From: Amycolatopsis sp. GM8
GTDB taxonomy: Bacteria > Actinomycetota > Actinomycetes > Mycobacteriales > Pseudonocardiaceae
NCBI RefSeq assembly: GCF_021653975.1
Contig: NZ_JAJKFK010000001.1
Coordinates: forward strand, 712,863 to 776,862
DNA length: 64,000 nucleotides
Direction of reading: 5' to 3'
Numbering within the stretch: the stretch's first letter is position 1; the number at the start of each line of letters is the position of its first letter. Made by a program: the position numbers and the translations under genes. This document shows, piece by piece, positions 1 to 64,000 of this stretch. Under the pieces are notes generated by a model. It saw only the letters and a list, made by a program, of their open reading frames with translations, searched no databases and was not told the origin of the DNA.

Positions 1-61
1 CCTGGCGGGGGGGCGGCCGCGCGGTCGTGGGGGGGGGCCGGGGGGGGGGCCCCGCCCCCCC
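1..61. other. G-tract/C-tract block at window edge
   Basis: Runs of seven, nine and ten G (7-13, 29-37, 40-49) are followed by C4-G-C7. The G10 run can pair with the C-rich run as a hairpin, or the G runs could form a quadruplex. It lies downstream of the GntR gene stop. Long homopolymers are also typical places for sequencing error, so the exact lengths are doubtful. No gene is visible here. Confidence 0.5.
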
Positions 62-108
62 GACACTCGGGACGGCGAGTCGTACGTTCAGGACGGCGAG
101 TCCGACGC
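60..108 (-). repeat. 21-bp repeat family A, two units plus a partial unit
   Basis: Read on the minus strand, units at 108-88 and 87-67 match the same 21-bp sequence seen at 28120-28245 and 45621-45683; a partial unit follows at 66-60. A unit begins ACGTCGGACTCG and ends GCGTCCCGA, with scattered substitutions. The array starts 47 bp past the stop of the GntR gene and has the same sense as that gene. Confidence 0.75.
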
Positions 109-154
109 TGGTGACCGTGGATTCGGGCGGCTTCGGCTGCTGTCGCGAGCGGGC

Positions 155-892
155 TCAGGCGCGGCGGGTGCGGCGACGCCGGGCGTGCAGCGCGACCGGC
201 TCCTCTTCGGGCTTGTTCCGGCGTTCTTCGAGGTACGACTGCCGGGTGCGGTCGGTGTGCTCGCGCATGATCTGGGCGGCCCGGTCGGCGTCTCCCCTGG
301 CGATGGCGTCGATCAGCTTTCCGTGCTCCTGCCAGGATTTCTTGCCACGCTGGCGGGCGATCGGCGTGTAGTACCAGCGGACGCGGCGGTCGACCTGGGT
401 GACGAAGTCGAGCAGCACCTGGTTGCCGGACAGCTCGGTGACGACGCGGTGCAGCTCGGCGTTCGCCGCGACCATGCCGTCGATGTCGTCGGAGGCGAGC
501 GCCGCTTCACCGCCCGCGCAGATGTCGCGCAGCCGCTGCACACTCGCCTCGTCGGCGTGCTCGGCGGCGAGGCGGGCGGACTCACTCTCCAAAATGGACC
601 GGACCGCGAGCAGCTGGTCGACCTCGGAGTCGGCGGGGGCGTGCACGAACGCGCCGTAGCCGGGGCGGAGGTCGACCCAGCCCTCGGAGTTCAGCAGCTG
701 CAACGCTTCGCGGATCGGCTGGCGGGACACGCCGAGCATCTCGGCGAGCTCGCTCTCCACGAGATGCTGGCCGGGCGCGAGCTGGCGGGAAATGATCAGC
801 TCCTGCATCGCCTGGTACACCCGTTCACGCAAAGGCACGGGCCGGTCGATCCGGCGCGCCGCCATCCCCTGCGGCAACTCACTCGGCGGCAT
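155..892 (-). CDS. GntR family regulator, FCD subfamily
   Basis: A transcriptional repressor of the FadR/FCD class, probably responding to a small carboxylate. A winged helix covers roughly residues 15-85 (LAEMLGVSRQPIREAL is the recognition region, LRPGYGAFV the wing). An all-helical FCD ligand domain follows, with the His residues expected for metal or ligand binding (in AELHRVV, QEHGKL and REHTDR). I chose the ATG at 892 because GGGAG stands five bases upstream; an ATG at 907 would add five residues without such a site. The end is basic (ARRRRTRRA). The gene is divergent from sucCD, and a motif in its promoter also occurs before sucC and before the OFA carrier, so those genes are its likely targets (inference). 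Its ligand might be oxalate or an oxalate-derived CoA ester. Confidence 0.9.
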   Translation of the reverse strand: MPPSELPQGMAARRIDRPVPLRERVYQAMQELIISRQLAPGQHLVESELAEMLGVSRQPIREALQLLNSEGWVDLRPGYGAFVHAPADSEVDQLLAVRSILESESARLAAEHADEASVQRLRDICAGGEAALASDDIDGMVAANAELHRVVTELSGNQVLLDFVTQVDRRVRWYYTPIARQRGKKSWQEHGKLIDAIARGDADRAAQIMREHTDRTRQSYLEERRNKPEEEPVALHARRRRTRRA

Positions 893-919
893 GCGAACTC
901 CCAGCATTTGGTCGACTGG

Positions 920-936
920 CTACAGCATACAATGGA
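920..936. promoter_or_regulatory. operator-like motif upstream of the GntR gene
   Basis: ACAGCATACAAT (922-933) differs at two positions from ACTGCATACAGT before sucC (1320-1331), and is close to the copy before the OFA carrier (5038-5049). Its place 14 bp upstream of the outer start codon suggests autoregulation by the GntR protein. Confidence 0.55.
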
Positions 937-1032
937 CTGGTTCTTTCCTTCCCCGTGAGCTGCAGCACTCGCCAGAGTGATGCGGGGCGTGGGGGGTACA
1001 AGTGGCCACCAGGGCGCTCAGCGTTGCGGACC

Positions 1033-1193
1033 ATGCCAGGCGACCACCCGGACCCCTAGCGTTGCGACCGCAGGTTGTGCGGCCACGCCAGGCGACCACG
1101 TGGTCCGCGGCGACGTCAGGTGGCCGCAGCGTCCTGCGGCGACACCAGGTGGCCGAGGAGTCCCCAGTCACGCCAAGGTGCGGCGGTGCCAGG
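1033..1193. repeat. degenerate CCAGG-TGGCC repeats, about 28-bp spacing
   Basis: Within the 437-bp gap between the GntR gene and sucC, copies of an ACGCCAGG-like core followed by TGGCC or CGACCAC recur at 1033, 1067, 1085, 1113, 1142, 1170 and 1186. Spacing is 28, 29 and 28 bp for the central copies. No convincing gene is present in the gap. The function is unknown. Confidence 0.5.
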
Positions 1194-1316
1194 TGGTCAT
1201 GTTCGGTAGCCGCGCCGCTCGACCGCAGAGTCCACTGCCGGGGGCCATTCCCGCGAACCCTGGCGGTGACGGCAGGCCGCCCAGCTGCGCAAACCTCACC
1301 GTCGGACCCTTCTCTT

Positions 1317-1342
1317 CATACTGCATACAGTCTACAATATCC
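1317..1342 (+). promoter_or_regulatory. sucC leaderless promoter overlapped by GntR-type operator
   Basis: The -10 element TACAAT (1333-1338) ends six bases before the ATG at 1345, so the mRNA should start at or next to the start codon. No Shine-Dalgarno is present. The operator-like sequence begins CTGCATACAGT at 1321 and runs to ATATCC at 1342, matching 18 of 22 positions with 5039-5060. A bound regulator would cover the -10 and start site. Confidence 0.6.
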
Positions 1343-1344
1343 CC

Positions 1345-2514
1345 ATGGACTTGTATGAGTTTCAAGCGCGAAATCTCTTCGCCGCTCATGGTGTGCCGGT
1401 TCTGCCCGGCGCTGTTGCGAGTTCCCCGGAAGAGGCGTTGGCCGCCGCCGAGCAGATCGGTGGGCAGGTTGTCGTCAAGGCCCAGGTGAAGACTGGGGGT
1501 CGGGGTAAGGCCGGTGGTGTGAAGCTGGCGAAGGATCCCGCCGAGGCCAGGGAGAAGGCGGAAGCCATCCTGGGTTTGGATATCAAGGGTCATGTCACGC
1601 ACCGCGTGTTGGTGACGGAGGCCTCGGATATCGCGGAGGAGTACTACTTCTCCTTCTTGCTGGACCGCACGAATCGCACGTTCCTGGCGATGGCGTCGGC
1701 TGAGGGTGGGATGGAGATCGAGCAGCTCGCCGTCGAGCGGCCCGACGCGCTCGCGCGGATCGCCGTCGACCCGATCGCCGGGGTCGACAAGCCCAAGGCG
1801 ATCGAGATCCTGACCGCGGGGAAGTTCCCGGAGGTGATCCTGGAGCAGGCCGCGGACGCGGTCGTCAAGCTGTGGGAGACCTTCGTCGCCGAAGACGCCA
1901 CCTTGGTGGAGGTCAACCCCCTGGTGCGTGACCCGCAGGACCACATTGTGGCTCTGGATGGCAAGGTCACCCTGGATGAGAACGCCTCCTTCCGCCACCC
2001 TCAGCATGAGGAACTCGTGGACAAGGACGCGGAGGATCCGCTGGAGGCGAAGGCGAAGGCGAAGAACCTCAACTACGTCAAGCTCGATGGTGAGGTCGGC
2101 ATCATCGGTAACGGCGCCGGCCTGGTCATGTCCACCCTGGACGTGGTCGCCTACGCCGGAGAGAAGCACGGCGGGGTGAAGCCCGCGAACTTCCTCGACA
2201 TCGGCGGTGGTGCCTCCGCCGAGGTGATGGCCGCCGGCCTGGACGTGATTTTGAACGACCCGGCCGTCAAGTCGGTGTTCGTGAACGTGTTCGGGGGGAT
2301 CACCGCGTGTGACGCGGTCGCCAACGGCATCGTCGAAGCGTTGAAAATCCTCGGTGACGAAGCCTCCAAACCCCTCGTCGTCCGCCTCGACGGCAACAAC
2401 GTCGAGGAAGGCCGCCGGATCTTGGATGAGGCGAATCACCCGTTGGTGACGCAGGTGGACACGATGGATAACGCGGCGGACAAGGCCGCCGAGCTCGCGG
2501 CGGCAGGAGCCTGA
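1345..2514 (+). CDS. sucC: succinate-CoA ligase (ADP-forming), beta subunit
   Basis: Forms succinyl-CoA synthetase with SucD, interconverting succinyl-CoA plus ADP/Pi with succinate, CoA and ATP in the TCA cycle. The 389 residues are the usual length. An N-terminal ATP-grasp fold ([16 protein letters not shown] start, [14 protein letters not shown] loop near residue 52) is followed by the ligase domain ([28 protein letters not shown]). The stop is three bases before sucD, so the two are cotranscribed. What is unusual is the context: an FCD repressor and an oxalate/formate-type carrier rather than other TCA genes. That could mean a dedicated second copy that makes succinyl-CoA for CoA transfer to a dicarboxylate; the window cannot show whether another sucCD exists. 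Confidence 0.97.
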
Positions 2515-2517
2515 ACC

Positions 2518-3402
2518 ATGTCGATCTTCCTGAATGCAGACTCCAAGATCATTGTGCAGGGTATTACCGGGTCCGAGGGCACCAAACACGCGACCAAGAT
2601 GCTCGCCGCCGGTTCGACCATTGTGGGTGGGGTGAACGCCCGCAAAGCCGGGCAGAAGGTCACCATCGGTGGGAAGGACCTCACCGTGTTCGGCACGGTG
2701 GAGGAGGCCATCAAGGACACCGGCGCTGATGTGTCGGTGATTTTTGTGCCGCCGCGCTTCGCGAAAGACGCGGTGATCGAGGCCATCGACGCCGAAATCC
2801 CGCTCGCCGTGGTGATCACCGAAGGCATCCCGGTGCACGACTCCGCCTACTTCTGGGCGCACGCCGTCGCCACCGGGAACAAGACCCGGATCATCGGCCC
2901 GAACTGCCCCGGCGTCATCTCCCCCGGCAAGTCCAACGCCGGCATCATCCCGGCGAACATCACCGGCCCCGGCAAAATCGGGCTCGTGTCGAAGTCGGGG
3001 ACTCTCACGTATCAGATGATGTATGAGTTGCGGGATATCGGGTTCTCGACCGCGGTCGGGATCGGCGGTGACCCGATCATCGGCACCACCCACATCGACG
3101 CCCTCGAAGCCTTCCAGGCCGACCCCGACACCGAGGTCATCGTCATGATCGGCGAAATCGGCGGCGACGCCGAAGAACGCGCCGCCGCCTACATCCAAGC
3201 CAACGTCACCAAACCCGTCGTCGGCTACGTCGCCGGATTCACCGCACCCGAAGGCAAAACCATGGGCCACGCCGGCGCCATCGTCTCCGGCTCCGCCGGC
3301 ACCGCCCAAGCCAAAAAACAAGCCCTCGAAGCCGCTGGAGTCAAAGTCGGCAAGACGCCATCCGAAACCGCCGCACTCGCCCGGGAAGCGTTTCAGGCGT
3401 AG
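2518..3402 (+). CDS. sucD: succinate-CoA ligase, alpha subunit
   Basis: The CoA-binding, catalytic partner of SucC. A Rossmann CoA-binding domain ([15 protein letters not shown] near residue 11), the conserved [13 protein letters not shown] segment, and the phospho-His loop [12 protein letters not shown] near residue 250 are all present. The length of 294 residues is normal. It follows sucC by three bases. Its 3' end overlaps the convergent DinB-like gene by 10 bp, leaving no room for a separate terminator. Confidence 0.97.
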
Positions 3403-3830
3403 AGATCCCGCAACAGTGCCGCCTCAGCGGTGTGGTGGATCAGCTCGTCGACGATGTGCAGGGCGAAGGACCGCCGGGTCGCGTCACCGTAGCGCCCGGC
3501 GGGCCGCCCGATCGGCGCCCCAAAATCTTCCTCGGTCATCGACGCCAGATAGCCCCGCCACACCGCGAATGCCGACTCCACCGCGGCCAAAGCCGTTGCG
3601 GCATCGGACATTTCAGGCACCGGAACCAAAGACGGCGGCAAACCGAGCCAGCGGGCGTTGCGCTCCTCCCGCAGCAACTCGGCAATGTGCGCGAGCCGCC
3701 AACGCAGCGTGAGCCGGTCGTCAGCGGTGGGCTGCCAGCGCCACTCGTCGTCGGTCAGCCCCGCCATCCGCGCCCGGAACCGCTGCCAGCAGTAGTTGAA
3801 TAGTTCGAGAATATCGTCGCGCGAACTCAC
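3393..3830 (-). CDS. DinB-like (DUF664-type) four-helix protein
   Basis: A 145-residue protein of the DinB/YfiT-like fold, which in actinobacteria includes mycothiol-dependent enzymes. Helix one carries [13 protein letters not shown], and candidate metal-binding His residues lie in [12 protein letters not shown] and in [13 protein letters not shown] near the C-terminus. The GTG start at 3830 overlaps the TGA of the OFA carrier (GTGA), which indicates translational coupling and a shared job or at least shared regulation. No substrate can be assigned. Confidence 0.75.
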
Positions 3831-5044
3831 CCGCGCCAGAGTGCCAGAACCGGCCGCCCCGGCTGCCGCAACGCTCCGACCAGCACGGCCGCGACCACAC
3901 CGAGCACAGCCGTCACCACGAAACCCGTGGGACCGGCGACATACGCGGCGAGCAGCACACCGAGCAACCCACCCACAGCCTTGGCGCCGTAGAAGAGCCC
4001 GAAGTTCGACAGCCCGAGCCGTTCCCCGAAATGCCCTTCGACGACGCCCGGCAGTAACGCATAGCAAGCACCACACGCGGCCCCGGCCAGGCACGCCCCG
4101 ACGAGTGTGAACGGCCCGATCACAAGTAGCTGCACCAAACCGGCCACCACCAACGCTCCACAAAGGACAACTCGACGGCCGAACCGGGCCCCTGCCCAGC
4201 CGACGCCGGCACGGCCGATCCCGCTCGCGCCCGCGAACAACGCCGCCGCCAGCAGACCCTTGAACGCCGACAGATAGGCGATGTCGAACAACAACACCGC
4301 GGCGGCACACGCGACCGCGAAGTACAGCGGGCGCGACTCCGGGCACCGCACGACCTCCGCGACCGAGTACTGCCTGATCGCCGGGCGGTTCCGCCGCAGG
4401 CTCGGGTTGACCGTCTTGTCCAGCGCCCACCGGCGCGGGTCGACGTGCTGGGGCCACCAGTCTTCCGGCGGGTTGCGCAGCACCAGCGCAGCCGCCCCGG
4501 CGAGCACCAGCACCACCGCCGCCGCGGGCCCGGAACCCAGCAGCATGAACGGAATCGCCCCGTACGCGAACGCCCCGCTCGTCAGCGCGACGCGCGACGA
4601 GCGCTCCGGATACCAGCGCGCGACCACGTTGACGCACGTGCCGTAGACGAGTCCCGCGCCGATCCCGCCCAGCATCGCATGGCTGACGAGCACGACCGCG
4701 AAGTCACCTGACCCGGCCAGCGCGACGAACCCCGACGCACAAAGCACCGCGCCCACTGCCAGCGCCACGGCCGGCCGCAACCGCGCCGCCGGGTACACGC
4801 TCGCGCTCTGACACACCGTCCACAGCGCGAGCACCCAGCAGCCCTGCGCCCAGGTCCAGCCTCGTTCGGCGACGAGCGCCGGCAACAGCGCGCCGTACCC
4901 GTACTGACCGACCCCGGCCGCGAGCATCGCCGCCCAGGCCGCGCCGAGCATCCAGCCGCGGGGCCTGCCGAGCAGCGCCCGGTCGCTCTCACCGATCCGG
5001 TAGCGCCTGCCGTAGAAGTCGCGAATCACTCCGGCTTTCTGCAT
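3827..5044 (-). CDS. MFS carrier, oxalate:formate antiporter (OFA) family
   Basis: A 405-residue, about 12-segment membrane transporter. The segment GGIGAGLVYGTCVNVVARW near residue 120 is the family hallmark of OFA carriers. A lysine in FYGAKAVGG late in the protein stands where OxlT has its essential TM11 lysine (assignment by position, inference). This favours a small mono- or dicarboxylate substrate such as oxalate. The ATG at 5044 lies inside the shared operator-like motif. The gene is coupled to the DinB-like gene downstream. Confidence 0.85.
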   Translation of the reverse strand: MQKAGVIRDFYGRRYRIGESDRALLGRPRGWMLGAAWAAMLAAGVGQYGYGALLPALVAERGWTWAQGCWVLALWTVCQSASVYPAARLRPAVALAVGAVLCASGFVALAGSGDFAVVLVSHAMLGGIGAGLVYGTCVNVVARWYPERSSRVALTSGAFAYGAIPFMLLGSGPAAAVVLVLAGAAALVLRNPPEDWWPQHVDPRRWALDKTVNPSLRRNRPAIRQYSVAEVVRCPESRPLYFAVACAAAVLLFDIAYLSAFKGLLAAALFAGASGIGRAGVGWAGARFGRRVVLCGALVVAGLVQLLVIGPFTLVGACLAGAACGACYALLPGVVEGHFGERLGLSNFGLFYGAKAVGGLLGVLLAAYVAGPTGFVVTAVLGVVAAVLVGALRQPGRPVLALWRG

Positions 5045-5060
5045 ACAGTATGTAGTATCC
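5038..5060. promoter_or_regulatory. operator-like motif over the OFA carrier start
   Basis: CTGCATACAGT at 5039-5049 followed by ATGTAGTATCC matches the sucC operator region at 18 of 22 positions. It contains the perfect dyad CATAC-A-GTATG (5042-5052). The carrier's start codon (5044-5042 on the minus strand) is inside it, so a bound repressor would block the start of the gene. Confidence 0.6.
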
Positions 5061-5137
5061 GCTGCAGATCACGTCCTGGTCGCGCGGAGGACTCGAAAGG
5101 GTGTACGCGTCACAGGCCCGCTTCGTAGGCTCGAACC

Positions 5138-7462
5138 ATGACCGACGTCGACAAAGCGATCGCGGCCCTATCCCTTCCCGCGAAGGTTCGCCTGCTGACC
5201 GGTGCGGCGATGTTCAGCCTCCATCCCGACCAGACGATCGGCCTTTCCGCGCTGGTGCTCTCGGACGGACCGACAGGCGTCCGCGGCCCGGAGTTCACCG
5301 GCGGCGCGATTGCCTGCCTGCTGCCGAACGCGACGCTGATCGCCCAGCACTGGGACACCGCGACCGCCGCCGAAGCCGGTGCCCTGCTCGCCGAGGAGGC
5401 CACGGCGCAGGGCGTGCACGTCGTGCTCGGCCCGACGGTCAACCTGCACCGCAGCCCGCTCGGCGGCCGCCTGTTCGAGGCGTTCAGCGAGGACCCGCTG
5501 CTCACTGGCGCGCTCGCCGTGGCCTACGTGAAAGCGTTACAGGACAAGGGAATCGGTGCGACACCCAAGCATTTCCTGGCCAACGAGTCGGAGACCGAGC
5601 GGACGACGGTGAACTCGGTGGTCGACGAGCGCACGCTGCGCGAGGTGTACCTGCTGCCGTTCGAGATGGCGGTCCAGGACGCACATCCGTGGGCGATCAT
5701 GGCTTCCTACAACAGGATCAACGGGGTCACGGCGACCGAGCACCGCGAGTTGATCGAGGATCTCCTCAAGGGCGAGTGGGGCTACGACGGTCTGGTGATG
5801 TCCGACTGGTTCGCCACCACCTCGACCGCGGCGAGCGCCAACGGCGGGCTCGATCTCGTAATGCCCGGGCCGGACGGGCCGTGGGGCGGCAAGCTGGTCG
5901 CGGCGGTCGAGGCCGGCGAGGTCGAGGAGTCCACTGTGGACGAGCACCTGCGAAGGTTGCTTCAGCTGGCGGACCGGGCGGGCGCGTTCGGCGAACAGCA
6001 CGTCCGGACTGACCTCCCCGCGCCGGACAGTCCCCAGCGCCGCGAGCAGTTGCGGCGGATGGCGGCGCGGGGCATGACCGTCCTGGTCAACCGCGACTCG
6101 ACGCTTCCCCTTGCGGGACAACGCATTGTGGTCGTCGGCCGGCATGCGCTGGAGACCATCGGACAGGGTGGCGGGTCCGCCCGCGTGCGGCCGCCGCATA
6201 TCGTCACCATCGCGGAAGCGTTGGACGCCACCGTCGTCGACGGTGTCGAGGTGCGAACCGAACCGCTGCCGGCCGCGCCCGACGTGCTGCGCGATCCGGA
6301 GACCGGTGCGTTCGGCATCCGGGTGACCGCGCGGGACGAGGCCGGGGCTGTGCTCGAGTCCCGCGTCACCGACATCGCCGAGGTCACCGCGGGCGACGGC
6401 GGCTGGTTCGACCACGCCGCATCGATCGAGCTGTCCGCGGAAATCGTTGCCACACAACCGTTGGAGGCTGGACTGCGCGGCACGGGTGAGTGGACCTTCG
6501 AGGCCGGTGACCAGCGAGAAACGGTCCACCTCGCGGAACCGCCGGAACTCGGCGGCGCCGTCCTCAAGCCGCCCAGCTGGACGTTCGGGCAACTGGAGCC
6601 GGGAACCCAATTCAAGGCGATCACCACCGGTCAGCCGGGTATGCGCAGGCTCGGCCTGATCGCGCGGCGCCCGCCGCGGTCGGACACCGACGGCATCGCG
6701 GAAGCCACCGCAGCAGCCCACGACGCCGATGTCGCGGTGGTCGTCGTCGGGCTGACGCAGGAGCAGGAAACGGAAGGGACGGACAAAACCACGCTCGCGT
6801 TGCCGGGCGGGCAGGACGCGCTCGTGAGCGCCGTCGCGTCCGTCGCGAAACGGACCGTCGTCGTGGTCAACGCGGCGACGCCCGTGCTGATGCCGTGGCT
6901 GGACGAAGTCGACGCCGTGCTGTGGGCGGGTTTGCCGGGCCAGGAGGCCGGGGCCGCGGTGGCGGCCGCGCTCACCGGCGAGATCGAGCCGGCCGGGCGG
7001 CTCGTCACGACGTTCCCACGGCGGGACGGCGACGGCCCGGCCTGGTCCACCACCCCGGTCAACGGCGAACTTCCTTACACAGAAGGGACTTCGGTCGGCT
7101 ACCGGGGTTGGACGAGCGAGCCGCTCTTCTGGTTCGGGCACGGACTCGGCTACACGGAATGGACCTACGGCGCCGCGCGCGTGGAGGCCGACGACGCGAT
7201 CCGATCGGTGCACGTCGAACTGGCGAACACCGGCGACCGCGCCGGACGCGAGGTCGTGCAGGTCTACCTGCGGCCCGAGCACGAGCCGGTGCGGCTCATC
7301 GGCTGGGCCGGGGTCGAGCTGGACGCGGGCGCGCGCACCGAGGTCGAGGTGCCGTGTGATGCGCGAACGCAACGCCGGTGGGACAACGGTTCCTGGCGGC
7401 CGCTGACCGGCCAGGTACTGATCGCCCGCGGCCTCGGCGACCTCCGGATCACCGTGCGCTAG
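5138..7462 (+). CDS. glycoside hydrolase family 3, beta-glucosidase type
   Basis: A 774-residue GH3 enzyme hydrolysing beta-glycosides. The N-terminal TIM barrel has the substrate-binding KHFLANESETERTT stretch and the nucleophile Asp223 in GLVMSDWFATT. The alpha/beta sandwich follows (VVVGLTQEQETEGTDKTTL, probable acid/base region), then a C-terminal fibronectin-III-like domain. Residues 330-470 look like an inserted beta domain, perhaps PA14-like. There is no signal peptide, so it probably acts on imported sugars in the cytoplasm. TAGGCT (5126-5131) six bases before the ATG suggests a leaderless mRNA. Its 3' end overlaps the antiporter gene by four bases. Confidence 0.93.
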   Translation: MTDVDKAIAALSLPAKVRLLTGAAMFSLHPDQTIGLSALVLSDGPTGVRGPEFTGGAIACLLPNATLIAQHWDTATAAEAGALLAEEATAQGVHVVLGPTVNLHRSPLGGRLFEAFSEDPLLTGALAVAYVKALQDKGIGATPKHFLANESETERTTVNSVVDERTLREVYLLPFEMAVQDAHPWAIMASYNRINGVTATEHRELIEDLLKGEWGYDGLVMSDWFATTSTAASANGGLDLVMPGPDGPWGGKLVAAVEAGEVEESTVDEHLRRLLQLADRAGAFGEQHVRTDLPAPDSPQRREQLRRMAARGMTVLVNRDSTLPLAGQRIVVVGRHALETIGQGGGSARVRPPHIVTIAEALDATVVDGVEVRTEPLPAAPDVLRDPETGAFGIRVTARDEAGAVLESRVTDIAEVTAGDGGWFDHAASIELSAEIVATQPLEAGLRGTGEWTFEAGDQRETVHLAEPPELGGAVLKPPSWTFGQLEPGTQFKAITTGQPGMRRLGLIARRPPRSDTDGIAEATAAAHDADVAVVVVGLTQEQETEGTDKTTLALPGGQDALVSAVASVAKRTVVVVNAATPVLMPWLDEVDAVLWAGLPGQEAGAAVAAALTGEIEPAGRLVTTFPRRDGDGPAWSTTPVNGELPYTEGTSVGYRGWTSEPLFWFGHGLGYTEWTYGAARVEADDAIRSVHVELANTGDRAGREVVQVYLRPEHEPVRLIGWAGVELDAGARTEVEVPCDARTQRRWDNGSWRPLTGQVLIARGLGDLRITVR

Positions 7463-9009
7463 TCGTGCTCGTCGCCCAGGACGGTGTGTTCGAGGTCGAG
7501 CATCCGCTGGATCCGGCGGCGGGTGTGGTCGGTGATCTCCCCCGACTCGAACAGCCGCGCCAGTTCGGCCGCCTCCACCGCGAGCAGCTCGCGGCGCAGC
7601 CGGCGGTACGCCTGCGCGGTCGTCAGGGTGGTCATCTCGTCCGGCTCGTCCTCCGCGATCCGCTGCATCCGCGCCTTCCAGGTGTCGCGCAGCTGCTCGA
7701 CCAGGAAGTCCGGCGCCGACTCGCTTTCGGTCAGCGCGTCGAGATGCTCCAGGCCCGCCTTCGCGAGCCGCAGCCGCGCCGCGCTGTGCTCCTGGCGGAC
7801 GTGTTCCGTGGTGAGCCCGACGCCGGTCCGGCGCACGAGCGGTTCGAGCGTGAAACCCTGGACGACCAGCGTGATCACGATGACCGCGGTCGTGAGCAGC
7901 AGCACCAGCTCGCGGTATTCCGGTGGTGACGTCAGCGGGATCGACAGCGCGGCGGCCAGCGGCACCACGCCGCGGGCGCCCGCCCACGACACGACCGCGG
8001 GCACCTGCCACGTCGGCCGCTTACTCCGGCGCCGCTGCTGGATCGCGGACAGCGGGAACACCCACAGCACGCGGACGACGAGCAGCGTCGCGGCGATCAG
8101 CAACGCCTGCAGCGGCCACGGTGTCGTCGTCGACAGGGCACGCACGAGCTCCGGCAGCTGCAGGCCGATCAGCCCGAACACCACGCTTTCCAGCAGGAAC
8201 ACAACCGTGCCGTAGACGGCGCCGAGCTGGATCCGGATTCGCGCGCTGGTCACCTTGCTCGCCTGGGTGCCGAGGATGACGCTGGCGACGACGACCGCCG
8301 TCACGCCGGAACCGCCGACCGCCTCGGCGAGCACGTACGCGGCGTACGGCGTGACCAGCGAGATGATCGTCTCCAGCACGGGATCCTCGGTGTGCCGCCG
8401 GACGAGGTACGCGCCCGCGGCGACGAGACCACCGACAGCGAGACCGCCGACGACGAGCGTCCCGAACTCGGCGGCCGTGTGCCCCCACGAGACCGCGCCC
8501 GCGGCGATGCCGACGGACAGCGCGACGCGGAACAGCAGGAGGCTCGTCGCGTCGTTGAACAGGCTTTCGGCCTGCACGAGCGCTTGGACCCGGGGCGGCA
8601 GCGAGAGCCGCCGGCCGAGCGCGGTCACGGCGACCGGGTCGGTGCTGGCCAGGACGGCCCCCAGCACGAACCCCATGCCGAGCGGCAACGGCGTGACCGC
8701 CGCGGCGACGACGGCGACGGCCGCGGCGGAGGCGATGACCAGCCCGAACGCGAGGACGCTGACCGGCCGCCACACGGCGCGCAGGTCACGCCACGGCAAC
8801 TCCTCCCCCGCCGCGAACAGCAACGGCGGCAGCACGACGAGGCTCACGATGTCGGGGCTGACGGTGATGTCCGGGACGCCCGGCAGCAGCCCGGCCACGA
8901 CGCCGGCCACCACCAGCAGGGACGGTGCGGGGACCCGCAACCGCCCGGCGAACGCGGCCACCACGGTGGCGAGCACGACAAGAGCGAGGACGATTTCGAC
9001 GCTGCGCAT
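7459..9009 (-). CDS. Na+/H+ antiporter, CPA1 family
   Basis: A 516-residue membrane protein with about 12 hydrophobic segments and a cytoplasmic, charged tail of some 110 residues. The CPA1 signature ND pair occurs in ESLFNDATSLLLF, preceded by GAVLASTDPVAVTALGRR. These residues support monovalent cation/proton exchange across the plasma membrane for pH or sodium control. It stands alone, convergent with the GH3 gene. Confidence 0.9.
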   Translation of the reverse strand: MRSVEIVLALVVLATVVAAFAGRLRVPAPSLLVVAGVVAGLLPGVPDITVSPDIVSLVVLPPLLFAAGEELPWRDLRAVWRPVSVLAFGLVIASAAAVAVVAAAVTPLPLGMGFVLGAVLASTDPVAVTALGRRLSLPPRVQALVQAESLFNDATSLLLFRVALSVGIAAGAVSWGHTAAEFGTLVVGGLAVGGLVAAGAYLVRRHTEDPVLETIISLVTPYAAYVLAEAVGGSGVTAVVVASVILGTQASKVTSARIRIQLGAVYGTVVFLLESVVFGLIGLQLPELVRALSTTTPWPLQALLIAATLLVVRVLWVFPLSAIQQRRRSKRPTWQVPAVVSWAGARGVVPLAAALSIPLTSPPEYRELVLLLTTAVIVITLVVQGFTLEPLVRRTGVGLTTEHVRQEHSAARLRLAKAGLEHLDALTESESAPDFLVEQLRDTWKARMQRIAEDEPDEMTTLTTAQAYRRLRRELLAVEAAELARLFESGEITDHTRRRIQRMLDLEHTVLGDEHD

Positions 9010-9052
9010 TTCCCGAGCAGATTACAGGCAGGGGTCGAAACCGCGCGGTAGA

Positions 9053-9769
9053 TCAGGGCAGCCGGAAGTAGACCATCGGGTTGTCCCGCCCGGTGTGCAC
9101 CGGGGCGGCGAGGCCGAGTTCGCGGCGGACTTCGGCCAGCTCAGCGGCCACGTCGACCGCTCTCACAGGCGCGGGTGTGAAATACGGGGTGCCGGTGGAC
9201 TCCAGCCAGCGCACGAGCTCGGCGCCCTCGGTCAACGGCAGCGGTTTGGCGCGGTGGAACACGTCGTGCACGCTCACCGGCGTGCCGGGACGCAGGCGCG
9301 GGAAGACGTCGCCGAGATACCAGCGGGCGAAGCGGGCCCGGTGGTCCGCGTCGATGAACAGGTAGTCGAGTTCGGTCATCCAGTCCGTGGTCAGCGTGCG
9401 CGCGTCGCCCTGGCGGAACTCCCAACGGCCGGTCGCGAGCGGTCGCGGAACCGTCCAGGCGGCCGTGTCGAGGAGGTCCAGCGTGATCAGCCGGCCGTCG
9501 CCGTTGTCCGCGAGGGCGTGCAGGATCCAGCAGGTGGACCAGCCGTGCAGCGAGCCGATCTCGACGACCTTCGCCGGCCGGAAGTACCGGAGCAGCAGGT
9601 AGGTGATCTCGGCTTCGACGTCGTCGAGCTGGGTCTTCATCGCGGGCCGGTGCCGCCGGAGTGCCCGCTGGCTCTCGCGCACGGCGTGCAGCGCGCCGGC
9701 GTGTTCCCGGTACAGCCCGCGGATCAGGCCGAGGTCGATGGCCGGAGTGGTCCTGGCTTGGTTATCCAT
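9053..9769 (-). CDS. class I SAM-dependent methyltransferase
   Basis: About 238 residues with the Rossmann SAM motif VVEIGSLHGWSTCWIL and a later YLFIDADHRARFA acidic loop, as in the methyltransferase-24 family. DVFHRAKPLPL contributes a His after the DH loop. The substrate is unknown. I took the ATG at 9769; the upstream GTG at 9778 is also possible and neither has a clear ribosome site. No neighbour suggests a pathway. Confidence 0.75.
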   Translation of the reverse strand: MDNQARTTPAIDLGLIRGLYREHAGALHAVRESQRALRRHRPAMKTQLDDVEAEITYLLLRYFRPAKVVEIGSLHGWSTCWILHALADNGDGRLITLDLLDTAAWTVPRPLATGRWEFRQGDARTLTTDWMTELDYLFIDADHRARFARWYLGDVFPRLRPGTPVSVHDVFHRAKPLPLTEGAELVRWLESTGTPYFTPAPVRAVDVAAELAEVRRELGLAAPVHTGRDNPMVYFRLP

Positions 9770-9855
9770 AATGGACACCAAGCTAGAATTCCTTGGCACT
9801 GACCGGAATCCGGTTGTCCCCGCGGTTGTGGTAGGGAAAACCCCGCCGGCCGGGG

Positions 9856-10317
9856 TCAGGTGCGGGAGAAGGCTGTGCGCATCCAGTTGGCGGCCAGCAG
9901 GATGATCGCGACCAGCGCGATGATCATGCCGATGCCCGGACCGCTGCCCGCGGCGTTGTTCGCGCCGGAGGACTGCTGCGACCACACCGCGAGCAGGCCG
10001 TCGACCGAGGAGAACCAGCCGCCGATCGCGCACACCCAGGTCAGCCACCAGCGCCGGGTGCCCAGCGCGAGCACCGAGCACAGCACGCCGATCCCGGTCG
10101 ACGTGATCGCGAACAGCTGCGGAATCGTCCCGCCGTCGCCGAAGAGCACCTGCCAGCCGGCGTGGTCACCGACCCACGGCAGCAGCTGCCCGACGATCAG
10201 GATGAACACCAGCACGGAGATGATGAACCCGCGCCGCCCCAGTTCGACCGTGCGGGAGACCTTGTGGCCGATCGCGTCGACGTCCTCGGCCAGCCGCTCG
10301 ACTTCGTTCTCGCTCAT
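9856..10317 (-). CDS. Rv2732c family membrane protein
   Basis: 153 residues: a short soluble N-terminus ([20 protein letters not shown]), then about four membrane segments ([65 protein letters not shown]). Its ATG overlaps the miaB stop (ATGA, 10314-10317). The same neighbourhood, Rv2732c beside miaB (Rv2733c), is known in mycobacteria. No biochemical function is known. Confidence 0.85.
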
Positions 10318-11846
10318 GCGCGCCCACCCGTCGCCCGACCGCCGCCCCTCATGGAGGCGCTTCGCACCACTGTATTTCCGGTCACCGTCGCCGGGGCGCC
10401 GAACGAGGGCAGCCCCAGGCTCACCCCGTCGGTCTTCGGCCGCAGCCCGGCCTCCACGTTGTCGCCCGCCCGCGTTCGCCGGTGGGTCAGCACATCCCCG
10501 TCCGCAACCAGGTGGTGCGGCGCGCCGTAGGTGATCACGGTCTCCACCACGTCACCCGGGCGCACGGCACGGTCCACCGCGGGCCCGGCCGGGGTGAAGT
10601 GGACGAGCCTGCCGTCGCGGGCGCGGCCGCTCATCCGGTGCGTCTCGGCGTCCTTGCGGCCCTCGCCGGTCGCGACCAGCAGCTCCACCTTGCGCCCGAC
10701 GAGCTTCTTGTTCTCCTGCCAGGAGATCTCGTTCTGCAGCTCGACCAGCCGGTCGTAGCGCTCCTGCACGACCTGCTTCGGCAGCTGGCCCGGCATGTCC
10801 GCGGCAGGGGTGCCGGGGCGCTTCGAGTACTGGAACGTGAAGGCGCTCGAAAACCGGGCCTGCCGCACGACGTCCAGGGTCGCTTCGAAGTCCTCGTCGG
10901 TCTCGCCGGGGAAACCGACGATGATGTCCGTGGTGATCGCCGCGTCGGGCATCACGGCGCGCACTTTGTCCAAAATGGAGAGGTAGCGGCTGGACCGGTA
11001 GGAACGCCGCATTTCCTTCAGCACCCGGTCCGAGCCGGACTGCAGCGGCATGTGCAGCTGGTGGCAAACGTTCGAGGTCTCGGCCATCGCGTCGATCACG
11101 TCGTCGGTGAACGCCGCGGGGTGCGGCGAGGTGAAGCGGACACGCTCGAGCCCGTCGATGCCGCCGGTGGCGCGCAGGAGCTTCGAGAACGCCTGGCGGT
11201 CACCGAACTCGACGCCGTAGGAGTTGACGTTCTGGCCGAGCAGCGTCACTTCGAGCACGCCCTCCGCGACGAGCGCCTCGACCTCCGCGAGCACCTCGCC
11301 CGGTCGGCGGTCACGTTCCTTGCCGCGCAACGAAGGCACGATGCAGAAGGTGCAGGTGTTGTTACAGCCCACGGAAACCGACACCCAGCCGGCGTAGGCG
11401 GAGTCACGGCGGGCGGGCAGCGTCGAGGGGAACGTTTCGAGCGATTCGAGGATCTCGACCTCGGCCTCGGCGTTGTGCCGGGCGCGTTCGAGCAGCACCG
11501 GCAGGGCGCCGAGGTTGTGGGTGCCGAACACGACGTCGACCCACGGCGCGCGCTTGACGATCTCGCCGCGGTCCTTCTGCGCGAGGCAGCCGCCCACGGC
11601 GATCTGCATGTCCGGGTTGGCGTCCTTGGCCGGGCGCAGGTGGCCGAGGGTGCCGTACAGCTTGTTGTCCGCGTTCTCCCGGACCGCGCAGGTGTTGAAC
11701 ACGACGAGGTCCGGCGCGCCACCATCGGGGGCCGGCACATAACCGGCTTCCTCCAGCTGCCCGGCAAGGCGCTCGGAGTCGTGCACGTTCATCTGGCACC
11801 CGAACGTGCGTATTTGGTAGGTTTTGCCGACCTCTGCCGTAGTCAT
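10314..11846 (-). CDS. miaB: tRNA-2-methylthio-N6-dimethylallyladenosine synthase MiaB
   Basis: A radical-SAM methylthiotransferase that converts i6A37 to ms2i6A37 in tRNAs reading UNN codons. The N-terminal MTTase domain supplies the three Cys of the auxiliary Fe-S cluster ([39 protein letters not shown]). The radical-SAM CxxxCxxC is [12 protein letters not shown]-terminal TRAM domain lies around residues 385-455. The 510 residues are normal for actinobacterial MiaB. Confidence 0.96.
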
Positions 11847-11880
11847 CGCCTACCAGGGTAAACCTGGGCCGTTCGCGCCT

Positions 11881-12228
11881 TCACAGACCCAGATGCACGC
11901 GCAGCGCGTGGTCCAGTTTCACCATCACCGAAGCCGGCACCTGACCCGCCCGGCGGCCGATCCGCTCCACCGACACCGACCGCACCTGTTCGGCCTGTGC
12001 CTTCGAGTCCACCTTCAGCCCGCACTCCGCCGCCCGCAGCAGCACCTGGAACGGATACACCCGCGCGACGTTCGAGGTGACCGGCACGACGGTCACCACC
12101 CCACGGCCCAGCCGGGTGGCGACCCCGTTGGCCCCGTCATTACTGACGATCACCGCGGGGCGCGTCTTGCTCGACTCGGCGCCACGGACCGGTTCCAGGT
12201 CGACGAGCCGGATCTCACCACGCCGCAT
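11881..12228 (-). CDS. MazF/PemK-type endoribonuclease toxin
   Basis: 115 residues with the MazF opening MRRGEIRLVDLEPVRGAESSKTRP..., reading RPAVIVSND, and a conserved VVPVTSN strand followed by a Ser/Arg-rich region. Toxins of this family cut mRNA at short sequences and are held inactive by the antitoxin. The ATG overlaps the antitoxin stop (TGATG), the usual coupled arrangement. The cut site cannot be predicted. Confidence 0.9.
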   Translation of the reverse strand: MRRGEIRLVDLEPVRGAESSKTRPAVIVSNDGANGVATRLGRGVVTVVPVTSNVARVYPFQVLLRAAECGLKVDSKAQAEQVRSVSVERIGRRAGQVPASVMVKLDHALRVHLGL

Positions 12229-12452
12229 CAGTGAGCCAGGCCGTCACCGGTCACGACGTCCCACACCGCACTGTCGACTTCCCATTCTTCCCACGCCGCC
12301 TCGTAGGCGTTCTCCAGCTGCGAGGCGCGCAGCAGGTCGATCGCGCGGTGGAGCACGGCCGAGCGGGACCCGGTCTGCGTCTGCGCCGCGTACTCGTCCA
12401 GAAAGGCGACGTCTTCCTCACCTAGACTCACACTCAGCTTCATGTCTATCAT
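12228..12452 (-). CDS. ribbon-helix-helix antitoxin partner of MazF
   Basis: 74 residues. The N-terminus (MKLSVSLGEEDVAFLDEYA, then SRSAVLHRAIDLLR) is a ribbon-helix-helix DNA-binding domain; the acidic C-terminal tail (YEAAWEEWEVDSAVWDVV) would wrap the toxin. Two starts fit: ATG 12452 and ATG 12443; the second gives the typical family opening. Antitoxins of this kind usually repress their own operon, and paired motifs are seen just upstream. Confidence 0.88.
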   Translation of the reverse strand: MIDMKLSVSLGEEDVAFLDEYAAQTQTGSRSAVLHRAIDLLRASQLENAYEAAWEEWEVDSAVWDVVTGDGLAH

Positions 12453-12493
12453 ACTACCCCCAGTAGCATCAGTCTTCCTACCCTGATACTACC
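12451..12493. promoter_or_regulatory. candidate autoregulatory region of the toxin-antitoxin operon
   Basis: ATACTACC occurs twice on the plus strand (12451-12458 and 12486-12493), 35 bp apart. On the minus strand TAGTAT at the distal copy could act as the -10. Paired sites suit cooperative binding by a ribbon-helix-helix dimer. The rest of the gap to gluA (12494-12644) shows no gene. Confidence 0.4.
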
Positions 12494-12644
12494 GCGGCCG
12501 CCCGACCAGCGCAGGTGTTGATCTCGTGACTAAGGTGCACCCGGTACCTAGATGACGCGTAGGTTGCGTTTAGTCCGATTCACGGGCGCCTACCGCCGCT
12601 TCGGTGTTAGATCGCCGGATGAGCCGGGGTTTATGGAGGGATCG

Positions 12645-13394
12645 ATGACCGCAGCGACGCCGCCGATGATCAAGGCGGCCGGCGTGAACAAGTTCTTCGG
12701 CGAACTGCACGTGCTGAAGGACATCAACCTGGAGGTTCCGCGCGGCCAGGTCGTGGTGGTGCTCGGCCCCTCCGGCTCCGGCAAGTCGACGCTGTGCCGT
12801 GCCATCAACCGCCTCGAACCGATCAACTCCGGGGAGATCGCGGTCGACGGCAAGCCGCTGCCCGCCGAGGGCAAGGCGCTCGCGGCCCTGCGGGCCGACG
12901 TGGGGATGGTCTTCCAGTCGTTCAACCTGTTCGCGCACAAGAGCATCGTCGACAACGTGATGCTGGCGCCGCAGAAGGTGCGCAAGGTCCCCGCGGCCGA
13001 GGCTCGCAAGACCGCGATGGAGTTGCTGGAGCGGGTCGGCATCACCAACCAGGCCGACAAGTACCCGGCCCAGCTCTCCGGTGGCCAGCAGCAGCGTGCC
13101 GCGATCGCCCGCGCGCTCGCGATGAAGCCGAAGGTGATGCTCTTCGACGAGCCCACCTCGGCACTGGACCCGGAGATGGTCCAGGAGGTGCTCGACACGA
13201 TGACCGGCCTGGCCAAGGACGGCATGACGATGCTCGTCGTCACGCACGAGATGGGCTTCGCCCGCCGCGCGGCGCACCGGGTGGTGTTCATGTCCGACGG
13301 CGAAATCGTCGAAGACGCCAAGCCCGACGAGTTCTTCACCGAGCCCAAATCCGACCGGGCGAAGGACTTCCTCGGCAAGATCCTGACCCACTAA
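12645..13394 (+). CDS. gluA: glutamate-type ABC importer, ATPase
   Basis: 249 residues with a complete ABC ATPase: Walker [11 protein letters not shown]-loop VFQSFNLF, signature LSGGQQQR, Walker [13 protein letters not shown], and VVTHEM for the H-loop. It powers polar amino acid uptake with GluB, GluC and GluD. The start at 12645 follows GGAGGG with four intervening bases. It opens a four-gene operon in the same order as corynebacterial gluABCD; glutamate as substrate is therefore likely but not proven. Confidence 0.93.
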
Positions 13395-13421
13395 CCGATA
13401 TCGAAGGGACCCGAACGAACC

Positions 13422-14267
13422 ATGTGGAGTCGAATTCTGCGCGCCGGCGCGGCGGTCGCGGCGCTCAGCCTCGCACTGACCGCGTGTGGTGGCGGCGGGG
13501 GCAGCAGCAGCTCCGCGAACCTGGCCGACAAAGCGAAGAACGACAAGAAGCTGACCATCGGCATCAAGTTCGACCAGCCCGGCCTCGGCCTCAAACAGCC
13601 CAACGGCACCTATGCCGGCTTCGACGTCGACGTCGCGAAGTACATCGCCAAGCAACTCGGCGTCGACGAGAGCGGCATCACCTGGAAGGAAGCCCAGTCC
13701 GCCCAGCGTGAGGACCTGATCAAGAAGGGTGAGGTCGACTTCATCGTCGCCACCTACTCGATCACCGACAAGCGCAAGAACGAGGTCTCCTTCGGCGGCC
13801 CGTACTTCATCGCGCACCAGGACCTGCTGGTCCGCTCCGACGACACCTCGATCACCGGGCCGGAGTCGCTGACGGGCAACAAGAAGCTCTGCTCGGTCAA
13901 GGGATCCACGCCGGCGCAGAACGTGAAGGACAAGTACGCCAAGGAAGTGCAGCTCCTGGAGCGTGCCACGTACAGCCAGTGCATCACCTCCCTGCTCAAC
14001 GGTGAGGTGGACGCGGTCACCACGGACGACATCATCCTGGCGGGCTACGCGCTGCAGCAGCCCGACAAGCTCAAGGTCGTCGGCAAGGGCTTCAGTGACG
14101 AGAACTACGGTGTCGGCCTGAAGAAGGACGACACCCAGGGCCGCACCGCCATCAACGACGCCATCCAGAAGATGGAACAGGACGGCACCTGGGCCGCGTC
14201 GCTCAAGACCAACCTGGGACAGGCGAAATACTCGCTCCCGACCACCCCGCCGGCCATCGCTCCCTGA
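13422..14267 (+). CDS. gluB: glutamate-type ABC importer, substrate-binding lipoprotein
   Basis: 281 residues. A lipoprotein signal (SLALTAC) places the lipidated Cys at residue 22, after which a Gly/Ser linker leads to a family-3 solute-binding fold (ADKAKNDKKLTIGIKFDQPGLG..., later FDVDVAKYIAKQLGV and VDFIVATYSITDKRKNEVSF). The latter segment carries the conserved amino-acid-binding residues of the GlnH group. It is anchored outside the cytoplasmic membrane and hands substrate to GluC/GluD. Confidence 0.92.
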   Translation: MWSRILRAGAAVAALSLALTACGGGGGSSSSANLADKAKNDKKLTIGIKFDQPGLGLKQPNGTYAGFDVDVAKYIAKQLGVDESGITWKEAQSAQREDLIKKGEVDFIVATYSITDKRKNEVSFGGPYFIAHQDLLVRSDDTSITGPESLTGNKKLCSVKGSTPAQNVKDKYAKEVQLLERATYSQCITSLLNGEVDAVTTDDIILAGYALQQPDKLKVVGKGFSDENYGVGLKKDDTQGRTAINDAIQKMEQDGTWAASLKTNLGQAKYSLPTTPPAIAP

Positions 14268-14290
14268 CGAGGAGCCGGCTGAACACGGAG

Positions 14291-14323
14291 ACGGTGCGTC
14301 GCCCCCGACCGGCGGCGCACCGT
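14291..14323 (+). terminator. intercistronic hairpin between gluB and gluC
   Basis: ACGGTGCGTCGCC (14291-14303) pairs with GGCGGCGCACCGT (14311-14323): a 13-bp stem with one U-G wobble and a seven-base loop. No U tract follows, so full termination is doubtful. Partial termination or protection of the gluB 3' end from exonucleases would both give an excess of binding protein over permease. Confidence 0.65.
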
Positions 14324-14351
14324 TCCGCTACCTAGGGCAGGATTGGACACG

Positions 14352-15038
14352 GTGTTCGATTTCCTCAACAACCCCGACTACGACCTGGTCGGCGCCTTCT
14401 GGACGACCATCCAGCTCACGTTCTGGTCCGCGATCGGATCACTGATCTGGGGTACGTTGCTCGCCGGTATGCGGGTGAGCCCGGTGCCGCTGATGCGCGC
14501 GTTCGGCACCACCTACGTGAACATCTTCCGGAACACTCCGCTGACGGTCGTCATTCTGTTCACGTCGCTGGGCCTTTCCTCGACGCTCGGTATACAGCTC
14601 GCGTCGTCCAGCTCACCGACGTCGTTGGCGGACAACTCGTTCCGCCTCGCGATCCTCGGTTTCATCGTGTACACCTCGACCTTCGTCTGTGAATCGCTCC
14701 GGGCGGGGATCAACACCGTTCCCGTCGGCCAGGCCGAAGCCGCCCGCGCGCTCGGCCTGTCGTTCACGCAGGTGCTGCGGCTCATCGTGCTGCCGCAGGC
14801 ATTCCGCTCGGTGATCGCACCGCTGGCCAACGTGCTGATCGCGTTGCTGAAGAACACCACCGTCGCCGCCGTGATCGGGGTCGGCGAGGCCGCGCTGCTG
14901 ATGTCCACCATGATCGAGAACGAGTCGGACAGCCTGTTCCTCGTGTTCGCCCTCTTCGCGGTCATCTTCGCCGCGCTGGTCCTTCCGCTCGGCCTGCTGC
15001 TCGGCTGGGTCGCCAAGAAAGTCGAGGTCAAGCGGTGA
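14352..15038 (+). CDS. gluC: glutamate-type ABC importer, permease 1
   Basis: 228 residues, about five membrane segments, with the EAA loop (GQAEAARALGLSFTQVLRL) that docks on the ATPase. I chose the GTG at 14352, which has AGGA nine bases upstream; a TTG at 14343 would add three residues but lies directly on that site. The stop overlaps the gluD start (GTGA). Confidence 0.9.
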   Translation: MFDFLNNPDYDLVGAFWTTIQLTFWSAIGSLIWGTLLAGMRVSPVPLMRAFGTTYVNIFRNTPLTVVILFTSLGLSSTLGIQLASSSSPTSLADNSFRLAILGFIVYTSTFVCESLRAGINTVPVGQAEAARALGLSFTQVLRLIVLPQAFRSVIAPLANVLIALLKNTTVAAVIGVGEAALLMSTMIENESDSLFLVFALFAVIFAALVLPLGLLLGWVAKKVEVKR

Positions 15039-15940
15039 GCACGTCCTCCGTCCTGTACGACGCCCCCGGGCCGAAGGCGAAGGCCCGCAACGTCCTCTAC
15101 AGCATCCTGTTCGTCATCGCCCTGCTGGCGGTGGCGTACTTCGTCTACGCGGGGTTCGACAAGAAGGGGCAGTGGGCGCCCGCGCTCTGGAAGCCCTTCA
15201 TCGAAGGCTCGACCTGGACGCAGTTCCTGTTGCCCGGTCTGCTCAAGACCATCGAGGCCGCGGCGCTGGCGATCGTGATCGCCTTGCCGGTCGGCGCCCT
15301 GCTCGGGATCGGCCGGCTGTCCGAGCACCGGTGGATCCGGGTGCCGGCGAGCACGATCGTCGAGTTCTTCCGCGCGATTCCCGTGCTGATGCTGATGGTC
15401 TTCGCCGCGGAGCTGTACGCGTACTACACCGACATCAGCTCCGACACCCGGCCGCTGTTCGCGGCCGTCACCGGTCTGGTCCTCTACAACGGCTCCGTGC
15501 TGGCCGAGGTGTTCCGCTCCGGGATCCTCGCGCTGCCGAAGGGACAGAACGAGGCCGCCTCCGCGCTCGGCCTGCGCAAGACACAGGTGATGACCAGCAT
15601 CCTGCTGCCGCAGGCGGTGACCCTCATGCTGCCCGCCATCGTCAGCCAGCTGGTGGTCGTGCTGAAGGACACCGCGCTCGCCGGCCAGCTGACGATCGGT
15701 TATACGGAGCTGATCCGCACTTCCGGCACGATCACCGCCAACTTCAGCAACACGATCCCGACGCTGATCGTCGTCGCGATCCTCTACATCGTGCTGAACC
15801 TGATCCTGACGTCGTTCGCGTCGTGGCTCGAAGCCCGGCTTTCCCGCCGGCGCAAGTCACCGAAGGAAACGCCGCGCGGCGCCCAGGCGCCCGAGCCGGT
15901 GCACATCGCCACCGACCTCGACGTGGGCCGGGCCGTCTGA
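15035..15940 (+). CDS. gluD: glutamate-type ABC importer, permease 2
   Basis: 301 residues with an N-terminal cytoplasmic stretch, about five or six membrane segments and the EAA loop (GQNEAASALGLRKTQVMTS). It pairs with GluC to form the membrane channel. The C-terminal 40 residues are charged and Pro-rich (RRRKSPKETPRGAQAPEP). The GTG start is translationally coupled to gluC. Confidence 0.92.
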   Translation: MSTSSVLYDAPGPKAKARNVLYSILFVIALLAVAYFVYAGFDKKGQWAPALWKPFIEGSTWTQFLLPGLLKTIEAAALAIVIALPVGALLGIGRLSEHRWIRVPASTIVEFFRAIPVLMLMVFAAELYAYYTDISSDTRPLFAAVTGLVLYNGSVLAEVFRSGILALPKGQNEAASALGLRKTQVMTSILLPQAVTLMLPAIVSQLVVVLKDTALAGQLTIGYTELIRTSGTITANFSNTIPTLIVVAILYIVLNLILTSFASWLEARLSRRRKSPKETPRGAQAPEPVHIATDLDVGRAV

Positions 15941-15958
15941 TACCTGGCGGCTTCCGGC

Positions 15959-16389
15959 TCATTCCGGCGGATCGTAGACGACGTCCTGCTCGGTGGACAT
16001 GATCGCCTTGTCGAGGCTGGCGTTGAAGGTGACCGGGACCTTCACGTGCTTCGCGACATGGGGCACCGGATTCGGCAGGTCGACATACGTCACCGGGAAC
16101 CGGCAAGAACTCGATGCTTCGTTTTCATGTGGTCCGGACCTTTCAGCTCCAGCAGACGACCCCGGAGTACTGGGTGAGCACGGCACCACCGCCCGGATCA
16201 CCGCTCAGCCCCGTGTAGTAGGCCTTCGCCGATGCGCAGTACTGGCTGAATCCCGTTGCGGGTGCGCTGGCCTGCGCGATCCGGCGCCGGATACCCTTCG
16301 AGGCGGCCGGAGCAGTTCCCCTTGCCGAACGGCGTGTCCGTGCCGGCATACGCCATTTCCCTTGTGATTACAGGAAATCCGAGTGGCAC
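15959..16389 (-). pseudogene. decayed coding sequence, secreted-protein-like
   Basis: The 500-bp gap after gluD has no intact gene. On the minus strand, MAYAGTDTPFGKGNCSG (from 16364) continues, after a frame change, into GFSQYCASAKAYYTGLSG and ends QYSGVVCWS at 16143. A second open stretch (FPVTYVDLPNPVPHVAKHV, ending VVYDPPE at 15959) follows. The pieces look protein-like but are too short and frame-broken to name. They may be unrelated small ORFs. Confidence 0.3.
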
Positions 16390-16411
16390 AAGTCACCCAC
16401 ACGTGCCCACC

Positions 16412-16425
16412 CCGGTCGGGACCGG
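16412..16425 (-). terminator. possible terminator hairpin of the GH63-like gene
   Basis: CCGGTC-GG-GACCGG is a perfect 6-2-6 inverted repeat 18 bp past the stop of the minus-strand glycosidase gene. No U-run follows, so it is at most a weak or factor-assisted terminator. Confidence 0.3.
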
Positions 16426-16443
16426 CCATTGTGTACGGTGCGG

Positions 16444-17811
16444 TCAGTCGGCGCAGAGCCAGTCGAGGACGACGGCGGCGGTCCAGGACTGGTCCGTGCT
16501 GCCCAGCGGCTCACCGGTGAACGGCTCGAAGTACTCGCCGAACGAGCCGTCCTCGGTCAGCCGGATCCCGCCCTCACGCAGTTTCCGCGCCCGTTCGTGC
16601 CAGCCGCGCCGTTCGAAGGCCCAGGTGAACAACCAGACCACGACCGGCCATTGTGGACCACGCCAGTACTGCCGGGGGGTGAAACCGGGCCGCATCGGGG
16701 AAACCGAGGGTGGCACGGGCGCGAGCAGGCCGGGATGCCCGCACCAGCGATCACTGTCCAAAAGAGACAGTAGCCGTAACTGCACGTCGTCCGGCGCGCC
16801 ACCGCACAGCAGCGGCGAGAACCCGGCGATGGTCTGCGTATCGAGCCAGCGGCTGGTGCGCAGGTCGCGGTCGCGCGCCATCCCCGAGACCGAGTGGCAG
16901 CTGGCCGCGACCGCCGTCCTGGCCTTGGCGGCCCAGTCCGTGAGGTCTTCGAGCTGCTCCCGTTCCTGCCCGAATTCCTTGCCCAGCTCGACCAGAACGT
17001 CACAGGACATCGCGAACAGTGCGGTGATGAACACGTCGCCGACCAGGAAGCTCGAGTTCTCGACCACCTTGCGCTGGTCGTAACCGGCGCGGCGCATCTC
17101 CTCGATCAGCCACAGGTAACGGTCGTACTCACGGTCCGTCGGCCGCTCACTCGCGTCACCCACGATCCGGACGTCCTTGCGCACATACGGCGGCAGCGCG
17201 GCGCCGGGCTGCACCGCGTCGTAGGGCACGTCCCAGCGCGGCGAGTTGTCCATGCCGGACTCCCACCCGTGCACGATCGCGACGAGGCCGCTCGACCCCG
17301 GCGTGCGGTACTCGACGAGCCAGCGATGCCAGGCGTAGAGCGAAGGCCAGATCCGCCGCGCGAAGCGCTCCGCGTCGATGCGGTCGTCCGGCCCCGAGAG
17401 ACGGGCGATTTCGAGCACTCGCTGGACCGCGATCGCGTGCACCGGCGGCTGGCAGATCCCGGACGTGCGCACGTTCCGCGGTCCGTCCGGCGCCTCGTCG
17501 GTGCCCCACCGGTCGGGACCGGGGAAGTACGCGTCGTTCTCGGTGAACACGATGTGCGGCACCATGCCGTTGCGCCACTGCGCGGCGAAGAGCGTGTCCA
17601 GCTCCGCGATCGCGCGCTGGACGTCGAGCCGGGCGAGGCCGATCGAGATGAACGCGGCGTCCCAGCTCCACATGTGCGGGTACAGCGCGGGCGCGGCTGT
17701 GATGACGGAGCCGGTGTCGTTGTCCCGCAACACCCGCGCCGCTCTGGCCGCCAGTGCCGGGTGTGGGTAGCGGACCGGCCGTCTGTCGCCGGCGGCACGG
17801 GCCGCGCGCAT
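16444..17811 (-). CDS. GH63-like glycosidase (mannosyl/glucosylglycerate hydrolase type)
   Basis: 455 residues of an (alpha/alpha)6 barrel glycosidase. Family features are YPHMWSWDAAFISIG near residue 44, GWESGMDNSPRWD in the middle, and QYWRGPQWPVVVWLF near the C-terminus. This set is shared with MGH-type enzymes that free glucose or mannose from glycerate or trehalose-like compatible solutes. I chose the ATG at 17811, just downstream of the divergent promoter; GGAGAG lies some eight bases before it. No signal peptide, so cytoplasmic. The divergent ROK repressor probably controls it. Confidence 0.8.
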   Translation of the reverse strand: MRAARAAGDRRPVRYPHPALAARAARVLRDNDTGSVITAAPALYPHMWSWDAAFISIGLARLDVQRAIAELDTLFAAQWRNGMVPHIVFTENDAYFPGPDRWGTDEAPDGPRNVRTSGICQPPVHAIAVQRVLEIARLSGPDDRIDAERFARRIWPSLYAWHRWLVEYRTPGSSGLVAIVHGWESGMDNSPRWDVPYDAVQPGAALPPYVRKDVRIVGDASERPTDREYDRYLWLIEEMRRAGYDQRKVVENSSFLVGDVFITALFAMSCDVLVELGKEFGQEREQLEDLTDWAAKARTAVAASCHSVSGMARDRDLRTSRWLDTQTIAGFSPLLCGGAPDDVQLRLLSLLDSDRWCGHPGLLAPVPPSVSPMRPGFTPRQYWRGPQWPVVVWLFTWAFERRGWHERARKLREGGIRLTEDGSFGEYFEPFTGEPLGSTDQSWTAAVVLDWLCAD

Positions 17812-17835
17812 CTGACTTCTCTCCGCATCCGGGGT

Positions 17836-17871
17836 TAGACTTTTGTCAGGCAATTGAACGTAAGTGTAGCT
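17836..17871. promoter_or_regulatory. divergent promoter and operator region, GH63-like / ROK
   Basis: The 75-bp gap between the two divergent starts is AT-rich for this genome. It holds GAC-TTTT-GTC (17838-17847) and the palindrome CAATTG a few bases on. Such paired short dyads suit a ROK dimer. No single -35/-10 pair stands out. Confidence 0.4.
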
Positions 17872-17886
17872 GGGAGAGCCTGCACC

Positions 17887-19050
17887 GTGCGACCGCATCC
17901 CACCGGCCCGCCGACCTCGGCCGGGCACATCCTCGCCGTGTTGCGCGCCGAGGGCCCGCTCACCCGCCTCGAGCTGCAGGACCGGATCGGCCTTTCGCGG
18001 CCGACCATGGTGGAGCGACTCGACGCGCTGCAACGGTTTCAGCTGATCCGCCAGACCGGGCTGCGGGCCTCCAGCGGCGGCCGCCCGGCGCAGATGCTCG
18101 CGGCCAACGACGTGGGCCGTACGGCCCTGGTCGCCGACATCGGGCAACGGCACGCCACGATCGCCGTGGTCGACCTGCGCGGCACCGTGTTCGCGCAGGT
18201 CCGCCGCCCGCTACCAGCAGGTCACGAGCCCGGGGAAACGTTTTCCGGGCTGCTGGACACCGGACGCGACCTGCTCGCGCGAACCGGGCGCGCGGACAGC
18301 CTGTGCGCGGTCGGGTTGAGCGTGCCCGGGCAGATCGACCACGGCGAGGGCACCACGATCGCGCCGCCGACGATGCCGCACTGGACGGGGGTGCGACTGC
18401 GCGAGCGGTTCACCGAGGCCCTGTCGGTGCCGGTGTTCCTGGAGAACGACGCCAACGCGCTCGCCTTTGGCGCCTACTGTGATCTGGGCCGCCCCGACGC
18501 CGCGCTGGTTGGGGTGAAAGTCGGCACCGGGATCGGCGCGGGGCTGGTGATTTCGGGCCGGGCGCATCGCGGTGAGACGGCGTCGGCCGGGGAGATCGGG
18601 CACATCCGGATCGAGGGCCGTGAGCAGCGCTGCGACTGCGGGCGGCGCGGTTGTGTTTCGGCGATCGCGAGCGGGCAGGCAGTGATCCGGGAGCTGCGGC
18701 CGACCGGTGTGCGCACGGCGGAGGACGTCGTGCGCAGGGTGCGCGCGGGGAACGCCGACGCGATCCGGGTGACCGCGGCCGCGGGACGGCTCGTCGGCAC
18801 GGTGCTCGCCACCGTCGTTACCATCGTCAACCCGCGCTACCTGTGCGTCGGCGGCGCGGTCGGTGTGCTGCCACCGTTCCTGGACGGTCTGCGCGACGTC
18901 GTGCTGGCGAACGCGCACACGAGCGCACTGGACGGCGTGCACGTGGGCGCCTGCAAACTGGGCGTCGACACGACGCTCGCCGGCCTGGCCGGCCTCGTCG
19001 CGGACGAGATGCTCGCCCCCGCCGCGGTCGACGCCCTGGTGCACGCGTAA
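17887..19050 (+). CDS. ROK family transcriptional repressor
   Basis: 387 residues. An N-terminal winged helix (LTRLELQDRIGLSRPTMVERLDAL, residues about 22-45) precedes a sugar-kinase-like ROK domain with GVKVGTGIGAGLVI and the zinc motif CDCGRRGC. That layout is typical of XylR/NagC/Mlc-type repressors rather than glucokinases. The GTG at 17887 has GGGAGAG eight bases upstream. It likely senses a sugar released by the divergent glycosidase (inference). Confidence 0.9.
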   Translation: MRPHPTGPPTSAGHILAVLRAEGPLTRLELQDRIGLSRPTMVERLDALQRFQLIRQTGLRASSGGRPAQMLAANDVGRTALVADIGQRHATIAVVDLRGTVFAQVRRPLPAGHEPGETFSGLLDTGRDLLARTGRADSLCAVGLSVPGQIDHGEGTTIAPPTMPHWTGVRLRERFTEALSVPVFLENDANALAFGAYCDLGRPDAALVGVKVGTGIGAGLVISGRAHRGETASAGEIGHIRIEGREQRCDCGRRGCVSAIASGQAVIRELRPTGVRTAEDVVRRVRAGNADAIRVTAAAGRLVGTVLATVVTIVNPRYLCVGGAVGVLPPFLDGLRDVVLANAHTSALDGVHVGACKLGVDTTLAGLAGLVADEMLAPAAVDALVHA

Positions 19051-19334
19051 CCGTGCCGCGCGGTGCTCCGGCACGCCGACATGGACATCGACCGGTGCTT
19101 CTACCCGGACACCCCGTTCCACACTTCCGACGCCCAGCCGTAGAACGCCGCGAACGCCGCACATCGTCATGCCGAGCTACACCAATGCCTGGAACTACTC
19201 GTCTTCCGGGCTCCGGGGCGGTGGTTCGTGCGGGATGATCTATAACAACAAGGCGGTCACTACAAGGGCCGGCCTTCTTCTACACCGGACGGGTCACCCC
19301 CGCCCGGCTCATCGAGTTGGCTGGGAACGGGTAG
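19051..19334 (+). other. 284-bp gap with fragments of broken coding sequence
   Basis: No intact gene is present between the ROK gene and sdhB. Plus-strand translations give short protein-like pieces in different frames: MDIDRCFYPDTPFHTSDAQP, MPSYTNAWNYSSSG..., and FFYTGRVTPARLIELAGNG ending in a stop at 19334. They may be remnants of one gene, but I cannot identify it. Confidence 0.3.
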
Positions 19335-20090
19335 CTACTTCCGGCCACGCCCGAACAGGTTCGTGCCCAGCCAGACGATCGGGTCGTACTTGCGGTCCGC
19401 GACGCGCTCCTTCATCGGGATCAGGGCGTTGTCGGTGATGTGGATGCCCTCCGGGCACACCTCCGTGCAGCATTTGGTGATGTTGCAGTAGCCCAGCCCG
19501 TGCTCGTCCTGCGCGGCCTCGCGCCGGTCCGCGACGTCGAGCGGGTGCATCTCCAGCTCCGCGATCCGCATCAGGTACCGCGGCCCGGCGAAGTTCTCCT
19601 TGTTCTCTTCGTGATCGCGAACCACGTGACAGGTGTTCTGGCACAGGAAGCATTCGATGCACTTGCGGAACTCCTGCGAGCGCTCGACATCGACCTGCTT
19701 CATCCGGTATTCACCGGGCTCCAGCCCCGCCGGCGGCGTGAACGACGGGATCTCGCGCGCCTTGGTGTAGTTGAACGACACGTCCGTCACCAGGTCACGG
19801 ATCACCGGGAACGTCCGCATCGGGGTCACCGTGATGACCTCGTCCTCGTCGAACACCGACATCCGGGTCATGCACAGCAGCCGCGGCCGCCCGTTGACCT
19901 CCGCCGAGCAGGACCCGCACTTGCCGGCCTTGCAGTTCCACCGCACCGCGAGATCCGGCGCCTGGGTGGCCTGCAGCCGGTGGATGATGTCGAGCACGAC
20001 CTCGCCCTCGTTCACCTCGACCGTGAAGTCCCGCAGCTCGCCGCCTTCGGTGTCCCCGCGCCAGACCCGGAAGCTCGCCTTGTACGTCAT
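19335..20090 (-). CDS. sdhB: succinate dehydrogenase iron-sulfur subunit (Sdh1 type)
   Basis: 251 residues with the three expected cluster sites: CKAGKCGSCSAEV for [2Fe-2S], CIECFLCQNTC, and CNITKCCTEVCPEGI for the [4Fe-4S]/[3Fe-4S] pair. It passes electrons from the flavoprotein to the membrane subunit and menaquinone. The gene order sdhB-sdhA-sdhC-small gene equals Rv0247c-Rv0250c. The ATG overlaps the sdhA stop (ATGA). Confidence 0.95.
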   Translation of the reverse strand: MTYKASFRVWRGDTEGGELRDFTVEVNEGEVVLDIIHRLQATQAPDLAVRWNCKAGKCGSCSAEVNGRPRLLCMTRMSVFDEDEVITVTPMRTFPVIRDLVTDVSFNYTKAREIPSFTPPAGLEPGEYRMKQVDVERSQEFRKCIECFLCQNTCHVVRDHEENKENFAGPRYLMRIAELEMHPLDVADRREAAQDEHGLGYCNITKCCTEVCPEGIHITDNALIPMKERVADRKYDPIVWLGTNLFGRGRK

Positions 20091-21988
20091 GCCGTCCTCC
20101 CCGGGTGCCCCGCGAGCTCCCCTTCGGTGTAGTACTTCTCCAGCTCACCGAACTCGAACAGCTCCAGCAGGTCCGGCCGCATCGGCTCCTGGTCCTTCGG
20201 CTCGATGGCGACACCGTCCACACCGGACATCGAGCAGACCAGAAGCCTGTTGCGCCAATGGGAGTCCATCTGCGGATGGTCGTCCCGCGTGTGCCCGCCG
20301 CGGCTTTCCGTGCGCAGCAAGGCCGCCCGCGCCACACATTCGCTGACCAGCAGCATGTTCCGCAGGTCGAGCGCGAGATGCCAGCCGGGGTTGAACTGCC
20401 GGTGCCCTTCGACCCCGACGTTGCCGATACGCGCCTTGAGCTCGCCCAGCTTGACCAGCGCCCGCTCGATCTCCCCCGCCTTGCGGATGATGCCGACCAG
20501 ATCGTTCATCGTCTGCTGCAGCTCATTGTGCAGGGTGTACGGGTTCTCCTCGACCCCCTGCTCCGGCGGGCCGAACGGCGCCACCGCGGCCCGCGCGGCT
20601 TCGTCCACATCGGACTGGGAGATCGCCGGCCTCGCGTCGAGCGATTCCACATAGGACGCCGCGCCGAGACCCGCGCGGCGGCCGAACACCAGCAGGTCCG
20701 AGAGCGAGTTGCCGCCCAGCCGGTTCGAACCGTGCATCCCGCCGGAACACTCGCCGGCCGCGAACAGGCCCGGCACCGTGGAGGACGCGGTGTCCGGGTC
20801 GACCTCGATCCCGCCCATCACGTAGTGGCAGGTGGGCCCGACCTCCATCGGCTCGGACGTGATGTCCACATCGGCCAGTTCCTTGAACTGGTGGTACATC
20901 GACGGCAGCCGCTTGGTGATCTCCTCGGGCTTCAGCCGGCTCGCGATGTCGAGGAACACCCCGCCGTGCGGGGAACCGCGCCCGGCCTTGACCTCCGAGT
21001 TGATCGCGCGGGCGACCTCGTCGCGGGGCAACAGGTCCGGCGTGCGCCGGTTGTTCTCCTGGTCGGTGTACCAGCGGTCGGCCTCGTCCTCACTGTCCGC
21101 GTACTGCCCCTTGAACACGTCGGGCACGTACTCGAACATGAACCGCTTGCCCTCGGAGTTCTTCAGCACGCCACCGTCGCCGCGCACGCCCTCGGTGACG
21201 AGGATGCCCTTCACACTCGGCGGCCAGACCATGCCCGTCGGGTGGAACTGCACGAACTCCATGTTGATCAGCGTCGCGCCCGCGCGCAGGGCGAGCGCGT
21301 GCCCGTCGCCGGTGTACTCCCACGAGTTCGACGTGACCTTGAACGACTTGCCGATCCCGCCGGTCGCCAGCACCACCGCCGGCGCCTGGAACAGGATGAA
21401 CCGGCCGCTCTCCCGCCAGTACCCGAACGCGCCCGCGATCCGGCCGCCCTCGGTGAGCAGCTCGGTGACCGTGCACTCGGCGAAGACCTTCACCTTCGCC
21501 TCGTAGTCTCCGTACTTCTCGTAGTCTTCCTGTTGCAGCGAAACGATTTTCTGCTGCATCGTGCGGATCAGCTCGAGCCCGGTGCGGTCCCCGACGTGCG
21601 CCAGCCGCGGGTAGGTGTGCCCGCCGAAGTTGCGCTGGTTGATCCGGCCGTCGGGCGTGCGGTCGAACAGCGCGCCGTAGGTTTCCAGCTCCCACGCCCG
21701 GTCCGGGGCCTCTCTGGCGTGCAGCTCAGCCATGCGCCAGTTGTTGAGGAACTTGCCACCGCGCATGGTGTCGCGGAAGTGCACCTGCCAGTTGTCGTTG
21801 GAGTTCACATTGCCCATCGACGCGGCGAAGCCGCCCTCGGCCATGACCGTGTGTGCCTTGCCGAACAAGGACTTGCACACCACCGCGACGGACAACCCGC
21901 GCTGGCGGGCCTCGATGACGGCTCGCAGACCGGCACCACCCGCGCCGATCACCACCACGTCGTAGTCGAGCCGTTCGACCTCTGTCAT
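20087..21988 (-). CDS. sdhA: succinate dehydrogenase flavoprotein subunit (Sdh1 type)
   Basis: 633 residues. The dinucleotide motif GAGGAGLRAVIEA, the flavin-attachment region LFGKAHTVMAEGG, VQFHPTGMVWP, and the catalytic RGDGGVLKNSEGKRFM are visible. It oxidises succinate at the inner face of the membrane and feeds the quinone pool. It is coupled to sdhB downstream and follows sdhC by ten bases. Confidence 0.96.
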   Translation of the reverse strand: MTEVERLDYDVVVIGAGGAGLRAVIEARQRGLSVAVVCKSLFGKAHTVMAEGGFAASMGNVNSNDNWQVHFRDTMRGGKFLNNWRMAELHAREAPDRAWELETYGALFDRTPDGRINQRNFGGHTYPRLAHVGDRTGLELIRTMQQKIVSLQQEDYEKYGDYEAKVKVFAECTVTELLTEGGRIAGAFGYWRESGRFILFQAPAVVLATGGIGKSFKVTSNSWEYTGDGHALALRAGATLINMEFVQFHPTGMVWPPSVKGILVTEGVRGDGGVLKNSEGKRFMFEYVPDVFKGQYADSEDEADRWYTDQENNRRTPDLLPRDEVARAINSEVKAGRGSPHGGVFLDIASRLKPEEITKRLPSMYHQFKELADVDITSEPMEVGPTCHYVMGGIEVDPDTASSTVPGLFAAGECSGGMHGSNRLGGNSLSDLLVFGRRAGLGAASYVESLDARPAISQSDVDEAARAAVAPFGPPEQGVEENPYTLHNELQQTMNDLVGIIRKAGEIERALVKLGELKARIGNVGVEGHRQFNPGWHLALDLRNMLLVSECVARAALLRTESRGGHTRDDHPQMDSHWRNRLLVCSMSGVDGVAIEPKDQEPMRPDLLELFEFGELEKYYTEGELAGHPGRTA

Positions 21989-21998
21989 TCAGCCACCT

Positions 21999-22823
21999 TT
22001 AGTTCACAAAACGAGGATCGGAGAACACGCCACTGGAAACGAGCATCACGTACAGGTCGGTGAGCACCAGCGTGCCGAGCGTGGTCCAGGCGAGCGCCAT
22101 GTGCCGGTTGTTCAGTTTGGTGACCTGGGTCCACATCCAGTACCGCACCGGATGCCGCGAAAAGTGTTTGAGCCGGCCGCCGGTGATATGCCGGCACGAA
22201 TGGCAGGAAACCGTGTACGCCCACAGCAGCACGACGTTCCCGACGATGATGATGTTCCCCAGCCCGAAGCCGAACCCGCCGGTACTGCCGTGGAAAGCCA
22301 CGACGGCGTCATAGGTGTTGAGGACCGACACGATCATCGCGACGTAGAAGAAGTACCGGTGCACGTTCTGCACGATCAGCGGCAGCCGCGTTTCCCCGGT
22401 GTATTTCCCGTGCGGTTCCGCGACAGCACACGCCGGCGGGGAGAAATACACCGAACGATAATAGGCCTTGCGATAGTAGTAACAGGTCAGCCGGAATCCG
22501 AGCAGAAAGGGCAGCACCAGTGCGCCCAGCGGGATCCAGCTGGGAAAGTCGCCGAACCAGTGGCCAAGATGGCTCGAACCGGGCACGCAGGAAGTCGAGA
22601 CGCACGGCGAATAGAACGGCGTCAGATAGTGGTATTCGGGCACCCAGTAGGCGGTCCGCACAAAGGCCCGGATCGTCGCGTAGATGACGAACGTCGCCAG
22701 GCCCAGTGTGGTCAGCAGCGGGGAGAGCCACCAACGGTCGGTGCGCAGTGTGCGCTCGGCGATGCGGGCCCGGCGTGGGGCCCGCACGCCGCCGCTGACC
22801 GCGTTGTCAGCTGGAGCAGTCAC
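21999..22823 (-). CDS. sdhC: succinate dehydrogenase membrane subunit (Rv0249c-like)
   Basis: 274 residues with about five hydrophobic segments and a single-gene cytochrome-b-like anchor, as in mycobacterial Sdh1. Candidate heme-binding His residues are in VQNVHRYFFYVAM, SCHSCRHITGG and LGHWFGDF. An unusual Cys-containing outer loop (SPCVSTSCVPGSS) may form a disulfide. The GTG start at 22823 overlaps the stop of the preceding small gene (GTGA). Confidence 0.88.
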   Translation of the reverse strand: MTAPADNAVSGGVRAPRRARIAERTLRTDRWWLSPLLTTLGLATFVIYATIRAFVRTAYWVPEYHYLTPFYSPCVSTSCVPGSSHLGHWFGDFPSWIPLGALVLPFLLGFRLTCYYYRKAYYRSVYFSPPACAVAEPHGKYTGETRLPLIVQNVHRYFFYVAMIVSVLNTYDAVVAFHGSTGGFGFGLGNIIIVGNVVLLWAYTVSCHSCRHITGGRLKHFSRHPVRYWMWTQVTKLNNRHMALAWTTLGTLVLTDLYVMLVSSGVFSDPRFVN

Positions 22824-23098
22824 CTGTGATAGCCACCAATTCCTTCGTCGTCGGCCCCCTGCCACAGCGAGGGGTCGTAGGGGGCGTCGGGGATCTTGAC
22901 GACCTCGCCGGGGTCGACCGGCTTGGGCTGCGCCGGGATCGGGCTGTCGAACTCGCCCGCGTCGATGTCGAGCCGTTCCACATCGTTGGCCAGACGGCGC
23001 ACGGCCGCGGCATCGCCGTAGCGGGACCGCAGCGCGCCCATGCACTGCCGCAGCTGCCCGATCGTCCGGCGAAGTTCCGCGAGTTCGCTGGTGGACAT
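22820..23098 (-). CDS. Rv0250c-like small protein of the Sdh1 operon
   Basis: 92 residues, soluble, opening with a predicted helix pair (MSTSELAELRRTIGQLRQCMGALRSRYGD) and ending in an acidic, Trp-containing tail (DPSLWQGADDEGIGGYHR). It is the first gene of the sdh operon: GGAGG stands six bases before the ATG at 23098, and its stop overlaps sdhC. Position and size match Rv0250c, a conserved protein of unknown role. An assembly or regulatory role for the complex is a guess from synteny. Confidence 0.8.
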   Translation of the reverse strand: MSTSELAELRRTIGQLRQCMGALRSRYGDAAAVRRLANDVERLDIDAGEFDSPIPAQPKPVDPGEVVKIPDAPYDPSLWQGADDEGIGGYHR

Positions 23099-23192
23099 CG
23101 CATACCTCCGAGTCATTCCGGCGGCGGAGTCGTCGCTAGCGACTCTGCCGTTCTCCTTGCAATGTGACAAGTAGCACACGGCTGCGACTCAT

Positions 23193-23260
23193 GGTGATCG
23201 GTATCACCTTGATCGATGTTCTTAATCGATTTTGTTCTCGGCGGGTCTCGTGATTACTGT
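23193..23260 (+). promoter_or_regulatory. sdh/edd divergent control region
   Basis: For edd, TTGTTC (23232-23237) and TACTGT (23255-23260) form a -35/-10 pair with 17-bp spacing. Upstream lie two dyads: GGTGAT-CGGT-ATCACC (23193-23208), and ATCGAT repeated at 23212-23217 and 23225-23230. They sit between the sdh operon and edd, so one regulator could act on both. Confidence 0.6.
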
Positions 23261-23329
23261 GGGAACCGTCACGACCGAACGACGTCAGCGCCGCCGTCGG
23301 AGGAGCACCCCCGAACCGAGGCGGTAACC

Positions 23330-25189
23330 GTGCAACCAGCACCGATCCACGTGAAAGTCGAAGAGGTCACCCGGCGCATCGCCGAGCGCAGCGCCACCAC
23401 CCGCCGCGCGTACCTGGAGCGCGTCGCGGCTGCCCGGTCCGAGGGCCCGGTCCGCGCGGGACTGGCGTGCAGCAACCTCGCCCACGGCTTCGCGGCGTGC
23501 GGCGGCGAGGACCGGCTGGCGATCAGCGGGCTGCGTAAGCCCGGCGTCGCGATCGTCTCGGCCTACAACGACCTCCTCTCGGCACACCAGCCGCTGCACG
23601 AGTACCCCGAGTGGATCAAGGCCACGGTGCGCGAGGCGGGCGGTGTCGCGCAGTTCGCCGGTGGCGTGCCCGCGATGTGCGACGGGATCACGCAGGGCCG
23701 CGCGGGGATGGAGCTGTCCCTGTTCAGCCGCGAGGTGATCGCGATGGCCACCGGGATCGCGCTGTCGCACGAGATGTTCGACGGCGCGCTGCTGCTCGGC
23801 GTGTGCGACAAGATCGTGCCGGGGCTGCTGATCGGCGCACTGGCGTTCGGGCACCTGCCGGCGATCCTGGTGCCGGCCGGTCCGATGGCCTCGGGCCTGC
23901 CGAACAAGGAGAAGGCGCGGGTACGGCAGCTGTTCGCCGAGGGCCGGGCCACCCGTGAAGACCTGCTGGCAGCCGAGGCGTCGTCGTACCACTCGGCGGG
24001 CACCTGCACGTTCTACGGCACCGCGAACTCGAACCAGCTGGTCGTCGAGGTGATGGGGCTGCACCTGCCGGGCGCGAGCTTCGTGTCGCCGGGCACGCCG
24101 TTGCGGCGCGCCCTGACCGAGGAGGCGGGGCGGCGCATCGTGGCGCTGGCGCGCGACGAGTACACGCCGCTCGCGGAGATCATCAGCGAGCGGTCGGTGG
24201 TCAACGGTGTGGTGTCGCTGCTGGCCACCGGCGGGTCGACCAACCACACGATGCACCTCGTCGCGATCGCGGCCGCCGCCGGGATCCAGCTGACCTGGGA
24301 CGATTTCGCCGACCTGTCCTCGGTGGTGCCGTTGCTGGCGAGCGTGTACCCGAACGGCAGCGCGGACATCAACCACTTCCACGCGGCCGGCGGGGTGCAG
24401 TTCCTGATCGGCACGCTGCTGGACGCGGGACTGCTGCACGAGGACGTGCGCACGGTGGCGGGCGACGGGCTGCACCGGTACCGCGCCGAGCCGGTGCTCA
24501 TCGACGGAGTGCTGACGTGGCGCGAGGTTTCGACGCGAAGCCTGGATCCTTCGGTGCTGCGTCCCGTGCCGGATCCGTTCGCCGCGGACGGCGGGCTGCG
24601 GATGCTCAGCGGGAACCTGGGCCGCGCGGTGATCAAGGTGTCGGCGGTCGCGCCGGAGCACCGGGTGGTGCGCGCGCCCGCACGGGTTTTCACGTCGCAG
24701 CAAGGGTTTGCGGACGCGTTCCGGGCCGGTGAGCTGGACCGTGACGTCGCGGTGGTGATCAGGAACCAGGGCCCGCAGGCGAACGGGATGCCGGAGCTGC
24801 ACGGGCTGACGCCGGCGCTGGGTGCGCTGATGGACCGCGGTCACCGGGTAATGCTGATCACGGACGGGCGGATGTCGGGCGCGTCGGGCAAGATCCCGTC
24901 CGCGATCCAGCTGACCCCCGAAGCGGCGGCGGGCGGCCCGCTGTCCCGGATCGAGGACGGCGACAAGATCGTGCTGGACGCCGACGCAGGCACGCTCGAG
25001 GTACTGGTCGACTTGGACGAACTCGCGTCGCGCCCGGTGCGCGATTCCGCGCCGGACGAGGCTTCGTGGATCGGGACCGGACGGGAGCTGTTCACCGCGC
25101 TGCGGCGCGCGGTCGGTCCCGCAGATCAGGGCGCGAGTGTCTTCGGCCCGATGACCCCGGGGCACTTCGGCGTCCCGGCCGGCGTCTGA
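23330..25189 (+). CDS. edd: 6-phosphogluconate dehydratase
   Basis: 619 residues of the IlvD/Edd family. Fe-S ligand Cys residues lie in [24 protein letters not shown] and [15 protein letters not shown]. Followed 33 bp later by eda, this gives the Entner-Doudoroff steps from 6-phosphogluconate to pyruvate and glyceraldehyde-3-phosphate; the Edd rather than IlvD call rests on that pairing and on length. I chose GTG 23330, eight bases after GAGG, because the frame upstream has no family sequence. Confidence 0.93.
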
Positions 25190-25222
25190 ACGCTTACGGT
25201 GGACGTGAATCGAGGAGGTCTG

Positions 25223-25843
25223 GTGAGCAACGAGTTGCTGGAACTGTCGCCCGTGATGCCGGTCGTGGTGCTGGAGGACGCGGCGGACGCGGTGCCGGTC
25301 GCGCGAGCGCTGCTGGCCGGCGGCATCGGGGTGATCGAACTGACGCTGCGCACCTCGGTAGCGCTCGCCGCGATGGAGCGGATCGCGGCCGAGGTGCCCG
25401 AGATCGTGCTCGGCGCCGGGACCGTCACCACCCCGGAGCAGGCCAAGCAGGCGGCGGACGCGGGGGCGAAGTTCCTGGTGACCCCGGGTGTCACGGATCG
25501 CGTGCTGGAAGCGGCGTTCGGCACTGGCCTGCCGTTCCTGCCCGGCGCGGGCACGGTGTCGGAGGCGATGCGGCTCGCCGAACACGGTCTCACCGCGCTG
25601 AAGTTCTTCCCGGCCGAGCCGAGCGGCGGGCTGGCGTACCTGAAGGCGATCGCGGGTCCGTTGCCAGGGCTGCGGTTCTGCCCGACCGGCGGGATCACCG
25701 CGGCGAGCGCGCCGTCGTACCTGGCACTGTCCACAGTGGGCTGTGTGGGTGGTAGCTGGCTGACACCGAAGGACGCGTTGGCGGCCAAGGACTTCGACCG
25801 CGTCACAGCTCTGGCGCGGGAGGCCGCTGCCCTGGCGGGCTGA
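25223..25843 (+). CDS. eda: 2-keto-3-deoxy-6-phosphogluconate aldolase
   Basis: 206 residues, a class I aldolase TIM barrel. The catalytic Glu is in VIELTLRTS, the Schiff-base Lys in ALKFFPAEPSGG, and the phosphate site in CPTGGITAAS. GAGGAGG precedes the GTG start with five bases between. It completes the pathway with edd. Confidence 0.95.
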   Translation: MSNELLELSPVMPVVVLEDAADAVPVARALLAGGIGVIELTLRTSVALAAMERIAAEVPEIVLGAGTVTTPEQAKQAADAGAKFLVTPGVTDRVLEAAFGTGLPFLPGAGTVSEAMRLAEHGLTALKFFPAEPSGGLAYLKAIAGPLPGLRFCPTGGITAASAPSYLALSTVGCVGGSWLTPKDALAAKDFDRVTALAREAAALAG

Positions 25844-25906
25844 TCCGGCTGCCTTCGCTTGCCGGGGGCGCTATCCTCTGGGCGACATCACCCCGAGGAG
25901 ACCGCC

Positions 25907-27346
25907 GTGGGATGGCACTGGTTCAGCGACCCCGACTACTGGGTGTCCCGGCTGGCCTTCCAGCGGATGCTGGCCGTCATCTATCTGATCGCGTTTCTGG
26001 TGGCTGTCAACCAGTTCCGCGCGCTCCTGGGCGCGCGGGGGCTGCTGCCGGTGCCGAAGTTCGTGGCGCGAGTGCCGTTCCGGCTCGCACCGAGCATTTT
26101 CCACCTGCACTACTCGGACACGTTCTTCGCCGCGGTCGCCTGGACGGGCGCGCTGGTGTCCGCGACGCTGGTGCTCGGCGTGTTCGACTCGGCGCCGGTG
26201 TGGGTTTCGCTCGTGGTGTGGGCGGTGCCGTGGGTGCTGTACCAGTCGATCGTGAACGTCGGGCAGCTGTGGTATTCGTTCGGCTGGGAGTCGTTGCTGC
26301 TGGAGGCCGGGTTCCTCGCGATCTTCCTCGGCCCGGCCGGGATGGCGCCGCCGGTGCCGGTGCTGTGGTTGCTGCTGTGGCTGCTGTTCCGGGTGGAGTT
26401 CGGCGCCGGCATGATCAAGATGCGCGGCGACCGGTGCTGGCGTGAGCTGACTTGCCTGTACTACCACCACGAGACGCAGCCGATGCCCGGTCCGCTGAGC
26501 TGGTACTTCCATCATCTGCCGAAGCCGCTGCACAAGGTCGAGGTGCTGGCGAGCCATTTCACGCAGCTGATCGTGCCGTTCGTGTTGTTCGCGCCGCAGC
26601 CGGTCGGCGGGGTTGCGGCGGCGATCATGATCGTCACGCAGCTCTGGCTCGTGGTGAGCGGGAACTTCTCGTGGCTCAACGTGCTGACCATCACGATCGC
26701 GGTGTCCGCTTTGGACAGTCGGCTGCTGCCGTTCTCCGCGACCGCGTTGACGGAACCGCCGGCGTGGTATCGGTTCGTGGTGCTGGCGGTGGCGGCGCTG
26801 ATCCTGGTGCTGAGCTACCGTCCGGCGCGGAACCTGTTGTCCCGCAAGCAGATCATGAATTACAGCTTCGATCGGCTGCATCTGGTGAACACCTATGGCG
26901 CGTTCGGCGGGATCAGCCGGATCCGGCACGAGATCGTGTTCGAAGGCACGGACGAGCCGGAGCTGACGTCCACGACGGTGTGGCGTGAGTACGAGTTCAA
27001 GGGCAAGCCCGGCGATCCGCACCGGCGACCGCGGCAGGTGGCGCCTTACCATTTGCGGCTGGACTGGATGTTGTGGTTCGTGCCGATCTCGTTCAGGTAT
27101 GGGGAAGCCTGGCTGGAGCGGCTCGCGGAGAAGCTGCTGGCCGCCGACCGTCCGATGCTGAAACTGTTGCGGTACGACCCGTTCGGCGGCGAGCGGCCGA
27201 CTTTCGTGCGGGCACAGTTGTTTCGTTACCGCTTCAGCACCCCGGCCGAACGCCGCCGGACGGGCGACTGGTGGGTGCGCCGGCCGAGCGGCCCGGCGAT
27301 GAAGGTGACCCGGCTGGGCCCCGACGGCGTGGTGGCCGCGGAGTAG
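25907..27346 (+). CDS. lipase maturation factor-like membrane protein
   Basis: 479 residues: about eight hydrophobic segments in the first 310 residues, then a soluble C-terminal domain with conserved blocks (LHLVNTYGAFGGISRIRHEI, VWREYEFKGKPGDPHRRP, PYHLRLDWMLWFVPIS, LLRYDPF). These match the lipase maturation factor family, ER proteins in animals whose bacterial members are uncharacterised. GAGGAG stands six bases before the GTG start. No lipase gene is nearby. A membrane role in secretion or lipid handling is possible. Confidence 0.8.
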   Translation: MGWHWFSDPDYWVSRLAFQRMLAVIYLIAFLVAVNQFRALLGARGLLPVPKFVARVPFRLAPSIFHLHYSDTFFAAVAWTGALVSATLVLGVFDSAPVWVSLVVWAVPWVLYQSIVNVGQLWYSFGWESLLLEAGFLAIFLGPAGMAPPVPVLWLLLWLLFRVEFGAGMIKMRGDRCWRELTCLYYHHETQPMPGPLSWYFHHLPKPLHKVEVLASHFTQLIVPFVLFAPQPVGGVAAAIMIVTQLWLVVSGNFSWLNVLTITIAVSALDSRLLPFSATALTEPPAWYRFVVLAVAALILVLSYRPARNLLSRKQIMNYSFDRLHLVNTYGAFGGISRIRHEIVFEGTDEPELTSTTVWREYEFKGKPGDPHRRPRQVAPYHLRLDWMLWFVPISFRYGEAWLERLAEKLLAADRPMLKLLRYDPFGGERPTFVRAQLFRYRFSTPAERRRTGDWWVRRPSGPAMKVTRLGPDGVVAAE

Positions 27347-27352
27347 CCCGTG

Positions 27353-27889
27353 TCAGTCGGTGACGGCGTCGTCCAGCGGGGTGGCGTCGGCACCGGCGTT
27401 CTTCAGTTCGTCACGGACCACGGCGTAGGCGAGCCCCTGCGGATATCCCTTGCGCGCCAAGGTACCGAGGAGACGCCGGACCGCGGTCTGCTCGTCGCGG
27501 GTGCTCATCGAGCGCAGCCGTTTGCGGACCAGTTCGCGGGCCCGGTCTTCCTCGGACTCGCGGTCGATCTCCCCCGCCGCCCGCGCGGCGATGTCGCTGT
27601 CCACGCCCTTGCGCTTGAGCTCGGCGACAAGGGCACCGCGCGCCAGGCCCTGGTAGGCGTGCCGCGAACGCACCCACTGCTCGGCGAACGCGGCGTCGTC
27701 GATCAGGCCGGAACTGTCCAGCTTGCTCAGCAGGCGTTCGCGGAGGTCCTCGTCGAAACCCTTGCGCCGCAACGCCTGCCGGAGCTCGTCCTTGGTCCGC
27801 GCCCGGATGGCGAGTAGGTCGAAGCAGACCTCCTTCGCCTTCTTCCACGCCTCGTCCGGCGACAGCTCAGCCGGATCGAACTTCGGCAT
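27353..27889 (-). CDS. recX: regulatory protein RecX
   Basis: 178 residues of three-helix RecX repeats (FDLLAIRARTKDELRQALRRKGF, AFAEQWVRSRHAYQGLARGAL, TAVRRLLGTLARKGYPQGLAY). RecX binds RecA filaments and limits recombinase and coprotease activity. GAGGAGG with five spacing bases fixes the ATG at 27889. It lies downstream of recA on the same strand, separated by about 395 bp of repeats. Confidence 0.95.
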   Translation of the reverse strand: MPKFDPAELSPDEAWKKAKEVCFDLLAIRARTKDELRQALRRKGFDEDLRERLLSKLDSSGLIDDAAFAEQWVRSRHAYQGLARGALVAELKRKGVDSDIAARAAGEIDRESEEDRARELVRKRLRSMSTRDEQTAVRRLLGTLARKGYPQGLAYAVVRDELKNAGADATPLDDAVTD

Positions 27890-27923
27890 GTTCCTCCTCG
27901 TTCCACATGCTCCAACGCACCCG

Positions 27924-28034
27924 CAGCCGGGGCCGGGGGTTCGCCCGGACGGGGCCAGGGAGCCCGAGGCTTCCTCCCGACGGGGCCAGGGTCCGGGGCT
28001 TGCCCCCCGGGTGAGGTCTGGGGTGGCACCCCCA
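27924..28034. repeat. GC-rich hairpin repeats between recA and recX
   Basis: A GACGGGGCCAGGG block occurs at 27948-27960 and again at 27978-27990, each followed by a short hairpin; the second is CCGGGG-CTTG-CCCCCCGG. A further hairpin, CTGGGG-TGGCA-CCCCCAG, closes the segment near 28018-28034. This resembles REP-type dispersed elements. No gene is present in 27890-28119. Confidence 0.5.
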
Positions 28035-28119
28035 GAAGTCACGGCGACAAGCCAGGCGAGCTGGCCCGGGTGTGGGTGTCCCGCAAGGCACTGCGCGAGC
28101 AGACCTCGCCCACGAGCGA

Positions 28120-28245
28120 GCGTCGAACTCGGCGTCCCGAACGTAGAATTCGGCGTCCCGAGAGTCGAACTCAGCGTCCGCAATGTCGGACTCGACTTCC
28201 CGAGCGTCGGACTCGGTATCGCGAGCGTCGGACTCGCGCGCGCTC
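28120..28245 (+). repeat. 21-bp repeat family A, six tandem units
   Basis: Six units at 28120, 28141, 28162, 28183, 28204 and 28225, each exactly 21 bp. The first unit starts GCGTCGAACTCGG and ends CGTCCCGA. Most units keep a short dyad, TCGG...CCGA, able to form a small hairpin. The array begins 40 bp beyond the recA stop and reads in the opposite sense to recA. Because 21 is divisible by three, it leaves long open frames on both strands that are not genes. Confidence 0.85.
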
Positions 28246-28284
28246 CAAGAACCCGACGGGGGCTCCAGAACTCGCGCGCGAACT

Positions 28285-29328
28285 CTAGAACTCGACGGGG
28301 GCGGGGGCGGCGTCTTCGGTGTCCACCTGGGCGCCGAGGCCGAGCTTCTCCTTGATCCGCTTCTCGATCTCGTTCGCGATGTCGGGGTTGTCGCGCAGGA
28401 ACTTCCGCGCGTTCTCCTTGCCCTGGCCCAGCTGGTCGCCCTCGTAGGTGTACCAGGCACCGGACTTGCGCAGGATCCCCTGGTCCACGCCCATGTCGAT
28501 GAGCGAACCCTCGCGGGACACGCCCTGGCCGTAGAGCATGTCGAACTCGGCCTGCTTGAACGGCGGCGCGACCTTGTTCTTCACGACCTTGACGCGGGTG
28601 CGGTTGCCGACCGCCTCGCCGCTGTCCTTCAGCGTCTCGATCCGGCGGATGTCCAGCCGGACCGAGGCGTAGAACTTCAGCGCCTTGCCACCGGTCGTCG
28701 TCTCCGGGGAGCCGAACATGACGCCGACCTTCTCGCGCAGCTGGTTGATGAAGATCGCGGTGGTGCCGGAGTTGGACAGCGCACCGGTGATCTTGCGCAG
28801 TGCCTGGCTCATCAGGCGGGCCTGCAGACCCACGTGCGAGTCACCCATCTCGCCTTCGATCTCGGCGCGGGGAACCAGCGCCGCCACCGAGTCGATCACC
28901 AGGATGTCCAGCGCACCGGAGCGGATCAGCATGTCCGCGATCTCCAGGGCCTGCTCGCCGGTGTCCGGCTGGGAGACCAGCAACGCGTCGGTGTCCACGC
29001 CGATCGCTTTGGCGTACTCCGGGTCGAGTGCGTGCTCCGCGTCGATGAAGGCCGCGATGCCGCCCGCCTTCTGCGCGTTGGCCACGGCGTGCAGGGCCAC
29101 GGTGGTCTTACCCGAGGATTCCGGGCCGTAGATCTCGACGACCCGGCCGCGGGGCAGGCCCCCGATACCGAGCGCGATGTCCAGCGCGATGGCCCCGGTG
29201 GGGATCACCTCGATCGGCACGTGCCCCTTGTCGCCGAGGCGCATCAGGGAACCTTTGCCGTACTGCTTGTCGATCTGCGCCATGGCGAGATCGAGCGCTT
29301 TGTCCTTGTCGAGTGCTGCTGCGGCCAT
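28285..29328 (-). CDS. recA: recombinase RecA
   Basis: 347 residues. Walker A is [13 protein letters not shown], the ATPase Glu is in FIDAEHALD, and the DNA-binding L2 region reads [17 protein letters not shown]. It drives homologous recombination and LexA self-cleavage. No intein is present. The ATG at 29328 has GAGGTGG about nine bases upstream. A LexA box 150 bp upstream places it under SOS control. Confidence 0.98.
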
Positions 29329-29470
29329 CTGAAAATCCACCTCGTCGGTCGGAAGCCTGTGGGGGCTTGTCTCGGGTCTTCCAGCTGCTGGGCCCGACAC
29401 TACGGGCGGGGGCCGACAATTCCTGATCGTCGCGAGTGATCTGTGGACAGCTGACCCCGATGTGGACAAC

Positions 29471-29498
29471 ACGATAGCCGAACACGTGTTCGACGCAA
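29471..29498 (-). promoter_or_regulatory. recA promoter with LexA (SOS) box
   Basis: The box CCGAAC-ACGT-GTTCGA (29478-29493) fits the actinobacterial SOS consensus TCGAAC-N4-GTTCGA with one mismatch. On the minus strand TTGCGT (29498-29493) and TATCGT (29476-29471) are 16 bp apart, so the box fills the spacer. LexA binding would exclude RNA polymerase. Confidence 0.85.
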
Positions 29499-29538
29499 GG
29501 AGCGACACGCCTTCGGGGTGAATTTTCCGCCCAGCGGC

Positions 29539-29733
29539 TCAGCGACGCTCGGCGGGCACGTCGAACGCCAGGCACACCTCGCGCCAGATCTCCTTCGCCG
29601 AAACCCCCGCGGCCAGCGCCTGCTCGACCGTTCGCCCGCCCAGCCCGCTGAACACGTGATCCTTCGCCAGGACTTCGGCCCGGCCGGGACCGAACTCGTC
29701 CGCCATCAACCTTCGGAACACCGTGATGCGCAT
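29539..29733 (-). CDS. DUF3046 small protein
   Basis: 64 residues opening MRITVFRRLMADEFG and containing the conserved DHVFSGLGGRTVEQAL. Members of DUF3046 sit beside recA throughout actinobacteria (Rv2738c in M. tuberculosis). Whether it takes part in DNA repair is not known. TAGGCT lies eight bases before its ATG, and its -10 shares the central TA with the divergent promoter of the small membrane protein. Confidence 0.88.
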   Translation of the reverse strand: MRITVFRRLMADEFGPGRAEVLAKDHVFSGLGGRTVEQALAAGVSAKEIWREVCLAFDVPAERR

Positions 29734-29757
29734 CGGAGACCAGCCTACTGTGGGGGT

Positions 29758-29856
29758 ATGGCCTCGATCGCGCTGACCGTGGTGTCGATCGCCGTCCTCG
29801 TCGCGGCGCTCGTGGTCGCCTTGCGCGCGTTGTGGAACCTGCGCAACCGCCGCTGA
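29758..29856 (+). CDS. 32-residue single-span membrane peptide
   Basis: Residues 2-23 are one hydrophobic helix (IALTVVSIAVLVAALVVAL) and the C-terminus is basic (NLRNRR), as in a membrane peptide with its positive tail in the cytoplasm. TACTGT at 29746-29751 ends six bases before the ATG, which suits a leaderless transcript. No family is recognised. It could be a chance frame, but the promoter spacing and length balance argue for a real gene. Confidence 0.55.
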   Translation: MASIALTVVSIAVLVAALVVALRALWNLRNRR

Positions 29857-29860
29857 GCGC

Positions 29861-30832
29861 TCACGGGGTGACGATCACCTTCGCCCGGGCGTGTTCCTCT
29901 TCGAGATAGCGGACGGCTTCCGGGGTCTTGCTCAGCGGGTAGGTGCGATCCACGACCGGCACGAGCACGCCGGCCTCGATGAGTTCGCGCAACGCCGCCA
30001 GGTCCGCCGTGCCGGGCCTCGCGCTGAGCACGTGCAACCGCTGACGGACGAAGCGCGCCAGCAGCATGCCCTTGACGATGAGGCCCATCGGCCCGATCAG
30101 GCTGCCGCCCTCGGACACCCCGCCGCCGGACAGGATGACCGTCCCCGCCGGGGTCGCCGCGCGCCGGAGCCTGCCCAGCGGGCGGTTGCCCACCAGATCG
30201 AACACGACGTCGTAGCGGTGCCGGTCGCGGGTGAAGTCGTCGCGCGTGTAGTCGATGATGTGGTCCGCGCCGAGCGAGCGGACCAGCTCGATGTTCCTGG
30301 TACTGCAGACGGCGGTCACGTCCGCGCCGAGCGACTTGGCGATCTGGACGGCGAAGGTGCCCACGCCACCCGACGCGCCGTTGACGACGACCCGGGTTTC
30401 CGGCCCTACCTTGGCGTCGCGCAGTCCCATCAGCGCGGTGATACCCGCCAGCGGCACCGCCGCCGCCTCCTCGAACGTGAGGTTCGCCGGCTTCGTGTCC
30501 ACCACGTCGTCCGGGGCGCACACGTACTCCGCGAACGCTCCCGGATGCTCGCCGTACACCTCGTCACCGGGACGCAACCGCGTCACCGCCCGGCCGGCTG
30601 CCACCACCCGGCCCGCGAAGTCCGTGCCGCGGATCTTCGGCTCGGGTGCGCGCAGCCCGGCCGACAGGCGCGCCAGGTACGGGTCGCCCCGCATGATGTG
30701 CCAGTCGCGGGCATTGAGCGACGCCGCCTCGACCCGCACCAGCACCTCGTGGTCGCCGGGCACGGGCTGGTCGACTTCCCGCAGTGCCAGTACATCGGGT
30801 GAGCCGTACCGGTCCTGGACGATGGCCTTCAT
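29861..30832 (-). CDS. zinc-independent MDR oxidoreductase (quinone reductase-like)
   Basis: 323 residues of the medium-chain dehydrogenase/reductase superfamily. A GroES-like fold (residues about 1-120, RGTDFAGRVVAAG) precedes the NADPH Rossmann motif NGASGGVGTFAVQIA. The Cys/His zinc ligands of true alcohol dehydrogenases are missing, which favours a quinone oxidoreductase or enoyl reductase role. Its ATG overlaps the stop of the DUF2306 gene (ATGA). Confidence 0.88.
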   Translation of the reverse strand: MKAIVQDRYGSPDVLALREVDQPVPGDHEVLVRVEAASLNARDWHIMRGDPYLARLSAGLRAPEPKIRGTDFAGRVVAAGRAVTRLRPGDEVYGEHPGAFAEYVCAPDDVVDTKPANLTFEEAAAVPLAGITALMGLRDAKVGPETRVVVNGASGGVGTFAVQIAKSLGADVTAVCSTRNIELVRSLGADHIIDYTRDDFTRDRHRYDVVFDLVGNRPLGRLRRAATPAGTVILSGGGVSEGGSLIGPMGLIVKGMLLARFVRQRLHVLSARPGTADLAALRELIEAGVLVPVVDRTYPLSKTPEAVRYLEEEHARAKVIVTP

Positions 30833-31491
30833 CGGATCTCCTTGACACTCGGAACGGGAGTTCGGCGGATGGCCCATTCGGCCACCGCGAGGTTGATCGC
30901 CCAGCCGGCGAACATCACGATCGTGTTGCCGAGCCGGCCGGGTGTGCCGGCGGCCAGTACCCACGCCAGGTTGGTGAAGACCTGCGTCCCGGCACCCATG
31001 GCGACGGCGTAGGCCCGGATCATCCAGGCGCGGTGGCGCGACACGTCCCGCCGCAGGATCGCGGCGAAACCGAGGACCAGGAACAGGATCCAGGCCGAGC
31101 CGAACACGAGCCGGAAGCCGGTGAGCAGGTCGCCGACGTTGCCGGGACGGGGATAGAACAACGTCATCCACAGGCCCGCGAGCGCGCCGGCGAGCCCACT
31201 GGGAACCAGCAGCCGCCCGGCCCAGCGATGCCAGCCGGGCCTTCGCCGGCGCAGGCCGGGCGCGAACTGGAAGGCACCCAGGATGGCGTACACGGTGACC
31301 GCGCAGATGTGTACGACAACGGGTAGCGGCGTGGCGAAGAACCGTGCGTTGTCCGGCGTGATCTCGGCGCCGGAGCTCAGTTCGGTCACCCGCATCGCGC
31401 CGGCCACCACCGGAACGACGCTCAGTACGAGCAGCCCGGCGGGCACGAGCCGGCGGGCCGCCACCACGGATATCCCCTGTTCGCTGGTCAT
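30829..31491 (-). CDS. DUF2306 membrane protein
   Basis: 220 residues with about six hydrophobic segments. Typical blocks are FFATPLPVVVHICAVTVYAILGAFQF, RPGWHRWAGRLL and RRDVSRHRAWMIRAYA. The paired His residues in HRWAGR and SRHRAWM could bind heme or metal. The family has no known function. It is coupled to the downstream oxidoreductase, hinting at a membrane redox pair. Confidence 0.82.
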   Translation of the reverse strand: MTSEQGISVVAARRLVPAGLLVLSVVPVVAGAMRVTELSSGAEITPDNARFFATPLPVVVHICAVTVYAILGAFQFAPGLRRRRPGWHRWAGRLLVPSGLAGALAGLWMTLFYPRPGNVGDLLTGFRLVFGSAWILFLVLGFAAILRRDVSRHRAWMIRAYAVAMGAGTQVFTNLAWVLAAGTPGRLGNTIVMFAGWAINLAVAEWAIRRTPVPSVKEIR

Positions 31492-31593
31492 GGGAAAAGC
31501 ATGGCGAGCGCGGCGGCCGGGCTCATCGGACGACGGGCCCGACCTGGTCCGGCCGTGGGTACGGCGGCGAGCCGTACTTTCGGCCGAGGGTGA

Positions 31594-32250
31594 TCAGTGC
31601 TTCACGCGGTTCGTCTCGTAGGCCCAGATGACGATCTCGACGCGGTTGCGGGCGCCGAGTTTGGCCATCAGGCTGCCGATGTGCGTCTTGACGGTGCTGA
31701 GCGTGATGTACAGCTCGTCGGCGATCTCGCTGTTGGTCCGCCCGCGCGCGACGGCGGTGAGGACCTGCTCCTCCCGGCCGGTGAGCGGCTCGATCGGTTG
31801 CCGCGGCGGCATTCCGGCGCCGGTCGCGGCGAACACCCCGAGCAGGCGCGCGGTGATACTCGGCGCGATGAGCGCGTCCCCGTTGGCCGCGGCGCGCACG
31901 GCCTGCACGAGCAGGTCCGTGTCGGCGTCCTTGAGCAGGAAACCGCGGGCGCCGGCACGCAGCGCGGCATAGACGTACTCGTCGAGGTCGAACGTGGTGA
32001 TGACGACGACGGCGAGCGGGTCGTCGACGGCCGCGCCGGCGAGGGACCGGGTGGCTTCGATCCCGTCGACGACGGGCATCCGGATGTCGAACAGGCACAC
32101 GTCCGGGCGCAGCCGCCGGGCGAGTTCGACCGCCCGCCGCCCTTCGGCGGCCTGGCCGATCACCTCGATACCGGGCTGGGCGTCGAGGATCATCGCCAGC
32201 CCGGTCCGGACGATCTCCTGGTCGTCCGCGACGAGCACGCGGATCGTCAT
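31594..32250 (-). CDS. NarL/LuxR-type response regulator
   Basis: 218 residues. The receiver domain has the phospho-acceptor Asp in DVCLFDIRMPVVDG (residue about 54) and the conserved Lys in FLLKDAD. The LuxR helix-turn-helix is LTGREEQVLTAVARGRTNSEIADELYI-, STVKTHIGSLMAKLG. The ATG overlaps the histidine kinase stop (ATGA). Targets are unknown; the DUF2306/oxidoreductase pair downstream is a candidate. Confidence 0.93.
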   Translation of the reverse strand: MTIRVLVADDQEIVRTGLAMILDAQPGIEVIGQAAEGRRAVELARRLRPDVCLFDIRMPVVDGIEATRSLAGAAVDDPLAVVVITTFDLDEYVYAALRAGARGFLLKDADTDLLVQAVRAAANGDALIAPSITARLLGVFAATGAGMPPRQPIEPLTGREEQVLTAVARGRTNSEIADELYITLSTVKTHIGSLMAKLGARNRVEIVIWAYETNRVKH

Positions 32251-33383
32251 CGGGTCGGCCCAGTCCGCGGTAGCACGGCTGTGACGGTCCAGCCCCGTTC
32301 CGGTCCGGGACCGGCTTCGCAGGTGCCACCGAGCAGGTCAGCGCGTTCGGCCATGCCGATGAGCCCGTACCCGGGCGCCGCGCCGGGGCGCAGGCCACCG
32401 GTCTCGCCGTCGTCGCTGACCCGCAGCCGAACCGACGTCTCGTCGACGGTGACCCGGAGCTCGATGCGGGTCGCGTGCCGGGCGTGCCGCCGCGCGTTCG
32501 TCACGGATTCCTGGGCGAGGCGGTAGATCGCGGCCGCGACGGCCGACGGCACCTCGTCGACGGCGCCGGCCAGATCGACGTCGACGGCAGGACCGGCGCC
32601 GGCCTCCCGGGCGAGTTGTTCGAGGTCGGAGATCCGCGGACCGGGCGTCAGCTCCGCCGGTTCGCTGCGACGCAAGGCATGCACCATGGTGCGCATCTCG
32701 GCCAGCGCGTTCGACGCCTCCGCCTTGATGACCCGCAGCGCGTCCTCCGCGGCACCGGCCTGCGACCCGGCGGTCGCGAGGCCGGCCTGGGCCCGGATCG
32801 CCATCGCCGACACGTGGTGGGCGACGGTGTCGTGCAGGTCGCGGGCCAGCCGCTCGCGTTCGAGCAGCCTGATCTGGTCGCGCTCGCGCAGCTTCGACCC
32901 CGCCCGGTAGCGCAGGGCGGCGCCCAGCGCGCACGCCGCGGACAGCACGACGAGCCCGCCCGCCGTGTTGCCGGGGCTGAGGTAACCGAGGCCGAGCGAC
33001 AACGCGAGGTTCCCGAGCATGATCGCCGAGCCGGCCACCACCTCGCGTCCCGATCCCCACCGGAACAACGAGTACGGCAGCAACAGCAGAAACCCCATGG
33101 TGCTCAGCGGTGAATCGCCGCCCACCACGAGGGACAACAGGGCGGACACGGCGAACGCGATCGCGACCATCAGCAACGGCGAGGTGCGGCGCCACAGCAG
33201 CGTGCAGACCAGCCCGACGCCGACGATCACCGACAGCACCCGCCACGGGACTTCCGGCCGCAGGATCCCCTCCAGGACCACGCCCGGTACCAGCACGGCC
33301 ACAAGTACCCAGTCGCGCCAGACCCGGGACGGCGCGTTCGGAGGTCGTGGCTCAGCCCAGCCGGACCACGCGGGTTTGCGCAC
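32247..33383 (-). CDS. HisKA_3-type sensor histidine kinase
   Basis: 378 residues. About four or five membrane segments (residues 20-155) precede the dimerisation helix with the phospho-acceptor His in ERLARDLHDTVAHHVSAM and the ATPase domain (DDGETGG, GYGLIGMAERADLLGG). The sensor part has no large outer domain, so it may detect a membrane signal. I chose GTG 33383 because TACGAT stands six bases before it; longer starts run over that promoter. Confidence 0.9.
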   Translation of the reverse strand: MRKPAWSGWAEPRPPNAPSRVWRDWVLVAVLVPGVVLEGILRPEVPWRVLSVIVGVGLVCTLLWRRTSPLLMVAIAFAVSALLSLVVGGDSPLSTMGFLLLLPYSLFRWGSGREVVAGSAIMLGNLALSLGLGYLSPGNTAGGLVVLSAACALGAALRYRAGSKLRERDQIRLLERERLARDLHDTVAHHVSAMAIRAQAGLATAGSQAGAAEDALRVIKAEASNALAEMRTMVHALRRSEPAELTPGPRISDLEQLAREAGAGPAVDVDLAGAVDEVPSAVAAAIYRLAQESVTNARRHARHATRIELRVTVDETSVRLRVSDDGETGGLRPGAAPGYGLIGMAERADLLGGTCEAGPGPERGWTVTAVLPRTGPTR

Positions 33384-33441
33384 CGGGCCATCGTACGAGA
33401 GCCAGGTCACGGGCGGCTCCACCCAAAGTACGGTGATGGGC

Positions 33442-34212
33442 GTGACGGGATACATCGAGGTGGCCGGGCGGCGCGTGTGGCACGAGGTGTCCGGCGAGGG
33501 CGATCCGCTTGTCCTGCTGCACGGCGGGTTCCTCGGCGCGTCCTCGTTCTTCGGGCAGACCCCGGCGCTGGTCGAGGCCGGCTATCGGGTCCATGTCCCC
33601 GAGCGCCGCGGGCACGCACACACCCCGGACGTCGAAGGACCGCTGAGCTACTCGGTGATGGCCGACGACATGATCGCTTACCTGGCACAGGAAGTCGGCG
33701 GGCCGGCGCACCTGGTCGGGTGGAGCGACGGGGCGGTGGTCGCGCTGCTGGTCGCCCAGCGCCGCCCGGACCTGGTGGCCAGGATGGTGCTGATCGGCCA
33801 GTACTACAACTCCGCCGGCCGGGTCGCCGGGCCCGAACTGGTGGCGTACCTCAACTCGCCGGACGCGATCACGTTCCTGCGCCGGGCTTACGACCCGTTC
33901 TCTCCCGACGGTCCCGACCATTTCCCCGTCGTGCACGCCAAGATGATGCACATGATCGCCACCGAGCCGGAGATCGCGCTGGACACCCTGGGCGGCGTCA
34001 CCGCCCCCACCCTGGTGCTCCAGGGCGACCGGGACGAGGTCACGGTCGAGCACTCCCTGGCCGTCGTCGCCGCGCTGCCCGAAGCACGCCTGGCGGTGCT
34101 GCCGGGCACGCACACCCTGCCGATCGAGTACCCGGACCTGGTCAACCCGCTGATCGTCTCGTTCCTCCGCGACACCGACCCGGCTCCGGACTGGAACGCC
34201 TTCACCGGCTGA
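33442..34212 (+). CDS. alpha/beta hydrolase
   Basis: 256 residues. The oxyanion region is LLHGGFLGAS, the nucleophile Ser lies in LVGWSDGAVVALL, and the acid and His are in LQGDRDEVTVEHSL and PGTHTLPIEYPDL. The substrate is unknown; haloalkane, epoxide or ester hydrolases share this fold. GTG 33442 is preferred since TACGGT is seven bases upstream; ATG 33436 is the alternative. Confidence 0.82.
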   Translation: MTGYIEVAGRRVWHEVSGEGDPLVLLHGGFLGASSFFGQTPALVEAGYRVHVPERRGHAHTPDVEGPLSYSVMADDMIAYLAQEVGGPAHLVGWSDGAVVALLVAQRRPDLVARMVLIGQYYNSAGRVAGPELVAYLNSPDAITFLRRAYDPFSPDGPDHFPVVHAKMMHMIATEPEIALDTLGGVTAPTLVLQGDRDEVTVEHSLAVVAALPEARLAVLPGTHTLPIEYPDLVNPLIVSFLRDTDPAPDWNAFTG

Positions 34213-34214
34213 AC

Positions 34215-35996
34215 CTAGGTTCCCGGCTGGACCGTCTGCTCGAAGTAGTCGGCGAGCTGCGACGCCGTCGACGCGGTCTGTCCGCTGCCGGCCTTCTGGT
34301 AGATCACCCCGGCGAGCGGGCGGTCGGCGACGGTGAACACCAGCACCGCCGAGATCTTGCCGCCGGCCGCGGAATAGTTGCCCGACAGCCCGTTGCCCTT
34401 CCACGGCGCCTGCACCTGGTCCCCGCCAACAGAACTGAGCAGTCGGTCGGTGTAGTCCTTCAGAGTGGCCGCGGAAGTGCCGTGCACGTAGGTGATCTGC
34501 GCCCCGGCGAGTGCCGGCGCCGAGCATGTGGTGAGCACGCCGAGGTTCGTCCCCGACGGCGGTGCGATGTCGCCGCTGCCCGCGCCGGCGACGCACTGCG
34601 AGGTGTCGGCGATCTTCCCAGCCAGCTGGCGCAGGCACCCGGTGAAGCCCTTCGCGTCGGCCTGCCCCGGCTGCGCGCAGTCCGCGGCGGTCAGCGTCGC
34701 CGTACTCGACGACGGCCACAGCACGTAGGTGAGCGCGGCCGCGAGCACGACCACCGCCGCCACGGCACCGAAGATGAGCGGTTTCCTGTTGCGGCGCTTG
34801 GGTTCCGCGGGCGGCGTGTAGCTGGGGAAGTTCGCCGGGGCCGGAAACTGGAACTGTGGCCGCGGTGGTGGGGCGGGGACGGCGGCCGCGACCTGGCCCG
34901 CGACGTTCTGGGTGCGCATGCCGATGCCGTCGCGGCTCACGTGGTGCGCGCCGAGCGCGACCGCGGTCTCCGGCTGGTCCAGGCTGGCCGGCACCACCCC
35001 GAGTTTCTCCGCGATCATCGAACCGACCAGCGGCAGCCGGCTCGACCCGCCGACGAGGTAGATACCGACCAGCCGGTCCGGGGTCAGGCCCGCGGTGGCG
35101 ACCGTCCTGGACAGCAGCTCGACGCTCCGCAGCAGCGCCGGGCGCACGAGCGCCTCCAGCTCCCCGCGCGTGACCAGCACGTCGGTGAACGGTTCCGGCA
35201 TCGGCACCTCGGTCTGCGGATGCCGCGACAACGCCTCCTTCGCCGCCTTGACGTCCTCCTGCAGCGCGCGCCGGGTGCGGCGGTCCGCGGTGGATTCCGG
35301 GCGGAGCAAACGCTGCCACCGCTGCGGGTCGCGATGCGAAACCTCGCGGCCGACGTGCACCATCAGCGCCTGGTCGACGTCGAGACCACCGAGATCGGGC
35401 AGGCCGTTCTCGGCCAGCACAGTGAAACCGTTCTGGGTGGCGCCGACGACGGCCACGTCGAACGTGCCGGCGCCCAGGTCGTAGACGGCGAGCGCCTGCC
35501 CCGGCGCGAGCGTGCGGCCGGGGAAGGACGCGAAATGCGCGGCGGCGGCCACCGGTTCGGGCACGAGATGGACCGGGCCGCGGAACCCGGCGAGCCGCGC
35601 GGAGGTCAGAAGTACGTTGCGGCGCAACGGACCCCACTCCGCGGGATGGGTCAGCCGCAGTTCCTCGGGCTGGTCACCGCCCAGCTGGCGGGTGGTCTCC
35701 TCCAGCACCCGGCGCAACACGGCGGCCAGCGCCTCGTTCACGGGCACCACGTCCTGCCCCAGCAGCAGCGTCTGCTCGTCGACGCGGCGCTTGGGGTTGG
35801 GCTCGAACCGGGTGGGGTCGAGACGGGCCCGCCGCTCGGCGTCGCGGCCGACCAGCAGCGTGCCGTCTTCGGCGGCGAACACCGCGGACGGCATGGTCGC
35901 GGACCCGTCCACCTCGACCACGCGTGGTGGCCTGCCGTGCGCCGACAGCACGGCGACGGTGTTGGACGTCCCAAGGTCCACGGACAGGATCCGCAC
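34215..35996 (-). CDS. membrane-anchored Hsp70-like ATPase
   Basis: 593 residues. The Hsp70 nucleotide-binding domain fills about residues 1-350, with VDLGTSNTVAVLS, AVYDLGAGTFDVAVVG and YLVGGSSRLPLVGSM. There is no recognisable peptide-binding domain. A Pro-rich linker and one membrane helix (about 405-426) follow, then an outer domain of some 165 residues with four Cys (DCAQ, GCLRQ, QCVAG, TCSAP). The result is an actin-fold ATPase inside wired to a disulfide-bearing domain outside. GGGGAG stands five bases before the GTG start. It is convergent with the hydrolase gene. Confidence 0.85.
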   Translation of the reverse strand: MRILSVDLGTSNTVAVLSAHGRPPRVVEVDGSATMPSAVFAAEDGTLLVGRDAERRARLDPTRFEPNPKRRVDEQTLLLGQDVVPVNEALAAVLRRVLEETTRQLGGDQPEELRLTHPAEWGPLRRNVLLTSARLAGFRGPVHLVPEPVAAAAHFASFPGRTLAPGQALAVYDLGAGTFDVAVVGATQNGFTVLAENGLPDLGGLDVDQALMVHVGREVSHRDPQRWQRLLRPESTADRRTRRALQEDVKAAKEALSRHPQTEVPMPEPFTDVLVTRGELEALVRPALLRSVELLSRTVATAGLTPDRLVGIYLVGGSSRLPLVGSMIAEKLGVVPASLDQPETAVALGAHHVSRDGIGMRTQNVAGQVAAAVPAPPPRPQFQFPAPANFPSYTPPAEPKRRNRKPLIFGAVAAVVVLAAALTYVLWPSSSTATLTAADCAQPGQADAKGFTGCLRQLAGKIADTSQCVAGAGSGDIAPPSGTNLGVLTTCSAPALAGAQITYVHGTSAATLKDYTDRLLSSVGGDQVQAPWKGNGLSGNYSAAGGKISAVLVFTVADRPLAGVIYQKAGSGQTASTASQLADYFEQTVQPGT

Positions 35997-36105
35997 TCCC
36001 GCTCCCCTCACGATCTCCCAGGTCGGACGTGATGCTGCCATGTTCACGGCCGGCCCGCGTGCGGTCCGCGCGAAAACTGTCGGTGGGTCGCGTAATGATG
36101 GATGG

Positions 36106-40707
<4,602 letters not shown>

Positions 40708-40753
40708 TCGCGGGCCGTAGACTTCCCGGTCGGCGGGAAGGATGGTGATCACG

Positions 40754-41254
40754 GTGGCGATGCGGGAGCTGCGGTACTTCGGGGATCCGGTGCTGAAGAC
40801 GGTCTGCGATCCGGTGACGCGGTTCGACAAGGCGCTGCGGACGCTGGTGACGGATCTGCTGGACTCGGTGCGGCCCGATGGCCGGGCGGGGCTGGCGGCG
40901 CCGCAGGTCGGGGTGAGCCTGCGGGTGTTCAGTTATGACGTCGAAGGCCTGACGGGGTACGTGATCAATCCCGAGATCGTCGAGCTCTCCGAGGCGCGGC
41001 ACGACATCGGCGAAGGGTGCCTGTCGGTGCCGGAGCTGTGGTTCCCCGTGGACCGCGCGGTGCACGCCGTGGTGCGTGGGGTCGATGTGGACAACGAACC
41101 CATTGTGGTGGAAGGGAAAGACGTGCTGGCACAGTGTCTGCAGCACGAAACCGACCACCTCGACGGAATGCTCTACCTCGACCGGCTGGCCACGGACACC
41201 AAGCGCGAGGCGCTACGCCAGGCGCGGGGAAAAGACTGGTTCTGGCGGCGCTGA
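40754..41254 (+). CDS. def: peptide deformylase
   Basis: 166 residues. All three deformylase motifs are present: GLAAPQVGV, EGCLSVPEL and QHETDHLDG, whose Cys and two His bind the catalytic iron. It removes N-formyl from nascent proteins. GTG 40754 and ATG 40760 are both plausible (GGTGATC at 40744-40750 suits the latter); an ATG at 40742 lies against the purine run and is less likely. Confidence 0.93.
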   Translation: MAMRELRYFGDPVLKTVCDPVTRFDKALRTLVTDLLDSVRPDGRAGLAAPQVGVSLRVFSYDVEGLTGYVINPEIVELSEARHDIGEGCLSVPELWFPVDRAVHAVVRGVDVDNEPIVVEGKDVLAQCLQHETDHLDGMLYLDRLATDTKREALRQARGKDWFWRR

Positions 41255-41375
41255 CCCCCGGTTAGCGCTTTCCGTGCGGCCACCCCGGTAGCGACCTTCC
41301 GTACGGCGCCTCGTGCGATGCCCGTTTTGGATGGCCAACCGAGCGCGCGGATCCCGAACGCCGAACCCGCGCGCG

Positions 41376-41713
41376 GCCAACATGCCCGCGGGACGCGCAA
41401 ACACGGCCGCGCACATGGCAAACACACCGCCTCAGCCAGCCAACACACCGACGCCGACAGCCAACTCACCCGCGGGAGTAGCCAACACGCCCGCACAGGC
41501 GGCAAACACACCCGCGCGAACAGTCAACTCACCTGCTCGAACCGCCAACACACCCGACGCAGGCGGCAAACACGCCCGGACAGCCAGCCAACTCGCCGCG
41601 CAAGCGGCCAACACAGCCACGCAGCCAGCCAACTCACCGACGCAGCCAGCCAACACGGCCACGCGAGCAGCCAACACGGCCGCGTGCAAGCGGCCAACCC
41701 ACCCGAGAGGGGC
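41376..41713 (+). repeat. 21-bp repeat family B, about 16-17 tandem units
   Basis: Units starting GCCAACACRCC or GCMAACAC recur at 41376, 41397, 41418, 41439, 41460, 41481, 41502, 41523, 41544, 41566, 41587, 41607, 41628, 41649, 41670 and 41693. Spacing is 21 bp except for three small indels. The sequence is distinct from family A. It fills most of the 474-bp gap after def; 41255-41375 shows more divergent copies and no gene. In frame it would encode repeats of ANTPAxA, but indels break the frame. Confidence 0.88.
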
Positions 41714-41728
41714 CAAGCTCGCGGGGGA

Positions 41729-42853
41729 TCAGGCGCCGGTGAGGTGGCGCGGGGTCAGCGCGGCAGGGATGGTGATGCGAAGCAGGCCTTCCTCCTCAGG
41801 CTGGTCCGGAACCAGACCGGCGCGCCGGGCGGTGCGGAAAATCCCATCGCGGCCGGGCAGGGACACCGCCATCAGCTGCCGATGCCCTCGTGCCGCGGCA
41901 AGGACCGCGAGCCGCGCGAGAAGGGCCGTGCCGACACCCTTGCGTTGCCAGGCATCGTCCACCAGCAACGAGATCTCCGCGATCGCACCCGTCCCCGGAA
42001 TGAGCTGCCCGAGCCCGATCACCTCGCGCCCGCACACCGCGAGCAGGCTCAACCCCCGCGGCGGCACCAGCAGCCGGTGCAGCCAGCGCCGCGGCACGGT
42101 CCGCATCCCCGTCCGATACCGCTGGAAAAGCGTTTCCGCCGAACAACGCTGGTGCAGCGCGAAGACCGCATCGGCGTCTCCGGGCTGCCCCGGTCTCAGC
42201 ACGATCGACGCCCCATCCGTGCAGGTCGCCACCGCCGGGCCGGACACGTCAGCGCGCACGGTGTCGAGCAACCCGAGCAGCGCCTCGGCCCGCGTGAGCT
42301 CCAGCTGCACGAACGGCGCCCACCGGCGGCGGGCGACCAGCGCGCTCTCCCCGTCGACGCCGAACGCGGCCCGGTGCCCGCCCTCGGTCCGCCCGGGATT
42401 CGCCTCGGCCAGCGGCACGACCGTCACCAGATCCGCCGCCAGCACCTCACGCAGCACCTCCGCGTAGCGCGACGGGTCCTCGACCGCCCGGCTCGCCGCG
42501 ACGAGCGTGGCGGCGGAGGCGTCGACCAGCTCACGGATATCCGCGTCGGTGATGGCGGAGCATTCGCAGCCTTCGCCCTGGATGGCGCGCACCAGCTGTT
42601 CCTTGGTCAGCCCGGCGGCCGGCCGGATCACGACCTCGTCGAGCACCCCGCCCGGCACCGGAAGCACTGTCAGGCCGAGGATGTTGCACTCCAGGTCGGC
42701 CATCCGGATCGCGATCCGGGCCAGCGTGCCCGGGTGGTCGTCCATCCGGATCCGCATGCGCCAGGTGATCGACACGGATTCCTCGGTGAGCGGCAGTTCG
42801 GCGTCCCGGATCGGCTGAACAGAGCGAATCTCCATTCGGTAACGATCGCCCAT
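41729..42853 (-). CDS. ACT-GNAT fusion, probable amino-acid-regulated acetyltransferase
   Basis: 374 residues. An ACT domain lies at about 25-100 (ITWRMRIRMDDHPGTLARIAIRMADLECN split by loops), and a GNAT domain at about 210-360 with the acetyl-CoA loop DDAWQRKGVGTALLARL. ACT-GNAT proteins of actinobacteria (the AAPat group) acetylate lysines of metabolic enzymes, such as acyl-CoA synthetases, in response to amino acids such as Asn or Cys; this protein has the same order. The start is uncertain (ATG 42853 or 42835). Confidence 0.85.
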   Translation of the reverse strand: MGDRYRMEIRSVQPIRDAELPLTEESVSITWRMRIRMDDHPGTLARIAIRMADLECNILGLTVLPVPGGVLDEVVIRPAAGLTKEQLVRAIQGEGCECSAITDADIRELVDASAATLVAASRAVEDPSRYAEVLREVLAADLVTVVPLAEANPGRTEGGHRAAFGVDGESALVARRRWAPFVQLELTRAEALLGLLDTVRADVSGPAVATCTDGASIVLRPGQPGDADAVFALHQRCSAETLFQRYRTGMRTVPRRWLHRLLVPPRGLSLLAVCGREVIGLGQLIPGTGAIAEISLLVDDAWQRKGVGTALLARLAVLAAARGHRQLMAVSLPGRDGIFRTARRAGLVPDQPEEEGLLRITIPAALTPRHLTGA

Positions 42854-42891
42854 GCTTGTTGCTGGATGAGGACGCGTGTGTTTCGCGCGTG

Positions 42892-43527
42892 TCAAGCCTG
42901 GTCGAGCACCACGAACTCGTTGCCCTCACTGTCCCGCGCCTCCTGACCGCCCTCACCCACGACGGCGAGCCGCACCCGATTCGGATGGACCTTCGGATCT
43001 TCGGAAAGCAGGAATTCCAGCCACGGCCCGCGTCCGGTCGGCGCCCGGAGCCCGATGACGACCGGCTGCCGCGACCCGATCCGCCACCCGCTCCGCACGG
43101 TCCACTCCGACGCGAGCGTGGACGGATCGAGTGCGTCGACGACGATCGCCGCGAGTGCTTCGGTGCTGGTGTATCCGGGGCGCGGTTCGAGCACGCAGAA
43201 TTCGTTGCCCTGCGGGTCGATCATGACCTCCCACGGCACCCGCCCCTGCCCGATGTCCCGCGGGCGCGCGCCCAGCGACTGCGCGCGTTCGACCGTCGCG
43301 CGCTGACCTTCCGGCGAATAGCTCGCCAGGTCCAGATGGATCCGGTTCTTCGTCTCCTTCGGACCCGGCTCGGGCACGAAGATCAAGTCCAGCTCACAGC
43401 CGTCCGAGGCGGGCGGGCGCACCACCTTGTCCCCGACGAGCTGCCAGTCCAGCAGCGCGGCCCAGAACCAGGCGAGCTCGGCGGGCCGGGTCGCGCCGAT
43501 CCACACGGCGACCAGTCGTGTCGACAT
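42892..43527 (-). CDS. VOC family protein, tandem glyoxalase-like domains
   Basis: 211 residues with two vicinal-oxygen-chelate modules: the first with FWAALLDWQLVGD, RIHLDLAS and DPQGNEFCVLEP, the second ending DSEGNEFVVLDQA. Such proteins bind metal or act as resistance or isomerase enzymes; the ligand is unknown. TATCGT ends six bases before the ATG at 43527, pointing to a leaderless mRNA. Confidence 0.82.
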   Translation of the reverse strand: MSTRLVAVWIGATRPAELAWFWAALLDWQLVGDKVVRPPASDGCELDLIFVPEPGPKETKNRIHLDLASYSPEGQRATVERAQSLGARPRDIGQGRVPWEVMIDPQGNEFCVLEPRPGYTSTEALAAIVVDALDPSTLASEWTVRSGWRIGSRQPVVIGLRAPTGRGPWLEFLLSEDPKVHPNRVRLAVVGEGGQEARDSEGNEFVVLDQA

Positions 43528-43624
43528 GTGTTGACGATATCGAGCCGCGCCACCAGGAAGTCTTGACGAGATCCTTACGCCCGCGCGGCCGCGAAACCGG
43601 CCGACCGCTGCATACTCTGCGTCA

Positions 43625-45610
43625 GTGCCATCTCCCACTACGGTGCTCAAACGACTGGTGGTGGGCCGTCCCTTCCGCAGCGACCAGCTCACCCACCAGC
43701 TACTGCCGAAGCGGATCGCGCTGCCGATCTTCGCCAGCGACCCGCTGTCCTCCGTCGCCTACGCCACCCAGGAGATCATCCTGGTGCTCGCGCTGGGCGG
43801 GGTCGCGTTCCTGCACCTGACGCCGTACGTGGGGCTCGGTGTCGTCGTGCTGCTGCTGGTGGTCGTGCTGTCCTACCGGCAGGTGGTCCAGGCGTATCCG
43901 AGCGGCGGCGGCTCGTACGAGGTCGCGTCGAGAAACCTCGGCCGCGGGGCCGGGCTCGTGGTCGCCGGGGCGCTGCTGGTGGACTACATCATGACCGTCG
44001 CGGTGTCGGTCGCGTCCGGAGTGGACAACATCATCTCGGCGGTGCCCGAGCTCAACCCGTACCGGGTGCTGATCAACATCGTGTTCCTGCTGGTGCTCAC
44101 CGCGATGAACCTGCGCGGAGTCCGGGAGTCGGGGCGGGCGTTCGCGGTCCCGACGTACGCCTTCGTCGTGGGCGTGCTGGTGATGGTCGTGGTCGGGCTG
44201 GCGCGGACGCTGGCCGGGCACGCGCCGGTCGCCGAGAGCGCGGGCTGGCAGATCCGGCCGGAGCAGGTGGGACTTTCCGGGCTGGCGCTGGCTTTCCTCG
44301 TGCTGCGAGCGTTTTCGTCCGGCTGCACGGCACTGACCGGTGCCGAGGCGATCTCGAACGGCGTCCCGGCGTTCCGGAAACCGAAGGGGCTCAACGCCGC
44401 GCGCACGATGAGCGTGATGGGCGCGCTGTCGATCGTGATGTTCAGCGGCATCACGCTGCTGGCACTGATCACGCATGTGCGCGTCACCGACAACACGTGC
44501 GATCTCATCGGCTATCCCGGCGACTGCGCGAACGGCGCCCAGCGGACGGTGATCGCGCAGATCGCGGCCGCGGTGTTCGGCGGCGACCACAGTGTGCTGT
44601 TCTTCTACATGCAGACCACCACGGCGCTGATCCTGATCCTCGCCGCGAATACCGCGTTCAACGGTTTTCCGTTGCTGTGCTCGATTCTCGCGCAGGACAG
44701 CTACCTGCCGCGGCAGTTGCGCACGCGGGGTGACCGGCTGACGTACTCGAACGGGATCATCGCGCTCGCGCTGATCGCCGCGCTGCTGATCTACGCGTTC
44801 GAGGGCTCGACCACGCGGCTCATCCAGCTGTACATCGTCGGGGTGTTCACCTCGTTCACGCTTGCGCAGGCGGGCATGGTCCGGCACTGGAACCGCGCGC
44901 TGCGGGACGCCGAGACGTCGCAGCGGCCCCGGCTGCACCGGGCCCGGTTCATCAACGCGTTCGGCGCCTGCTTCACCGGGGTCGTCCTCGTGGTCGTGCT
45001 GATCACGAAGTTCACCCACGGCGCCTACCTCGTGGTGATCGCGGTTCCGGTGCTGTTCGCGGTGATGCTCGCGATCCGGCGGCACTACCTGCGGGTGCGC
45101 GAGGAACTGGCGCCGGACGACGCGAGCAAGCTGCTGCCCAGCCGCGTGCACGCGCTCGTGCTGGTGTCCATGGTGAACAAGCCGGCGTTGCGGGCGCTCG
45201 CGTTCGCGCGGGCCACCCGGCCCGACACGCTGACCGCGATCACGCTCAACATCAGCGAGGCCGAGACGCTGGAACTGCGGCGGCAGTGGGAGAAGCTGGG
45301 GATGCACGTGCCGCTGAAGGTGCTCGAATCCCCGTATCGCGAAATGACCCGGCCACTGGTGAACTACGTCAAGAACCTGCGCCGGGAGAGCCCGCGGGAC
45401 ATCGTCTCGGTCTACATCCCGGAGTATGTCGTGGGGCGCTGGTGGGAGAACGTGCTGCACAACCAGAGTGCGTTGCGGCTCAAGGGGCGGCTGCTGTTCG
45501 AACCCGGGGTGATGGTGACGAGCGTGCCGTGGCAGCTGCGTTCGAGCGCCCGCCGCGATCTGGAGCACACCGCTCCGCAGCCGGGTGACATCAGGCGCGG
45601 ACTTCCCTGA
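43625..45610 (+). CDS. APC superfamily permease, KimA-like
   Basis: 661 residues: about 12 hydrophobic segments in the first 450, followed by a cytoplasmic tail of some 180 residues. The opening ALPIFASDPLSSVAYATQEI and YPSGGGSYEVASRNLG match the KimA group of K+/H+ symporters better than ordinary amino acid permeases. High-affinity potassium uptake is therefore likely, though not proven. TACTCT (43613-43618) six bases before the GTG start suggests a leaderless mRNA. Family A repeats follow 10 bp after the stop. Confidence 0.82.
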   Translation: MPSPTTVLKRLVVGRPFRSDQLTHQLLPKRIALPIFASDPLSSVAYATQEIILVLALGGVAFLHLTPYVGLGVVVLLLVVVLSYRQVVQAYPSGGGSYEVASRNLGRGAGLVVAGALLVDYIMTVAVSVASGVDNIISAVPELNPYRVLINIVFLLVLTAMNLRGVRESGRAFAVPTYAFVVGVLVMVVVGLARTLAGHAPVAESAGWQIRPEQVGLSGLALAFLVLRAFSSGCTALTGAEAISNGVPAFRKPKGLNAARTMSVMGALSIVMFSGITLLALITHVRVTDNTCDLIGYPGDCANGAQRTVIAQIAAAVFGGDHSVLFFYMQTTTALILILAANTAFNGFPLLCSILAQDSYLPRQLRTRGDRLTYSNGIIALALIAALLIYAFEGSTTRLIQLYIVGVFTSFTLAQAGMVRHWNRALRDAETSQRPRLHRARFINAFGACFTGVVLVVVLITKFTHGAYLVVIAVPVLFAVMLAIRRHYLRVREELAPDDASKLLPSRVHALVLVSMVNKPALRALAFARATRPDTLTAITLNISEAETLELRRQWEKLGMHVPLKVLESPYREMTRPLVNYVKNLRRESPRDIVSVYIPEYVVGRWWENVLHNQSALRLKGRLLFEPGVMVTSVPWQLRSSARRDLEHTAPQPGDIRRGLP

Positions 45611-45620
45611 GACACCGCGA

Positions 45621-45683
45621 ACGTCGAATTCGCCGTCCCGAACGTCGGACTCGGCGTCTGGGGCGTCGGACTCGCGGGTGGTG
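45621..45683 (+). repeat. 21-bp repeat family A, three units
   Basis: Units at 45621, 45642 and 45663, each 21 bp, share ACGTCGGACTCGG with the arrays at 60-108 and 28120-28245. They lie between the convergent ends of the KimA-like gene and the mycothiol-type enzyme gene, in the sense of the permease. Confidence 0.8.
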
Positions 45684-45755
45684 CCCGGTGGGGTCAAGGT
45701 GTCAGCCTGACCTCACCGGAAACCCTTGTCCGGCAACGCTTCCCCACGCGCCGGA

Positions 45756-46520
45756 TCACTTCGTGGCGAGCCGCATCAGCGCCCACATCTGGGCGATCGC
45801 GTCCTCGTCGCCCGACCATTCGACCTCCCGCAGGGGCAGCCGCCCCCACATCCACAGGTACAGGTGCCAGGGTGGCGCCGTGACCAGGCCGTCGGCGCGG
45901 GCAGCCTCTTCCGCCGAGCAGCGCCAGGCTTCGGTGAACCCCGGCCCGGCCCGCGCGATCCAGTGGTGCCCGCCGGTACTCACCCCGACCGAATGCCGCG
46001 CGGTGCCGGACAGCCCGATCATCGAGAGCCGCTGGCCGAACCACACGACGAGCGCCTCGTCGACCCCGTCGATCGCGAAGTCTTCGGCCACCTCGCCGGG
46101 ATACGTTCCGACGGCGTCCTGGACGTCGTACCGGTGAATCGTGGTTTCGTGCGCCATGCGGCGCCGCCAGAACCCGTACGTGTGATCCGCGGGCCACCAG
46201 CTCGCGGCGTACGAATCCGGGGCGTGCACCGAAAATTCGCGCATCAGCGCGACGAGCCCGGTGCGCAGATAGTCCTCAGTGGACTGTCTGGGTGCCGGAT
46301 TCCGCTGCCACTCCTGGGGAGCGTGCCCTTCGGTGAGCCACAGCCGGGCCACCCGGTAACCACCGCCCAGGTGCCGGACGACCTCGCCGACGGTGAACAG
46401 CGGGGAGCTCGGCACCGTGATGTCGGGCGACGCCGTGCGGGCGGCGCCGAGCAGCAGCTCCACCTCGGCCCCGAGCGCGTCCAGGAACCGGCCGGGTTCG
46501 ATCAGGGCTTGCCCGGCCAT
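45756..46520 (-). CDS. maleylpyruvate isomerase-family (mycothiol-dependent type) protein
   Basis: 254 residues. The N-terminal DinB-like four-helix domain supplies candidate metal-binding His residues in EVVRHLGGG and MAHETTIHRYDVQDAVG; the C-terminal half (LYLWMWGRLPLREVEW) is the SCP2-like part of this family. The mycothiol-dependent enzymes here isomerise or transfer thiols, and the substrate is not known. The ATG overlaps the stop of the HEPN gene (TAATG), so the two are coupled and both come under the LexA-box promoter. Confidence 0.85.
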   Translation of the reverse strand: MAGQALIEPGRFLDALGAEVELLLGAARTASPDITVPSSPLFTVGEVVRHLGGGYRVARLWLTEGHAPQEWQRNPAPRQSTEDYLRTGLVALMREFSVHAPDSYAASWWPADHTYGFWRRRMAHETTIHRYDVQDAVGTYPGEVAEDFAIDGVDEALVVWFGQRLSMIGLSGTARHSVGVSTGGHHWIARAGPGFTEAWRCSAEEAARADGLVTAPPWHLYLWMWGRLPLREVEWSGDEDAIAQMWALMRLATK

Positions 46521-47002
46521 TACCGGCGCTGGACTTTCGCACGCGCCGGCCGGGCCGTGTCGCCGCGCGGGTGCACCACGCGGCCGGCGAGCTCCACGAA
46601 CCGGCCGGCCTGCTGGCACAGCTGGGCCGCGGAGCGTTCGGTGATGCGCCGGGTGATCCCGGCCTGCGCGGCCGCGCGGGCGGCCGAGTTCGCGGCGAAG
46701 TACGACGACCATTCGGCCAGCTCGGGGGCCGCCGTCTCGAGCAGCACCCACACGCTGGCCGGACGGGCGCGGCCACGGTGCGGGCGGCCGCGGGCGGCGA
46801 GTACGGCGGCGCCGGCGCGCAGGGCGGCCAGGTAGGAGGTGATGAACTTGGTGACCGGGTCCGCGGCCTGTTCGGCCTCGGCGAGACCGTGCCGGGCTTC
46901 GTTCAGCAGCGACACGGCGGCCGGTGCTACCGGCGGCCGCTCCGGCAGCGGCAGCCGGGGCTGTTCGGGTTCGGTGTGGGACGCGACGGTGGCAACGGAC
47001 AT
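46520..47002 (-). CDS. SAV_6107-type HEPN domain protein, SOS-controlled
   Basis: 160 residues, mostly helical, recognised as the SAV_6107 HEPN family by its pattern (SLLNEARHGLAEAEQAADPVT..., LAALRAGAAVLAAR, ASVWVLLETAAPELAEWSSYFA). HEPN proteins are often ribonucleases or toxin-like; the usual R-x4-6-H motif is not clear here, so activity is uncertain. GGGAGGGG stands just before the ATG at 47002. The promoter carries two LexA boxes. It heads a two-gene operon with the mycothiol-type enzyme. Confidence 0.82.
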   Translation of the reverse strand: MSVATVASHTEPEQPRLPLPERPPVAPAAVSLLNEARHGLAEAEQAADPVTKFITSYLAALRAGAAVLAARGRPHRGRARPASVWVLLETAAPELAEWSSYFAANSAARAAAQAGITRRITERSAAQLCQQAGRFVELAGRVVHPRGDTARPARAKVQRR

Positions 47003-47103
47003 TGCCCCTCCCTGTTCGTGCTGGTGATAGCGGTGCCCGGCGCCGAGACGCTTCCCCCGTCCCCGCCACCGGACACCGCTCCCGGCGAGCGCTACACCGG
47101 ATG

Positions 47104-47157
47104 TCGAACTTGTGTTCGAGCAACTTCCACATTAGCTTCGAACACGTGTTCGTTCAA
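47104..47157 (-). promoter_or_regulatory. SOS promoter of the HEPN operon with two LexA boxes
   Basis: On the minus strand TTGAAC (47157-47152) and TAATGT (47134-47129) are exactly 17 bp apart. LexA box 2, TCGAAC-ACGT-GTTCGT (47138-47153), sits in the spacer; box 1, TCGAAC-TTGT-GTTCGA (47104-47119), is a perfect consensus match just past the expected start of transcription. The rest of 47158-47379 shows no gene. Confidence 0.85.
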
Positions 47158-47370
47158 GCCCCGATCCGGCGAGGTCACACGTCTGGCCACAACACCGAAG
47201 CCGGCGTTTCCATCTCCTGTTCGAGGCCGCCGGCCTTGCCCTCACACGATCGGCTGAGCGCGGGAACCCGACCGCACCCGGAGACGACTTGGAGTACGTC
47301 ACGCCGGGCCGGTCCGCCACACCGGCCCACCGGCCCGGCGTCACTTCCCACGGGTCGTCAGTTGTTGGGC

Positions 47371-47410
47371 AAAAGAAAGGCCTCGTCCCGGAAAAAACTC
47401 GGGACGAGGC
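47371..47410 (-). terminator. intrinsic terminator of the cysteine-rich micropeptide gene
   Basis: GCCTCGTCCCG (47380-47390) and CGGGACGAGGC (47400-47410) form a perfect 11-bp stem with a nine-base loop. On the minus strand it is followed by TTTCTTTT. It lies 25 bp past the micropeptide stop. This is the clearest Rho-independent terminator in the window. Confidence 0.88.
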
Positions 47411-47435
47411 CCCCGCAGCTTCGCTCGGCGGATGC

Positions 47436-47510
47436 CTAGCGACAGCCCGAACAACAACCGCATCCGGGCCCCTTGCATGATCCGCAACTGTTCCCACAGC
47501 AACTCTTCAC
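47436..47510 (-). CDS. 24-residue, eight-cysteine micropeptide
   Basis: A GTG-started frame encodes 24 residues with Cys at 4, 5, 9, 12, 17, 19, 20 and 23; the rest is mainly Gly, Ser, Lys and Arg. It begins MKSCCGNSCG and ends with Arg. AAGGAGGTGATC, a perfect anti-16S match, lies seven bases before the GTG, and a strong terminator follows the TAG. The Cys pairs (CC, CGSC, CGCC) suit binding of Cu(I), Zn or an Fe-S cluster, as in a minimal metallothionein, or a precursor of a modified peptide. No modification enzyme is adjacent. I know no described family for it. Confidence 0.72.
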   Translation of the reverse strand: MKSCCGNSCGSCKGPGCGCCSGCR

Positions 47511-47616
47511 GAGATCACCTCCTTTTCGTGGTGGTGGTGTCCCCGTACTGGTCGCAGACACCGTGCGTCGAGTTCCGGAGACCACCCGAACGTGGGCATT
47601 CGATTACGCTGCACTC

Positions 47617-47874
47617 ATGAAGGTGCGCGAAATCCCGCCGGGCAGTGGTATCAACGGGCGACCGATCCTGGCCGGCCAACCGGGAGTTCGGCACATCGCG
47701 TTCTATCGCGGCGGCTACTGGTGGACGTGGTGTGGCGAACAGGTCCCACGCGACCACCTGTGCCCTTCCGACGCCGAAGTCGAGAGCAGTCCGCCGTACT
47801 TCCACAGGAACTGCGCACCCTGCCAAGCCGAGTACCTGAGACTCGACGGAAAGGCCTGGCCGAAGGCGCGGTAG
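47617..47874 (+). CDS. small Cys/His-rich protein of unknown function
   Basis: 85 residues, opening MKVREIPPGSGINGRP, with YWWTWCGEQVPRDHLCP and later HRNCAPCQAEY. The Cys/His spacing suggests a small zinc-binding fold. It is divergent from the cysteine-rich micropeptide gene. TACGCT (47605-47610) ends six bases before the ATG, consistent with a leaderless mRNA. Not otherwise recognised. Confidence 0.7.
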   Translation: MKVREIPPGSGINGRPILAGQPGVRHIAFYRGGYWWTWCGEQVPRDHLCPSDAEVESSPPYFHRNCAPCQAEYLRLDGKAWPKAR

Positions 47875-48018
47875 CAGCCTGATCCCGCCGCAGCCTGATG
47901 CCGCCGCCGGCGAGGGTGGTTTCCCACCTGGGCCTGGAGCCGCTCCCGGCGCTTGCCATGGTGAGCCAAGAGGGGGCACACCGTCGCCTGCCTGGGCGGT
48001 CCGTGATCTCATAGCACT

Positions 48019-48519
48019 ATGAGCAGCCTCGACCACCCGGCGGTCGCGAAGGTCGCCGCCGCGCTGGCGGAAGCCGGCCAGCAGCGCGCCGCGGACGGGA
48101 TCCGGATCCTGCCCGCCGAGGTGCGCACCGCGGCCCAGGCGGCGGAGGCACTCGGCGTCGAGGTGGGCGCGATCGCGAACAGCCTCATCTTCCGGGCCGT
48201 CTTCGCCGACCGCACCGCGCCCCTGCTGTCGCTGACCTCCGGCGCGCACCGCGCGGACACCGGAAAACTCGCGGAACTGATCGGGGCCCTCGCCGTCGAG
48301 AAAGCCGACCCGACATTCGTCAAGGAACACACCGGGCAGGTCATCGGCGGGGTGGCCCCGGTCGGTCACCCGGCGCCGATCGAGACGCTCGTGGACACCG
48401 CACTCGAGCAGTACGACGTGATCTGGGCCGCCGCCGGGCACGCCAAATCCGTGTTCCCGACCACCTTCGCCGGCCTGGTGGCGCTGACCGGCGGGCGAGC
48501 CGCGGGAGTGGGTTCATGA
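48019..48519 (+). CDS. YbaK/EbsC-type aminoacyl-tRNA deacylase
   Basis: 166 residues of the YbaK/ProX fold, with AAEALGVEVGAIANSLIFR, LLSLTSGAHRADTGKLAE, and the family loop IGGVAPVGHP. These enzymes clear mischarged tRNA such as Ala- or Cys-tRNAPro. Short inverted arms CTCATAG/CTATGAG overlap the ATG. The stop overlaps the next start (ATGA). Confidence 0.9.
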   Translation: MSSLDHPAVAKVAAALAEAGQQRAADGIRILPAEVRTAAQAAEALGVEVGAIANSLIFRAVFADRTAPLLSLTSGAHRADTGKLAELIGALAVEKADPTFVKEHTGQVIGGVAPVGHPAPIETLVDTALEQYDVIWAAAGHAKSVFPTTFAGLVALTGGRAAGVGS

Positions 48520-49085
48520 CCACCGTGTCGACACAGTTCGTGCCGCTGACCGCCGACGAGTTCCGCATCCGGCTCCGCGAAGCGCTGGCGATCTACGTGG
48601 AAGCCATGCGCTACCCGCCGGGCACCGCCGAGCAGCGCGCGCCGATGTGGCTCACGCACGCGCTGCGCGACGGCTGGCGCTGCTACGCGGCGCTCGACGG
48701 CGACGGCGCGATGATCGGCATCGCCTACGGGTACCGCGGCAGCCCCGGCCAGTGGTGGCACGAGCAGGTCCGGCGCGGGCTGGTGAAAAGCCGCGGCGAG
48801 CAGGCCGCCGCCGACTGGCTCGACGACTACTTCGAGCTGACCGAGATCCACGTGCGGCAGCGGAACCAGGCCGGCGGAATCGGCGAGAACCTGTTGCGCC
48901 GCCTGCTCGACGGGGTGGCGAACCAGCACGTCCTGCTGTCCACGCCGGAAGGCCCGAGCCGCGCCTGGAAGCTGTACCGCCGCGTCGGTTTCGTCGACGT
49001 GCTGCGCGACTACCACTTCGCCGGCGACCCGCGGCCGTTCGCCATCCTCGGCCGCACGCTCCCGCTGGAGCGTGCGGCCGAGTAG
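48516..49085 (+). CDS. GNAT family N-acetyltransferase
   Basis: 189 residues. The acetyl-CoA loop is RQRNQAGGIGENLLRRLL, preceded by the beta strand FELTEIHV and followed by AWKLYRRVGFVDV, typical of GNAT proteins. The substrate is unknown. It is coupled to the YbaK gene, and ends one base before the convergent small gene. Confidence 0.88.
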   Translation: MTTVSTQFVPLTADEFRIRLREALAIYVEAMRYPPGTAEQRAPMWLTHALRDGWRCYAALDGDGAMIGIAYGYRGSPGQWWHEQVRRGLVKSRGEQAAADWLDDYFELTEIHVRQRNQAGGIGENLLRRLLDGVANQHVLLSTPEGPSRAWKLYRRVGFVDVLRDYHFAGDPRPFAILGRTLPLERAAE

Positions 49086-49086
49086 G

Positions 49087-49311
49087 TCAGCCTGCCGATG
49101 CTTCGAGGTCGGCCAGTGCCGCGGCGGCCCGGAAGAACTTGTTACGCCCCAGGTCGCGCACGGTCTTGATGTTGAACGCTTCCTTGAGCAGTTCGCCGTC
49201 CTTGTCGGTCACCCCGGCCAGCGCTCCCACCGGGGCGTCGAGCACCTCGGGCAGCGACGACCCTTCGTACGCCTTGTCCAGCACCTTGTCCAGATTCGCG
49301 GAAATCGCCAT
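49087..49311 (-). CDS. small HhH-like protein
   Basis: 74 residues. SLPEVLDAPVGALAGVTDKDGELLKEAF and IKTVRDLGRNKFFRAAAAL resemble a helix-hairpin-helix unit of the kind that senses or binds nucleic acid, but no catalytic part is attached. It is a conserved-looking stand-alone protein of unknown role. GGAGCTGTGACGC precedes the ATG, with GGAG eight to nine bases away. Confidence 0.7.
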   Translation of the reverse strand: MAISANLDKVLDKAYEGSSLPEVLDAPVGALAGVTDKDGELLKEAFNIKTVRDLGRNKFFRAAAALADLEASAG

Positions 49312-49418
49312 GCGTCACAGCTCCTTCATCGTCGAGGGGACAAAGCGAGTGTCGCCGCTGCCAAGGCGTCTCGCTCGGTAAGGACGGCCGATCTGACCCA
49401 TGTGAGCGACCCGGACCC

Positions 49419-50312
49419 TCACTCACGCAGGTAACTGATCGCGAGCGCCACGACGAGCAGGGCGGCGCCGGTCCAGCCGGTCACGCCCAGTTCGTCGTGC
49501 AGCAGCACCGCGGACAACACCGCCGCCGTCAGTGGTTCCAGCAGTGCCGACAGCGCCGCGACGACAGGCGACGCTGTGCGCAGCGCCAGGAAGTACGCGC
49601 CGTACGCGATTCCTGTTGGTACCAGGGCGAAGTACAGCGCGACCGCGAGCACGTCCGGGCGCAGCGGGATCGCCATGCCGAACACCAGCGCGAGCGGCAA
49701 CAGCAGCAGACCGCCGAACAGCAGGCCGAAAGCCGTGGTACAGAAGGAATCCAGGCCCGGCACCGGACGGCGGGTGACCAGGGTGATCGTCGCGAACCCG
49801 GCGCCGGCGGCGAGCGCGAGCGCCACCCCGGCAGACAACCGGCCACCGCCCGGGACACCTTCCGGGGACCAGGTCAGCAGCACCAGCCCGGCCACCGCGA
49901 CCGTCATCGACACCAGTGTCATGGTGCCCGGACGGCGGCGATGCCGGATCGCCGTGGCCAGCGCGACGAACACGGGCACGCTGCCGATGGTGATCATCGT
50001 GGCGATGCTGACCGAGGTCAGCGTGACCGCCCCGAAGTAGCAGGCCTGGAACTGCGCGAGCAGCGCCCCGGCGACGACCAGCCGGCACAGCACCGGCTTC
50101 GTCCATTGTGGACGGCGCCCGGCCAGTAGCAGGAACAGCACGGTGCAGCACCCGCCCAGCAGCAGCCGGTAGGTCGCGACCGGCAACGGGGCCAGCCCGG
50201 CCTTCGAGGCCAGGATGCTGCCGGACAGACCGCCGGTACCCCACAGGATGCCGGCGAGGATCAGCGCGAACGCCGACCGGCCGCGCGCGGGCGCGGCAAG
50301 GGATGTGGACAT
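49419..50312 (-). CDS. EamA/DMT family exporter
   Basis: 297 residues, ten hydrophobic segments in two EamA repeats (FALILAGILWGTGGLSGSIL at the start, LALAAGAGFATITLVTRR at the start of the second). DMT proteins of this kind export amino acids or other metabolites. GGAGCG lies nine bases before the ATG. The 215-bp leader holds a riboswitch-like set of stems, so the exporter may be switched by its own substrate (inference). Confidence 0.9.
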   Translation of the reverse strand: MSTSLAAPARGRSAFALILAGILWGTGGLSGSILASKAGLAPLPVATYRLLLGGCCTVLFLLLAGRRPQWTKPVLCRLVVAGALLAQFQACYFGAVTLTSVSIATMITIGSVPVFVALATAIRHRRRPGTMTLVSMTVAVAGLVLLTWSPEGVPGGGRLSAGVALALAAGAGFATITLVTRRPVPGLDSFCTTAFGLLFGGLLLLPLALVFGMAIPLRPDVLAVALYFALVPTGIAYGAYFLALRTASPVVAALSALLEPLTAAVLSAVLLHDELGVTGWTGAALLVVALAISYLRE

Positions 50313-50350
50313 GAAGGATCGCTCCAGCGTCGAAGTGTCAGGACAGCCGA

Positions 50351-50520
50351 CGCGGGGCGAAAACGCTTACCCGGTAATCGCCCCGCTAGGCGCGGGGCGG
50401 TGGGGTGACGCGGTAGATCCGGTGCCTGTTACCAATCCGGTCGAAAGGTAGGCACACCCACATCAACCGGAAGCGCCCTACACAAGGCGGATCGCCGTGA
50501 CTGTCGGCCGGATTGGTACC
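50351..50520 (-). ncRNA. candidate structured leader (riboswitch-like) of the EamA gene
   Basis: On the minus strand, a closing stem pairs 50518-50508 with 50440-50430 (11 bp perfect, extending to 14 with one wobble) around a 67-base interior. Then come three arms: C (50399-50392), B (50386-50378) and A (50360-50352). B pairs with C (8 bp, five-base loop) or with A (9 bp, 17-base loop), not both. That is an aptamer-plus-switch layout. It matches no riboswitch class I know by sequence. Confidence 0.5.
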
Positions 50521-50527
50521 CATAGGC

Positions 50528-52192
50528 TCAGTAGTCCAGTTCGGCTAGTTGTGCGCGGAGGGTGTCGAGCCCCATCCCGCCGAGGCGGAGGGCCTTGGTG
50601 TGGAAGTCCTTGATGTCGAAGGAAGATCCTTGCCGCCGGCGGGCGTCCTCGCGGGCTTCGAGCCACAGCCGCTCGCCCAGTTTGTACGCGGGCGCCTGGC
50701 CGGGCCAGCCGAGGTAGCGATCGATCTCGTCGTGCACGAGCGGCGGGTCGGTGATCGTGCGGGTCAGCATGAACTCCAGGCCCAGCTCCGGCGTCCACCG
50801 CTCGCCCTCGTGGAAGCCGGTGCCGGCCGGGATCTCCAGTTCGAGGTGCATACCGAAGTCGACCAGCACCCGCCCGGCGCGGAACAGTTGCTCCGAGAGC
50901 ATGCCGAACAGGTTGCCGTCGTCGGAGAGGTAGCCCAGGTCCTGCATGAGCCGCTCGGCGTACAGCGCCCAGCCTTCGCCATGTCCGGACGTGAAGGCCA
51001 TCAGCCGCTGGAACCGGTTCAGCGAGCGCTCGTACACGCCCGTCCCGATCTGCAGGTGATGTCCGGGCACACCCTCGTGGTAGACGGTGCTGACCTCGCG
51101 CCAGGTGGAGAACTCGTCGCGGCCCGGCGGCAGCGACCACCACATCCGGCCGGGACGGGAGAAGTCCTCGCTCGGCCCGGTGTAGTACGCACCAGCGCCG
51201 CCACCCGGCGGGGCGATCATGCATTCGAGCGCCATCACCTCGTCGGGGATCTCGAAGTGCTTGCCGCGCAACGCTTTCAGCGCGCTGTCGGACAGATCCT
51301 GCATCCACTGCCGGAACTCGTCCCTGCCCCGCACGCGATAGCGCGGGTCGGCGTCGAGCGCCTCGGCGGTCTCGGCGAGTGACGCGCCCGGCTTGAGACG
51401 CGCGGCGACCTGGCGCATTTCCGTTTCCAGGCGGGAGAACTCGCCCCAGCCCCACTCGTAGGCCTCGCGCGGGTCGAGCGCGGCGCCGATGAAATACCGC
51501 GACCACAGCCGATACGCGTCTTCGCCGACTGCGTCCTTGGTGCGTGCCTTGGGTCCGAGCTCCGCGCGCAGGAACCCGGCGAGTTCGGCATACCCCTCGC
51601 TCGCCGTGCGGGCGCCGCGCTCCAGATCGGCGCGCAGGACTTCCGGCACGTCGGCGATGAGGTTCTCGAAGAAACTCTTCTCCCCCTTCAGGCCCGCCCA
51701 GGTCTCGGCCTGTTCGGCGACCTTCGTGACCTGGCGCAGCGCGGGCGGGTTACCCGCGTCCGCGGCGGCGAGCAGGGAGGCGCGAACGCCGTCGAGGGCT
51801 TCGGCGACCTTTCCGAGCCGCGCGGAGATGTTCGCCCACTGCTCTTCGGTGTCGGTCGGCATGAGGTCGAACACCGAGCGCAGGTCCTGGACCGGGCTGG
51901 CTATCACGTTGAGGGAGGCCTCGTCGAGACCGGCTTCGTAGATCTCCACGTCCAGCCCGACGCGTTCGGTGAAGACGGCCTTCGCGGCACGCGCGGCAGG
52001 GTCGGTGACTTCGGTGCCGGCGATCGCGGCCAGCGCCCGCCGGGCGATCGCGGCGCGCGCGGCGTGCCCTTCGGGCGAGTAGTCGGACATCTGGTCGTCG
52101 TACCCGGGGATGCCCATCTCGGTCGCCGCCAGCGGATGCGCCGCCGCGAAATCGTCGACGAACTGGTCGCTGACCTCGTGCACAGATGCCAT
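50528..52192 (-). CDS. DUF885 metallopeptidase-like protein
   Basis: 554 residues. The zinc motif HEGVPGHHLQ and the following TSGHGEGWALYAERLM mark the DUF885 family, which includes probable carboxypeptidase or dipeptidase enzymes. No signal peptide is visible, so it is cytoplasmic. I chose ATG 52192 (MASVHEVSDQ); TAAGTT lies seven bases upstream, and the longer frame has no ribosome site. Confidence 0.85.
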   Translation of the reverse strand: MASVHEVSDQFVDDFAAAHPLAATEMGIPGYDDQMSDYSPEGHAARAAIARRALAAIAGTEVTDPAARAAKAVFTERVGLDVEIYEAGLDEASLNVIASPVQDLRSVFDLMPTDTEEQWANISARLGKVAEALDGVRASLLAAADAGNPPALRQVTKVAEQAETWAGLKGEKSFFENLIADVPEVLRADLERGARTASEGYAELAGFLRAELGPKARTKDAVGEDAYRLWSRYFIGAALDPREAYEWGWGEFSRLETEMRQVAARLKPGASLAETAEALDADPRYRVRGRDEFRQWMQDLSDSALKALRGKHFEIPDEVMALECMIAPPGGGAGAYYTGPSEDFSRPGRMWWSLPPGRDEFSTWREVSTVYHEGVPGHHLQIGTGVYERSLNRFQRLMAFTSGHGEGWALYAERLMQDLGYLSDDGNLFGMLSEQLFRAGRVLVDFGMHLELEIPAGTGFHEGERWTPELGLEFMLTRTITDPPLVHDEIDRYLGWPGQAPAYKLGERLWLEAREDARRRQGSSFDIKDFHTKALRLGGMGLDTLRAQLAELDY

Positions 52193-52229
52193 GCGGCCCA
52201 ACTTACCGGTCCGCGGCAAGCCGGTTTTT

Positions 52230-53114
52230 CTACGCCCGCGCGGGCACCAGACCCAGCCGGTGCACGACCTCGCGCGTGGCCTTCGACCGGTTGAACGTGT
52301 AGAAGTGCAGGTCCGGCACGCCCTCGGCGACGAGCCGCTCGCACAGCTCGGTGACCACGTCGAGCCCCTCGGCGCGGAAGGCCTTCGGGTCGTTCTCCAG
52401 CGGTTCGAGCCGGTCCAGCAGCCACTGCGGGCAGGACGCGCCGGACAGCTTGATCGTGGTCTTCAGCGTGCGCGGCGTGGTCAGCGGCATCACGCCCGGG
52501 ATGAGCAGCGCGTCGCTGCCCGCCGCGGCCACCCGGTCCCGCAGCCGCAGGAAGTCCTCGGCCTCGAAGAACAGCTGGGCGATGCCGAAGTCCGCGCCCG
52601 CGTTGAACTTGCGCACGAGATACCTGGTGTCCGTGTCCAGATCGGCCGAGCGGGGGTGCCCGTAGGGGAATGCGGACACGCCGACGCAGAAGTCGCCCAG
52701 CGAACGGACGAGCTCGACCAGCTCCTCCGCGTAGTTCAGGCCGTCGGGGTGCGCGACCCAGTCGCCGTACGGGTCACCCGGCGGGTCACCGCGCAGCGCC
52801 AGGATGTTGCGCACGCCGACCGCCGCGTACCAGCCGATCACGTTGCGCAGCTCGGCGACCGAGTGGTTCACCGCGGTCAGGTGCGCCATCGGCACCAGCG
52901 TGGTCTCGGTGGCGACGCGGGCGATGTTGCGGATCGTGCCGTCGCGGCTCGAACCGCCCGCGCCGTAGGTGATCGACATGTAGGCCGGGTCGAGCGTCTC
53001 CAGCTCGCGGATCGAGCGCCACAACACGGCCTCGTCGGCGGCGTCGCGGGGCGGCATGAACTCCACGGAGAACACCGGAGACGTGCCCTGCAGGCGCTCG
53101 ACGACCGATTTCAT
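52230..53114 (-). CDS. metF: methylenetetrahydrofolate reductase
   Basis: 294 residues. A TIM barrel with FSVEFMPPRD (catalytic Glu), MSITYGAGGS, ILALRGDPPG, and the FAD-site DFGIAQLFFEAEDF. It makes 5-methyl-THF for methionine synthesis. TAGTAT ends six bases before the ATG, so translation is likely leaderless. A palindrome overlaps the -35 region. Confidence 0.95.
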   Translation of the reverse strand: MKSVVERLQGTSPVFSVEFMPPRDAADEAVLWRSIRELETLDPAYMSITYGAGGSSRDGTIRNIARVATETTLVPMAHLTAVNHSVAELRNVIGWYAAVGVRNILALRGDPPGDPYGDWVAHPDGLNYAEELVELVRSLGDFCVGVSAFPYGHPRSADLDTDTRYLVRKFNAGADFGIAQLFFEAEDFLRLRDRVAAAGSDALLIPGVMPLTTPRTLKTTIKLSGASCPQWLLDRLEPLENDPKAFRAEGLDVVTELCERLVAEGVPDLHFYTFNRSKATREVVHRLGLVPARA

Positions 53115-53154
53115 ACCCTGATACTAATGGCGCGGCAGGCACGCGACATATGTC
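53115..53154 (-). promoter_or_regulatory. metF promoter with palindromic site
   Basis: TAGTAT (minus strand, 53126-53121) is six bases from the metF ATG. The perfect palindrome GACATATGTC (53145-53154) covers the expected -35 position, so a dimeric repressor there could block metF. Confidence 0.45.
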
Positions 53155-53225
53155 TTAGGTCCCGGTTTTCGGGTTGTCGCAGGAGCGAGTTCAGCCCAGC
53201 CAGAGCAGAACGAGCACGTCGACTG

Positions 53226-54227
53226 TCACGTCCCCGCGGGGGCGAGTTCGCCCTCGGGGATTTCGGCGGCCCAGCGGCGGGCGAGTACCGCGCAGATCAT
53301 CAGCTGGGCCTGGTGGAACAGCATCAGCGGCAGCACGATCAGCCCCACGGTGTGCGCGGGGAACAGCACCGTGGCCATCGGCAGCCCGCTGGCCAGGCTC
53401 TTCTTCGAGCCGCAGAAGATGATCGCGATCCGGTCCTCGCGGGAGAAGCCGAGGCGCGGGGTGACGAATTTCAGCACGCCCAGCACCACGAAGAACAGCA
53501 CCAGGTTCACCGCGAGCAGCCCCACCAGCGACAGCCAGCTGAGCTGGTGCCAGATCCCGGCGACGACGCCCTCGCTGAACGCGGTGTAGACGATGATCAG
53601 GATGACACTGCGGTCGGCCCGGCCGAGCACTTTCTTGTGCGCGGTGATCCAGCCGCCGATCCAGCGCCGCAGCAGCTGGCCCGCGACGAACGGCACCAGC
53701 AGCTGCAGCACGATCGACGTGAGCGCGTGCAGCGAAAACCCCGAACCGGTCGTGTGCAGCAGCAGGCCCACCAGCAGCGGGGTGAGGATGATGCCGATGA
53801 TGCTGGAGAACGACGCGGCGCAGATCGCGGCCGCGACGTTGCCGCGCGCGATCGAGGTGAACGCGATCGAGGAGTTCACCGTGGACGGCAGCGCGCACAG
53901 GAAGATCACGCCGGCCGCCAGCGCCGGGGTCAGCACCGACGGCACGAGCAGCTTCGCGCCCAGGCCCAGCAGCGGGAACAGCACGAAGGTCGCGACCAGG
54001 ATGGTCAGGTGCAGCCGCCAGTGCTTGAGCCCGGCCATCGCCTCCGCTGTGGACAGTCGCGCCCCGTAGAGAAAGAACAGCGCGCCGACCCCGATCGTGC
54101 TCACGGTCGAGGCGATGTCGGCGCCCTGACCCCGCGCCGGCAGCAGGCAGGCGACGCCCACCGCGGCCAGGATGGCGAGGATGAACGGGTCGATCCGGCT
54201 CTTCGTGAGCAGCGCGGCCCCACGCAT
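53226..54227 (-). CDS. bile acid:sodium symporter family protein (YfeH/SLC10A7-like)
   Basis: 333 residues, about ten membrane segments. Family blocks are FFLYGARLSTAEAMAGLKHW, LCALPSTVNSSIAFTSIARGN and FCGSKKSLASGLPMA. The SLC10A7/YfeH branch is distinct from true bile-acid carriers and its substrates are poorly known. GGGAG is about six bases before the ATG. It is divergent from a LysR gene that probably controls it. Confidence 0.88.
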   Translation of the reverse strand: MRGAALLTKSRIDPFILAILAAVGVACLLPARGQGADIASTVSTIGVGALFFLYGARLSTAEAMAGLKHWRLHLTILVATFVLFPLLGLGAKLLVPSVLTPALAAGVIFLCALPSTVNSSIAFTSIARGNVAAAICAASFSSIIGIILTPLLVGLLLHTTGSGFSLHALTSIVLQLLVPFVAGQLLRRWIGGWITAHKKVLGRADRSVILIIVYTAFSEGVVAGIWHQLSWLSLVGLLAVNLVLFFVVLGVLKFVTPRLGFSREDRIAIIFCGSKKSLASGLPMATVLFPAHTVGLIVLPLMLFHQAQLMICAVLARRWAAEIPEGELAPAGT

Positions 54228-54300
54228 GAATGCTCCCTTCGCTCACTGGATCTCCCGATCATCCGTTCGGCCACACCGATTGTGAAGTATGATCGCTGCC

Positions 54301-54331
54301 ATAACTGTTATCACGGCACGTGATATACGGT
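54301..54331. promoter_or_regulatory. LysR operator region
   Basis: Two perfect palindromes adjoin: ATAAC-T-GTTAT (54301-54311) and TATCACG-GCA-CGTGATA (54309-54325), sharing three bases. They lie between the divergent symporter and LysR starts. TACGGT (54326-54331) is seven bases before the LysR GTG, so the regulator can cover its own promoter. Confidence 0.65.
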
Positions 54332-54338
54332 TTTCAGC

Positions 54339-55199
54339 GTGCTCGATCCGGTGTGGCTCAAGACCTTTCTCGTGGTCGCCGAGACCCGCAGTTTCACGCG
54401 CGCCGCGCAGCGCCTCGGACTCCGGCAATCGACCGTCAGCCAGCACATTCGCAAGCTCGAACAGGCCAGCACGCAACAGCTTTTCGTGCGGGACACGCAT
54501 TCGGTCGAGCTGACTCCGGACGGCGAGGCGATGCTCGGTTTCGCGAGCAACGTCATCGACACGATCGACCGCGCTATGAGCTATTTCACAGGCACCGAAC
54601 TACGCGGAAGGGTGCGATTCGGCGCCTCCGAGGACTTCGTGGCGGGGCCGCTGCCGGAGATCCTCGGCGAGTTCCGCCGCTCGCATCCGCAGGTCGACCT
54701 GGAGCTGACCGTCGCGCTGTCCGGTGTGCTGCACGAACAACTGCGCGCGGGCGAGCTCGATCTGGTGCTGTGCAAGCGGCAGGCGGGCGGAGACGCCGCC
54801 GGTGCATTGTGGACGGAGCCGCTGGTCTGGGCCGGGCGCCCGGGCATCGAGCTGGATCCGGGCGATCCGGTGCCGCTGATCGCGTACCCGCCGCCGAGCA
54901 TCACCCGCGCGCGTGCGCTGGAAGCGTTGCAGCGCAACGGAAAGCACTCGCGGATCGTGTGCACCAGCGGCAGCCTCAACGGGTTGCGCGCCGCGGCGCT
55001 GGCGGGGCTCGGCGTCGTCGTGTTCGCCCGCAGCCTCGTCCCGGACGGTCTCGTCGAGCTGCCGGAAGGGCACGGGCTGCCGGATCCGGGCTCGGTCGAT
55101 TTCATCCTGAGCGCGCGGCGTTCGGCGCTGACCGGCCCCGCGGCCGCGTTATCCGAGGCGATCCAGGCCGGCGCCGGCCGGCTGCACGCCGCGCCCTGA
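54339..55199 (+). CDS. LysR family transcriptional regulator
   Basis: 286 residues. An N-terminal winged helix (LKTFLVVAETRSFTRAAQRLG, QSTVSQHIRKLE) precedes a periplasmic-binding-like ligand domain from about residue 90. The gene is divergent from the symporter. Its 3' end overlaps the convergent AraC gene by 51 bp, longer than usual in this window, so the AraC tail may be shorter than given. Confidence 0.92.
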   Translation: MLDPVWLKTFLVVAETRSFTRAAQRLGLRQSTVSQHIRKLEQASTQQLFVRDTHSVELTPDGEAMLGFASNVIDTIDRAMSYFTGTELRGRVRFGASEDFVAGPLPEILGEFRRSHPQVDLELTVALSGVLHEQLRAGELDLVLCKRQAGGDAAGALWTEPLVWAGRPGIELDPGDPVPLIAYPPPSITRARALEALQRNGKHSRIVCTSGSLNGLRAAALAGLGVVVFARSLVPDGLVELPEGHGLPDPGSVDFILSARRSALTGPAAALSEAIQAGAGRLHAAP

Positions 55200-55871
55200 C
55201 CGTTCGGCGAGGAGCGCGCCCGGGGTGAGCCCGGCGAGCGCACGGACTTCGCGGGTCAGATGAGCCTGGTCGGCGTAACCGGCCACGGCGGCTAGATCCG
55301 CCAGCCCGGCTTTGCTCGTGTCGGCGGCGTGCAGGAAACGCTGGAACCGGCCGACCCGCTGCACCGCCTTCGGGCTGATCCCGGTGTGGTCGAGGAAAAG
55401 CCGTCGCAGGTGCCGTTCGGTGAGCCCGAGTCCGGCGGCGACTTCGGCGACCGCCGTCTCGGCCGACCACAGCTCGCGCACCGCCCGCCGCACCCGCGCG
55501 TCGACGGGGGCCGGCCGCAGGACGTCCGGGAAGCGTCCGGCCCACACCTGTTCGGCGACCGCACGCGCCACCCGATCGGGTAGTACTGCGGTCAACGGCA
55601 GCGTCCGGTCCCGCAACTCCCGCGCCGGCAGCCGGAGCAGGGGCCCGAGCGCCTCGGTCCGGAACCGGAGACCGCGCAGGTGAGAGCCCTCGGGCAGCGG
55701 TACCAGGTCGACCCGCATCGTCGGCCCCACCACCAGCGTTTCGCCGTCAGCGGACACGATCACGTCCGAGCAGCCGTCCGGGACCACGCGCTGCACGTCG
55801 TCGGCCGACGTGCGCTGCTCCCACCAGCAGCGGACCACGCCAGGCCCCTGACGTTCGCGGTAGAACGACAC
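55149..55871 (-). CDS. AraC family transcriptional regulator
   Basis: About 240 residues. The N-terminal part (VSFYRERQGPGVVRCWWEQ, then VVPDGCSDVIVSADG) is the DUF6597-type domain, and the C-terminal AraC double helix-turn-helix spans TAVAEVAAGLGLTERHLRRLF and LAAVAGYADQAHLTREVRAL. I chose GTG 55871 because TACTCG lies six bases upstream; a longer reading to 55991 would run through the divergent promoter. Confidence 0.85.
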   Translation of the reverse strand: MSFYRERQGPGVVRCWWEQRTSADDVQRVVPDGCSDVIVSADGETLVVGPTMRVDLVPLPEGSHLRGLRFRTEALGPLLRLPARELRDRTLPLTAVLPDRVARAVAEQVWAGRFPDVLRPAPVDARVRRAVRELWSAETAVAEVAAGLGLTERHLRRLFLDHTGISPKAVQRVGRFQRFLHAADTSKAGLADLAAVAGYADQAHLTREVRALAGLTPGALLAERSGRGVQPAGAGLDRLG

Positions 55872-55956
55872 CTGCCGAGTATGACCGCGGTAGGTAACGG
55901 TCGCCGGTAACCGAACGACTACTCCCCTGTCCCGACCAAGAACGAACGGGGAACGG

Positions 55957-56760
55957 ATGATCCGGGTACTCGGTGTGCATGGCATCGGCACCCACCGCTA
56001 CCACCGCCGAACAGGTTCGCCCGAACAGGCGGCGACCGCACTCGCGACGGACTGGTTCCGTCACCTCGGCACAGCCATGCCCGCGAACTCGTCCGTCGAC
56101 CTGCGAGTCGCGTACTACGCGCACCTGCTGCACCCCGAGTCCGGCCCGCCCGTGGACGAGGACCCGGCGATGCTGGCGCCTGCCGAGCAACAGCTGTTCC
56201 TCGACTGGATCGGGCTGCTGAACCCCGCGCTCGACGGGACCGTGGAGGCGGCCGGAGACTGGCTCGCCCGCACGCACGGTTCGGCCACCCGGCTGTTCGC
56301 GCTGACCTTCTGCCGCGAGCTGCACGCGTACCTGTCCGACACCGACGCCCGTGAGGCTGTGCGCCAGACCGTCGCGGAGGCGATCGACGCGGTCGAACCG
56401 GATGTCGTCGTGGCCCACTCGCTCGGCAGTGTCGTGGCGTACGAATCCCTTTGGGCACACCAGAATCGCGAAGTCGGCCTGCTCGTGACGCTCGGCAGCC
56501 CGCTGGCCATGCCCGGCGTCGTGGCCGACCAGCTGGAGCCGGGGGACGACGAGCGCCGGCCGCCACGGGTGTCCCGCTGGGTCAACCTCGCCGACCCCGG
56601 CGACATCGCCGCCGTCCCGCCCGGCGGGCTGGCGCGGCGGTTCGCGGTGGACGAGGACATCCGCATCACCGCGGGCATGTGGGAGTTCCAGACGCCCGGG
56701 GCCTACCTGCGCTCGACCGACGTCACCGGCGTGATCTTCGGCGCCGACTCGATCACTTGA
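55957..56760 (+). CDS. alpha/beta-hydrolase fold protein (lipase-like)
   Basis: 267 residues. IRVLGVHGIGTHRYHRR carries the oxyanion region and VVVAHSLGSVVAYESL the nucleophile Ser; a likely His is not certain. The pattern resembles PGAP1/lipase-like serine hydrolases. It overlaps the convergent PIG-L gene by eight bases. The substrate is unknown. Confidence 0.72.
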   Translation: MIRVLGVHGIGTHRYHRRTGSPEQAATALATDWFRHLGTAMPANSSVDLRVAYYAHLLHPESGPPVDEDPAMLAPAEQQLFLDWIGLLNPALDGTVEAAGDWLARTHGSATRLFALTFCRELHAYLSDTDAREAVRQTVAEAIDAVEPDVVVAHSLGSVVAYESLWAHQNREVGLLVTLGSPLAMPGVVADQLEPGDDERRPPRVSRWVNLADPGDIAAVPPGGLARRFAVDEDIRITAGMWEFQTPGAYLRSTDVTGVIFGADSIT

Positions 56761-57520
56761 ACAGGTCGTCGGTGACGACGCCCGGTTCCTGATCGGGCCG
56801 GATGAACCATTCGGTGCCGAACGCGACGGCGAACGCCTCGTCCGGCATCGCGAGGAAAGCCGATTCCTCGCTGATCTGGCTGGGGTGGGCCCGCATCGCC
56901 TGCCGCTTGTAGGACAGCCACGGCGTCACGTCGACCACGGTTCCGATCTCCGCCTCGGGCGTGCCGACGGCCTGCAGCTGCTCCCGCGGCGGCATGGGCT
57001 GCCCGGACCGCTCCATGCCCGCGATCATCCGCTCGCGGCTCGCGGTGGCCTGGAACACCCGTGGCGTGCCGGCGAGCTCGGCCGCGCGCATCCCGACCCG
57101 GTGTACCTGGATGTGGTCGGGGTGGCCGTAGTTCCCATGGTCGTCGTAGCAGGTCAGGACTTCCGCGTTCTCCTCGCGCAGGATCGCGGCGAGCTTCTCC
57201 GCCGCTTCCTCGACGTCCGCGGTCCAGAACGACCCGGGCGCGTCGTTGGCCGGCTCGCCCATCATCCCGGAGTCGATGTACCCGAGGAACTCGACGCGGG
57301 CGACGCCCAGAATTTCCGCCGCTGCCTCGGTTTCGGCCACCCGGCGCCGCCACAGCGGTTCGCCCTCGGCCAGGAACCCTTCGGGCACCTCGCCGTTCTC
57401 CCCTCGCGTGGCGACGACGAGCACGACGCGGTGCCCGTCCTCGTAGGCTTTGCGCATCACACCGCCACACACGATGCATTCGTCGTCGGGATGGGCATGG
57501 AAGGTCACAAGAGAGGCCAC
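56753..57520 (-). CDS. PIG-L family zinc deacetylase
   Basis: 255 residues. The zinc-binding AHPDDE occurs at the N-terminus (FHAHPDDECIVCGG) and the second ligand His in GNYGHPDHIQVH. Relatives are MshB and Mca of mycothiol metabolism and LmbE-type enzymes; the exact substrate is open. TAATCT ends six bases before the GTG at 57520, again suggesting a leaderless mRNA. Confidence 0.9.
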   Translation of the reverse strand: MASLVTFHAHPDDECIVCGGVMRKAYEDGHRVVLVVATRGENGEVPEGFLAEGEPLWRRRVAETEAAAEILGVARVEFLGYIDSGMMGEPANDAPGSFWTADVEEAAEKLAAILREENAEVLTCYDDHGNYGHPDHIQVHRVGMRAAELAGTPRVFQATASRERMIAGMERSGQPMPPREQLQAVGTPEAEIGTVVDVTPWLSYKRQAMRAHPSQISEESAFLAMPDEAFAVAFGTEWFIRPDQEPGVVTDDLFK

Positions 57521-57597
57521 GTCGCGAGATTACGTCGGTCGTCACACCGTCACCACCCCGCCGGGCGAAAGTCGCGGGAAGCCCGGACGATAGGGGC

Positions 57598-58662
57598 ATG
57601 GAACACGACGCCGATCTGCCGGGCCGCGTCGAGCGCGTGCTGGCCCGGTTCCTGCGCGAAGCGGGCGAGCAGATCCAGGCGACCGAACCCGGGTTCGCCT
57701 CCGGCGTCGACGCGCTCACGGAATTCGTGCTACGCGGGGGAAAACGACTGCGGCCGACGTTCGCGTGGTGGGCCTGGCGCGGCACCGGCGGCGACGAGTC
57801 CGACGCGGAAGGCGTGCTGGAGGTGGTCGCGAGCCTGGAGCTGGTGCAGGCCTGCGCGCTCATCCACGACGATGTCATCGACTCCTCCGACTCGCGGCGC
57901 GGCCGGCCGACCGTGCACGTCGCGTTCGCCGATCTGCACACCGCCCAGCAGTGGTCCGGGATGCCGGCGGCGTTCGGGCGCGCGGTGGCCGTGCTCATCG
58001 GCGACCTCGCGCTCGCCTGGGCCGACGACATGTTCGGCGCGGCGCCGCTGCCCGAACGGGTCCTCGACGCGGCGCGCCCGGTGTGGCGCGCGATGCGGAC
58101 GGAAGTCCTGGCAGGGCAGTACCTCGACATCCACACGCAGGCCACCGGGGACGCCTCACCCGAGGCGGCGCTGCGGGTGAGCCGCCTCAAAACCGCCGCG
58201 TACACGGTGGAACGGCCGTTGCAGCTGGGCGCCGCGCTGGCCGGGGCGCCCGCCGGGCAGGTGGCCGCGCTGCGGGAGTTCGGCCGCGATCTCGGGATCG
58301 CGTTCCAGCTGCGCGACGATCTGCTTGGGGTATTCGGCGATCCGTCGGTCACCGGCAAGCCCGCGGGCGACGATCTGCGTGAGGGCAAGCGAACCCTGTT
58401 GATCGCGCTCGGGCTGCGGCAGGCCGGTGCCGCGCAGGCCGGGATCATCACCGCGGCGCTGGGCAATCCGGCACTGTCCGAAAAGGAGGTCGACCAGGTG
58501 CGTGCGACGTTGCGGGAAGCCGGCGCGGTGTCCGCTGTGGAGCGCCGCATCGACGAGCTGACCGGTACCGCGCTTTCGGCTCTGCGTAAGGCGGATCTCA
58601 CCGAGCCGGCGACCGCCGCGCTGACCGGGCTCGCGGCCAGAGCCACCCAGAGGACGTACTGA
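57598..58662 (+). CDS. polyprenyl (geranylgeranyl-type) diphosphate synthase
   Basis: 354 residues with both Asp-rich motifs: LIHDDVIDSSDSRRG (first) and FQLRDDLLGVFGD (second), plus GGKRLRPTFAWWAWRG. It condenses isopentenyl diphosphate with allylic primers. Chain length cannot be fixed by eye; a C20 product suits the crtI-like gene that begins right after its stop. Confidence 0.92.
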   Translation: MEHDADLPGRVERVLARFLREAGEQIQATEPGFASGVDALTEFVLRGGKRLRPTFAWWAWRGTGGDESDAEGVLEVVASLELVQACALIHDDVIDSSDSRRGRPTVHVAFADLHTAQQWSGMPAAFGRAVAVLIGDLALAWADDMFGAAPLPERVLDAARPVWRAMRTEVLAGQYLDIHTQATGDASPEAALRVSRLKTAAYTVERPLQLGAALAGAPAGQVAALREFGRDLGIAFQLRDDLLGVFGDPSVTGKPAGDDLREGKRTLLIALGLRQAGAAQAGIITAALGNPALSEKEVDQVRATLREAGAVSAVERRIDELTGTALSALRKADLTEPATAALTGLAARATQRTY

Positions 58663-60117
58663 ATGCGCACCGGTCAGGTCGTCGTGATCGGGGCCGGGCT
58701 CGCCGGCCTGTCCGCGGCGCTGCACCTGCTCGGCGCGGGCCGCGCGGTCACGGTGCTGGAACAGGAAGACCGGCCGGGCGGGCGGGTCGGCGGCCAGGAG
58801 TACGACGGGTACACGGCGGACACGGGCGCGACCGTGCTCACCATGCCGGAGCTGCTCGACGAGGCGCTGGCGGCGGCAGGCCAGCCGAACCCGTTGCGGC
58901 TCGTCCGGCTGGATCCGGCCTACCACGCGCGATTCGCCGACGGCAGCTCGATCGCCGTGCGCACCGACGGCGACGCGATGGAAGCGGAGATCCGCGCGTT
59001 CGCGGGCGCGCGTGAGGCCGACGGCTACCGGAAGCTGCGCCGGTGGCTGACCGAGCTGTACGCGGTCGAGAAGGACCGTTTCCTGGGCGCGAACTTCGAC
59101 TCACCGCTCGATCTCGCGCGGCCGGAGTTGCTGAAACTGCTCGCACTGGGCGGATTCGGGCGGCTCGGCCCGCGGATCGGCCGGTTCCTCGGTGACGAGC
59201 GGTTGCGGCGGTTGTTCTCGTTCCAGGCGCTTTACGCGGGTCTGGACCCGCGGACCGCGCTCGCCGCGTACGGCGTCATCCCGTACATGGACACGATCGC
59301 GGGCGTGTACTACCCGCTCGGCGGCATGGGCCGGGTCGGGCGCGTGCTCGCGGACGCCGCCGAGCGGGCCGGTGCGCGGCTGCGGTTCAAGACCGAAGCC
59401 GCTTGGCTGGAAAGGGTTTCCGGGCGCGTGCGGGCGGTGCGCACGCGCGCGGGCGAGCGGATCGAATGCGACGCGGTCGTGCTGGCGACCGAGCTGACCA
59501 CGGCCTACCGGCTGCTCGGCGCCCGGCCGCGGCGGCCGGTTCCGCTGCGGTTCTCGCCGTCCGCGGTGGTCATGCACGGCCGGACCGGCCGCAGCTGGCC
59601 GGAGCTGGGCCACCACACGATTTTCTTCGGTGCCGCCTGGAAAAGGACGTTCGCGGAGATCATCCGTGAAGGACGGCTGATGTCCGATCCGTCGCTGCTG
59701 GTGACCCGGCCGACCGCGACCGATCCGTCGCTGGCCTCGAGCGGGCAGGTGGTGTCCGTGCTCGCGCCCGCGCCGAACCTGCGCGCCGGCCGGATCGACT
59801 GGTCCCGCGTCGGCCCGGCCTATCGAGAGGAACTGGTGCGGGTACTGGCTTCCCGCGGACTGACCGGGTTCGGCGAGGCGTACCGAGTGGACGAACTGGT
59901 CACGCCACGGGACTGGGCGGACCGCGGGCTGGCCGCCGGCACGCCGTTCTCGCTGGCGCACACCTTCACCCAAACGGGACCATTCCGCCCACGAAACCTG
60001 GTGCGGGGCATGGAAAACGTGGCACTGGCCGGCTGCGGCACGACACCGGGCGTTGGCATCCCACCGGTGCTGATCTCCGGCCGTCTCGCCGCCGCGAGGA
60101 TCACGATGATCACTTAA
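58663..60117 (+). CDS. CrtI-like phytoene/polyene desaturase family oxidoreductase
   Basis: 484 residues. An N-terminal FAD motif, VVIGAGLAGLSAALHLLGAG, and LEQEDRPGGRVGG are followed by the substrate-binding middle and a C-terminal GMENVALAGCGTTPGVGIPPV block typical of the CrtI/HpnE group. It begins directly after the prenyl synthase stop, so the pair is one operon. No phytoene synthase is nearby, so the substrate may be another isoprenoid. Confidence 0.82.
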   Translation: MRTGQVVVIGAGLAGLSAALHLLGAGRAVTVLEQEDRPGGRVGGQEYDGYTADTGATVLTMPELLDEALAAAGQPNPLRLVRLDPAYHARFADGSSIAVRTDGDAMEAEIRAFAGAREADGYRKLRRWLTELYAVEKDRFLGANFDSPLDLARPELLKLLALGGFGRLGPRIGRFLGDERLRRLFSFQALYAGLDPRTALAAYGVIPYMDTIAGVYYPLGGMGRVGRVLADAAERAGARLRFKTEAAWLERVSGRVRAVRTRAGERIECDAVVLATELTTAYRLLGARPRRPVPLRFSPSAVVMHGRTGRSWPELGHHTIFFGAAWKRTFAEIIREGRLMSDPSLLVTRPTATDPSLASSGQVVSVLAPAPNLRAGRIDWSRVGPAYREELVRVLASRGLTGFGEAYRVDELVTPRDWADRGLAAGTPFSLAHTFTQTGPFRPRNLVRGMENVALAGCGTTPGVGIPPVLISGRLAAARITMIT

Positions 60118-60126
60118 GCTGGGGCC

Positions 60127-60915
60127 ATGACTTCTGCCGCAACCCGGCCCGTCCGCGTGGGCCTGCAGCTCCAGCCCCAGCACGCCGACTACAAGGCCAT
60201 CCGCGAAACGGCCGCCCGCGCCGAGGATCTCGGCGCCGACATCGTCTTCAACTGGGATCACTTCTACCCGCTGAGCGGCGAACCCGAAGGCAAGCACTTC
60301 GAGTGCTGGACGATGCTCGGCGCCTGGGCCGAGCAGACGTCCCGTGTGCAGATCGGCGCGCTCGTCACGTGCAACACCTATCGCAACCCGGAACTGCTCG
60401 CCGACATGGCGCGCACCGTCGACCACATCAGCGACGGCCGGCTGATCCTCGGCATCGGCGCGGGCTGGTTCCAGAAGGACTACGACGAGTACGGCTACGA
60501 GTTCGGCACGGCGGGCAGCCGCCTGGCGGATCTCGCGGAGTCCTTGCCGCGGATCGAATCCCGCCTGGCGAAGCTCAACCCCGCGCCGACGCGGCACATC
60601 CCGGTGCTGATCGGTGGTGGCGGCGAGAAGAAGACACTGCGGCTCGTCGCACAGCACGCCGACATCTGGCACGGCTTCGGTGACCCGGCGATCGTCGAGC
60701 GCAAGGTCGGCATCCTGAAGCAGCACTGCGCCGACGTCGGCCGCGACCCGAGTGAGATCGAGATCTCGACGGGTGTCATCGGCGAGCCGGGCGAGCTCGG
60801 TCCGACGCTGCGCGACCTGGGCGTCTCGCTGTTCACCGTCGGCGTCAGCGGCCCGGACTACGACCTGGCCACGCTCAAGAAGTGGATCGACTGGCGGGAC
60901 GCGCAGAACTCCTGA
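60127..60915 (+). CDS. LLM class F420-dependent oxidoreductase
   Basis: 262 residues of the luciferase-like fold (VFNWDHFYPLSGE, ALVTCNTYRNPELLADMARTVDHIS, LGIGAGWFQKDYDEYGYEF, VLIGGGGEKKTLRL). The group uses coenzyme F420 in mycobacteria and relatives. TAAGCT, which overlaps the stop of the CrtI-like gene, ends six bases before the ATG, so it has its own leaderless promoter. Confidence 0.88.
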   Translation: MTSAATRPVRVGLQLQPQHADYKAIRETAARAEDLGADIVFNWDHFYPLSGEPEGKHFECWTMLGAWAEQTSRVQIGALVTCNTYRNPELLADMARTVDHISDGRLILGIGAGWFQKDYDEYGYEFGTAGSRLADLAESLPRIESRLAKLNPAPTRHIPVLIGGGGEKKTLRLVAQHADIWHGFGDPAIVERKVGILKQHCADVGRDPSEIEISTGVIGEPGELGPTLRDLGVSLFTVGVSGPDYDLATLKKWIDWRDAQNS

Positions 60916-61039
60916 CCCGGTGCGCGGCAACACGTTCCCGCGTCGCACAACGCGCTGAGCCATAGCGGCGCGGGGCGCGCGTACCCGGCCAGCGCGGCGT
61001 TGAGTAGCCCCGCCGCCTGATTCACGCCTCGCGCCGCGA

Positions 61040-61610
61040 AGATCGCGTCCTCGGCGATCGGCGGTCCGGTGTTCGGCGCACTGCTCGGTCGCCCGCACCG
61101 GCCCGGCCGTCGCGGGCGGCTGGACCTCCCAGCTGCCGCGCGGCGGCCACCCGCTGGCACGGGCGACGGCGCTGGATGCGATGACGTTCAGCGGCGCGAG
61201 CCTCACCGGCCCGGCGCTCGTCGCGGACCGGCTGGGCGCGCCGGCCGCGGTGGCGACGGCCATCGGGCTGGTCGTGCTGCCCGCTACTGGGCGCCGAGCG
61301 GCGCGAGCCGTGGCGGCGGCGCGAGCCGGGGCCGCGATCGCGGCGCTCACGAGCAACGCCCTCCTGGCGCGGCGGCCATGGCGCGGGACGCCGGACGGGC
61401 TGGTGCTCGCGAACACGCTCGTACTCGCCGCGAGCGCGGCCCTGAGCGCGTTACCCGGCCATCACCGGCTTCGCCGCGGCTTCGGCGCTCGCGGGCCTCC
61501 TGGCGGCCGGCTCGCTCACCGGCTGCCTGCTCGCGGCGGCCGCGGTTCAGCTGCTGGCGGCGGCCACGTACCTGGCGCTCAGAACGCCATTGCCTGCGCG
61601 CGCCTCTTGA
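61040..61610 (+). pseudogene. truncated, frameshifted MFS transporter
   Basis: Three consecutive frames carry transporter-like sequence: AIGGPVFGALLGRPH near 61054; RTGPAVAGGWTSQLP on to SLTGPALVADRLGAP and IGLVVLP up to about 61455; then ITGFAAASALAGLLAAGSL, ending with AATYLALRTPLPARAS and a stop at 61610. At least two frameshifts separate them and the first half of the protein is missing. 60916-61040 shows nothing more. Confidence 0.65.
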
Positions 61611-61956
61611 CCTCGGTGCCGTGGTTGGTGCGCAGGGCGTTGATCGGGGTGGTCCCCGGCAGGGACTCGTCCGCCGAGTACAGCCACCGCAGCATTTCCG
61701 TCCGGCTGAACCCGGCGTCCTGCAGCAGCGTCAGCAGGCCCGCCAGACCCTTCACCGGGGTCGAGCCGGCCAGGAAGTCGGCCGGCACGAACAGATCGCC
61801 GTCCCTGCGGACGGCGAGCAGCTGTCCATCACGCAGCAGCTGCCGCACCTTGTTCACGGACTGGCCCAACGCCTCACTGACCTTTGCCAGCGACAGCACG
61901 GCGACGTCCGGCCCGAGCACGTCATCAGCGACTGGAATCGCACTCACAGCTGACAC
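61579..61956 (-). CDS. Rv2175c family DNA-binding protein
   Basis: 125 residues. LSLAKVSEALGQSVNKVRQLLRDG is a helix-turn-helix, followed by FVPADFLAGSTPVKGLAGLL. In M. tuberculosis Rv2175c lies beside pknL, is phosphorylated by PknL, and loses DNA binding as a result; the same divergent arrangement is kept here. Its 3' end overlaps the decayed MFS gene by 32 bases. Confidence 0.92.
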   Translation of the reverse strand: MSAVSAIPVADDVLGPDVAVLSLAKVSEALGQSVNKVRQLLRDGQLLAVRRDGDLFVPADFLAGSTPVKGLAGLLTLLQDAGFSRTEMLRWLYSADESLPGTTPINALRTNHGTEVKRRAQAMAF

Positions 61957-62070
61957 TGTGCCACATCGGGCATCACCGAGGGCAATATCGAACCTTTGGG
62001 TTAACGAAACTTCAATCCGGCAGCCCGGGGGTTACCCACCCGGGTGGCGGAAGTCCGTACGATCGCCTCC

Positions 62071-64000
62071 GTGACAACCACCGACACCGGGCTGGCCGGG
62101 ACGCTCCTGGAGCGGCGTTACCGGGTCGACTCACCGATCGCCAGGGGCGGCATGTCCTCGGTGTACCGGGGTGCCGACACCCGGCTGGACCGCCCCGTCG
62201 CCATCAAGATCATGGACCCGCGGTTCGCCGACGACCGGTCGTTCGTCGAGCGCTTCGAACGCGAAGCCCGCTCCGCGGCCAAGCTGCACCACCCGAACGT
62301 CGTCACGGTGCACGACCAGGGCGTCGATGACGAGCACGTCTTCCTGGTGATGGAGCTGGTCGACGGCGGCACGCTGCGTGACCTGCTGGAGGAGCGCGGC
62401 CGGCTCGACGTGCAGCTGACGCTGACCATCGCCGAGCAGATGCTCGCCGCGCTGGCCGCCGCGCACACCGCCGGTCTCGTGCACCGCGATGTCAAGCCGG
62501 AGAACGTGCTGATCGGGCGTACCGGCACGCCGCCGACGGGTGTGGTGAAGGTCGCCGACTTCGGTCTCGTGCGCGCCGTCGCGAGCTCGGGCACCACCAG
62601 CTCCAGCATCATCCTCGGCACCGTCGCCTACCTCGCGCCCGAGCAGGTCACCACCGGTCTCGCCGCCGAGCGCGGCGACGTGTACTCGGCCGGGATCGTG
62701 CTGTACGAGATGCTCACCGGCCAGGCCCCCTACACCGGCGACACCGCGATTTCCGTGGCGTACCGGCATGTCAACGACGACGTGCCCGCCCCGGGCATCG
62801 TCACACCGGGCATCCCGCCCGCGATCGACGACCTCGTACTGCGCGCCACCCGTCGCGACCCCGAAGCACGGCCGGCCGACGCGGGCGCGTTCCTGCAGGA
62901 GCTGCGGCAGATCAGGGCCGCGCTCGGCATGGCGCCGGTCGCCGTCCCGGTGCCGGGCAAGCCGGAACCCTTGCCGGACGCGGAAACCACCATCCCGGCG
63001 TTCGCTCCGGTCGGCAACACCGCGCCGGTCAGCGGACCGCGCGGCACGCGGGCGATCCCGATGGCGCCTCCCCCGCCCAGGTTCTCCCACACGTCGCCGC
63101 CCGTTCCGCCGGAAGAACCGCAGCCGGACGGCGGAACCGGGCGCCCCGCGCTGATCTGGTCACTCGCGGCGATCGCGATCGTGCTGTTCGGGATCGGGAT
63201 CTGGTGGGTCACCGCCGGGCCGACCTCGGTCAGCAGCAGCTCCATCCCGCAGGTCGCCGGGATGGACCAGGCGACCGCGGCGAAAACGCTGACCGACGCC
63301 GGGTTCAGCCCCAAATTCACCCAGCAGCGCAACAACAGCGTGGCCGCGGGCCTCGCCGTACGCACCGATCCGGCGACCGGGACGGGCGCCGTGCGCGGGA
63401 GCAGCGTGACCGTCGTGCTGTCCGCCGGGCGCCCGACGGTGCCCGACATCGGCACCAGCACGTCGCTCACGCAGGCGGAGAGCGCGCTCATCGCGGCCGA
63501 GCTGATCCCGCAGCACGACGCGAACGCCGACCAGTTCAGCAACACGGTGGTCAGCGGGAACGTCATCCGGGTGGACCCGAAGCCGGGTACCCAGCTGGAC
63601 GTGAACGCGCCGGTGTCGGTCATCGTGTCGAAGGGCCCGCCGCCGCAGCCGGTGCCCGACGTCGTCGGGCTGCCGCACGACCAGGCGTTCGCGACCCTGC
63701 AGCAGGCCGGTTTCCAGCCGTTCGACGCGGGCAACGAGTTCTCCAAGGACGTGCCCGCGGGCGCGGTCACGAAGACGAACCCGGCGGCCAACAGCTCGGT
63801 CTCCGACGGCACCATGCGGGTCGGCGTGTTCACCAACAACGCCGTGCAGGTGCCGTCCGTGGTCGGCCGGCAGATCCAGGACGCGATCCAGATCCTCCAG
63901 CAGGCCGGGCTGCAGCCGGACTTCAAGAGCGGCGGCGACCAGGGCGGGCGCGGCCGGGACAAAGGTGGGTTCGGTTTCGTGATTCAGCAGGATCCGCAGC
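62071..64000 (+). CDS. pknL: Ser/Thr protein kinase PknL (3' end beyond the window)
   Basis: Partial, at least 643 residues. The kinase domain (about 15-275) has GGMSSVYRG, VAIKIMD, HRDVKPENV, DFGLVRA and APEQ. A Pro-rich juxtamembrane region and one membrane helix (about 360-382) lead to extracellular PASTA repeats, of which three are complete and a fourth is cut off by the window edge. PASTA domains bind peptidoglycan or lipid II. TACGAT is seven bases before the GTG start. Confidence 0.95.
   Translation, partial: MTTTDTGLAGTLLERRYRVDSPIARGGMSSVYRGADTRLDRPVAIKIMDPRFADDRSFVERFEREARSAAKLHHPNVVTVHDQGVDDEHVFLVMELVDGGTLRDLLEERGRLDVQLTLTIAEQMLAALAAAHTAGLVHRDVKPENVLIGRTGTPPTGVVKVADFGLVRAVASSGTTSSSIILGTVAYLAPEQVTTGLAAERGDVYSAGIVLYEMLTGQAPYTGDTAISVAYRHVNDDVPAPGIVTPGIPPAIDDLVLRATRRDPEARPADAGAFLQELRQIRAALGMAPVAVPVPGKPEPLPDAETTIPAFAPVGNTAPVSGPRGTRAIPMAPPPPRFSHTSPPVPPEEPQPDGGTGRPALIWSLAAIAIVLFGIGIWWVTAGPTSVSSSSIPQVAGMDQATAAKTLTDAGFSPKFTQQRNNSVAAGLAVRTDPATGTGAVRGSSVTVVLSAGRPTVPDIGTSTSLTQAESALIAAELIPQHDANADQFSNTVVSGNVIRVDPKPGTQLDVNAPVSVIVSKGPPPQPVPDVVGLPHDQAFATLQQAGFQPFDAGNEFSKDVPAGAVTKTNPAANSSVSDGTMRVGVFTNNAVQVPSVVGRQIQDAIQILQQAGLQPDFKSGGDQGGRGRDKGGFGFVIQQDPQ

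Follow-up and report, generated by a model that had tools for sequence, protein, structure and literature searches.

Is a reading frame of only 24 codons, eight of which specify cysteine, a gene in its own right, and what might its product do in the cell? The question is raised by a short segment of a 64,000-nucleotide stretch of DNA from Amycolatopsis sp. GM8, which was analyzed as a whole and is referred to as the window.

A Complete Gene of 24 Codons

An initial, sequence-only reading of the locus had described a Shine–Dalgarno (SD) sequence, a GTG start codon, 24 codons including eight for cysteine, and a TAG stop codon, each of which is verified in the sequence (Table 1). The terminator that it placed downstream stands as well, together with its U tract; its stem, given there as 11 bp, is a perfect repeat of 12 bp. 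The peptide has the sequence (V/M)KSCCGNSCGSCKGPGCGCCSGCR: cysteine accounts for 8 of the 24 residues and occurs in CC, CxxC, and CxC motifs, the eight thiols fall within a core of 20 residues, and aromatic residues and histidine are absent.

Table 1. Features of the micropeptide locus (positions within the window).
Feature	Position	Strand	Basis
Micropeptide ORF, 24 codons, eight Cys, group-1 member; start GTG at 47510-47508, stop TAG at 47438-47436	47436..47510	-	sequence, homologues, selection
Shine–Dalgarno sequence, AAAGGAGGTGA	47515..47525	-	sequence
Intrinsic terminator, perfect 12-bp stem (47379-47390/47400-47411), 9-nt loop	47379..47411	-	sequence, folding
U-rich tail of the terminator, TTTCTTTTG	47370..47378	-	sequence
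GGAAC, putative ECF-sigma-type -35 element	47572..47576	-	motif comparison, putative role
GCGACC, putative -10 partner of GGAAC	47550..47555	-	motif comparison, putative role

The longest frame that can be opened mechanically in this register spans 49 aa (GTG at 47585). We favor the 24-aa start because it is served by the SD sequence and because in the copy of A. rhizosphaerae (L038), whose flanks are syntenic, the frame is shut ten codons upstream, which leaves the equivalent GTG as the sole remaining start codon. Such a combination of elements had been judged hard to obtain by chance, and the shuffles agree: The window holds one ORF of 20–32 aa with at least seven cysteines versus none in 60 dinucleotide shuffles, and ORFs of this length with at least six cysteines average 0.03 per dinucleotide shuffle of the window. 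The shuffles without an equivalent, taken together with the homologues described below, rule out a chance ORF.

Across 121 distinct loci of the family, the start codon, chosen in part by its SD sequence, is ATG in 114 cases and GTG in seven; the SD matches span 4–8 nt, and the 8-nt match of the window is the longest observed, found at four of these loci. A downstream hairpin that is more than 5 kcal/mol stronger than in shuffles accompanies 96 of the 121 loci, including the window, where the 42-nt hairpin piece has a folding energy of -29.4 kcal/mol; it is absent from two of the five group-1 loci. The earlier description of a complete transcription unit is backed by the conserved cysteine spacing, the synonymous drift, the SD sequences, and the mostly strong hairpins, and the comparative evidence confirms that the locus is real, an independent gene predicted to encode a 24-residue peptide.

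No Rfam element reaches its gathering threshold in the window. A tRNA-like structure whose anticodon is undetermined was called by ARAGORN at 59318-59407 (+) and is possibly spurious.

Two Cysteine Layouts in One Peptide Family

In the window, the cysteines follow the layout CC-x3-C-x2-C-x4-C-x-CC-x2-C, here called group 1. A protein search finds it in five of 19 genomes of the genus, the window genome among them; two other matches in the latter (E 0.05 and 0.9) were not cysteine-rich and were discarded. At the DNA level, the exact degenerate pattern of this layout occurs in four stretches among 84,980 species genomes, a collection that possibly omits the window's own, and all four belong to Amycolatopsis, namely to A. 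bartoniae, A. rhizosphaerae, A. sacchari, and A. pithecellobii. Conservation of the cysteine pattern in related genomes, which the sequence-only reading had named as a check on its proposal, is thus found in four other species. Within the stretches compared, flanking synteny is confined to the pair of window and A. rhizosphaerae, the other three loci differing; L074 and L075, both of group 1, have about 180 bp in common, ending at the peptide stop.

Matches of the first profile uncovered a second layout, C-x-CC-x2-C-x4-C-x-CC-x2-C, here called group 2. Of 142 loci examined, each of them recruited by profile or pattern, 141 show the cysteine pattern: 126 have the group-2 layout, 12 that of the window, and three lack the first cysteine, the loci being partly redundant, as several repeat one gene and the 12 window-layout loci represent five genes. 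After the last cysteine, no residue follows in 79 of the 141 loci and a single one in 62. The window satisfies the resulting family ending, C-x4-C-G-C-C-x2-C at 0–1 residues from the stop, with CKGPGCGCCSGCR-stop. The N-termini are variable, and some members of about 21 aa are scarcely longer than the cysteine core. Comparison of the predicted peptides shows that the locus belongs to an unnamed eight-cysteine micropeptide family with two cysteine layouts. None of 40 members matches a curated Pfam or NCBIfam model at E 0.1, metallothionein families included, and annotated plasmids and annotated phages gave no family match, with the proviso that short, cysteine-rich queries may be hard to detect. 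In the literature searched, we found no description of the family; six core peptide strings, used as text queries, returned one paper, on an evolved DNA polymerase and artificial bases, whose title suggests that the hit was DNA text.

A combined profile built from 12 rows of both groups, with a cut-off of E 1e-4 and up to 20 candidates scored per genome, detects members in at least 205 of 390 Pseudonocardiaceae genomes, which represent 38 of 46 genera; the window's own member is missed at this threshold. Family-level matches of the first profile at E 0.1 are left uncounted, and several of the weak ones, among those read, resembled GC-rich chance frames. In the class sample, the same 12-row profile (E 1e-3) matched three of 394 genomes: the window's own, one from the same family, and one, L072, which is the sole class-level match outside Pseudonocardiaceae and was discarded for want of the cysteine pattern. 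A 40-row profile, composed mostly of group 2, matched none of 296 genomes of the phylum sample; it recovered 24 of 26 genomes in a positive control and also missed the window genome. Among the genomes sampled, comparison thus shows the predicted family to be near-restricted to Pseudonocardiaceae, an actinobacterial family rich in antibiotic producers. Within Pseudonocardiaceae its distribution is patchy, as three of 34 selected genomes, nearly all of which had lacked an earlier profile match, were positive.

For the genus of the window, protein and profile searches combined yield a member in all 19 genomes: group 2 in 16, group 1 in five, and both in two of those five, A. sacchari and A. bartoniae. 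The three genomes that lack the usual group-2 copy are those of the window, A. pithecellobii, and A. rhizosphaerae, and all three have group 1. At the group-2 site of the window genome, both flanks are found with no group-2 peptide in between; in A. pithecellobii, the flanks enclose a short, rearranged stretch from which the peptide is missing. The A. rhizosphaerae sequence, which covers one flank and roughly the next 780 bp, likewise contains no peptide. In these three genomes, it looks as though the group-1 form has replaced the group-2 form, and we argue that such a form-for-form replacement inside one genus means that the function matters.

Selection on the Peptide

Codon use was compared across 107 distinct group-2 loci, whose cores comprise 99 different DNA sequences and 52 different peptides. 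Cysteine is encoded by TGC or TGT, one glycine is invariant with all four glycine codons in use, a second glycine is retained in 106 loci, and a proline in 94. Mean pN/pS values amount to 0.17/0.65 for group 2, 0.12/0.63 for group 1, and 0.12/0.86 for the syntenic pair of window and A. rhizosphaerae, all with a bias toward conservation, since the loci were chosen by protein profile and the cysteine pattern was demanded when cutting the cores (one of 142 loci failed the looser cysteine pattern). The codon changes indicate selection at the protein level.

Eight-Cysteine Modules in Phage Proteins

In scans of viral contigs, the eight-cysteine module was also encountered within long ORFs on six distinct contigs; of 41 stretches that fit the short seed in the first scan, five were confirmed. 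In L203, the module is part of a Mu-like prophage I / head maturation protease. L204 and L205 are related proteins, of which the latter has a weak head-protease match (E 0.0015) and the former none, and L207 and L209 form another related pair with weak head-protease matches (E 0.0038 and 0.001). L206 is a polyprotein of the portal / RNA-ligase-superfamily type that also matches Mu-F and minor-head proteins, though less strongly. The modules of L206, L207, and L209 display the group-2 cysteine pattern. That of L205 is identical to the window at 14 of 20 positions and to A. bartoniae at 16 of 20, or, counting the non-cysteine places only, at six and eight of 12. A span of 20 residues is too short to tell homology from convergence between the phage and host modules. 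In the phage proteins, the module is possibly a metal knuckle, and its occurrence inside them suits an autonomously folding, metal-bound unit.

Promoter-Like Elements and Neighboring Genes

Groups 1 and 2 differ in their promoter-like element as well as in their genomic site. GGAAC-N16-[AG]CGACC is found in four of the five group-1 upstream regions versus none of 116 others and one of 2420 shuffles; we presume that the GGAAC/GCGACC pair corresponds to ECF consensus elements, and the arrangement may represent an ECF-sigma-like, stress-type promoter. Group 2 is preceded by the element TCnCTCG-N3-RGCGGTRT, as a rule some 83 nt ahead of the start codon. This element is absent from all five group-1 upstream regions, that of the window included. 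Its motif log-likelihood over 82 non-redundant regions is 524 versus 47–51 in three shuffles, and by its GCGGT anchor it is located at 93 of 116 group-2/3 loci, the other 23 being without it. With up to two mismatches allowed in eight genomes, seven contain one site each, always before the peptide, and the window genome contains none. As it is single per genome, the element looks dedicated to the micropeptide gene, and no regulon can be read from it. Known operators were not recognized in the upstream elements of either group.

Two further observations concern the surroundings of the locus in the window. The SAV_6107-type HEPN gene (46520-47002, -) has palindromic GAAC-N4-GTTC-type sites upstream, at 47100-47160, which we take to resemble actinobacterial LexA/SOS boxes, and a divergent 85-aa ORF at 47619-47873 (+) contains several cysteines as well as tryptophan and has no Pfam match at E 0.01.

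Could the peptide act through the genes next to it? A cysteine-responsive leader peptide, an attenuator of the kind seen in mycobacterial polycysteine short ORFs, would be expected to have just this anatomy, a short, cysteine-rich ORF with a terminator behind it. An attenuator lies upstream of the gene it regulates and is co-oriented with it, and the orientation observed contradicts this: The next downstream gene is convergent at 29 of 42 loci and on the same strand at 13, according to a simple GC3-based gene caller that misses some genes (e.g., the L085 hydrolase) and with two near-identical loci in the set. The SAV_6107-type HEPN gene, which is the first same-strand gene after the micropeptide in the window, begins 433 nt away, beyond the terminator. 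Non-cysteine residues are conserved as well, and the neighbors vary among loci. Taken as a whole, the neighborhood lends no support to a leader peptide acting in cis, nor to a biosynthetic cluster, and we regard an attenuator as extremely unlikely. A precursor of a modified or secreted cysteine-rich peptide (RiPP, bacteriocin, or signal) would account for the leader–core shape of the longer members, in which a variable N-terminus precedes a conserved C-terminal core, but several members of 21–24 aa have no leader at all. Moreover, the clustered neighbor ORFs of the 42 loci include no recognized modification, maturation, or export gene, nor a metal transporter, chaperone, or sensor. Group 2 has recurring neighbors, and the one put to Pfam is a convergent gene that often lies opposite the peptide gene and encodes an alpha/beta hydrolase, TAP-like in L085. 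The precursor explanation is accordingly given very little weight.

Function of the Peptide

The sequence-only reading had proposed a minimal metallothionein or a thiol peptide, with which the sequence is compatible; the loci lack a recognized metal-related neighbor that would have supported it. This remains the leading reading: We put at roughly 0.55 the probability that the peptide buffers or scavenges Cu(I) or Zn(II) in the cytosol, in the manner of a minimal metallothionein. The eight thiolates would form two half-modules about a G-[PS]-x turn, which would wrap around a metal–thiolate cluster with one of these metals, and the stress-type (ECF sigma) promoter proposed for the window's group would suit induction by metal or thiol stress. 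We consider a small metal–thiolate peptide the best fit because of the cysteine density, the CC pairs, the lack of aromatic residues and histidine, the G-P turn, the dispensable N-terminus, and the absence of recognized partners. Counting against metal, the group-2 element, with its one site per genome in seven genomes, reveals no metal regulon; among solved structures, metallothioneins included, profiles A2 and A3 found no significant sequence match.

A metal-free disulfide or thiol role would fit the sequence almost as well. The cysteines might cycle between thiol and disulfide in a redox buffer or a small switch without a physiological metal, as the eight cysteines, adjacent CC pairs, and CxxC motifs would permit and as the likeness of the putative group-1 promoter to ECF-type stress promoters would suggest; yet the exact spacing and the glycine and proline between the half-modules are kept, beyond the needs of a bulk thiol buffer, and we deem this role quite unlikely. 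Unlikely, too, is a regulatory role, in which a small peptide stabilized by zinc or an Fe–S center would control a partner protein by binding to it and would not store metal. In its favor, the phage module lies within larger proteins, the setting expected of a knuckle with an interaction or structural role, and the core CxxC-[TS]-G-P-G resembles one CxxCxGxG knuckle of the DnaJ/BSD2 zinc motif: With profile A2, the DnaJ/BSD2 structures were matched at non-significant E values of 0.5 and 1.1, the best PDB match (E 0.5) being the zinc protein BSD2, but these matches vanish with the larger profile A3. Furthermore, no linked partner was recognized, and the minimal members consist of little more than the cysteine core.

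Building on the metallothionein-like reading, a broader proposal is tentative and, in our estimate, rather doubtful: The 20 residues may constitute a reusable eight-cysteine metal–thiolate mini-domain, which would exist as a stand-alone gene with a dedicated promoter element in every genome of the window's genus and in many other Pseudonocardiaceae, could disappear from its usual site and give way to a relative with other spacing and a different promoter, and would be embedded in proteins of the capsid-assembly type in several phages. If so, few genetically encoded metal-cluster proteins of bacteria would be smaller, and the module would link host metal handling to phage capsid assembly. A module shared with phage proteins is an unexpected and testable connection.

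Comparison with Known Systems

SmtA-type metallothioneins are longer than the micropeptide, and their cysteine spacing is different. They nevertheless share with it, by the description in an excerpt of PMC7558416, that they are small bacterial cysteine-rich metal binders. The same excerpt describes MymT, a mycobacterial copper metallothionein of 4.9 kDa encoded by a small cysteine-rich, non-annotated ORF (PMC7558416), which resembles the micropeptide in being actinobacterial, small, and cysteine-rich, as compared by description; on this account, MymT sets a precedent for an actinobacterial copper thionein residing in an unannotated small ORF. The polycysteine leaderless short ORFs of mycobacteria, as presented in the available part of the source (Canestrari 2020; PMC9094748), are likewise short, cysteine-rich, and actinobacterial; unlike them, the micropeptide gene is led by an SD sequence, possesses its own terminator, and is followed by a gene that is not co-oriented at 29 of the 42 loci.

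Closest in size are the fungal copper thioneins of Neurospora crassa and Agaricus bisporus (MT family 8), for which the accessible text of PMC4755600 gives 26 aa, seven cysteines, and the pattern X2-CXC-X5-CXC-X3-CXC-X2-C-X3. As there described, they share with the micropeptide a length of about 25 residues, a cysteine content of about one third, and the lack of any larger domain. The window peptide differs in having eight cysteines with CC pairs; it does not fit the family-8 pattern and comes from another kingdom, and homology is not indicated. If it binds metal, the micropeptide, for which Pfam and NCBIfam contain no family model, would be to bacteria what the smallest copper thioneins are to fungi, and its minimal size would suit it well to testing the lower limit of residues needed for a genetically encoded metal–thiolate cluster.
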